A stretch of 33,095 nucleotides of DNA. It comes from Deltaproteobacteria bacterium (GTDB taxonomy: Bacteria > Myxococcota_A > UBA9160 > SMWR01). The number at the start of each line of letters is the position of its first letter. Position 1 is the stretch's first letter. A program made the position numbers and the translations under genes. The notes under the pieces are model-generated. The model was given only the letters and a program-made list of their open reading frames with translations. It made no database searches and was not told the DNA's origin. The stretch covers positions 1 to 33,095 of the forward strand of contig JAFDBP010000013.1 of assembly GCA_019313245.1 (NCBI GenBank), in the 5' to 3' direction. Below, piece after piece: positions 1 to 33,095 of this stretch.

Positions 1-696
1 GCGGCGCGACCACTCCACGCCGAGCACCTCGGTGTGGGTTTCGATCGCCGCACCGCGCCGCGCGACCTCCGCCGCGAGCCCGCGCACGAAGTCGCCCGGC
101 GCAATGTGGGCATCGGCGGGAAATTCGAGCCCGCCGGCGAGTTCGGGGGAGAGCCCCGGGATGGCCTCGCGCAGGGCCTCTGCGCCCAGCCAGTTCGCGC
201 TTCCGCCCTCGGCCACGAGCAGGTCGACATCGCGCCGCGCGTCGCGCATGGCCTCTGCGGTCTGGAAGATCAGCGTGAGCCCGCGCCGCGTGAAGCCGAA
301 GTCGCAATCCAGCGTCTCCGCGAGTTCGCCAAAGCGCTCGAGGCTCGCGAGGCTGAGCGCGCGCCGCAACCGAAAGCTCTCGCGCTGCGCGTTCGCGTTG
401 CAAGCGCGGCGGAAATCCCAGAGCCAGCGCAGCAGCGCGAGGCTCGCGCGCGGTTGGATCCAGAACGGGCTCGCGGGGTCGAGCAGCCACGGCAACGATT
501 CCCGGATCACGCCCGGTCCGGGCAGGGGCGCGCTCTCGCTCGGGTGAATCCAGCCGCCGTTGCCGTGCGAGGCGCCCGAGCAGATCTCGCCGCGTTCGAG
601 CAGGGTCGTGCGCACCCCGCGCTCGACGAGGCTGTGGGCGATGCAGACGCCCACCACGCCGCCACCCACCACCAGGACGTCCGGTCTCTCGCTCAC
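1..696 (-). CDS. FAD-dependent amino-acid dehydrogenase, DadA/DAO family (N-terminal 232 residues; runs off the left edge)
   Basis: Absent from the ORF track because its stop codon is outside the window. The minus strand reads from GTG (696-694) without interruption to base 1. A strong AAGGAGG lies 5 nt upstream of the GTG and fixes the start. The N-terminus carries the dinucleotide-binding motif VLVVGGGVVG followed by TTLLERGE, typical of FAD oxidoreductases of the D-amino-acid oxidase fold, and then the substrate-side segment GNGGWIHPSE seen in DadA-like dehydrogenases. Family members oxidatively deaminate D-amino acids or related secondary amines and pass electrons to the respiratory chain. 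It is divergent from an aminotransferase, which suggests shared control of amino-acid catabolism. The exact substrate cannot be read, and the C-terminal half is not visible. The plus-strand ORFs at 32-1368 are its shadows. Confidence 0.85.
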   Translation of the reverse strand, partial: MSERPDVLVVGGGVVGVCIAHSLVERGVRTTLLERGEICSGASHGNGGWIHPSESAPLPGPGVIRESLPWLLDPASPFWIQPRASLALLRWLWDFRRACNANAQRESFRLRRALSLASLERFGELAETLDCDFGFTRRGLTLIFQTAEAMRDARRDVDLLVAEGGSANWLGAEALREAIPGLSPELAGGLEFPADAHIAPGDFVRGLAAEVARRGAAIETHTEVLGVEWSRR

Positions 697-1070
697 GTCG
701 CCTCCTTCGATCCGCTCGCGGCCCGCGGCGCCGTTCGCGAGCTTCGCCGCAATGGCTCGGATTTTCCAGTTGCACCGATAGCGACGCCCGCGCGCCCCGG
801 CGCTCCCGCCATCGGCGCGCCGTGCAGCTCGAATCCGCAGGCACCGAGAGGTGGATCGAAGATTGGGTCTGGCAGGGCTGCGAATCCAGCCGCTGCGGGC
901 CTAGGCGTGCGGTTGAGCTCGAGGAAGAGAGCACTGGACGGGGCCAGGCAAGAAAGCAGACCAACTCATTGTCGAGCGGGAGGTTTCGGTTCGCTCGGAC
1001 CCAATTTTCGATCCACCTTTGCGGCACTGCGACTACACTCTCGCTGCGAGTCCTTCTGGGGGGCGGGACG
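697..1070. other. 374-nt divergent intergenic region
   Basis: This gap separates the divergent DadA-like and aminotransferase genes and must hold both promoters. I see the Shine-Dalgarno sequence of the minus-strand gene at its left end and a TACACT element 32 nt before the aminotransferase ATG. Long ORFs cross it in several frames, but none has a ribosome binding site or recognisable protein sequence. No tRNA, strong hairpin or repeat was found. Confidence 0.6.
1034..1039 (+). promoter_or_regulatory. Possible -10 element (TACACT) of the aminotransferase gene
   Basis: TACACT matches four of six positions of TATAAT and sits 32 nt before the ATG in the context CTACACTC. The same CTACANT form recurs before several other genes in the window. 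No convincing -35 box lies 16-19 nt upstream, so this is a weak call. Confidence 0.3.
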
Positions 1071-2273
1071 ATGGCTTTTGCGGGTCGGTACAGCGCTCGC
1101 GTCGAGCGCCTCGGCGGCGACGCTTCCGGGGTCTGGGCGGTGCACGAACGCGCCTCCGCGCTGCGGGCGGCGGGCGAAGAGGTCTATCTGCTGTCGGTCG
1201 GGGATCCGGATCTCCCCACCCTGCCGAGTACGATCGATCACGCGATCGAGAGCCTGCGGGAAGGCCGCACCCACTACGCGCCCGGAGCGGGAGAGCGGCG
1301 TCTGCGGGAGGTCGTCGCGGGCATCGAGGAGCGCTCCGCGCGGCGCCCGTGCAACCCGGATGACGTGATCATCTTTCCGGGCGCCACCAACGCGATCTAC
1401 AGTGTGATGTCTTGTCTGCTCGACGAGGGCGATGAAGTCATCGTCGCGGAGCCGATGTACATCGGGTACCGCGGCATCTTTGCCGCGATCGGTGCGGTGG
1501 TCGTTCCCGTCGCGCTCGACGTCGGCGATGGTTTTCGCCTGAGTCCGGAGAGTCTCTCCGCGGCGATCACGGATCGCACCCGGGTGGTCTTCATCAACAC
1601 TCCGGGAAATCCGGCCGGAAACATGATCTCCGCGCAGGAACTCAGAGCCCTCGCAGACCTGTGCCTGAAGCGCAACATCTGGCTGGTTTCGGACGAAGTC
1701 TACTCGATGATCACGTTCGAAGAGCGCCACGTCTCCCTGCGCACGGCCGCGGAGCAGCTCGAAAACGTGGTCGTGATCGACGGGCTTTCCAAATCGCACG
1801 CGATGACGGGCTGGCGCCTGGGGTGGGTCGTCACCCATCAGAATCTGGTCGAGCACCTGCTCCGGTTCGCTTCCTCGACCGTCTTCGGTTGTTGCCAGTT
1901 CGTTCAGGACGCCGCCGCGTTCGCGTTGCAGAATGACGAGGAGTACATGGCCGAAGTTCGAGCCAAGTACAAGAAGCGCCGCGACTTCGTCTGCGATCGC
2001 ATCGCGTCGATTCCGCGAATCGACTGCACGGTGCCGAAAGCGGGCATGTTCGTGATGCTCGATGTCCGCGGTTTGAATACCGGCGGGATGCGTTTCGCCG
2101 AGGATCTGCTGGAAGAACAGCGCGTATCGGTCCTGCCCGGGGAGGGTTTCGGGAGTTCGACACGCGATTACGTCCGCCTTTCACTCGCGCAACCGCTTCC
2201 CTACCTCGAGGAGGCGATGGACAGAATCGAGCGATTCGTCTCCGCCCGTGGTGTTGCTTTGGTCCGGGAATAG
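1071..2273 (+). CDS. PLP-dependent class I/II aminotransferase, AruH-like (400 aa)
   Basis: Fold-type I aminotransferase of the aspartate aminotransferase superfamily, cytosolic. Visible motifs are LLSVGDPD (residues 40-47), the substrate-binding NTPGNPAG (176-183), SDEVYS (207-212), the PLP lysine Lys241 in GLSKSHAMTGWRLGW, and the carboxylate-binding arginine Arg369 in YVRLSLA. The length is normal for the family. The segments DEVIVAEPMY and SKSHAMTGWR closely resemble, from memory, the arginine:pyruvate transaminase AruH, so an arginine or basic amino-acid aminotransferase is plausible but not proven. The track ORF begins at 822, but the ATG at 1071 gives the expected N-terminus; the upstream reading is GC-rich shadow. 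It is divergent from a DadA-like dehydrogenase. Confidence 0.88.
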   Translation: MAFAGRYSARVERLGGDASGVWAVHERASALRAAGEEVYLLSVGDPDLPTLPSTIDHAIESLREGRTHYAPGAGERRLREVVAGIEERSARRPCNPDDVIIFPGATNAIYSVMSCLLDEGDEVIVAEPMYIGYRGIFAAIGAVVVPVALDVGDGFRLSPESLSAAITDRTRVVFINTPGNPAGNMISAQELRALADLCLKRNIWLVSDEVYSMITFEERHVSLRTAAEQLENVVVIDGLSKSHAMTGWRLGWVVTHQNLVEHLLRFASSTVFGCCQFVQDAAAFALQNDEEYMAEVRAKYKKRRDFVCDRIASIPRIDCTVPKAGMFVMLDVRGLNTGGMRFAEDLLEEQRVSVLPGEGFGSSTRDYVRLSLAQPLPYLEEAMDRIERFVSARGVALVRE

Positions 2274-2290
2274 GCACTTGGGTTCGTACC

Positions 2291-2322
2291 GGCTTTGCCC
2301 GGAAGCAGTGCCCGGGAAAGCC
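2291..2322 (+). terminator. Stable hairpin after the aminotransferase; terminator or attenuator candidate
   Basis: GGCTTTGCCCGG and CCCGGGAAAGCC form a 12-bp arm pair with 10 matched positions around an 8-nt loop, starting 18 nt after the aminotransferase stop. There is no T-run after it, so it is not a canonical intrinsic terminator. It may also act on the next gene, whose start is 21 nt further on. Confidence 0.4.
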
Positions 2323-2342
2323 ATCTCCGGTAGGATGGCCGT

Positions 2343-3032
2343 ATGTCCGGAAGGCATGCTGGGTGGTTGCAGTCTTCTCGATTTCATTGCTGCAAGAGTG
2401 CGGTTTCAGCGCGAAGTGTGATTCCCTTCTTCCCGGCGTTGATTCTGAGTGGAATCCTCGGTTGCGCGGCGCCGCTGGTTGTTCCGATCGATGCCGGTGG
2501 CCCAATCGAACTCGCTCCGAACCAGGCGTTGCTGATCATCCATATCGATACCGATATCGCGCTGGAAAACCTGTTTTTGAACCACCGATCCGTCGCGAAG
2601 TCTCTCGGCAAAGGGCGACACGTTTGGATGACTCGAGTGAACGAGGGGCGATACCGCTGGAGGAAGATCGAGATCGGGAAGAATCCGCGCGACAGATCGA
2701 ATTATATGCTCGATCCAGATGAGGAACTGAGCTTCGAGGTGAAGGCGGGAAAGATCAACTATCCGGGTGAGTTGATGATTCGATCGGGCGCCATGTCTCG
2801 GTGGGGCATAGGGGACTTGATCGTCAGGAATCGAAATCATTCGGCGATGGCAGTACGGGAACTCAGGGATTCGTACGCTTCGATCTTGCGCTCGTTCCCG
2901 CTCCACTACGCAGGTTCCAGCGGTGATGGATTTCTCGAGTACTACACGCGCAAGCGCGTGGAGTCTGTCGTTGAGTCGAGCGGAGTGGGAGATCCGGGAG
3001 CCGGTGTGGAAGCACTAGTGGAGAGGCCTTGA
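2343..3032 (+). CDS. Predicted lipoprotein of unknown function (229 aa)
   Basis: The N-terminus ends in a lipobox, LSGILGC, with the lipidated cysteine at residue 41, so the product is probably anchored in the cell envelope. I do not recognise the mature domain. It has short beta-type stretches (QALLIIHIDTD, LSFEVKAGKI) and a polar C-terminus. The start is uncertain. The ATG at 2343 lacks a clear ribosome binding site but lies just after a TAGGAT element, which would suit a leaderless message. An in-frame GTG at 2418 would give a minimal signal peptide. The stop overlaps the TTG start of the S9 peptidase (TTGA), so the two are probably co-translated. GC is visibly lower than in the flanking genes outside this stretch. 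Confidence 0.75.
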   Translation: MSGRHAGWLQSSRFHCCKSAVSARSVIPFFPALILSGILGCAAPLVVPIDAGGPIELAPNQALLIIHIDTDIALENLFLNHRSVAKSLGKGRHVWMTRVNEGRYRWRKIEIGKNPRDRSNYMLDPDEELSFEVKAGKINYPGELMIRSGAMSRWGIGDLIVRNRNHSAMAVRELRDSYASILRSFPLHYAGSSGDGFLEYYTRKRVESVVESSGVGDPGAGVEALVERP

Positions 3033-5044
3033 AGCAGTCGGGCTCGTCGACCTTTGTGAATCTGTTCCTGGTCCTGCTCGTGTCTCTTCGACTCGCGGGT
3101 CCCAGCCAGGCCGGTCAATCAGCAGATTCTCTGTTCTTGGGGGGCGGGATCCAGGGTATCGCTCTCAGTCCGACCGGAGAGTGGGTGCTGGCGGTCGCGC
3201 AGAAAAGAGGTGTCTACGGCGTACTCGTTCAGAAGTTGGGAACGCACCACGTGACTTCGCTGTTCGCTTCGAAGCGCCCGATTCTCGGGTTGGACTGGGT
3301 AGGTGAGAAGACCTTCATTACCCATCTCACGGCGGACGGACCGCGATCGAGCTTCGTGGCTCAGATCCGGGAAGTCGACGCCGAAATTTCAATCGAGGTC
3401 GACTGGATCAATGCTCCAGGACGGCTGGTCGATTCGCTTCCGCTCATCGAGGACGAGCTGATCTGGGAAATCGAACATGAGGGTCGCAGTTCCGCACACC
3501 GGGTCAGTCTCGAGAATGTCACCCGTTACGAGGAGGCGCGTTCATCCCGACGCGATCTTCGATTGGGCAAGACCCTTGCCACGATCGACGGATCTGCTCA
3601 GACCTGGATCGTAGACCGGCGAGGCATTCCCAGGGCAGTCTCCAGGGATATCGATGGAAATTACACCATTCTGGTTCGCGAGAGCGATGATGGGGACTTT
3701 CGCGAGGTCTACGGCTTCGAGTCGAAAAACAAATCCAAGAGCGTATTCCCTTTGAGTCTGTCCGAATCCGGCGACGCTCTGATCGTGGCTGCCTACAACG
3801 GACACGATACGATGGGCCTCTTCGAGTTCGACATGAAGGACGGAAGTTTCGGCGAGACGATCTTCATTCGCGACGATGTCGACATCACAGACGTGGTGTT
3901 CGATTACAAGAATGGTGAGTTGATCGCGGCGGTATACGAAATCGAGGGAGAGCGTCGATACCATTATTTCGAATCGTATGCAGATCAGCACCTCCCAACG
4001 GTTCGCGCCTCTTTTCCGAAAGAAGAAGTTGCTGTCCTGAGCAGTAGTGCAGATCGGAGCATCTTCGTGCTCTGGGTGTCGAGTCCGACAAATCCTGGAA
4101 CGTACTATTTCCACGACGTGAAGACGGGCGAGATGAATCCGATCGGCGATGTCGCCCAGGGCTTGGATCGAAGCAAGCTCGTCGACGTTGAAACTGTAGA
4201 AGTCGAATCCGAGGATGGAACACGCATCGAGATCTTTCTTGCGCTGCCGAATGATCTCGAAGAGGGCGGAGCTCCGCTGATCGTGATGCCGCACGGTGGA
4301 CCGATCGGGGTGCGGGACAACAAGGATTACAACCCGATTGTCCAATATTTCGCGAGCTGGGGCTTTGCATTCCTTCAAGTGAATTACCGAGGCTCATCCG
4401 GATATGGGCGCAAATTCGAAGAAGCTGGCAAGAAGCAGTGGGCTCAGGGTATCGAGGACGATATCGACGCTGCTGTCGAGTACGCGATTGCGCGTCCTGA
4501 AATCGATGGAACCCGTATCTGCATCGTGGGTGGTAGCTACGGAGGATTCTCGGCTCTCGCGAGTGTCATTCGCCACGAGACCCGCTATCGATGTGCCGCG
4601 TCATTGAATGGTGTGACGGATGTTCCGTTTAGTTTCGCTGGTGACGATTGCGCTGGCACTGAGGGCTGTCTCGAGGAATTCGCACTCATCGTCGGTGATC
4701 CAAAGACCGAGCGAGACAAGTTGATCGAAATATCACCGGCCTATCACGTCGATGAGATTCATACTCCTGTCTTCGTCATCTACGGAACCGAAGATCGGCG
4801 TGTGGATCCGGATCACTCTCATCGATTGCTGCTGATGTTGGAGACATTCGGTAAGGAATACGAATCGCTCGAAGTGAAGGGAGCTTCCCACTCGCCCACG
4901 AAGAAGGAATGGGAATTCATTTCAGTCGCACTTCGTCGCTTTCTGACCCGATACCTATTCCCGTCCGCCGAATTCGTGGGCGACCCGATACGGAAGGTAA
5001 GGGACCCTCAGGGCTTGGGTGAGCTTCCGACCGTTAATCGCTAG
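3029..5044 (+). CDS. Secreted prolyl-oligopeptidase-family (S9) serine peptidase (671 aa)
   Basis: An N-terminal signal peptide with a hydrophobic core NLFLVLLVSL and probable cleavage after SQA (residue 28) points to export. Residues about 40-400 form the predicted beta-propeller-like gating domain. The C-terminal alpha/beta-hydrolase domain carries the catalytic triad: Ser503 in GGSYGGF, Asp589 in YGTEDRR and His621 in GASHSP. MPHGGP, ahead of the nucleophile, supplies the usual oxyanion-loop motif. S9 enzymes cut short peptides, often after proline or as acylaminoacyl or dipeptidyl peptidases; the specificity cannot be read here. The TTG start overlaps the upstream lipoprotein stop, with GGAG five nt upstream. 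Sampled lines show about 55% GC against about 70-75% in the neighbouring high-GC region, suggesting a different history. Confidence 0.9.
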   Translation: MKQSGSSTFVNLFLVLLVSLRLAGPSQAGQSADSLFLGGGIQGIALSPTGEWVLAVAQKRGVYGVLVQKLGTHHVTSLFASKRPILGLDWVGEKTFITHLTADGPRSSFVAQIREVDAEISIEVDWINAPGRLVDSLPLIEDELIWEIEHEGRSSAHRVSLENVTRYEEARSSRRDLRLGKTLATIDGSAQTWIVDRRGIPRAVSRDIDGNYTILVRESDDGDFREVYGFESKNKSKSVFPLSLSESGDALIVAAYNGHDTMGLFEFDMKDGSFGETIFIRDDVDITDVVFDYKNGELIAAVYEIEGERRYHYFESYADQHLPTVRASFPKEEVAVLSSSADRSIFVLWVSSPTNPGTYYFHDVKTGEMNPIGDVAQGLDRSKLVDVETVEVESEDGTRIEIFLALPNDLEEGGAPLIVMPHGGPIGVRDNKDYNPIVQYFASWGFAFLQVNYRGSSGYGRKFEEAGKKQWAQGIEDDIDAAVEYAIARPEIDGTRICIVGGSYGGFSALASVIRHETRYRCAASLNGVTDVPFSFAGDDCAGTEGCLEEFALIVGDPKTERDKLIEISPAYHVDEIHTPVFVIYGTEDRRVDPDHSHRLLLMLETFGKEYESLEVKGASHSPTKKEWEFISVALRRFLTRYLFPSAEFVGDPIRKVRDPQGLGELPTVNR

Positions 5045-5050
5045 CGGCTA

Positions 5051-5788
5051 TCAGCGGCAGCGCTCGTCTTTCCCAAAATAGGGATAGAACGCCACGCAAA
5101 TTCCCTCGCGGATGTGTTCGGTGTTCTGGAGTCGATCGGGAATCAATTCGAACTTTTCTTCATCGATATTGGGAGCAAAGAGCAGGTCGAGGCCTCCATA
5201 GCCTCTGAATACCGCGGTTCCGTCCCGGTGGTATATGGTGACGAAGATCGAGGCCACGCTTTCCGTCCCGGTCATGCGCATGCGGACTGGAACGGCGAGT
5301 CGCCGTTTCACACCATCCCAATGCGTGGTTCGGCCGCCCTTCGATTCGCCGATTCGAATGACCATATTCGAGAGGATCAAGAGGTCCGCATCAGAATCCA
5401 GGTTGGCCAGCAGCCGGGGGACGATGCTCGAGTATTCGATCTCCCCAGAGATCGAGCTCGATTCTGCAGATAGCATCTCGTTGTGCACGCTCTCAGCCGC
5501 ATTGTTGGCGGCGGAGCGATAATCCCAGGAATTGGTCGTCTCTATCGAGAGTCCCTTCGATTCCAGATAGGATTTCAGTTGCTCGAAAACATTATCTTCG
5601 CCGACTTCCAGACCAGCGGGCACCTCTTCGGTTTCGTTGATCGGTATCAGCAGTGCGCGACTCCGGTTCTGGCTGAATGCCTGTCCAGGGGCGAGCTCGT
5701 AGTCGTGCCGAATCGGTGTCGTCACACAGCCAGCGAGTAGTAGCGCAATGCTGCCGCTCGCCCACCAACGAGTTGAGCCGACCTGCAA
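5051..5788 (-). CDS. Predicted lipoprotein of unknown function (245 aa)
   Basis: Lipobox LLLAGC places the lipidated cysteine at residue 21 behind a short signal sequence (STRWWASGSIALLLAG). The track ORF extends to 6310, but a TTG at 5788 preceded by AGGGGGTG with normal spacing gives a textbook lipoprotein N-terminus. The upstream extension overlaps the real cupin gene in antisense. The mature protein contains a serine-rich middle (SAESSSISGE) and a beta-rich second half (VASIFVTIYHRDGTAV). The family is not recognised. It converges on the S9 peptidase with only 6 nt between the stops and shares that gene's lower GC, so the two flanking lipoproteins and the peptidase may belong to one acquired block. 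Confidence 0.78.
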   Translation of the reverse strand: MQVGSTRWWASGSIALLLAGCVTTPIRHDYELAPGQAFSQNRSRALLIPINETEEVPAGLEVGEDNVFEQLKSYLESKGLSIETTNSWDYRSAANNAAESVHNEMLSAESSSISGEIEYSSIVPRLLANLDSDADLLILSNMVIRIGESKGGRTTHWDGVKRRLAVPVRMRMTGTESVASIFVTIYHRDGTAVFRGYGGLDLLFAPNIDEEKFELIPDRLQNTEHIREGICVAFYPYFGKDERCR

Positions 5789-5942
5789 AACGCACCCCCT
5801 TCGATACTCGGGCGCGCTGCGAATGCGACCGATTCGAGTTGATATCGCTGACTTCGTAACGCCAAAGCGTATCATCTGGCATCTGCAATGAGAAGCGTGG
5901 AATTTCCGGATATTCTGTTTCGCCTCAACCAAGGAGAAAGTC

Positions 5943-6272
5943 ATGGAACTGCAGCCAGGTGTGTTCGTGTCGAACGCGTCGACGGACGATTGGGAAGCGG
6001 ACGAGGAGGTGGGCGGCGAAGTCCACATGCTGTGCGACGCGGAGGGTGTCCAGGCCGGCCTCTCGCGGATGCAGCGAACACCCGAGAAGCCGATCCCGTT
6101 CAAATCCGAGATGCGGGAGACGATCATCATTCTCGAGGGTTCGGTGCGGATCGAGATCAAGGGCGGTGCGACGCTCGAGCTGAAGAAGGGCGACATGGCG
6201 TCGCTTCCCAAGGGCGCCGAGACGCTGTGGCACGTGACCGCGCCCTTCAAGGAGATGTGGGTCCTGGCCTGA
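5943..6272 (+). CDS. Single-domain cupin protein (109 aa)
   Basis: Small cupin fold protein with a clear ribosome binding site (AAGGAG, 7 nt before the ATG). The core reads TIIILEGSVRIEI followed by LELKKGDMASLPKGAETLWHV, matching the two cupin beta motifs. The classical His-X-His metal ligands of motif 1 are not evident, while a histidine is present in motif 2 (LWHV), so metal binding is uncertain. Such proteins serve as small-molecule isomerases, dioxygenases or ligand sensors; no specific role can be assigned. The gene appears monocistronic and is followed at its stop codon by a long inverted repeat. Confidence 0.85.
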   Translation: MELQPGVFVSNASTDDWEADEEVGGEVHMLCDAEGVQAGLSRMQRTPEKPIPFKSEMRETIIILEGSVRIEIKGGATLELKKGDMASLPKGAETLWHVTAPFKEMWVLA

Positions 6273-6384
6273 GCGAGCCGGCGCTCTGCCGCGCGGTTTC
6301 GATTGTTCACTAAACTCCTCTGTGGTGGCTCGCCGCGCTCGCCGAGCGGCGTTGGCTAGAGCCGCCGCAGAGGGCCGGCTCGCT
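6272..6384. repeat. 22-bp imperfect inverted repeat with 69-nt loop, between cupin and cytochrome genes
   Basis: The left arm (6272-6293) begins AGCGAGCCGGC and pairs with the right arm (6363-6384), which ends GCCGGCTCGCT. Twenty of 22 positions match. The loop contains a nested stem CGCCGC/GCGGCG and a TAAACT element. The left arm starts on the last base of the cupin stop codon. It could be a terminator-like RNA structure, a processed leader of the cytochrome operon, or a small non-autonomous element remnant. There is no ORF or obvious target-site duplication. Confidence 0.6.
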
Positions 6385-6488
6385 CGATTCCAGCGGGGCG
6401 GGCGACCGGGTTGCGGCGATGCTCGGCTGGATGGGGAGATGCAGTACTCCGGGGAGGAGTCGTCGTGCGAAGGCGAAGGGATTGCCGG

Positions 6489-6959
6489 ATGCCTGGGGCT
6501 TCGCGATCGAATGCCCGGTCGCTTCGCTGCGGGATTCTAATCACCTTCTCGTCGATCGCGTTCGCGATTGCGGGGTGCTCGGGCCAACAGACTGCGGCGC
6601 ACGTGTCATTGGCAGCGGATCCCATGCTCGTCGAGGTCGGCGCGGAGTTGTACAAGTCCTATTGCGCGAGTTGCCACGGTGTCGTTGCCCGCGGGGGCGG
6701 ACCCGCGGCTCCCGCACTCATTACACCGCCCACAGATCTCACTCGGATTGCGGCGCAAAATGGCGGCGTATTCCCCGAGAGTTCGGTCGTGAAGGCGATC
6801 GACGGTCGCTTCGATCTGCCCGCTCACGGCTCGCGCGAGATGCCGGTCTGGGGGATCGCTCTGGCGGAAGAGATCCCCTATTTCGCAGCGGGCGACGAGG
6901 TGGCCCGCGGGCGGATTGCGAGCCTCGTGGAATACCTGAAGAGCCTGCAGGAACCGTGA
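6489..6959 (+). CDS. Cytochrome c class I lipoprotein (156 aa)
   Basis: Membrane-anchored c-type cytochrome. An ATG at 6489, behind GAAGGGA, gives a lipoprotein signal ending in FAIAGC (Cys30). The haem attachment site is CASCH (Cys59, Cys62, His63), and Met119 in REMPVWG is the likely axial ligand. The 156-residue length suits a single haem domain. The family acts as electron carrier in the periplasm, on the face to which the lipid anchor would hold it. The longer track start at 6411 would add a charged stretch ahead of the signal and is less likely. Its TGA overlaps the GTG start of the next gene (GTGA), so it is translationally coupled to a universal stress protein, an unusual partner. Confidence 0.85.
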   Translation: MPGASRSNARSLRCGILITFSSIAFAIAGCSGQQTAAHVSLAADPMLVEVGAELYKSYCASCHGVVARGGGPAAPALITPPTDLTRIAAQNGGVFPESSVVKAIDGRFDLPAHGSREMPVWGIALAEEIPYFAAGDEVARGRIASLVEYLKSLQEP

Positions 6960-7876
6960 TTCGGGATTTTCGCAGGATCGTGGTCGGCGTCGAACTCTCC
7001 GAGCTCGGCGATCTCTCGGCCGGCAGCCGGCTCGCCGTCGAGCAGGCCCGCTGGGTGGCGAACCTCAGCGGCGCGCGCGTGGCGCTGCTGCACTCCGTCC
7101 GGAGCGAGGAACACTGGCGGGTGAGCGAGGGTGCATTTGCCGATCGGCCGATGTCCGCCGATGACGGATTTCGGCGCCCGCTGGAGACGGCGCTCCGATC
7201 GCTGCGCGAAGCCGGAATCGAAGCCGACCTCGCGTTCTCCGAAGAGCGGGCCTGGCTCGCGATCGTGGCGAACGTGCTCCAATTCGGCGCAGATCTGGTG
7301 ATCGTGGGGAAGCGCGCCGATTCTGCGCACGATGGGCGCCTGCTCGGCGGCGTTTCTCAGAAGCTGCTGCGCAAATGCCCCTGTGCGGTCTGGGTGGTGA
7401 AACCCGACCACTCCGCAGAGCCCCGCAGCATCCTCGCGGCCACCGACCTCGGTCCGGTGGGCGAGCGCGTCGTGGCCTTGGCGGCATCGATCGCGAGCGC
7501 ATGCGGGGCCGAGTTGCACATCGTCCACGCGCTCTCGCTGCCGCTGGCGGAGCAGATGAAGGACAGCGCATCCGAGCAGCGGTTTCTCGCCGAGAGTCGC
7601 GCCGCGGCGGTGGCGCAGATCGAGTCGCAGCTGCCCGAGCCACTCCGTGGGGCCGCCGAACTCCACGTCGGTCTCACATCCCCCTCGAATGCCATTCTGG
7701 CGTGCGCGAATCGCCTGAATCCCGACCTCGTCGCAATGGGCACGATCTCTCGCGCGGGGATTGCGGGACTCTCGGTCGGCAATACCGCCGAGCGGATGCT
7801 CGGCCATCTCGACTGCTCGCTGCTGACCGTCAAACCCGCGGACTTCGTCTGCCCGGTTCGCCCGAACGAAAACTGA
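6956..7876 (+). CDS. Tandem universal stress protein, two UspA domains (306 aa)
   Basis: Two UspA-fold domains in one chain. The first starts at IRDFRRIVVGVELSE and ends near LVIVGKRADSAHDG...CPCAVWVVKP. The second starts at SILAATDLGP and ends near LVAMGTISRAGIAGL...CSLLTVKP. Both halves keep most of the GX2GX9G(S/T)-like ATP-binding loop, more clearly in the second (VGNTAERML). The family binds ATP or AMP and contributes to stress survival or acts as a regulator. The start is GTG 6956, overlapping the cytochrome stop by 3 nt with AGGA just upstream. The much longer track ORF from 6419 is in a frame antagonistic to the cytochrome and is spurious before 6956. Confidence 0.88.
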   Translation: MIRDFRRIVVGVELSELGDLSAGSRLAVEQARWVANLSGARVALLHSVRSEEHWRVSEGAFADRPMSADDGFRRPLETALRSLREAGIEADLAFSEERAWLAIVANVLQFGADLVIVGKRADSAHDGRLLGGVSQKLLRKCPCAVWVVKPDHSAEPRSILAATDLGPVGERVVALAASIASACGAELHIVHALSLPLAEQMKDSASEQRFLAESRAAAVAQIESQLPEPLRGAAELHVGLTSPSNAILACANRLNPDLVAMGTISRAGIAGLSVGNTAERMLGHLDCSLLTVKPADFVCPVRPNEN

Positions 7877-7972
7877 GTGCCGGCAGGAAAGTTCGGGGTG
7901 CTCGCGCCGCTCGGGACGGGCTGATCGCGATCGGCCCGCAGCCCAGCGGGCGGGTGCGCGAATCGATCGGGA

Positions 7973-8986
7973 TCAGACCGACGCGGTGTCGAGGCGCAGG
8001 GCGCCGTCGCCCGCACGCGCGAGGCCGATCCGGTATTGGGAGCGGAATCCGAGTTCTTCGGCCGCGCGGTCGGTGTCGAGCGTGAAGCCGTAGCGCAGGT
8101 GCACTCCGCCACTGGCTCCGAGGCGAGATTCGATGCCGAGCACCCGCTCGGTTGCGTCGAGCATGCCGAGCAGTGGACCGGGCACGGGGATGCTCGTGTG
8201 GCCCGTCCAGCGAGAGAGGAGGGAAAGCGGGATCGCCTCTCCACCCGCGATGTTGAAGATTCCCGAAACCGGAGCCCGGGTCGCGGCCCGAACCGCGCGC
8301 GCGACGTCCTTGTCGGAAACGAGCGCGCAGATGGGATCGAATCCGAGGGCCCGCACCCGCGAGCCCGGCCGCCCGGCCAGCGAAGGGTGGAGGTAGACAT
8401 AGCCGCCCGCCGCCACGACGGTGGGAACGCGAAGCAACACCACGCGGAGTCGGTCGTTGTGGACTTCGCTGTGGAAGATCATGTCGCTGTCGATCCAAGC
8501 GCGGACCTCCGGCATCACGTTCGGATCGAGGTTGAGCTCGCTCTCTTCGCTGAGGTGGTTCGCGTTGCCCGGGGGGAGGCGGTAGACGAACGCGCTCCCG
8601 ATCGCGATCAGGTGCTGGATCGTGCGGGTCTCGAGGCAGTGCTGAAGCAGCAGGCGGCTCTCGGCGGTTCGCTCGGAAATGCCACCGACCAGCGGTTCGT
8701 TCAGCGACGAACCCGCACCGTGGCGAGGCACGTAGACGACGGTGTCGATCTCGGCGGCGCGAAACCCAGCGGAGTGAAACAGGTCGTGCACCGGGCGGTG
8801 TTTAGCGAGATCGAGTCGCGTGTAGGTCACCCGCGGTTCGCTGCCCGCGAGATAGGGGTCGAACTTGCGCGGCGGCGGACCGCTGCCGATTGCGAAGATG
8901 ACCTCGACGTTCGGGTCGTGGTAGAGATTCTTGACCACTCTGCGTCCGATTGGTTCGTCGGCGTGGGTGACGAGTACGTGGGTCAT
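7973..8986 (-). CDS. Degenerate SDR / NAD-dependent epimerase-like protein (337 aa), module A
   Basis: Extended short-chain dehydrogenase/reductase fold, third gene of a ParA-acyltransferase-SDR operon. The ATG at 8986 overlaps the upstream acyltransferase stop (ATGA). The overall SDR layout is kept (VTYTRLDLAKHRPVHDLF; IAIGSAFVYR; FNIAGGEAIPLS), but the glycine-rich loop reads VTHADEPIG instead of a TGxxGxxG pattern, and the catalytic YxxxK position reads MPEVR (158-162). Both cofactor-binding and catalytic signatures therefore look lost. It may bind a nucleotide-sugar, lipid or protein without redox chemistry. The second SDR in the window (14674-15591) keeps the glycine loop but also has PEIR in place of the catalytic lysine. 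The N-terminal 59 residues of the track ORF are antisense or out-of-frame extension and are excluded. Confidence 0.82.
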   Translation of the reverse strand: MTHVLVTHADEPIGRRVVKNLYHDPNVEVIFAIGSGPPPRKFDPYLAGSEPRVTYTRLDLAKHRPVHDLFHSAGFRAAEIDTVVYVPRHGAGSSLNEPLVGGISERTAESRLLLQHCLETRTIQHLIAIGSAFVYRLPPGNANHLSEESELNLDPNVMPEVRAWIDSDMIFHSEVHNDRLRVVLLRVPTVVAAGGYVYLHPSLAGRPGSRVRALGFDPICALVSDKDVARAVRAATRAPVSGIFNIAGGEAIPLSLLSRWTGHTSIPVPGPLLGMLDATERVLGIESRLGASGGVHLRYGFTLDTDRAAEELGFRSQYRIGLARAGDGALRLDTASV

Positions 8987-10167
8987 TGGCGATTCCGATC
9001 GATCATCAGTTGCACCGTGCGCCGCACCTGGTTGGCCAGGTAACGGACCAGCCGTGGATCGTCCGCTCCCTCGGGCCCGAAACGCTCGTGGTAGCGGAGG
9101 GGCTCGCCGTAAACGATTCGATACGAGACCGGATAGGGGAGAATGCCGAGCGGGCCGAGCCACGGAAATGTCGGGGTGATCGGCGCGACCGGGATGCCGA
9201 GCTTGCGCGCCAGCGGCTTGATGTCGAAGAGGATCGGCGTTTGATCGTCGCTGCCGATGAATGCCACCGGAATGATCGGCGCGCGCGAGCGCAATGCCTG
9301 TTCGATGAAGCCCACGCGAAATTCCTGGAGCCGATAGCGGTGCGCGATCGTCTTGCGCATCCCCTCGATGCCTTCCGGGAAAACCAGCAGGAGTTGTCCA
9401 TCCCGGAGCAACTTGTCGAAGTTCTCGCGCGTTCCGATGACCTGTCCGGCTCGCGCGTAGAAGAGGTTTACCCAGGGAAGTGTGCCTGCCCAGCGATCCA
9501 CTACGGTCCGGATGAGTCGGGGGGGATCCGTGTGCAGCGCCCCGTCGATGACCGCCATGGCGGCGTCGAAGGGAAGCAGGCCGCCGTGATTGCCCGCGAG
9601 CACTGCGGGGCCCTCGTGCGGAATGTGCTCGTGACCCTCGCTGCGCACGCGGAAGTAGTATTGGTAGAGAGTGCGCATCACCAAGAACGTGCTCTTCATC
9701 ACCTCTGGCGAATAACCGAATCGATCGTAGGGCGCCTCGCCTTCGACGAGATGCGCGAGAGAGGCGAGCACCCGCCTCTCGTCCGAACTCAGCAGGCGAT
9801 CGATCAGACCCTTTGGCGGCGGGAGTTCGATTTCCGCGAGCGGCGGGGTGGTCGACCAGCGCCGTCGGATGAGCCGCGCGAGGTTGTCGGGCTTCGGAGC
9901 ATCCGCGTCGGCCGCGGGATCCGCTTGCCGCGCCGTCGATCGGGGGGCAGTCGCCGGCGCTGCTGCCCGCACGCTCCTGTGGGCGCGCCGAGCGCGCGGC
10001 CGATCCATCGGCCTGCGGCTTTCTCGCGTTTCCAATTGCTCGAGCGCCTCATCCAGCGGGTCGGAGGAGGCGACATCGTCGAAAGGGTCACGGCCCAGAG
10101 CGCGGCCGGGCGCTACGAGCGCGTTCGGAGTTTCTGCGACGGGCTGGGGGGATTCGATTTCGCTCAC
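8983..10167 (-). CDS. LPLAT/PlsC-like acyltransferase with basic disordered N-terminal tail (394 aa), module A
   Basis: Glycerolipid-type acyltransferase, MGAT-like LPLAT group. The catalytic block is AGNHGGLLPFD (His194, Asp201), followed by GTREN, the FPEG motif (263-266) and the family segment PITPTFPWLGPLG. It probably transfers an acyl chain from acyl-CoA or acyl-ACP to a lipid or related acceptor at the membrane. Residues 1 to about 100 are unlike an enzyme domain: proline-, alanine- and arginine-rich, with the very basic patch RESRRPMDRPRARRAHRSVR. The GTG start at 10167 overlaps the ParA stop (GTGA) and the 3' end overlaps the SDR start, so all three are translationally coupled. The track's 105-residue extension is antisense to the real ParA gene. 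A paralogous enzyme lies at 15595-16479. Confidence 0.88.
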   Translation of the reverse strand: MSEIESPQPVAETPNALVAPGRALGRDPFDDVASSDPLDEALEQLETRESRRPMDRPRARRAHRSVRAAAPATAPRSTARQADPAADADAPKPDNLARLIRRRWSTTPPLAEIELPPPKGLIDRLLSSDERRVLASLAHLVEGEAPYDRFGYSPEVMKSTFLVMRTLYQYYFRVRSEGHEHIPHEGPAVLAGNHGGLLPFDAAMAVIDGALHTDPPRLIRTVVDRWAGTLPWVNLFYARAGQVIGTRENFDKLLRDGQLLLVFPEGIEGMRKTIAHRYRLQEFRVGFIEQALRSRAPIIPVAFIGSDDQTPILFDIKPLARKLGIPVAPITPTFPWLGPLGILPYPVSYRIVYGEPLRYHERFGPEGADDPRLVRYLANQVRRTVQLMIDRNRQ

Positions 10168-11027
10168 GGGGGACTCCCATCGTGTCGGGGTTTTCCGCGC
10201 AGCTCGAGTTCTTCGGCGAGTTCTGCCATCGCGAAGGCCGCGCGATCCTTTGGCGCGTATTCGAAGATGGAAAGTCCCCTGGATTGCGCCTCGTCGATCT
10301 TCACGTGATAACGGATGACGCTGTGAGAAATTTCCTTCGAGAAGCGCCGCTTGAGTCGATCGAGAATCTCGTCTGCGAGTTTGGTTCGCCGGTAGAAGGT
10401 CGGCACGATCATCGCAATGTGCAGATCCGGGTGGTCGTAGCGCTCGCGAACCGTATCGATCGTGCGCACGAGCGCCGCGCAACCGTCCAGCGCGAGGTAG
10501 GTCAGCGGGACCGGGATCACGACTTCCGTGGCCGCGCGCAGGATGTTGAGGGTCAGCGATCCAAACGACGGCGGCGCGTCGAAGAGGATGAAGTCGTAGT
10601 TCCCGATTTCCGACGCAGCTTCCAGCTTGCGTCTCAACCGCCCGGTCGGATCCGGATCGCCGTCTTCGAAGGCCGGAAACAAGCCCAGGGATTTGTTGGC
10701 GGTGATCACGTCGAGCTGCGGGATGCGCGTGGTCGTGATCGGAAGATTCGCGGTGGCGCGAGGCTCGCGCTCGGCGGCGTTCTCGTAGCGGCCATCCAGC
10801 GAAGCGGCGTCGAGCAGCACCGAATCGAGCAGCAGGTTGATCGCCGAACGGCGCCGCGCGCGCGTTTCGACGCCCAGCACCTTGCCGAGCTGGCCCTGGG
10901 GATCCATGTCGATGGCGAGAACGCGTCGGCCGCGATGGAGGGCCAGGTACGATCCAATCGTCGAGACGAGCGTCGTTTTGGCGCTACCGCCCTTCTCGTT
11001 GATGATCGCGACCCGCCGAGCGAGCAC
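10164..11027 (-). CDS. Orphan ParA/MinD-family ATPase (287 aa)
   Basis: Deviant Walker A ATPase: KGGSAKTT (12-19), Walker A' region AIDMDPQGQ (38-46) and Walker B FILFDAPPSF (about 146-155). The closest family is ParA/Soj partition ATPases, which move cargo along the nucleoid or membrane by ATP-driven patterning. No parB, parS-like repeats or plasmid genes are nearby, so chromosome partition is unlikely. The GTG start at 11027 has AAGGGGAGAG upstream. The stop overlaps the acyltransferase start. By analogy with McdA or PpfA systems, the co-encoded protein with a basic tail could be its cargo adaptor; this is inference only. Confidence 0.9.
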   Translation of the reverse strand: MLARRVAIINEKGGSAKTTLVSTIGSYLALHRGRRVLAIDMDPQGQLGKVLGVETRARRRSAINLLLDSVLLDAASLDGRYENAAEREPRATANLPITTTRIPQLDVITANKSLGLFPAFEDGDPDPTGRLRRKLEAASEIGNYDFILFDAPPSFGSLTLNILRAATEVVIPVPLTYLALDGCAALVRTIDTVRERYDHPDLHIAMIVPTFYRRTKLADEILDRLKRRFSKEISHSVIRYHVKIDEAQSRGLSIFEYAPKDRAAFAMAELAEELELRGKPRHDGSPP

Positions 11028-11061
11028 GACTCTCCCCTTTGGAGAACGCGCTCGATAGGGT

Positions 11062-11154
11062 GACTACCGCTCGGTACCGGATTTCAGCGCAGGAGGAGTC
11101 GCCGCAGATGCGAAGACGCGTTTCCATCGATGACCGTGTTCCCAATCGGTAGTC
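11062..11154. repeat. 8-bp inverted repeat GACTACCG/CGGTAGTC upstream of the ParA operon
   Basis: GACTACCG (11062-11069) and its exact complement CGGTAGTC (11147-11154) bracket 77 nt in the 212-nt gap ahead of the ParA operon. The distal copy overlaps a weak minus-strand promoter candidate: TTGACA (11174-11169), 17-nt spacer, TACCGA (11151-11146). It could be a looping operator, or chance in a GC-rich region. Confidence 0.25.
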
Positions 11155-11239
11155 TTCGGGAATCGACGTGTCAATGGTGAAATGGCTGTCGCGCGCGGCC
11201 CGCGTCACTTTGATGTCAAAAACCCTCGCTGTTGGCCGC

Positions 11240-12211
11240 CTACCCCTTCGCCTCCTGGATCGCCTTGGTCAGGGCGGGAACGATTTCGGCGAGGTCGCCG
11301 ACGGCTCCGAGGTCGGCGACCTCGAAGATCGGCGCGTCCGGGTCCTTGTTGATCGCGATGATGAAATTCGAACCCTTCATGCCCACGAGGTGCTGGATCG
11401 CCCCCGAGATCCCCGCGGCGATGTAGAGCTTCGGGGCCACGATCTGACCGGAGGAGCCCACCTGATATTCGTGGGGCAGCCAACCGGCGTCGACGACGGG
11501 GCGCGAGGCGCCCATCGCACCGCCCAGCGCGTCCGCGAGGGGCTGGAGGATCTCGCCGAAATTCTCCGCGGCGCCGACACCTCGGCCGCCGGCGACGATG
11601 ACGTCGGCCTTGCTCAGGTCGACGCCCTTGCTTTCGGCGATCTTGTTCTCGATGAACTTCGCCTTTTCGGACGTCAGCGAGACGTCGAGTTTGACGACGC
11701 TGCCCTCAGTGCTGCCGCCGAATGGCTCGATGCCCCCGGGCTGCATGGTCGCGACGACGACATCCGAATTGGTGCGGACGTGCGCGTCGAGTCTGCCGCT
11801 GAAGACGCGCCGTTCGAAGACGAGTTTGCCCCCATCCTCGGAAACGTCGGAACAGTCGCTCACGAAGCCGGCATCGAGTCCGGCGGCGATGCGCGGGGCG
11901 ACGTCCCAGCCGCTCGGCGTGTTGGAGAGCAGGATCACGTCGGCCCCCGAGGCCTCGACGGCCGCGCGGATTGCCGCGCTCGCGCTCTCTACGCAGTAGT
12001 TGGCCAGGAGTTCGTCGTCGGCGACGAATACCTTGCCTCCGCCCTTCTGCGCGAAGGCCTCCGCGGCGCCGGCGACGTCCTTGCCGAGCACGACGCTCGC
12101 GACATCGCGTCCGGTCGCGGCTGCGATCTTCTGTGCGTAGGCGGCCAGCTCGTAGCTGCACTCGCGAATCTGACCCGCTTGAATTTCTGCGACGATGAGA
12201 ATGCTGCCCAT
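11240..12211 (-). CDS. etfA: Electron transfer flavoprotein alpha subunit
   Basis: FAD-binding subunit of the soluble ETF heterodimer, which accepts electrons from acyl-CoA dehydrogenases and hands them to ETF:quinone oxidoreductase. The 323-aa length is typical. The N-terminal domain starts [13 protein letters not shown]. The C-terminal FAD domain shows the diagnostic [20 protein letters not shown], followed by [22 protein letters not shown]. The start ATG at 12211 has CAGGGAG upstream. It lies 77 nt downstream of etfB on the same strand, the usual order. Neighbouring B12-dependent acyl-CoA mutase genes fit an organism that degrades acyl-CoA compounds, although they are in a separate operon. 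Confidence 0.97.
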
Positions 12212-12288
12212 CGGATTACTCCCTGTTGTGTGCGCATGTCGGATCGGTCCGGCTCGCGGCGTATCGGGGCCGCGGGGACGCTCCGAAC

Positions 12289-13071
12289 TTAGAGAAGCCC
12301 CAGTTCCTTGATCTTGCCCGCCAGGCTGTTCGCCATGTCGCCGACGGAGCCGGTGACCATTTCAGCAGCCGAGCCCTTTTGCGGGATGCTGACCTTCTCG
12401 ACTGAAATCTTGGCGTTGGCGGCGCCCACCTGACCCGACAATCCGAGATCCGCGATCGTCTTGACGTCGAGGGGCTTCTTCTTCGCGGCCATGATCCCCT
12501 TGAGGGATGCGTAGCGAACCTGGTTGAGTCCGGTCTGCACGGCAATGACGCACGGTTTCTGCAGTTCCACGACCTCGCGCGCCCCGCCTTCGATTTCGCG
12601 CTCCACCGTCACGCCGCCATTCGAGCTGTCGATCTTCTGCGCGGCCGAGGTGTGGGGCATGCCCAGGAGTTCGGCGAGCATCATCGGCACCGCCGCGAAA
12701 TTGCCGTCGTCGGCCATCAGACCCGCGTAGATCAGGTCCGGGTTCTCTTCCTTCGCGACGGCCGCGAGGATCTTGGCAATGCCGAGCGAGTCGGAACCAT
12801 CGGCCTCGGCGTCCTTGACGTGGATGGCGCGATCCGCGCCCATCCCGAGGGCGGTTCGCAGGGCCTGGGTGACGCGATCCGGCCCGATCGAAACCACGAC
12901 CACCTCACACTCGCCCGCGTCCTTGGCCTGCAGGGCCTCTTCGAGCGCGTAGGTGTCGTAGCTGTTGATTTCGAACTTGAGGCCGTCCTCCTTGATCCAG
13001 GTGCCGTCCGAGCTGATCTCGAGGCGCGCATCCTGGTGGGGAATCTGCTTGATGCAAACCATGATCTTCAT
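12289..13071 (-). CDS. etfB: Electron transfer flavoprotein beta subunit
   Basis: AMP-binding partner of EtfA; 260 aa, normal length. It begins MKIMVCIKQIPHQDARLEI and carries NSYDTYALEEAL and GPDRVTQALRTALGMGADRAIHV, both characteristic of the beta subunit. The late segment VQTGLNQVRYASLKGIMAAKKKPL contains the EtfB signature region. The start ATG at 13071 has GGAG 7 nt upstream. First gene of an etfB-etfA operon, with a divergent cupredoxin-like gene on the other side of a 233-nt gap that must hold its promoter. Confidence 0.97.
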   Translation of the reverse strand: MKIMVCIKQIPHQDARLEISSDGTWIKEDGLKFEINSYDTYALEEALQAKDAGECEVVVVSIGPDRVTQALRTALGMGADRAIHVKDAEADGSDSLGIAKILAAVAKEENPDLIYAGLMADDGNFAAVPMMLAELLGMPHTSAAQKIDSSNGGVTVEREIEGGAREVVELQKPCVIAVQTGLNQVRYASLKGIMAAKKKPLDVKTIADLGLSGQVGAANAKISVEKVSIPQKGSAAEMVTGSVGDMANSLAGKIKELGLL

Positions 13072-13275
13072 GGGGGGTCTCCGAAATTGAGTGCGTGCGC
13101 TGCGGGCGCTCCAGGTCGATCGCGCCCCGGGTTGTCGAGCGCGAAAAACTACCCGACGGAATCATCGCTGACAAGCTGTCGTCGGACCGCATGCGTCCGC
13201 GTCGCCGAAATCGATCGACCGGGTGGCCCGGGCGATGCCATCGGTCGCGAAGGGCGCCAGGCTGTGGCCGGGCGC

Positions 13276-13281
13276 TACATT
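13276..13281 (+). promoter_or_regulatory. Possible -10 element (TACATT) of the cupredoxin-like gene
   Basis: CTACATT occurs 24 nt before the ATG at 13305 and matches four of six -10 positions. It belongs to the recurrent CTACANT set in this window. No -35 box is evident. Confidence 0.3.
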
Positions 13282-13304
13282 CCGTCTGCTCGTTGGAGGT
13301 GTCG

Positions 13305-13832
13305 ATGCCGTTCGCAACGACTGGCGCGAAGCGCAGACTCGGGAAATTTTGGCATGCAATGATCGGAGCTGTGCTCGCCGCTGTGCTGTCGCTGGGCGGT
13401 CCGGGTTCGGCGGCCGAAGAGCGCGACCCGCAGCCCGCGCCCCAGAGTCTCGAGGATCTCCCCAAGCTCGATCCCAGCTACAAGATGAACACCCACAAAG
13501 TGGTCTTGATTACCGCGGATTCGCTGAACCCCGCGAGCGTGAACCTCGATCCGGGACAGTTGATCGCCTGGATCAGCTATTCGCCGACCAAGGCCACCGT
13601 GGTGTTCGAGCGCGATGTCGCGAAATCGATGGTCTGTCACAGCCGCGTCAATTTCGCCTTCGAAGAGGGCGAGCTGCGCTCGGCTCCGATCAACGCGGGT
13701 GAGTTCGCGAGTTTCTGCGAACTCAAACCCGGCAGCTATCGCTACGTGGTGGAGCGCTCCGAGGCGCCCGGCCCGGCCGGAGCCGCGAAGGGCCAGCTGC
13801 TCGAAGGCGAAATCGTCGTCGGAAAGCAGTAG
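13305..13832 (+). CDS. Secreted cupredoxin-like protein without obvious type-1 copper ligands (175 aa)
   Basis: The start at ATG 13305 is fixed by GGAGG six nt upstream; the track ORF from 13095 is too long. The N-terminus is a signal peptide (AMIGAVLAAVLSLGG, probable cleavage near GSA-AEE). The mature part has a plastocyanin-like beta pattern: VVLITADSLNPASVNLDPGQLIAWI and then FCELKPGSYRYVVE. A type-1 copper centre would need a Cys followed within a few residues by His and Met in the last strand; here the strand reads YRYVVERSE. Copper binding is therefore doubtful. Two cysteines (VCHSR, SFCEL) could form a disulfide. The role is unknown; export to the periplasm is likely. Confidence 0.75.
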   Translation: MPFATTGAKRRLGKFWHAMIGAVLAAVLSLGGPGSAAEERDPQPAPQSLEDLPKLDPSYKMNTHKVVLITADSLNPASVNLDPGQLIAWISYSPTKATVVFERDVAKSMVCHSRVNFAFEEGELRSAPINAGEFASFCELKPGSYRYVVERSEAPGPAGAAKGQLLEGEIVVGKQ

Positions 13833-13851
13833 CCCTCGCGCGCGATCGCGT

Positions 13852-14568
13852 TCAGGCGTCGGCGATCTTCTGGATCCAGGCGTAGATGTAGGCGAGAAGC
13901 TCTTCGCGAACTTCTTCGTCGGTGCGGTGGGACTTCTTCAGTACCTTGAAGTGTTGATCGGCCTCTTCGAGTACCTGCAGAGTCGTCGGTGCGCCCACGC
14001 GGGTGAGCGTGCGCCGGAGCACATCGATGTCGCAGTGGCGATCGCGTTCACCCTGGAGGAAGAGCATCGGAGAGATCACGCGGAAGAGCTGCTCGGGTGA
14101 AACGAGTTCGGGTTTGCCGGCGGGGTGCAGGGGGAACCCCATGAAGAACGCGCCGTCGATCCGCGCGCGGTCTCCCGCGAGACTTGCGGCGACCGCACCT
14201 CCGAGCCCTTTTCCACCCAGGAACAGGCGCGCGGGCGCGGCGTTCGGATCCCGGGCCAGCGTGGCGGCTGCGGCGCGGAAGGTTCGCTGTAGGACGTCCG
14301 GGGGATCGGGTCGCTTCTTGCCGACCTCTCCGAACGGAAAATTGAAACGCAGGGTGAGACAGCGGCGCTCGGTGAGCGCGCGCTGCAGAAATTCGAGCAC
14401 GGGGTCGGATACGTCGCGCCCGAGGCCGTGCGCGAGAATCACGCCGACGCGCTGACCGGTGGGCCACCACTGCGGTACGCCCATCACCGCCGAGACCTCC
14501 GTCACGCCGCGGGCGGACTCGTGGAGAGGTATCTTGATTTCCTCAAAACGCGCTGACGGTTCGACCAA
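13852..14568 (-). CDS. Alpha/beta hydrolase of the KANL3/Tex30 type with nucleophile Ser replaced by Gly (238 aa)
   Basis: Small dienelactone-hydrolase-like alpha/beta protein. The fold is supported by VGVILAHGLGRD, LTLRFNFPF, LFLGGKGLGGAVAASL, the acid region FLQGERDRHCDID and a late histidine in EEADQHFKVL. In the KANL3/Tex30 group the nucleophile elbow normally reads GGKSMGG. Here codon 121 (14208-14206) is GGG, giving Gly at the serine position, while the acid and histidine remain. The enzyme may be inactive or act as a binding protein. The ATG at 14568 is taken from the track. It converges with the cupredoxin gene (19-nt gap) and is divergent from the SDR of module B. Confidence 0.82.
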   Translation of the reverse strand: MVEPSARFEEIKIPLHESARGVTEVSAVMGVPQWWPTGQRVGVILAHGLGRDVSDPVLEFLQRALTERRCLTLRFNFPFGEVGKKRPDPPDVLQRTFRAAAATLARDPNAAPARLFLGGKGLGGAVAASLAGDRARIDGAFFMGFPLHPAGKPELVSPEQLFRVISPMLFLQGERDRHCDIDVLRRTLTRVGAPTTLQVLEEADQHFKVLKKSHRTDEEVREELLAYIYAWIQKIADA

Positions 14569-14673
14569 GGAATCCCTCCGGGGAGCGCTACTCTATCCCA
14601 ATACGGTCGAGACGGGGAGGGGTTGACACACCTCAGTAGCACAGCGCCGATGCCGCAAGCCCTTGGAGTACAA

Positions 14674-15591
14674 ATGAAAAAGGTGTTGATCACGGGAATC
14701 GCGGGAGGTCAGGGGCGGCTCCTGACCCGGCGCCTCAACGAGCGTTTCGCGGTTTGCGGTGTCGATCGGGCCCGGTGGGAGGGGCACCCGAGGGGGGTTC
14801 GCCCCTATGTGGTCGATTTGCGAAAGAAGAAATTCGCAGACGTGGTGCGCCGGGAACGACCCGACTGCGTGGTTCACATGGGTTTCATCCAGGACTTCCG
14901 CACCGATGAGCGCGAGCGGCACGACGTCAATGTGATGGGCACGAAGCGGCTGCTCGATCACTGCATCCGCAACGGCGTGGAGAGCCTGGTCGTGCTCTCG
15001 ACCGGCTACGTCTACGGCGCCCTGCCCGAAAATCCCCACTTCCTGGACGAAGACGCCCCGCTTTCCGCGAGCCGCTCCTATCCGGAAATCCGCGACCGCG
15101 TCGAAGTCGACACCCTGGTGACGACTTTTCTCTGGCGGTACCCGGAGATCCGGACCTGCGTGCTGAGGCCCGTGAACGTGCTCGGCTACTACGCGCAATC
15201 GCTGGTCAAGAACTACCTGCGCGAACGGCGCGTGCCCACCGTGATGGGTTTCGATCCGATGATGCAATTCATCCACGAAGAGGATTTGAGTGCGGCGATC
15301 GAGCTGGTCGTCGACCATCGACTTCAGGGCGTGTTCAACGTCACCGGCCCCGGCGAGGTTCCGCTGCGCACCGCGATTCGCGAAGCGGGCGGCGATCCGT
15401 GGTCGATTCCCGAAGTGATCTTGCGGCCGCTGTCCCGGCGCCTGTTCCGGATGGGTCTGGCCGCCTACCCGCCCGGTGTGATCGACTTCATCAAGTATCC
15501 GATCACGCTCTCGGGCAAGCGCTTCACGGATGCGACGGGCTTTCAACCGCTGTACGGGCTCAAACAGACCCTGCAGAGCGTGCGGAACTGA
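14674..15591 (+). CDS. NAD-dependent epimerase/dehydratase-like SDR (305 aa), module B
   Basis: Extended SDR. MKKVLITGIAGGQGRLL gives an intact glycine loop at the very N-terminus, which favours the ATG at 14674 (TTGGAG 6 nt upstream) over the track's TTG at 14623. A DVNVMGTKRLLDHC helix and VVLSTGYVYG follow. The YxxxK catalytic position reads YPEIR (136-140), so Lys is replaced by Arg, paralleling MPEVR in the module A paralogue. Substrate unknown; nucleotide-sugar or lipid-linked substrates are common in the family. The stop is followed at once by the acyltransferase start, and the two form an operon with a DUF1232 gene. Confidence 0.88.
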   Translation: MKKVLITGIAGGQGRLLTRRLNERFAVCGVDRARWEGHPRGVRPYVVDLRKKKFADVVRRERPDCVVHMGFIQDFRTDERERHDVNVMGTKRLLDHCIRNGVESLVVLSTGYVYGALPENPHFLDEDAPLSASRSYPEIRDRVEVDTLVTTFLWRYPEIRTCVLRPVNVLGYYAQSLVKNYLRERRVPTVMGFDPMMQFIHEEDLSAAIELVVDHRLQGVFNVTGPGEVPLRTAIREAGGDPWSIPEVILRPLSRRLFRMGLAAYPPGVIDFIKYPITLSGKRFTDATGFQPLYGLKQTLQSVRN

Positions 15592-15594
15592 GTG

Positions 15595-16479
15595 ATGGCG
15601 AAATCCGGTGCACTCGATGCGTTGATCGACTTTGCGGGAGCGATGCTGCCGCTGCGGGCCCGCAACCTGCAGACGGTCATCGACGAAAACCTCAGCCGAA
15701 TTCCCAACGAGCTCAACGAGTACGGCTACGACGCGTACGGGATGAGTCCGTACTGGATGCGCCGCGTGCTGATCCCCTTCGCGCTGCTCTACCGCTACTA
15801 TTTTCGCGTCGAGGTCGCGGGCATCGAAAACATGCCCGAAGGGCGCGTGATCGTGATTGCCAACCATGCGGGCCAGCTCCCGTTCGATGCGGCGATGCTG
15901 GGATTGGCGTTGTTGATGGAAGCGCAGCCGCCGAGGATCGCGCGCGGGATGGGGGAGTATTGGATTCCGCAGCTGCCGTGGGTGAGCGTCGTCGCCGCGC
16001 GCACCGGGACGCTGGTGGGAACGCCGCAGAACTGCATTCACCTGCTGGAAAACGGCGAGTGCGTGCTCGCGTTTCCCGAGGGTGTTCGCGGGATGAACAA
16101 GCTCTTCTCGCAACGCTACAAGCTGCAGCGTTTCGGGTCGGGTTTCATGCGCCTGGCGCTCGAAACCGACACGCCGATCGTTCCCGTGGCCATCGTCGGA
16201 TCCGAGGAGCAGCATCCGAGTTTTGCGAATCTGGAGGGCATCGCCCGCATGTTCGGCGCACCCGCGCTGCCGATTACGCCGACGTTTCCGTGGTTCGGGC
16301 CGCTCGGGTTGCTCCCCCTGCCGGTCAAGTACCACATCTACTTCGGCGAACCCCAGCGCTTCGAGGGCGACCCATCCGACGAAGATGCGATCATCGATGC
16401 CAAGGTGGATGAAGTGAAGGCGAAGATCGCGGCTTTGCTCGCGCGCGGGCGTCGAGAGAGAGGGGGGATCTTCAGTTGA
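15595..16479 (+). CDS. LPLAT/PlsC-like acyltransferase (294 aa), module B
   Basis: Paralogue of the module A acyltransferase without the long N-terminal tail. It has IANHAGQLPFD (His91, Asp98), GTPQN, AFPEG (159-163) and PITPTFPWFGPLG. RYYFRV, PFDAAM and FGEP are also shared with the paralogue. It is expected to acylate a lipid or lipid-like acceptor on the cytoplasmic face of the membrane. The start could be GTG 15592 or ATG 15595, directly after the SDR stop at 15591. Its TGA overlaps the TTG start of the DUF1232 gene (TTGA). The SDR, acyltransferase and DUF1232 genes are therefore one transcription and probably translation unit. Confidence 0.9.
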   Translation: MAKSGALDALIDFAGAMLPLRARNLQTVIDENLSRIPNELNEYGYDAYGMSPYWMRRVLIPFALLYRYYFRVEVAGIENMPEGRVIVIANHAGQLPFDAAMLGLALLMEAQPPRIARGMGEYWIPQLPWVSVVAARTGTLVGTPQNCIHLLENGECVLAFPEGVRGMNKLFSQRYKLQRFGSGFMRLALETDTPIVPVAIVGSEEQHPSFANLEGIARMFGAPALPITPTFPWFGPLGLLPLPVKYHIYFGEPQRFEGDPSDEDAIIDAKVDEVKAKIAALLARGRRERGGIFS

Positions 16480-16949
16480 GCCAATCCGCCGATCCCGCGA
16501 ACGAACCCGTCGTGATCGAGCTGAATCTGCGCGAGCGCCGCCTCTACGATCGGCTGCGCGCGCGGATCGTGAAGGCGGATCCGGGCGCCGCCTCGGGATT
16601 CCGCGACGTGATCCTGCTGCTTCCCGATCTCACCGTCCTGCTGACGCGGCTGCTGCGCGACTCGCGGGTTCCGATCTCCTGCAAGGCGGTTGCGCTGCTC
16701 GGGATCGGTTACGCGCTCTCGCCGATCGATCTGATTCCGACCGCCCTCGTCGGGCCGATCGGGCTGGTGGACGATCTGTTGGTCGTCTCCGCCGCGCTAT
16801 CGAAAATCCTCAACCAGGTTCACCCGGACATCGTGCGCTCGCACTGGTCGGGGCAGGGCGATGCACTCGAGGCGATTCAGCGCGCCGCGCGCTGGTCGGC
16901 ATCGATGCTGGTGGACAGGATTCCGCGCCGGCTGCGCGGGCGGGATTGA
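16476..16949 (+). CDS. DUF1232 (YkvA-like) membrane-associated protein (157 aa)
   Basis: The diagnostic DUF1232 block YALSPIDLIP...GLVDDLLVV lies at about residues 79-104 and is hydrophobic enough to associate with membrane. It follows a helix (FRDVILLLPDLTVLLTRLL) with similar properties. The biochemical role of the family is not established. The TTG start at 16476 overlaps the acyltransferase stop and has AGGGGGG upstream. As the third gene of module B it occupies a place analogous to the third component of module A, but the two are not related in sequence. Confidence 0.88.
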   Translation: MSQSADPANEPVVIELNLRERRLYDRLRARIVKADPGAASGFRDVILLLPDLTVLLTRLLRDSRVPISCKAVALLGIGYALSPIDLIPTALVGPIGLVDDLLVVSAALSKILNQVHPDIVRSHWSGQGDALEAIQRAARWSASMLVDRIPRRLRGRD

Positions 16950-16980
16950 AGTCGCGCGACCCCGCCCCGGGATTCGCCCC

Positions 16981-17400
16981 CTACAGCACTTTGGGACCGG
17001 GTCGCAGCGCGAGTCGCTTGAGGTTCGCGAGGCGATCTCTGGGGATGCGGCGCACCTGACCCTCGCGATTGACCATCGCGTGGGTGGTCGATGCGGTCGC
17101 CACGCAGTCGCCATCGCAGAGCAGTTCGTATTCGATGTGCATCGAGGCGCCGCGCACCCAATCCAGCCAGGTCACGATTTCGATCGTGTCGTCGAAACCC
17201 GTGGATCGGTAATAGTCGATTTCCATGTGGATGGTCGCGTAGTGGAGGCCCTGCTCGGCATAGACCCGATAGGGCTGGTCGTGTTCGTCGAGCCAGTGGA
17301 TGCGCGCGAGTTCGAGGTGGCGCACGTAGTTGGCGTGGTGGACGATGCCCATCGCGTCGGTTTCGAAAAAAGCCACGCGGTGGCGGTGGATCGACACCAC
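16981..17400 (-). CDS. YbgC/4HBT-family acyl-CoA thioesterase (139 aa)
   Basis: Hot-dog-fold thioesterase of the 4-hydroxybenzoyl-CoA thioesterase group. The catalytic motif is ETDAMGIVHHANY with Asp15, and IDYYRSTGFDDTI follows as usual. It hydrolyses short or aromatic acyl-CoA esters in the cytosol; YbgC relatives are also linked to the Tol-Pal region, but no tol genes are here. I chose the GTG at 17400 because the family begins a few residues before RHRVAFFETD and GAGGG lies just upstream. A GTG at 17436, 2 nt after the gloB stop, is the alternative. It is co-directional with gloB and probably in its operon. Confidence 0.85.
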   Translation of the reverse strand: MVSIHRHRVAFFETDAMGIVHHANYVRHLELARIHWLDEHDQPYRVYAEQGLHYATIHMEIDYYRSTGFDDTIEIVTWLDWVRGASMHIEYELLCDGDCVATASTTHAMVNREGQVRRIPRDRLANLKRLALRPGPKVL

Positions 17401-17438
17401 CGCGCCCTCGGGCGGTCCCTTCGGCGATCGCGGCACGT

Positions 17439-18197
17439 CTAGAAGCCGTCCTTTTTGGCGCGTATCCGCCCGAGTTCGGCGGCGTCGCGCGCGCGCATGA
17501 ACGGGTTCGTCGCGCGTTCTTCGCCGATGGTCGACGGTATCGTCATCTCGGCAGGCGTCGCGTCGTGCCAGTCCGCGGCCCGCTTGGCGCGAATCGCGCG
17601 CACGCGTTCGAGCCTCGCGCGGATCTCGGCGTTGTCGGGCTCGACGTGCGCGGCAAACTCCAGATTGCTCTCGGTGTACTCGTGGCCGCAAAACACCCGG
17701 GTCGCATCCGGCAGCGCGCCGAGCTTCTCGACGAGCGCACTGAACATCATCTCGGGCGTGCCCTCGAACAGCCGCCCGCAGCCGGCGGCGAAGAGCGTGT
17801 CGCCGCAGAAGACGGCCTCTGCCGCTTCGAACGCGAAGGCGATGTGGTGCTTGGTGTGTGCGGGGATGAACAGGACGCGGGCCGACTGGTTGCCGACCGA
17901 GATCACATCGCCCTCTTCGAGTCCGTCGCTGAATCCCGGCAGGCGGTCCGCATCTCCAGCGTGGCCAAACACGGGAACGCCCCAGAGTTTGGCGAGTTCG
18001 GGGTTGGCGGCCGAGTGATCCATGTGATGGTGGGTGGAGAGGATCTTCGTCACCCGCGCAGCGCGCGCTTGGACCCGCTGAATCACGGGCGCCGCCTCGG
18101 GTGCATCCACCACAGCCGCCTCGTTGGTCTCATCACACACGAGGAGGTAGGTGTAATTGTCCCCGAGCGTGGGGATCCTCTCGACCGCGAGCGCCAT
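17439..18197 (-). CDS. gloB: Hydroxyacylglutathione hydrolase (glyoxalase II)
   Basis: Metallo-beta-lactamase-fold enzyme that hydrolyses S-lactoylglutathione to lactate and glutathione in methylglyoxal detoxification. All metal ligands are visible: THHHMDH (55-61), the histidine of PAHTKHH, the aspartate of FCGDTLF and the histidine of FCGHEYT. The C-terminal RATNPFMR substrate region is also typical. The 252-aa length is normal. The stop at 17439 is followed closely by a thioesterase gene on the same strand. The presence of the gene implies a glutathione-like thiol pathway, though no glyoxalase I is in the window. Confidence 0.95.
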   Translation of the reverse strand: MALAVERIPTLGDNYTYLLVCDETNEAAVVDAPEAAPVIQRVQARAARVTKILSTHHHMDHSAANPELAKLWGVPVFGHAGDADRLPGFSDGLEEGDVISVGNQSARVLFIPAHTKHHIAFAFEAAEAVFCGDTLFAAGCGRLFEGTPEMMFSALVEKLGALPDATRVFCGHEYTESNLEFAAHVEPDNAEIRARLERVRAIRAKRAADWHDATPAEMTIPSTIGEERATNPFMRARDAAELGRIRAKKDGF

Positions 18198-18311
18198 GTG
18201 AGCGAGGCTAGCGGTCGGCCGCGCAAGCTTCCACTCTGCGATCGTTGGCAGGGGCTTCCGAGCGATCGAGCACTCGCGCGATCTCTGAGAGCGGTCTCAC
18301 GGGAGGTCTGT

Positions 18312-18554
18312 ATGCGCACATTTCTCTTCGCATTGAGCCTGGCCGCATGGCTTGGGTGTGCGGCGTCGAACCCGCCTGCCGCAGAATGGCGGCGCGCAGA
18401 TGGTTCCGCTGCGGATCTCGAGCAGTTGAAGGCCGATCGGGCGAGATGCTTGAATCGCGCCGGGGTGCCATCCCCCGGCAGTCGCTCGCCCATGCAGGCG
18501 ACCCGCGACGACATGATCGATTGCATGCGGATGCGGAGCTGGGTGCCGCTCTAG
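18312..18554 (+). CDS. Small predicted lipoprotein (80 aa)
   Basis: The track hides it at the end of a long ORF from 17091. The ATG at 18312 follows GGGAGG with 5-nt spacing. The N-terminus RTFLFALSLAAWLGC is a short lipoprotein signal with the cysteine at residue 16. The mature part is about 65 residues with two further cysteines (RARC, MIDC) and a charged helix. The family is not recognised. Its stop TAG lies in the palindrome CTAG (18551-18554), which is also the stop of the converging nuclease gene. Confidence 0.75.
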   Translation: MRTFLFALSLAAWLGCAASNPPAAEWRRADGSAADLEQLKADRARCLNRAGVPSPGSRSPMQATRDDMIDCMRMRSWVPL

Positions 18555-19426
18555 GTCGGCTCGGCTCGCAGTTTCCCGTCAAACAGGTGCAGCTGCTCCT
18601 GGCTCTTCGCGGCCGGATCCGTCTCGGACGGGGGCGCTGCGGATGCGGTTTCCGGCAGGCTGTCTTTCGGATAGATCTGGCAGCGGTCGTTGTACTCGCA
18701 CCAGTCGCATAACGCGCTGCGCGTCGGTTTGAATTCGGTTTCGTCGTTGATGCGGTCGACCACGCTCATGGTGTCTTCGCGCAGGTAGCGCAGCTGTTCG
18801 GGCGTGCGGGTCGAGGTGAGCTTTCGGTCCCTCTGGAGGTAGTGCCAGACCAGGCGCATCGGTTGGTCGGGGTAGCGATCCGCGAGTCCGATCTGGTAGA
18901 GGGCGAGCTGGCGATCCTCGTCGACTTCCTTTTGCGTGGGGACGCGTTTACCCGTCTTGTAGTCGTGGATCTCGATCACACCGTCTCGCGCGCGAACGAT
19001 CCGGTCGATGATGCCCTGGAAGCGGTATTCGCGTTTCTCGTCGAGCGCGAAGGTCACGCGCTGTTCGATGCCGAGGGTTTCATCGCCATCGAACGGATAG
19101 TGGCGGCGGTAGTAGGCGGTGAGACAGTGCTCGCCGAGCTGTCGGTAGAAGTCGAGCGGCGTGCCCTCGCGGACGATCCGCACGCGGTCCGAGTCATAGC
19201 TCTCTTCGAAGAGCTGGTTGTAGCGGTAGATGACCTTTTCGAGCGAGGGCACGTGCCCGCGCTCGGCGGCCCTGTAGAGGCGCTCGAGGACTTCGTGGAC
19301 GCGCTTTCCCACGAACGCCTCGATGCCCTCGGTGTCGGTCGGAATCTTGAGCAAGTAGCGGTACTCGAAGCGCTTTGCGCAATCTTCGAAGGTCGCGAGA
19401 CGCGAGTGGCTGTAGATCTTCGGCAC
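18551..19426 (-). CDS. RecB/Cas4-like PD-(D/E)XK nuclease with four-cysteine Fe-S signature (291 aa)
   Basis: PD-(D/E)XK superfamily nuclease of the PDDEXK_1 type. Catalytic residues are Asp141 in FQGIIDRI, then Asp155 and Lys157 in IEIHDYKTGK, with a supporting His44 in GKRVHEVLE. Cys16 and the C-terminal CDWCEYNDRC (Cys240, 243, 249) match the four-cysteine 4Fe-4S arrangement of AddB and Cas4 relatives. It probably processes DNA ends in repair. No cas genes or helicase partner are adjacent, so a CRISPR role is not supported. I use GTG 19426 (AGGGG upstream); the ATG at 19447 is the alternative. Confidence 0.87.
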   Translation of the reverse strand: MPKIYSHSRLATFEDCAKRFEYRYLLKIPTDTEGIEAFVGKRVHEVLERLYRAAERGHVPSLEKVIYRYNQLFEESYDSDRVRIVREGTPLDFYRQLGEHCLTAYYRRHYPFDGDETLGIEQRVTFALDEKREYRFQGIIDRIVRARDGVIEIHDYKTGKRVPTQKEVDEDRQLALYQIGLADRYPDQPMRLVWHYLQRDRKLTSTRTPEQLRYLREDTMSVVDRINDETEFKPTRSALCDWCEYNDRCQIYPKDSLPETASAAPPSETDPAAKSQEQLHLFDGKLRAEPT

Positions 19427-19456
19427 CCCATTTCCCCTGCGGCGCATGCCGCGCTT

Positions 19457-19888
19457 CTATCTTCCGAGCCGTTCCTTCGCCCAACCGATTGCGCGCTGCT
19501 CCGGTTCGAAGGTGAGTTTCTCTGCCGCCTCGTCGATCGCGCACCAATAGGTCCGATTCATCTCGCCGTCGAGTTCGAGCGGTGCTCCGGGGATCCACTC
19601 CATCAGGAAGTAGTGCACCTGCTTCGAGATCCGCTTCGAGTCATCCGCGTATTCGTATTCGGCACTGCCGAGCGCGCCGACGACGCGCGCGCGGAGACCG
19701 ACTTCCTCGGCCACTTCGCGCACCGCGGCGTCCTCGGCGCTTTCGCCGGGGTCGATCTTGCCCTTCGGCAGTCGCGTGGTCAGCTGCCGCGTGATGCGGT
19801 CGCGCTGCTCGGCGATCGCGACCTCGATTCCGGCCGCGCCGCGCCGATAGACGACGCCCCCGGCGCTGATTTCCGCGAATTCCCCCAT
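19457..19888 (-). CDS. Nudix hydrolase (143 aa)
   Basis: The Nudix box is complete: G(43)KIDPGE...REVAEEVGL(65), matching GX5EX7REUXEEXGU. The protein starts ISAGGVVYRR and has a C-terminal tail YWCAIDEAAEKLTF. The family cleaves nucleoside diphosphates linked to another moiety, often oxidised nucleotides or diadenosine polyphosphates; substrate not determined. The ATG at 19888 is chosen over the track's 20311, whose extra part is antisense to the Mrp gene. It lies upstream of the nuclease gene on the same strand with a 30-nt gap. Confidence 0.9.
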   Translation of the reverse strand: MGEFAEISAGGVVYRRGAAGIEVAIAEQRDRITRQLTTRLPKGKIDPGESAEDAAVREVAEEVGLRARVVGALGSAEYEYADDSKRISKQVHYFLMEWIPGAPLELDGEMNRTYWCAIDEAAEKLTFEPEQRAIGWAKERLGR

Positions 19889-19899
19889 GGTCGGGCGTG

Positions 19900-19905
19900 A
19901 TTGTA
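19900..19905 (-). promoter_or_regulatory. Possible -10 element (TACAAT) of the Nudix gene
   Basis: On the minus strand CTACAATC lies 12 nt before the ATG and matches five of six -10 positions, the best of the CTACANT set. It would give a very short leader. No -35 hexamer is clear. Confidence 0.4.
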
Positions 19906-19973
19906 GTGGATTCGACCAGAGGTCGGCGCGCTGCGCTGGAACCGCCCGCGCGCGCTCGTGAGCTACACTCGCC

Positions 19974-19979
19974 GCTCCA
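19974..19979 (+). promoter_or_regulatory. Possible -10 element (TACACT) of the Mrp-like gene
   Basis: GCTACACTCGC occurs 39 nt before the Mrp ATG, in the divergent gap opposite the Nudix TACAAT. No -35 match; part of the recurrent CTACANT pattern. Confidence 0.3.
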
Positions 19980-20017
19980 CTTGTGCACCCCCCGCGCCCG
20001 CCGAGGTTTTCGCGATC

Positions 20018-20905
20018 ATGCCCGAATTCGATGTCTCCCAGCTCGTCGAGGACGTGGATCTGGTGCGCGCGCGCGTCGCCGAGCAACTCGCCGAAGTCGA
20101 CCGGGTCGTGGTGGTGATGAGCGGCAAGGGCGGTGTCGGCAAGAGCGCCGTGGCCGTCAATCTCGCGCTCGGGCTCGCACGACTCGGCCGCCGCGTGGGT
20201 CTGCTCGACGCGGATCTGAACGGTCCGTCGGTATCGAAGATGCTCGGCCTGCGCGGCCAGCCCGTGCGGGTAACGGGTGACGGTCTGCTCCGGGCCGCGA
20301 CCGGCCCGCACGGCATGCGCGTTCAGAGCATGGATTTCTTTCTACAGGGCGATCAGGCGTTGGATTGGGACGGACCCGAGGGCGAAGCGGCGACTCTGCG
20401 AAGCGCGCTCGAACAGGCCGCGCTCGGAGATCTGCTCGGCCGCACCGATTGGGGCGAACTCGACTTCCTGGTGGTCGACCTCGCTCCCGGTGCGGATCGA
20501 TTGCCCGCGCTCGGTCAGTGGCTCCCGCGCATCGCCGCCGCGCTCGCCGTCACCATCCCCACCCGGGTGGCCACGCTCGCGGTCGAGCGCTCGCTGCGCC
20601 GCGCGCGCGAAGCGGGTTTCCCGCTGATCGGGCTGGTGGAGAACCTGGGTACGTCGATCTGCGCCAAATGCGGGGCGGAAGGGCCGCTTTTTCGCGAGAC
20701 GCTAGACTCGGAGATCGTGGAGGATCTCGGCCTGGAAGTGCTGGCGCGGATTCCGTTCGACGCGGAACTCGCGGCGGCTGCCGACCGGGGCCGCCCGTTT
20801 CTGGAAGGCGAGGTGACGAAATCCGTCGCAGGGATTGCCCTGGCGCAGCTCGTCGCGCGTGTCGACGCGTATCAGCTGCCCGGGCCGGAGGGCGAATCGT
20901 GGTGA
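20018..20905 (+). CDS. Mrp/ApbC-type P-loop ATPase, Fe-S carrier-like, without N-terminal MIP18 domain (295 aa)
   Basis: MinD/Mrp family ATPase. Walker A GKGGVGKS at 36-43, DADLNGPS, and the family CxxC, ICAKCG (Cys215, Cys218), used by Mrp/ApbC proteins to hold a bridging Fe-S cluster. Usual bacterial Mrp proteins add an N-terminal DUF59/MIP18 domain; here only about 30 residues precede the P-loop. The role is inferred as Fe-S cluster delivery in the cytosol. ATG 20018 is preferred to the track start at 19958, which adds residues without family similarity. Its TGA overlaps the GTG of the CcmH-like gene, so Fe-S and haem-protein maturation are coupled. Confidence 0.88.
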   Translation: MPEFDVSQLVEDVDLVRARVAEQLAEVDRVVVVMSGKGGVGKSAVAVNLALGLARLGRRVGLLDADLNGPSVSKMLGLRGQPVRVTGDGLLRAATGPHGMRVQSMDFFLQGDQALDWDGPEGEAATLRSALEQAALGDLLGRTDWGELDFLVVDLAPGADRLPALGQWLPRIAAALAVTIPTRVATLAVERSLRRAREAGFPLIGLVENLGTSICAKCGAEGPLFRETLDSEIVEDLGLEVLARIPFDAELAAAADRGRPFLEGEVTKSVAGIALAQLVARVDAYQLPGPEGESW

Positions 20906-21378
20906 AGACGCGCTTGCAGATCCTCGGTCTCGCGGGAATCGCCGCGTTACTGCTGCTCGGTATTTCGACTGCGGCGGCGCAGGATGGCGACGCCCAGGAA
21001 CCCGAAGGCTGGGCGTACGCGATTTCGAACGACTTGATGAGTCCTTTCTGTCCCGGCAGAACCCTCTCCGCCTGCACCAGTTCGCAAGCCGACGAGCTTC
21101 GGATGTGGTTGATCGTCCAGGAGGCTTCGGGGCGCACCCGCGCAGATGTCGAGGCGGAACTCTTCGAGCGCTACGGCGACGTGCTGCGTCCGGCTCCGCG
21201 CGCCGAGGGTTTCGGCTTGACGGCCTACGTGTTTCCGGTCCTCGCGTTCATCGCGGGCGGCGTCATCGTCACGGTCTTCCTGAGACGACAATCGCGCGCG
21301 GCTGCAGTCGCCAAGTCGTCGTCGAAGCCGTCGGATCCGGAACTCGAGCGCATCATCGACCAGGAGTTGGCGGGCTGA
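20899..21378 (+). CDS. CcmH-like cytochrome c maturation protein with altered cysteine motif (159 aa)
   Basis: It has a signal or anchor helix (LGLAGIAALLLLGISTAAA), a CcmH-type domain (ISNDLMSPF...ADELRMWLIVQEASGRT...ERYGDVLRP) and a C-terminal transmembrane helix (VFPVLAFIAGGVIVTVFL). CcmH reduces apocytochrome c for haem attachment through a CxxC. Here the cysteines are Cys51 and Cys59 in FCPGRTLSAC, a CX7C spacing. The GTG at 20899 has GGAGGG 6 nt upstream; GTG 20902 is the neighbour alternative. It overlaps the Mrp stop. The window holds a c-type cytochrome and an HZS-like haem protein that would need such a factor, but the other ccm genes are not here. Confidence 0.82.
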   Translation: MVKTRLQILGLAGIAALLLLGISTAAAQDGDAQEPEGWAYAISNDLMSPFCPGRTLSACTSSQADELRMWLIVQEASGRTRADVEAELFERYGDVLRPAPRAEGFGLTAYVFPVLAFIAGGVIVTVFLRRQSRAAAVAKSSSKPSDPELERIIDQELAG

Positions 21379-21394
21379 GACGCGCCGGACTTTC

Positions 21395-21952
21395 GTGAAG
21401 ATCTACACCAAACGCGGCGATGACGGCGAGACCGACCTGATGGGTGGCGGTCGCGTTTCCAAGGATTGCGCGCGGGTCGAGGCGTACGGCGCGGTCGACG
21501 AACTCAACGCCTGCCTGGGGCAATGCGCGGCCGAATCGGAACACCCGGATCTGCGCGAAATCGTCGGGGAGATTCAGTCTCTGCTGTTCGATCTGGGCAG
21601 TTACCTGGCGGCTCCGGACGCCGAGCGGCGGGAGAAGGCTTCGATTCCGCAGCCGGAAGACGCCGAGGTGGAGAGGCTCGAAGTGCGCATCGATGCGCTC
21701 GAAGGCGAACTCGAACCGCTGAAGTGCTTCATCCTGCCCGGCGGAACGCGCGCAGCGGCGGCCTTCCACCTGGCCCGCACGGTTTGCCGTCGAGCCGAGC
21801 GCCGCGAGATCGCGCTGCACAAACTGGAGCCGTTGAGCGCGGCGGCGCTTCGCTATCTAAACCGCCTGTCCGATCTGCTCTTCGTGATGGCGCGAGTCGA
21901 GAATCGGCGGGCGGGTGTCGCAGACGTGGAGTGGCGCGGGCGCGATCGCTGA
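21395..21952 (+). CDS. PduO/MMAB-type cob(I)alamin adenosyltransferase (185 aa)
   Basis: Makes adenosylcobalamin from cob(I)alamin and ATP. Family signatures are YTKRGDDGETDLMGGGRVSKD at the N-terminus, VEAYGAVDELNACLG, FILPGGT and the late RRAERREIALH. The length is normal for PduO-type enzymes. It starts at GTG 21395, 16 nt after the CcmH-like stop. A coenzyme-B12-dependent mutase and its MeaB chaperone are encoded in the converging operon a few kilobases away, which gives the product an obvious client. Its 3' end overlaps a short minus-strand ORF by 96 nt. Confidence 0.93.
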   Translation: MKIYTKRGDDGETDLMGGGRVSKDCARVEAYGAVDELNACLGQCAAESEHPDLREIVGEIQSLLFDLGSYLAAPDAERREKASIPQPEDAEVERLEVRIDALEGELEPLKCFILPGGTRAAAAFHLARTVCRRAERREIALHKLEPLSAAALRYLNRLSDLLFVMARVENRRAGVADVEWRGRDR

Positions 21953-22063
21953 ACCGATGTAGTAGATGCCGCGCTCGAGCCGCAAGCGCAGCAGCGTGCC
22001 GATCGCGAGACCCGCGAACATCGAAATAAACAGCGCGAGCAGCACACCCTTCAACAACTTCAC
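21857..22063 (-). CDS. Possible small single-pass membrane protein (68 aa)
   Basis: It begins GTG at 22063, 15 nt after the SNF2 stop, with GGAGG six nt upstream. The N-terminus is a strong hydrophobic helix (LLKGVLLALFISMFAGLAIGTLL) after a basic start, followed by a soluble tail. The last 96 nt run antisense to the adenosyltransferase 3' end, so the tail may be partly dictated by that gene. The ribosome binding site and the helix favour a real gene; the overlap and the lack of a known family count against it. Confidence 0.5.
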   Translation of the reverse strand: MKLLKGVLLALFISMFAGLAIGTLLRLRLERGIYYIGSAIAPAPLHVCDTRPPILDSRHHEEQIGQAV

Positions 22064-22078
22064 GCGATACCTCCGCGC

Positions 22079-25009
22079 TCAAGCGAGCAGCGAGAGCAGG
22101 TCTTCCCGTGTGAGCGCGCCCGCTGCGGTGCCCAGGGCCGCTTCACTCAACGCGCGCTTCTTCTGCTGAAGCGCCAGGATGCGCTCCTCGACGGTCTCTT
22201 CCGCGACCAGTCGGTACACCATCACCGGTCGATTCTGGCCGATGCGGTGCGCGCGGTCGGCGGCCTGGTCTTCTGCGGCCGGATTCCACCAGGGGTCGAG
22301 GATGAATACGTGATCCGCGGCGGTGAGGTTGAGCCCGAGGCCGCCCGCCTTGAGGGAGGCCAGCAGAACCGGCGGCCCCTCCGGATCCTGGAATTCTTGC
22401 ACCACGCTCGAGCGGTCTCGGGTCGTGCCATCGAGTCGGGTGTAGGAGACTTCGACGCGGTCGAGGTGCGGCTCCACCAGGTCGAGTAGCGAGGTCCATT
22501 GGGAGAAGACCAGCGCCTTGTGCCCTTCCGCGAGCACCTCGTCGAGAAACTCGAGCAGCAACTCGATCTTGGAGGAAGTCTTTGCGGTCTGGCCCGGCAC
22601 GAGTGCCGTGTGGCAAGCCGCTTGTCGCAGGCGGAGCAGGACTTCGAGGGCCTGCATGACGTTCGCACCCGACGACAGCTGGGCGACCACGTTTTCGAGC
22701 GCCGCCGCGCGGATGGCGTCGTAGGTGTTGCGTTCGCTCTCGGTGAGCGTCGTGTGGAGCACGATATCCGTGCGCGGCGGCAGCTCGGGTGCGACCTCGC
22801 TCTTGAGCCGGCGAAGCACGAACGGGCGGATCCTGTCGCGCAGGCGCGCTGCAATCTGGGGATCGCCCGCATCGATGGGTTTTGCGTAACGCTCCTCGAA
22901 GTCGCGCCGCGATCCCAGCAGCCCGCGATTGATGAAGTGAAACTGGCTCCAGAGTTCGTCGAGCCGATTTTCGACGGGCGTGCCGCTCAGCGTCATGCGG
23001 AAGTCGCCCCGCAATCGATAGGCGGCCCGCGTGACCTTGCTGTCGGGATTCTTGATGGCCTGGGCTTCGTCGAGAATCAGCGTGTCCCAGTATTCGGCGG
23101 CGAGCTTGTCGGCATCGATGCGCAAGATTGCATACGTGGTCAGGGTGACGTCGCGCTTCGCGTCCAGTCGTCGGCCCGGACCGTGGTAGACGTTGTAGCT
23201 GAGGCCGGGCCGAAAGCGCGCGATCTCGTCGGCCCAGTTGTGGAGCACGCTGGTGGGCGCGATCACGAGCGTCCGCCCGCGCAGCCCGCACAGGGCTTGC
23301 ACGGTCTTGCCGAGCCCCATGTCATCGGCGAGCAGCGCGCCGAGGTTTGCGTCGCGCAGTGCGCAGAGCCAATCGATTCCCGTGACCTGATAGCTTCGGA
23401 GTGTCGCCGTCAGATCCTTCGGTAACTCGGCCGAGGGGATTCCGCCGGCGCTGCTGACGAGGTCTCGCAGGGCATCGAAGGCCGGCGGCGCTGGAACCTC
23501 CATTTCTTCGCAGAGCTTCGCGAGATCCGGCAGCGCAGAGTTCGGCAGTTCGCCCGCAATTTCGCGGGCTGCGAGCAGATCTGCGATCCGATCCCCGAAG
23601 CGGCTCAGCCAATCTTCGGGCAGCGGCGCCATCCCCCCGCCCGCCAGTGGCACCAGTGAAATTCCCTGCTGCCAGGCCGCGAGCACCTGCGACGGGTCGG
23701 CGCTGCGGGCCTGGGCCGGACCGCGAGCCGTCTCGCCGGTGGATTCGAAGTAGACGTCGAGGCCGGCTTCGCCAATTTCGACGCGCGGTTCGACGGCGGG
23801 TGCGAGATAGAAATCTTCGTGCCCCGCCCCCTGGATCTCTCCATCCCAACTCTCGAGTCGGATGGAGAAGTCGACGGCCTCTTGTCCCTTGAGGCGCAAC
23901 TTTCGACCCGGAGCCAGCTCGAGCTCGTTCTGGAGTCGGCGGATCAGCTGTCGCTCGGCAGATTCATCGCGCACGGGCACCTTCCCGCCGATGATCTTCA
24001 GGCGCCCGCTGTCGACTCTGGCGATGATGGGATCTCCATACACTAATGTGGGTAATACGGTGAGCGCGTCGTTTTCCTTCTGCACGGTGAGCAGCAGGCG
24101 CGGCTTTTCCTGAACGGTACGCGGGAGGCGCTTGGTGTCGATCATCACCGGGATTCGTTCCTGCAGCGAGGGCAGGATCTCCGTTACCAGCTCGGATACG
24201 GCGTCGGGGCTGAAGATGCGCCCACGCGTCAGTTGATCGATCTCGCGCCCGGTGAGATTCGTCTCGCCGACGGGCCGCAGGACGTCGCCGCAGAGCACGA
24301 CGCCGTTGTGAAAAACCTCGGTGATCGACGGATCGCGCTCGACGAACAGCCGGAAACAATCGCCGTCGTCGACCACCCTTCCGTGAGGGACGACGCGCTT
24401 CGATGAGGTTCGCACCGGGCGGCCTTCGAGGAGGATGTCGCTCGCCCCCTCGAGCGCCTTCAGCAGGTTTTCCGTGAAGCCCCGCGGTACGAGGCCGTGT
24501 GCGCGCGCTCCGAGAAGTTGCTCGACGGCGAGATCGGCTTCGGTGGCGAGAAAATCGGGACCGTCCACCTGCCCGGAAGCGACTGATGCGAGCGCGACCC
24601 GAAGCGGCGGAGAGTCCCGGCCGGCGACGACCACACGCTCCATGGCGAGGCCCGCGTTCTTTCGGCTGAAGCGATAGCCGATGCGTCCGCGATGGTCGCT
24701 GTTGGTGGGAAGTGGGCGTCCCTCCTTCCGGGCCTTGCGGAGCGCGATCACCGCAGCGGCGACGTGCTCGCAGGGGTTTTCGCGGTCTTGGCAGTCGCAT
24801 TCCCAATCGTCCTCGCCCAGGTAGAGGGTGACGAGGGGGCAGACGAGGCCGCCGCGAGTCGAGACGCGGATGGTGACTTCCTTGTCGTCGGCGCGTTCGC
24901 CGGTCACGCTGTCGGAGCGCGAGAGTTCCACGCCGCGGGACCACGCGCCCGATGAGCACGCCTCGCGAACGGCTTCGAACAGGGTCTGGACGGATTGCGG
25001 CTTCGCCAT
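22079..25009 (-). CDS. SWIM zinc-finger SNF2-family DNA helicase/ATPase (976 aa)
   Basis: Domain order: an N-terminal SWIM finger [14 protein letters not shown] (Cys71, 73, 80, His82), a long middle region of beta-rich DUF-type sequence, then a two-lobe SNF2 motor. Motor motifs include [11 protein letters not shown] (about 560), LDEAQAIKN (about 645), [42 protein letters not shown] and DRAHRIGQ. The protein translocates on DNA and is expected to remodel protein-DNA complexes or assist transcription and repair. The track start at 25591 is inside MeaB; the ATG at 25009 shares one base with the MeaB stop (TGATG), so translation is coupled. The helicase after a B12 mutase and its chaperone is odd. 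Confidence 0.93.
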
Positions 25010-25938
25010 CAGCGGCTCTTCCCCAGGGCCTCTTCGATCTCGAGGCCGAGTCGCGCCAGCAGCGCGAATGCCGAAACCGAATCGTCTTTGCGCACGCGTT
25101 CGCGAAGTGCGCGTCGGCCGCCGAGTCGTTCGATGCCAAACGCCCCGTAGCGCCGTTCGAGCGCGCCGAGCAGCTGGATCTCGCGGCCGCGCCATCGCCT
25201 TTCTCGCAGCGCGTCGCCGTCGATCAGCCGCTGACGGTGTGCATCCATCGCGCTGACGAGTTCGTCGATCCCTTCGCCCGCGCTCGCGGACGTGAGAATC
25301 ACCGCCGCCTCGCTGGGGGAAGTCCCCCGATCGCCCAGGCTGACGCTGCTCCTGAGTTCGCTCGCGGTGCGCGTCGCCGCGGCTCCGAGGTCGGCTTTGT
25401 TGACGACGAAGACATCCGGGTATTCGAGAATGCCGGCCTTCATGAATTGCAATGCGTCTCCGGTTCCAGGTGTTGCGACATAGACGAGCGTATCTACGAG
25501 TGCTGCCACATCGCTCTCGCTCTGGCCCACGCCGACGGTCTCCACGAAGACGCGATCGAACGCCGCGGCCAGGATTGCGACCGCCGCCCACGCGCTCTCG
25601 GCCAGGCCGCCGAGTTGATCGCGCGCGGCCATCGAGCGAATGAAGACCCCGGGATCGGAGGCGCCCGACCGCACGCGGACGCGATCGCCGAGCAGGGCGC
25701 CGCCCGTGGTGCGGCTCGAGGGGTCGACGGCGACGATCGCGAGCGTCTCTCCCTTCGGCCGCAATTCGCGCACGAGTGCGTCGAGCAGGGTCGACTTCCC
25801 GGCACCTGGTGCGCCCGTCAATCCGATGCGCGGCGCGCCGGGGAAGGGCATCTCCCGCTCGAGCGTGTCGAGGAGTTCGAGCGCCTCTTTGCGGCGGTCG
25901 GCGCGGCGATCGTCGGCGAGATTGAGCGCCTCGGGCAC
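25009..25938 (-). CDS. meaB: MeaB/ArgK-type G-protein chaperone of a B12-dependent mutase
   Basis: SIMIBI-class GTPase that loads adenosylcobalamin into, and protects, the acyl-CoA mutase. P-loop GAPGAGKS (42-49), [33 protein letters not shown] and NKAD are all standard. From GTG 25938 the protein has 309 aa. The reading frame stays open upstream and encodes conserved-looking residues ([14 protein letters not shown]) that fit the normal MeaB N-terminus. The only plausible start for these is a CTG at 25986, with GGAGGAG 7 nt upstream. It directly follows the mutase and is coupled to the SNF2 gene downstream. Confidence 0.94.
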
Positions 25939-25975
25939 CGCGTCTCGGTCATGGTCCAGCAGTCGCCGGGCGAGA

Positions 25976-27964
25976 TCACGGGGCAGGGCTGGTCTCCTCC
26001 ACGACGTCGACGATGTCGCTCATGATGCGGGTGAGATCGAAATCCTTGGGGGTGTAGACCCTTCGCACCCCCGCCTGGCAGAGTTTGTCCGCGTCTTCCT
26101 CGGGAATGATCCCGCCTACGACGACGGGCAGGTTGCCGAGTCCGAGTTCGCGCAGTCTGTCGAGAACGTCGATGACCAGCACCGAGTGCGAGCCGGACAG
26201 GATCGAGAGCCCGACGAGGTGAACCCCTTCGTCGCGCGCAGACGCCGCGATTTCGCCGGGTTCGAGTCGGATGCCGTCGTAGACGACCTCCATGCCCACG
26301 TCCCGCGCCTTCACGGCAATCTGCTCGGCGCCGTTGCTGTGGCCGTCGAGGCCGGGTTTGCCGACGAGGATCTTGAGCGGGCGCCCCAGCGTATCCGCCA
26401 GGCGGTGTACGCGGTCTCGCGTGTCTGTGGTCGCCTGACTGCCACCGGTTCCCTCGGTTGCAACCACACCGGTCGGAGCGCGGAATTCACCGTAGAGGCC
26501 GCGCAGCACGTCGGCCCACTCGCCCGTGGTCACGCCCGCGTGTGCGGCGCGGATCGAAGCGGGCATGACGTTGCCACCGTTGCGAAGCACGTCTTCGAGA
26601 TTTTGCACGGCCGACTCGACATCTGCGCGGTTGCGCTTGCTCCTGAATTCGACGAGGCGCTCGATCTGCTCCCGCTCGGCCGATTCGTCCACCTTGAGGA
26701 TGGATTGCCCGCCATCCATCAGCGGGGAGGGTTCGGCGTTCGTGTAGGCATTGACGCCGACGACCGTGATGTCGCCGTTTTCGATCGCGCGGGCTCGCGC
26801 GGTCTGCGATTCGACGAGCCGCTGCTTCATGTAGGCGTTCTCGATCGCCGCAACGGTCCCGCCCATCTCGAGCACCACGTCGAGTTCCCGGCGCGCCTCC
26901 CGCTTGAGCTCCTCGGTCTTCTCCTCGACGACGCGGGAGCCGTCGAAGATGTCCTCGTGCTCGAGCAGGTCCGATTCGAAGGCGAGGATCTGCTGGATCC
27001 TCAGCGACCACTGCTGGTCCCAGGGCCGGGGCAGGCCGAGGGCCTCGTTCCACGCCGGCAGCTGCAGGGCGCGACAGCGCGCCTTCTTCGAGAGCGTGAC
27101 GCCGAGTGCCTCGAGCACGATGCGAATCACATTGTTTTCGGGCTGGGCTTCGGTCAATCCGAGGCTGTTCACCTGCACCCCGTAGCGAAAGCGACGCAAT
27201 TTGGCGTCCTGCACGCCGTAGCGCTCGAGTGTGATCTCGTCCCACAGCTCGGCCATCGCGCGGACTTTGCAGATCTCCTCAACGAAGCGGATGCCCGAGT
27301 TGAGGAAGAAGGAAATCCGGCCCACGATCCGTGGGATCGCAGCTTCGGGCACATCCCCGCGACTGCGCACCTGATCGAGCACGGAAATCGCGGTGGCCAA
27401 CGCGTAGGCGATTTCCTGAACCGGCGTCGCGCCCGCTTCCTGCAGGTGGTAGGAGCAGATGTTGGTCGGGTTCCACCTGGGAATCGAGTCGACCGTATAG
27501 GCGACGATGTCGCCGATCAGCTTGAGCGACGCCTCCGGCGGGAAGATGTAGGTGCCGCGCGACAGATACTCTTTGACGATGTCGTTCTGGGTCGTGCCCT
27601 GGAGCTTCTTCGGATCCGCGCCGGTCCTCTCGGCGGTCGCGACGTAGAGCGCGAGCAGCCAGGCCGCGTTGGCGTTGATCGTCATCGACGTGTTCATCTT
27701 CTCGAGCGGAAGCTCTTTGAACAGCGCCGTCATGTCGTCGATGTGCGAGATCGGCACGCCGACCTTGCCCACCTCGCCGCGCGCGAGCGGGTGGTCGGAG
27801 TCGTAGCCGGTCTGGGTCGGCAGGTCGAAGGCGACCGAAAGGCCCGTCTGCCCCTTCGAGAGATTGGTTCGATAGAGCTCGTTGCTGGCCCGGGCCGATG
27901 AGTGGCCCGAGTAGGTCCGAAACATCCACGGACGATCTCGTCTCGCGTTCTCGGGAGCCGTCAT
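25976..27964 (-). CDS. Coenzyme-B12-dependent ethylmalonyl-CoA mutase type (MeaA/Ecm), single chain (662 aa)
   Basis: Substrate TIM barrel plus fused B12-binding domain. The N-terminal RPWMFRTYSGHSS and SVAFDLPTQTGYDSDH match the ethylmalonyl-CoA mutase / MeaA branch rather than the methylmalonyl-CoA mutase pattern YAGFS...DLATHRGYDSDH. NTSMTINA and GTTQNDI follow. The C-terminal cobalamin site is KPGLDGHSNGAEQ with His542. Ecm interconverts ethylmalonyl-CoA and methylsuccinyl-CoA in the ethylmalonyl-CoA pathway of acetyl-CoA assimilation; other branch members act on related acyl-CoAs. ATG 27964 has AGGAG 8 nt upstream, and the track start 28144 is an artefact. Crotonyl-CoA carboxylase/reductase and methylsuccinyl-CoA dehydrogenase are not in this window, so the pathway is not shown. 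Confidence 0.93.
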   Translation of the reverse strand: MTAPENARRDRPWMFRTYSGHSSARASNELYRTNLSKGQTGLSVAFDLPTQTGYDSDHPLARGEVGKVGVPISHIDDMTALFKELPLEKMNTSMTINANAAWLLALYVATAERTGADPKKLQGTTQNDIVKEYLSRGTYIFPPEASLKLIGDIVAYTVDSIPRWNPTNICSYHLQEAGATPVQEIAYALATAISVLDQVRSRGDVPEAAIPRIVGRISFFLNSGIRFVEEICKVRAMAELWDEITLERYGVQDAKLRRFRYGVQVNSLGLTEAQPENNVIRIVLEALGVTLSKKARCRALQLPAWNEALGLPRPWDQQWSLRIQQILAFESDLLEHEDIFDGSRVVEEKTEELKREARRELDVVLEMGGTVAAIENAYMKQRLVESQTARARAIENGDITVVGVNAYTNAEPSPLMDGGQSILKVDESAEREQIERLVEFRSKRNRADVESAVQNLEDVLRNGGNVMPASIRAAHAGVTTGEWADVLRGLYGEFRAPTGVVATEGTGGSQATTDTRDRVHRLADTLGRPLKILVGKPGLDGHSNGAEQIAVKARDVGMEVVYDGIRLEPGEIAASARDEGVHLVGLSILSGSHSVLVIDVLDRLRELGLGNLPVVVGGIIPEEDADKLCQAGVRRVYTPKDFDLTRIMSDIVDVVEETSPAP

Positions 27965-28058
27965 GAGAATTTCTCCTGGAGCGCAAGTAGCCGGGAAAGT
28001 TAACGAAACGACATGATCACAGCAATCTACCGGCGTCGATCGACTACCATCGGCAGCC

Positions 28059-29105
28059 GTGACCGATTTCTTTCTGGATTTGACGCCCGATCGCGTGCTG
28101 GTGGCCATCGAGGCCGCCGGGTATGCGCTGACGGGCCACTGCACGCCGCTGACCTGTCTGGAGAACCGCGTCTACGATCTGCGGCTCGAAGACGGCCGCC
28201 ACATCGTCGCGAAGTTCTATCGCCCCGGTCGCTGGACGCGCGAGGCGGTTCTCGACGAACACCGCTTTCTCGCGGACCTGCGCGAAGCGGAGATTCCGGT
28301 CTGCGCCCCGCTGCCATTTGCAGACGGCGAAACGCTGCGAGAGGTCGAGGGCATCCAATTTGCGATCTGGCCGCGGACCGGCGGGCGCTCGCCCGACGAA
28401 CTCTCGGACGGACAGATCCAGATTCTCGGTCGCCTGCTGGCCCGGATCCACAACGTCGGCGCCGCCCGTGAGGCACCCCACCGCGCGCGCCTCGACGCGC
28501 CCACGTCCGCGTTGGCTCCGCTCGAATTGCTCGAGCGGCGATCCTTTCTGCCCCCCGAGGTCGCCAGGCGCTATCGGAGCTGCGTCGAACAGGTGGCCGA
28601 AATCTATACGGAGCGCAGCCGGGGGATCCCGGTGCACCGCATCCACGGGGATTGCCATATGGGCAACATCCTGCACGGCGACGCGGGTTGGTTCTTTCTC
28701 GACTTCGACGACATGGTGGTCGGCCCCGCGGTGCACGATGTCTGGATGCTGCTGCCCGGGCGCGACGCCGAGGGCCTGCGCCAGCGCTCGCTGCTGATCG
28801 ACGCCTACCGGCAGTTCCGCGACTTCGACAGCGCGTGGCTTCGGCTCGTGGAGCCCCTGCGCGCGTTCCGCTTCATCTTCTACGCGGCCTGGATCGCGAA
28901 GCGCTGGGAGGACTCGGCGTTTCCCGCGGCTTTTCCGCACTTTGGGACAGCCGACTACTGGGAGAACGAAACCCGGGATCTCGAGGAGCACGTCGAGCGG
29001 ATCGCGAGCGGACGCGACGAGGTGGAGCCCGGGGGCGGGCGGCGGCGCGAAGACGCGGAGTCGGATGTCGAACTCAGCAACGAGGACTTCTTCTGGGATC
29101 TCTGA
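28059..29105 (+). CDS. srkA: Stress response kinase A (SrkA/YihE family)
   Basis: Kinase-like fold protein of the aminoglycoside-phosphotransferase clan. LECENR-type segment CLENRVYDLRLEDG and VAKFYRPGRW cover the ATP-binding lobe. The catalytic loop is HGDCHMGN (Asp198, Asn203) and the Mg-binding region LDFDD (Asp215). PLRAFRFIFYAAW and EDYW-like ADYWENE match E. coli SrkA closely from memory. The family protects cells against death after oxidative and envelope stress. The start is GTG 28059; no strong Shine-Dalgarno is seen. The acidic C-terminal tail (after residue 325) is an addition compared with the E. coli protein. It is divergent from the mutase gene across a 94-nt gap. Confidence 0.93.
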   Translation: MTDFFLDLTPDRVLVAIEAAGYALTGHCTPLTCLENRVYDLRLEDGRHIVAKFYRPGRWTREAVLDEHRFLADLREAEIPVCAPLPFADGETLREVEGIQFAIWPRTGGRSPDELSDGQIQILGRLLARIHNVGAAREAPHRARLDAPTSALAPLELLERRSFLPPEVARRYRSCVEQVAEIYTERSRGIPVHRIHGDCHMGNILHGDAGWFFLDFDDMVVGPAVHDVWMLLPGRDAEGLRQRSLLIDAYRQFRDFDSAWLRLVEPLRAFRFIFYAAWIAKRWEDSAFPAAFPHFGTADYWENETRDLEEHVERIASGRDEVEPGGGRRREDAESDVELSNEDFFWDL

Positions 29106-29171
29106 GCGACTGAATCGCGCGGCCCGTCGATCCCCGCTACCCGTCGACGATTCCGAGCGGTACCCTCTGGT

Positions 29172-30149
29172 ATGGCCGATGCCCTGCTGAAATCGGACGC
29201 CGCCGAGGCAGTCGAAGAGGATCTTCCGGAAGATCTGGAAGAGGCGATCCTGGAACTCAAGAGCCAGCGCAATGCCGTGCTGCTCGCCCACTACTACCAG
29301 GAGTCCGAAGTCCAGGACCTGGCGGACTTCGTCGGCGATTCGCTCGCGCTCGCGCAAGCGGCGAAGCAGGTGGATCGGGACGTCATCGCGTTCTGCGGCG
29401 TCAACTTCATGGCCGAGACCGCGAAGATCCTGAATCCCAAGCGCACGGTCGTGGTTCCCGACCTGGACGCGGGCTGCTCACTCGCCGACGGTTGCCAGGC
29501 CGACGACTTCCGCAAGTTCATCGACGAACACGGGCGGCCGCCGGTGCTCAGCTACATCAACACCAGCGCCGAGGTCAAGGCGCTGAGCGACCTGATCTGC
29601 ACCTCGTCGAACGCGGTGGAGATGGCGCGCGCGCTCGGCGAGGGGCCGATCATCTTCGCTCCGGACCGCCACCTCGCGCGCTGGGTCGAGCAGCAGGAGG
29701 GTACGCCCGAGCTGATCATCTGGCCGGGCACCTGCGTGGTTCACGAGCAATTCAGCGCCAAGCGCCTCGCCCAGCTCAAGGTCCGCCATCCGGACGCCGA
29801 GGTGCTCGCGCATCCGGAGTGCGACGACGCGGTGCTCGCGCTGAGCGATTTCATCGCTTCGACGACGGGCATCATCAAGCGCGCGATCGACTCGCCCGCC
29901 CGCACGCTGATCATCGCGACAGAAGACGGTGTCTTTCACCAGATCCACCGAAGCGCGCCGGACAAGGAGCTGATTCAGGCGCCCGGCATGGACGAGAGCT
30001 GCGCGTGCAACCAGTGCCCCTACATGCGGCTCAACACGCTCGAGAAGCTCTACCTCTGCCTACGAGATCTCGCCCCCGAAGTCACCGTTCCCGAGCCCAT
30101 CCGCAAGGCCGCGCTCCGCCCGATCGATCGCATGCTCGCGCTGTCCTAG
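29172..30149 (+). CDS. nadA: Quinolinate synthase
   Basis: 4Fe-4S enzyme of de novo NAD synthesis that condenses iminoaspartate with dihydroxyacetone phosphate to quinolinate. Three cluster cysteines are recognisable: Cys102 in DAGCSLADGC, Cys188 in WPGTCVVHEQF and Cys282 in NQCPYM. AHYYQ, VGDSLALA, SYINTSAEVKA and AHPEC are family motifs. The 325-aa length is normal. ATG 29172 is 66 nt after srkA and on the same strand. An acidic N-terminal tail (residues 10-25) precedes the core. No nadB or nadC is adjacent. Confidence 0.97.
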   Translation: MADALLKSDAAEAVEEDLPEDLEEAILELKSQRNAVLLAHYYQESEVQDLADFVGDSLALAQAAKQVDRDVIAFCGVNFMAETAKILNPKRTVVVPDLDAGCSLADGCQADDFRKFIDEHGRPPVLSYINTSAEVKALSDLICTSSNAVEMARALGEGPIIFAPDRHLARWVEQQEGTPELIIWPGTCVVHEQFSAKRLAQLKVRHPDAEVLAHPECDDAVLALSDFIASTTGIIKRAIDSPARTLIIATEDGVFHQIHRSAPDKELIQAPGMDESCACNQCPYMRLNTLEKLYLCLRDLAPEVTVPEPIRKAALRPIDRMLALS

Positions 30150-30284
30150 GCGCCCGTCACCGCTCTTCCCCCCTCTCCAGTCGCTCTCTTTGGCGCACGG
30201 CTCGCCGAGATTTGACATAATCTGACCGTCTCGGAGTCGGAAACAGGCGTTGGACTTCGCATCCGCGTCTTCGTTTGGAGAGAC

Positions 30285-32039
30285 GTGTTGATTACCATTT
30301 CGAGGAGTCTGGGATCGTGCCTGGCGCTCGCGCTGCTCGGCGCCAGCCCCGCGCTGCAGTCGACGAGTGCCAGCGCCGAGGAACTCGCCGAACTCGGCGC
30401 CGGCATCGTGTTGTCCCAGCTGTCGGAGGAGCAGGGCTCGCAGGTCGCCCGCATCGTTCGGCTGCTGCCGGACGGATCCCTGCAGATCCTTTCCGAGGGC
30501 TTCTACAGCGCGCGCGATCCCGACGTGTCCTTCGACGGCGAGCGCATCTTGTTTTCCGGCAAGCGGCGGGCGACGAGCCGCTGGCAGATCTACGAGATGG
30601 CGCCCGACGGCTCCGGCGTCCGGCAGGTCGTCGACACGCCGATGGATTGCCGTCAACCGATCTACCAGTCGACCTTCTACGTGATTACCAGCGACGAGCC
30701 GTGGCGTCAGATCAGCTTCGTGGGCTGGACCGACGCTCAGCATTCGAGCCTGTATTCGGCGAAGCTCGACGGGACGGCCGTGCGCCGCATCACCCACACG
30801 CCGTACGGCGAGACGGATCCTTTCCTGATGCCCGATGGGCGGATCCTCTTTGCAGGTCGGCAGAACAACAGGCCGGAGCCGGGAGATCGCGACCGCGTCG
30901 CGCTGTTCGCGACCAATCTGGACGGGACCGACTACGCGATCTTCGCGGGCGACGAGGGTGCGCGCTTCAAACGCATGCCGTGTGTGACCGCGCAGCGGCT
31001 CGCGGTGTTCGTGGAGAGCGAGGAGCCGACACCGGATGGAGCCGGGCGCCTCGCGGCCGTGAGCACGCGGCGCAACCTGCACTCGCATCGCGAGCTGACC
31101 GGTCCTTCGGACGGGCTGTATCATTCTCCCGCACCGTTGCCCAACGGTGAAATCCTGGTCTCTCGCCGACCCGCAGATGGCGGCGGCAGCCACGGCGTCT
31201 ACCGCCTCGACCCCGCTTCCGGGAGGGTGACACCGATCTACGACGATCCGCAGCGCGACGACATCCAGGCGAAATCCCTCAGCCCGCGCTCCGAACCCGA
31301 CGGGCGTTCCTCCGTCGTCAACGCCGAGGATCCGACCGGCATTCTCTACGGCCTCGATGTCTACACGACCGATCTGGAGCAACGGGAATGGCTGGCGCCC
31401 GGGTCGGTGAAGCGGTTGCGGGTTTTCGAGGGCGTGCCAGAGCGTAATCCGTCGGCGAGCGGATCTGCTCCGCGCCCCCGAACGCGCAAGCTCGGCGAAA
31501 TCGATGTCGAACGGGACGGATCGTTCAACATCCGGGTGCCGGCAAACACTCCCATTCGCCTCCAGTTGCTCGACGAGGACGGTCTCGCGCTCAGGACGTG
31601 CGACTGGATCTGGGTGAGGAACAAGGAGGCCCGCGGCTGCATCGGATGTCACGAAGATGCCGAGCTGACACCGGAGAACCGCATGGTCGAGGCGGTCACC
31701 AAGCCCTCCATTTCGCTGATGCCGCCGGCGAAGAAGAGGCGCGCGGTCGAATTCGAGCGCGATGTGGAGCCGATCGTGTCCGACCGCTGCGCGGACAGCG
31801 GCTGCCATGTCGACGCCGGCATCCGCGGCTCTCGGCGGCAGGACCTGGTGCCCTATCTCAAGCGCACGGCGCGCACGAGCCCGCTCGTGTGGCATCTGCT
31901 CGGTCGCGACACCTCGCGCCCCTGGGACGAGGTCGCGCCCGGCGCCTCGGGCCGAGCGATTCCCCTTGAATGCTCGGCGTCGGTCGCCGAACAGGAGAAG
32001 AAAATCATCATCGAGTGGATCGATCTCGGAGCACAGTGA
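30285..32039 (+). CDS. Secreted HZS-alpha-like haem protein with beta-propeller (584 aa)
   Basis: The signal peptide (SCLALALLGASPALQ...SASA) exports it. A TolB/WD40-like propeller follows, with repeats such as DPDVSFDGERILFSGKR and DPFLMPDGRILFAGR. The segment ARGCIGCHEDAELTPENRM, with the haem site Cys452-Cys455-His456, resembles the hydrazine synthase alpha subunit middle domain family. A second site, CADSGCH (Cys502, Cys507, His508), has CX4CH spacing. Such proteins are widespread outside anammox bacteria and their function is unknown; I do not infer hydrazine synthesis. Start GTG 30285 or TTG 30288, with GGAG upstream. The stop overlaps the ATG of the next gene (TGATG), so the two are coupled. 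Long antisense ORFs here are shadows. Confidence 0.85.
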   Translation: MLITISRSLGSCLALALLGASPALQSTSASAEELAELGAGIVLSQLSEEQGSQVARIVRLLPDGSLQILSEGFYSARDPDVSFDGERILFSGKRRATSRWQIYEMAPDGSGVRQVVDTPMDCRQPIYQSTFYVITSDEPWRQISFVGWTDAQHSSLYSAKLDGTAVRRITHTPYGETDPFLMPDGRILFAGRQNNRPEPGDRDRVALFATNLDGTDYAIFAGDEGARFKRMPCVTAQRLAVFVESEEPTPDGAGRLAAVSTRRNLHSHRELTGPSDGLYHSPAPLPNGEILVSRRPADGGGSHGVYRLDPASGRVTPIYDDPQRDDIQAKSLSPRSEPDGRSSVVNAEDPTGILYGLDVYTTDLEQREWLAPGSVKRLRVFEGVPERNPSASGSAPRPRTRKLGEIDVERDGSFNIRVPANTPIRLQLLDEDGLALRTCDWIWVRNKEARGCIGCHEDAELTPENRMVEAVTKPSISLMPPAKKRRAVEFERDVEPIVSDRCADSGCHVDAGIRGSRRQDLVPYLKRTARTSPLVWHLLGRDTSRPWDEVAPGASGRAIPLECSASVAEQEKKIIIEWIDLGAQ

Positions 32040-33095
32040 TGGCGGATGCATCGACGAGGTGGGTGCTTGCAGTCGCGTTTCTGGTCCTGCTGACGGGGCC
32101 GAGCGGCGCGGCCGAACTCCCGACCTTCACGGACGTTACCCGAAAGGCCGGCATCGCATTCGTGCACAGCTACGGCGACCTCGAGATGGACAATATCGTC
32201 GAGAGCACCGGAACCGGCGCCTGCATGTTCGACTACGACAACGACGGTTTCATGGACATCTATCTGGTCAACGGCGCCTGGACCGATGGAATCAGCGATA
32301 ACCGCGCGCGACACCTCCGGGGCAAGCTTCGCAACCACCTCTATCGCAACAACGGCGACGGCAGCTTCACCGACGTGACCGACGAGACCGGCACGGGCAG
32401 TGATGCGTTCGGCACCGGCTGCTCGGCTGCCGACTACGACAACGACGGCGACGTCGACCTCTACGTGCTCAACTATTCCGCCAACGCACTCTATCGGAAC
32501 GATGGTAAGGGCCGATTCGTCGACGTCGCGGAGAGTTCGGGGCTCGCGGTTCCGCGCTGGAGTGTTCACGCCGTTTGGCTCGACATCGACGATGACGGCT
32601 GGCTGGACGTCTACGTGGGCAACTACCTCAAATATGACGACGGCGTGTTTCGCGAATTCTTTCCCGCGCAAGGGCATCCCGGCCCACTGAGTTACGGCGG
32701 AGAACCCGACGCGCTGTTCCGCAACAACGGAGACGGCAGCTTCAGCGAAATCACGCAAGAGGCCGGCGTCTTCAAGGCCGACGGCCGCGCGATGAGTGTG
32801 GCGGCGGCCGATTTCAACAACGACGGGCGTCTCAGCATCTACGTCACCAACGATGCGATGGGGAACTACCACTTCGAAAACCGCGGCGGATCGCGTTTCA
32901 CCGAGAATGCCTACGAATGGGGGTTGGCCTACGGGGAGAACGGCCAGAACGTCTCGTCCATGGGCCCGGCGGTGGGCGACATCGATCGAGATGGCCGTCT
33001 CGACATGTTCATACCCGACATGAGCTACTGCACGCTGCTCCTCCAAGGCGAGTACGGCTTTCAGCACGAGATCGAATCATCGGGGCTCTCGGTCA
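32039..33095 (+). CDS. CRTAC1-type FG-GAP/VCBS repeat protein (N-terminal 352 codons; runs off the right edge)
   Basis: Missing from the track because no stop is in the window. ATG 32039 overlaps the previous stop (TGATG). A signal peptide (WVLAVAFLVLLTGPSGAA) is followed by repeated calcium-binding-like loops: DYDNDGFMDIYLVN, DYDNDGDVDLYVLN, DIDDDGWLDVYVGN, DFNNDGRLSIYVTN and DIDRDGRLDMF. This is the integrin-alpha-type FG-GAP propeller of the CRTAC1 family. Full members usually end in an ASPIC/UnbV domain, which would lie beyond the window. The protein is expected to be extracytoplasmic; function unknown. Coupling to the HZS-alpha-like gene suggests a joint surface or periplasmic role. Confidence 0.88.
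   Translation, partial: MADASTRWVLAVAFLVLLTGPSGAAELPTFTDVTRKAGIAFVHSYGDLEMDNIVESTGTGACMFDYDNDGFMDIYLVNGAWTDGISDNRARHLRGKLRNHLYRNNGDGSFTDVTDETGTGSDAFGTGCSAADYDNDGDVDLYVLNYSANALYRNDGKGRFVDVAESSGLAVPRWSVHAVWLDIDDDGWLDVYVGNYLKYDDGVFREFFPAQGHPGPLSYGGEPDALFRNNGDGSFSEITQEAGVFKADGRAMSVAAADFNNDGRLSIYVTNDAMGNYHFENRGGSRFTENAYEWGLAYGENGQNVSSMGPAVGDIDRDGRLDMFIPDMSYCTLLLQGEYGFQHEIESSGLSV

Follow-up and report, generated by a model that had tools for sequence, protein, structure and literature searches.

A minus-strand operon in the window, that is, the whole 33,095-nucleotide stretch of DNA analysed here, probably (at roughly 70%) encodes a dedicated positioning system of the ParA type, in which the ATPase has, instead of ParB, an acyltransferase of the LPLAT family, LPLAT1, as its partner and cargo adaptor. 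The partnership of the two proteins as such is a slightly safer claim. On the best reading, which draws on sequence conservation and on analogy with other partner peptides, LPLAT1 would be recruited to ParA through a short tag in its N-terminus. The operon and its surroundings are presented in Table 1.

Table 1. Features of the ParA–LPLAT1–SDR1 operon and its neighbourhood in the window
Feature	Position	Strand	Characteristics
ParA-type ATPase, 287 aa, orphan subfamily	10164..11027	-	Signature NEKGGS-KTT, QGQ-GK-LG, KIDEAQS
LPLAT1, LPLAT-family acyltransferase, 394 aa	8983..10167	-	Disordered N-terminal extension and acyltransferase domain (~145-394); PF01553
LGRDPF tag, residues 24-29 of LPLAT1	10081..10098	-	Proposed ParA-recognition motif
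SDR1, degenerate extended-SDR protein, 337 aa	7973..8986	-	SDR fold, motif residues replaced
ETF alpha subunit	11240..12211	-	Conserved neighbour upstream; ~210 nt gap to ParA
ETF beta subunit	12289..13071	-	Conserved neighbour upstream
SDR2, paralogous SDR, NAD-dependent epimerase family	14623..15591	+	No ParA attached
LPLAT2, paralogous acyltransferase	15592..16479	+	41-42% identical to the LPLAT1 domain; short untagged N-terminus; internal control

The initial annotation described three minus-strand genes, ParA, LPLAT and SDR, joined by 4-nt overlaps, and both overlaps were confirmed on the sequence and the translations. The TGA stop codon of ParA sits within GTGA, whose GTG is the start of LPLAT1 at 10167, and the end of LPLAT1 at 8983 lies within ATGA, whose ATG starts SDR1 at 8986. 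The GTG start is supported by the LPLAT1 orthologues, 31 of 35 of which share the same 4-nt overlap with ParA. The arrangement of the three genes is not a matter of chance, since their order is kept across the class to which the host belongs, with proteins mostly 50–65% identical, and 43 of the 91 genomes of this class carry a ParA orthologue. LPLAT1 is present in 42 of these 43, and the two genes are adjacent throughout the class wherever the contigs permit; the exceptions, G130 with ParA only and G165 and G089 with LPLAT1 only, are all located at contig ends. The survey of gene order proposed in the initial annotation thus found the ATPase consistently next to the acyltransferase. ParA and LPLAT are linked in further phyla as well, where the genes are ordered differently: SDR-ParA-LPLAT is seen in L149, L176, L184 and L202. 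In five genomes of a single genus ParA, SDR1 and the tag have been lost together while an LPLAT is kept, and in three of them the retained LPLAT gene is located downstream of the ETF alpha gene.

The ATPase matches the Pfam families AAA_31 (5e-32) and CbiA. Among 21 sequences, the deviant Walker A motif KGGxxK[ST] is invariant at K12 (the signature lysine), G13, G14, K17 and T18; in motif 2 and Walker B (DxD, DxPP), D40 and D42 are present in at least 90% of the sequences, and D150, P152 and P153 are invariant. Alignment to 1wcv identifies the conserved R213 as the putative equivalent of the DNA-contact arginine of Soj; the second arginine position is occupied by lysine here and by leucine in one family. 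In the tree the window ParA belongs to a well supported clade of orphan ParAs, outside the Soj of its own genome. No ParB with a ParB_N domain is encoded beside it, and the only ParB_N match above the cut-off in the genome adjoins Soj on contig C134. Judged by its sequence, the window ATPase is not a chromosomal ParA but a member of a distinct orphan-ParA clade. The tree requires several changes of partner type, though with an unresolved backbone, and the ParA-LPLAT arrangement may have arisen once or several times.

LPLAT1 matches PF01553 at 2e-14. Its catalytic function is under selection, because the motifs NH-G--P-D and PEG are invariant (N193, H194, D201 and P264-E265-G266), with the spacing H-x6-D as opposed to the classical H-x4-D. 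The closest folds are those of PlsC, GPAT1 and PatA; profiles of LPLAT1 and SDR1 gave no matches to PDB sequences, and Pfam gave no DNA-binding domain in LPLAT1. The LPLAT of locus L149 also scores above the Pfam DAGAT cut-off. In the AlphaFold model of LPLAT1, residues 1–36 have pLDDT values below 50.

This N-terminus varies fast and is poorly alignable except for LGxDPF, in which P28 and F29 are invariant. Among LPLATs adjacent to ParA the strict form LGx[DN]P[FL] is found in 30 of 35, and the remaining five retain DPF with a diverged LG; with their residues shuffled, the N-termini of these 35 proteins give on average 0.05 matches and at most 2. In the 27 LPLATs that have no ParA the tag is absent throughout. 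The motif was found post hoc, and what counts as out-of-sample evidence is that it turns up again in further lineages and on CheW proteins. Tagged LPLATs stand beside the same ParA in L083 (LGNDPF), L149 of Abyssobacteria (LGSDPF) and L192 of Gemmatimonadetes (LGHDPF). Tagged CheW proteins adjoin the same ParA clade in Nitrospinota and others: L151 (LGRNPL), L168 (IGRNPL), L182 (LGKNPL) and L198 (LGRDPL). A further CheW gene beside the same ParA, in L169, is truncated by the contig end. The tag is not universal, since it is absent from the LPLATs adjoining the same ParA in L176, L184 and L202 and from the phasin-like partners of related ATPases. A genome-wide search with a DNA pattern gave 37 matches, and among the 30 inspected LPLAT1 is the only clear case of an N-terminal LGxDPF; the remaining hits are either internal, antisense or of the FG variant type, except for LGSDPL close to the start of one oxidoreductase.

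The ParB of the same genome starts with MSNQHKALGRGIGALI, and LPLAT1 has RALGRDPFDDV; the ParA-binding peptide of this ParB and the tag, ALGRGIGALI versus ALGRDPFDDV, resemble each other and have L-G-R in common. A point against the proposed recruitment is that known peptides of ParA partners are mostly basic and this one, with DPF and DD, is slightly acidic. The N-terminal peptide of ParB alone suffices for ParA binding and stimulation of ATPase activity (PMC12462528), the N-terminal 20 residues of McdB are necessary and sufficient for binding McdA (PMC12204374), and N-terminal peptides of partners serve as cargo tags (PMC10241942). The initial annotation placed the contact in the tail of the acyltransferase; the opposite end, the disordered N-terminus, is the more likely site. 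Its proposal that the acyltransferase is the partner or cargo of a ParA without ParB is partly borne out, by the constant adjacency, by a tag that follows ParA, and by the same tag on other proteins beside this ATPase family.

SDR1 has no match in Pfam or NCBIfam. Its structural model, with a mean pLDDT of 85, does match the PDB entries of extended SDRs and epimerases, among them RmlB and GalE, with E values down to 1e-14. Its dinucleotide motif reads THADEPIG in place of TGxxGxxG, the first two glycines being lost across the family, and the YxxxK pair is degraded, with an unconserved tyrosine position and lysine replaced by arginine; SDR2 keeps the tyrosine and likewise has arginine for lysine. 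SDR1 is thus, according to the model and the alignment, an extended SDR in fold lacking an intact TGxxGxxG or YxxxK motif. The association of the SDR with acyltransferases of this kind is an old one: LPLAT-SDR gene pairs exist without ParA as well, SDR2-LPLAT2 being the second pair in the window. They resemble the operon in the adjacency of a related acyltransferase and an SDR, and differ from it in the short untagged N-terminus and, in SDR2-LPLAT2, in the opposite gene order. Since it also accompanies these enzymes where ParA is missing, the SDR is not a specific feature of the ParA-LPLAT system, contrary to the initial annotation, which counted it as a component.

The proposed mechanism starts from what can be read from the sequences: an ATP-sandwich ParA, set apart from the chromosomal ParA, whose Walker residues are intact and whose putative DNA-contact arginine is conserved; an obligate, translationally coupled LPLAT with a predicted disordered N-terminus carrying one conserved short motif; and the tracking of this motif with ParA. 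LGxDPF might dock at the edge of the ParA dimer and stimulate ATP hydrolysis, as does the N-terminal peptide of ParB. LPLAT1 would be located peripherally on the membrane or on a lipid inclusion and follow the ParA gradient on the nucleoid, with SDR1 as its putative non-catalytic companion. The site of lipid acylation, or a lipid body coated with LPLAT1, could thereby be spread or divided between the daughter cells. A lipid inclusion or a membrane-bound patch of lipid synthesis is the preferred cargo, at slightly less than even odds.

Several other explanations of the same data were weighed. The operon could be a divergent system for partitioning a plasmid or the chromosome, in which the N-terminus of LPLAT1 would take part in segregating DNA, and Soj being the closest sequence to the window ParA among solved structures would agree with this. 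The idea is nevertheless extremely improbable: a Soj-ParB pair is already encoded on a different contig of the genome, the tree places the window ParA outside Soj, and no DNA-binding domain was matched in its partner. ParA could also be a regulator or an unrelated hitchhiker in a conserved ETF-ParA-LPLAT-SDR locus, with no physical partnership. The conservation of gene order over one class and the LPLAT-SDR pairs without ParA would fit this, but the two genes are linked again, differently ordered, in other phyla (L149, L176, L184, L202), and the tag is shared by unrelated proteins and missing where ParA is missing, which makes such hitchhiking very unlikely. LPLAT1 might instead serve merely as an anchor that, by binding membrane or lipid, ties ParA and whatever ParA holds, be it the nucleoid or something else, to a site on the membrane, so that no lipid chemistry is positioned. 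The tag argues for contact and not for which side is the cargo, and the same ParA clade has other partners of different biology (CheW, phasin-like). The invariance of NH-G--P-D and PEG, however, indicates selection for catalysis, and the tagged CheW of Nitrospinota is plausibly a cargo by analogy with ParC/ParP (PMC5706961); we consider an anchor unlikely.

The preferred reading, with LPLAT1 as cargo adaptor, has a more specific form, so that their probabilities are not mutually exclusive: LPLAT1 may be a DGAT/MGAT-like coat enzyme of neutral-lipid bodies, which ParA would share between daughter cells, a lipid counterpart of the myxobacterial pairs of ParA and a phasin-like protein. In many Myxococcota the same ParA clade adjoins a phasin-like coiled coil and a PhaR-type PHA regulator (PF07879, E ~1e-28 to 1e-26 at the three loci tested), the L149 LPLAT exceeds the DAGAT cut-off, and neutral-lipid synthases of the WS/DGAT type are encoded by 82 of the 91 genomes of the class. 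On the other hand, all four genomes from the genus of the window lack WS/DGAT, which other genomes have without having ParA, PHA synthase is found in just 2 of the 91 genomes, and the phasin-like protein is below the cut-off for Pfam Phasin. Neutral-lipid bodies are a tentative suggestion, somewhat less likely than not to be correct. Two particular cargos were dismissed. PHA granules are unlikely in this organism because hardly any genome of the class encodes PHA synthase: PhaC (PF07167) is missing from its own genome and from all 43 high-quality genomes. Lipid droplets made by WS/DGAT are unsupported for the window's genus, and the enzyme is uncorrelated with ParA.

The known cargos of ParA-type motors are DNA, carboxysomes, chemoreceptor arrays and divisome proteins. 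A lipid-acylating partner, if true, would extend ParA positioning to lipid metabolism or lipid bodies. The chances are about even that the widespread orphan-ParA clade uses LGx[DN]P[FL] as a portable tag on unrelated proteins (LPLATs, CheW), the motor being re-aimed at new cargos, lipid synthesis or lipid bodies included, by gain of the tag. A tag common to unrelated cargos beside one ParA clade would be a concrete and transferable recognition motif, by which many orphan ParAs could be assigned a partner from sequence, and it makes the idea of a cargo code of partner peptides (PMC10241942) directly testable.

The open-licence literature yielded no description of a ParA with an acyltransferase, a phasin or lipid bodies, in agreement with the initial annotation, which knew of no system of this composition. 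ParABS (Soj/Spo0J) shares with the window a related ATPase with the deviant Walker A motif and, putatively, the DNA-contact arginine, and a partner whose short N-terminal peptide contains A-L-G-R; in the window, by contrast, there is no adjacent ParB or ParB_N, the partner is an acyltransferase, and the ATPase belongs to a separate clade. The arrangement of ParA, phasin-like protein and PhaR-type regulator in Myxococcus and Anaeromyxobacter, for which no description was found in the same literature either, involves the same ParA clade (~37–47% identity) and a small co-directional partner, but this partner, a coiled coil weakly similar to Phasin, is encoded upstream and lacks the LGxDPF tag. 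In McdAB, which positions carboxysomes, a ParA-type ATPase is likewise paired with a co-encoded partner, McdB, and is bound by the N-terminal 20 residues of that partner (PMC12204374), whereas the window adaptor is a lipid-acylation enzyme with an active site, and its tag is dissimilar to the lysine-bearing helix of McdB. In the chemotaxis-array systems ParC-ParP and PpfA-TlpT, a ParA-like ATPase acts with a CheW-like or receptor partner that has an N-terminal interaction region (PMC5706961, PMC9178275); the tagged protein in the window is an acyltransferase instead, yet the window-type tag is found on the CheW of Nitrospinota beside the same ParA clade.

The initial annotation claimed three overlapping minus-strand genes, and these proved real by sequence and translation: ParA, the acyltransferase encoded after it (LPLAT1) and a degenerate SDR protein (SDR1). 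The window comes from a 3.9-Mb draft assembly of 308 contigs, 84% complete, and the data underlying the whole analysis are for the most part metagenome assemblies. The paralogous SDR2-LPLAT2 pair of the same window is divergent, has the reversed gene order and no ParA, and is kept near the ParA locus across much of the class.

Genes of the ParA operon and other features of the window
Feature	Position	Strand	Remarks
SDR1	7973-8986	minus	no family match; ATG start within ATGA
LPLAT1	8983-10167	minus	Acyltransferase PF01553 match; GTG start within GTGA
ParA	10164-11027	minus	AAA_31/CbiA match
ETF alpha and ETF beta	11240-13071	minus, as ParA	upstream of ParA
SDR2	14623-15591	opposite to ParA operon	paralogous to SDR1
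LPLAT2	15592-16479	opposite to ParA operon	paralogous to LPLAT1
SNF2-type helicase ORF	22079-25591		1170 aa; relative of the SCO1167/SCO6262 helicase family, under the curated cut-off

In alignments of the ParA, the residues of the deviant Walker A motif (K12, G13, G14, K17, T18) are invariant, and D40/D42, D150 and the PP are conserved. Aligned to Thermus Soj (1wcv), the protein retains the DNA-contact arginine (R213); at the second DNA-contact position it has Lys, and one family has Leu. The clade signature, NEKGG[ST]xKTT and mostly [KR][IV]DEAQS, stands where Soj has NQKGGVGKTT and VRLxEAPS, and in a 57-sequence tree a long branch (support 100/99) sets the clade apart from other ParAs, among them the Soj of this genome. 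The nearest named record is a 'Deltaproteobacteria bacterium' MAG, 90% identical in ParA.

Among the 91 surveyed genomes of the class, which are not phylogenetically independent, ParA orthologues (E <= 1e-35, identity >= 55%) were found in 43 and LPLAT1 (E <= 1e-70) in 48, ParA being present in 42 of the latter. The exceptions are G130, with ParA and no LPLAT1, and G165 and G089, with the reverse, all with the genes at contig ends, and four further LPLAT-only genomes, all from one genus. Wherever the contig permits, ParA, LPLAT1 and usually SDR1 are adjacent in constant order. In the genus of the four LPLAT-only genomes, five genomes retain an LPLAT, three of them on the ETF alpha contig; no ParA orthologue was detected in any of the five, and the stretches fetched around their LPLAT contain no ParA, SDR1 or N-terminal tag (see below). 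Since LPLAT-SDR pairs without ParA are common in a wider draw from the phylum, these two genes seem to be the older unit, with ParA as the addition that defines the system.

LPLAT1 is probably an active acyltransferase, as its NH-G--P-D (H194, D201) and PEG motifs are invariant; among solved structures, PlsC, GPAT1 and PatA come nearest to its fold. Domain-family searches gave no match for SDR1; its predicted structure (mean pLDDT 85) is an extended SDR, with E down to 1e-14 against RmlB, GalE and related enzymes. Its dinucleotide motif lacks the first two glycines, the catalytic Tyr is lost and Lys is replaced by Arg; on this basis a role as structural companion is more likely for SDR1 than one as dehydrogenase. 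SDR2 has lost the catalytic Lys as well.

The first ~100 residues of LPLAT1 are too variable for good alignment, and AlphaFold gives residues 1-36 a pLDDT below 50. Within this region, a tag, LGx[DN]P[FL] (LGRDPF in LPLAT1), identified post hoc within the class, lies at residues 13-45 in 30 of 35 ParA-adjacent LPLAT orthologues; the remaining five retain DPF with a diverged LG (VRDPF, LGDPF, LGGADPF, PERDPF, DRDPF). Shuffled N-termini gave a mean of 0.05 matches and a maximum of 2/35. None of 27 LPLATs without ParA, LPLAT2 of the window included, carries the tag, although their N-termini are shorter. Behind the tag comes another, less strongly kept element, DP[FL]xxRLxxL, for which the model shows a short helix.

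A ParA profile scan of 84,980 species genomes, followed by inspection of neighbours, revealed this ParA clade with several partner types. Tagged LPLATs occur at L083, from another family of the same phylum outside the class (LGNDPF), L149 of Abyssobacteria (LGSDPF; ParA lies between an SDR and the LPLAT) and L192 of Gemmatimonadetes (LGHDPF). CheW proteins carry the tag at L151 (LGRNPL), L168 (IGRNPL), L182 (LGKNPL) and L198 (LGRDPL), loci from Nitrospinota and a proteobacterial MAG, and L169 of a Nitrospirae MAG has two tags at a contig end. The tag had first been seen on LPLATs of the class and L083; L149, L192 and the CheW loci came under inspection only afterwards and are therefore out-of-sample confirmations. 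In these Nitrospinota and related MAGs, ParA immediately precedes a CheW protein with N-terminal LGRNPL...DSIW; the two probably form a pair that positions chemotaxis arrays and is separate from ParC/ParP and PpfA.

The tag is not the sole partner mode, given untagged LPLATs and phasin-like partners. In L176, L184 and L202, operons of other lineages (one labelled Dadabacteria) ordered SDR-ParA-LPLAT, the LPLAT N-terminus has no tag, and a different ParA contact is thus expected; that of L184 resembles a coiled coil. In Myxococcus, Corallococcus, Anaeromyxobacter and relatives a small coiled-coil protein, weakly similar to Phasin, lies upstream of ParA; such proteins of 100-120 aa precede ParA at L157, L158, L164 and about 30 more loci, including Myxococcus xanthus. 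A convergent PhaR-type (PHB_acc_N-like) gene lies downstream on the opposite strand; three related loci without a recognised phasin-like neighbour gave a confirmed PF07879 match, and the rest share the sequence motif. The myxobacterial locus, present in a cultured model organism, is a candidate system for positioning granules or lipid bodies.

This neighbourhood points to inclusions as cargo, but PHA synthase is present in just 2/91 class genomes. WS/DGAT neutral-lipid synthase genes occur in 82/91 and are multi-copy in most class genomes outside the window's genus, whose four genomes (G000, G115, G163, G164) all lack them. Our best guess for the cargo is a lipid body or lipid-synthesis patch bearing LPLAT1.

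The single ParB_N protein above cut-off in the genome adjoins Soj on another contig; its N-terminus reads MSNQHKALGRGIGALI, and LPLAT1 carries RALGRDPFDDV. In the ParB N-terminal peptide of M. xanthus, hydrophobic residues bind the ParA dimer edge, and stimulation of ATP hydrolysis comes from a central Arg or Lys (PMC12462528). McdB requires its N-terminal 20 residues to bind McdA, and these suffice for binding (PMC12204374); an N-terminal region of ParP links chemotaxis arrays to ParC (PMC5706961). A cargo-tag role has been proposed for partner peptides (PMC10241942). By analogy with ParB, McdB and ParP, LGxDPF is thus most simply read as a partner peptide that would bind ParA.

No description of the shared tag was found in the open-licence papers searched, nor of a ParA, acyltransferase and pseudo-SDR combination. 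The system differs from ParABS, as no ParB lies beside ParA; its way of working would be that of the known ParA-partner positioning systems, to whose superfamily the ATPase belongs.
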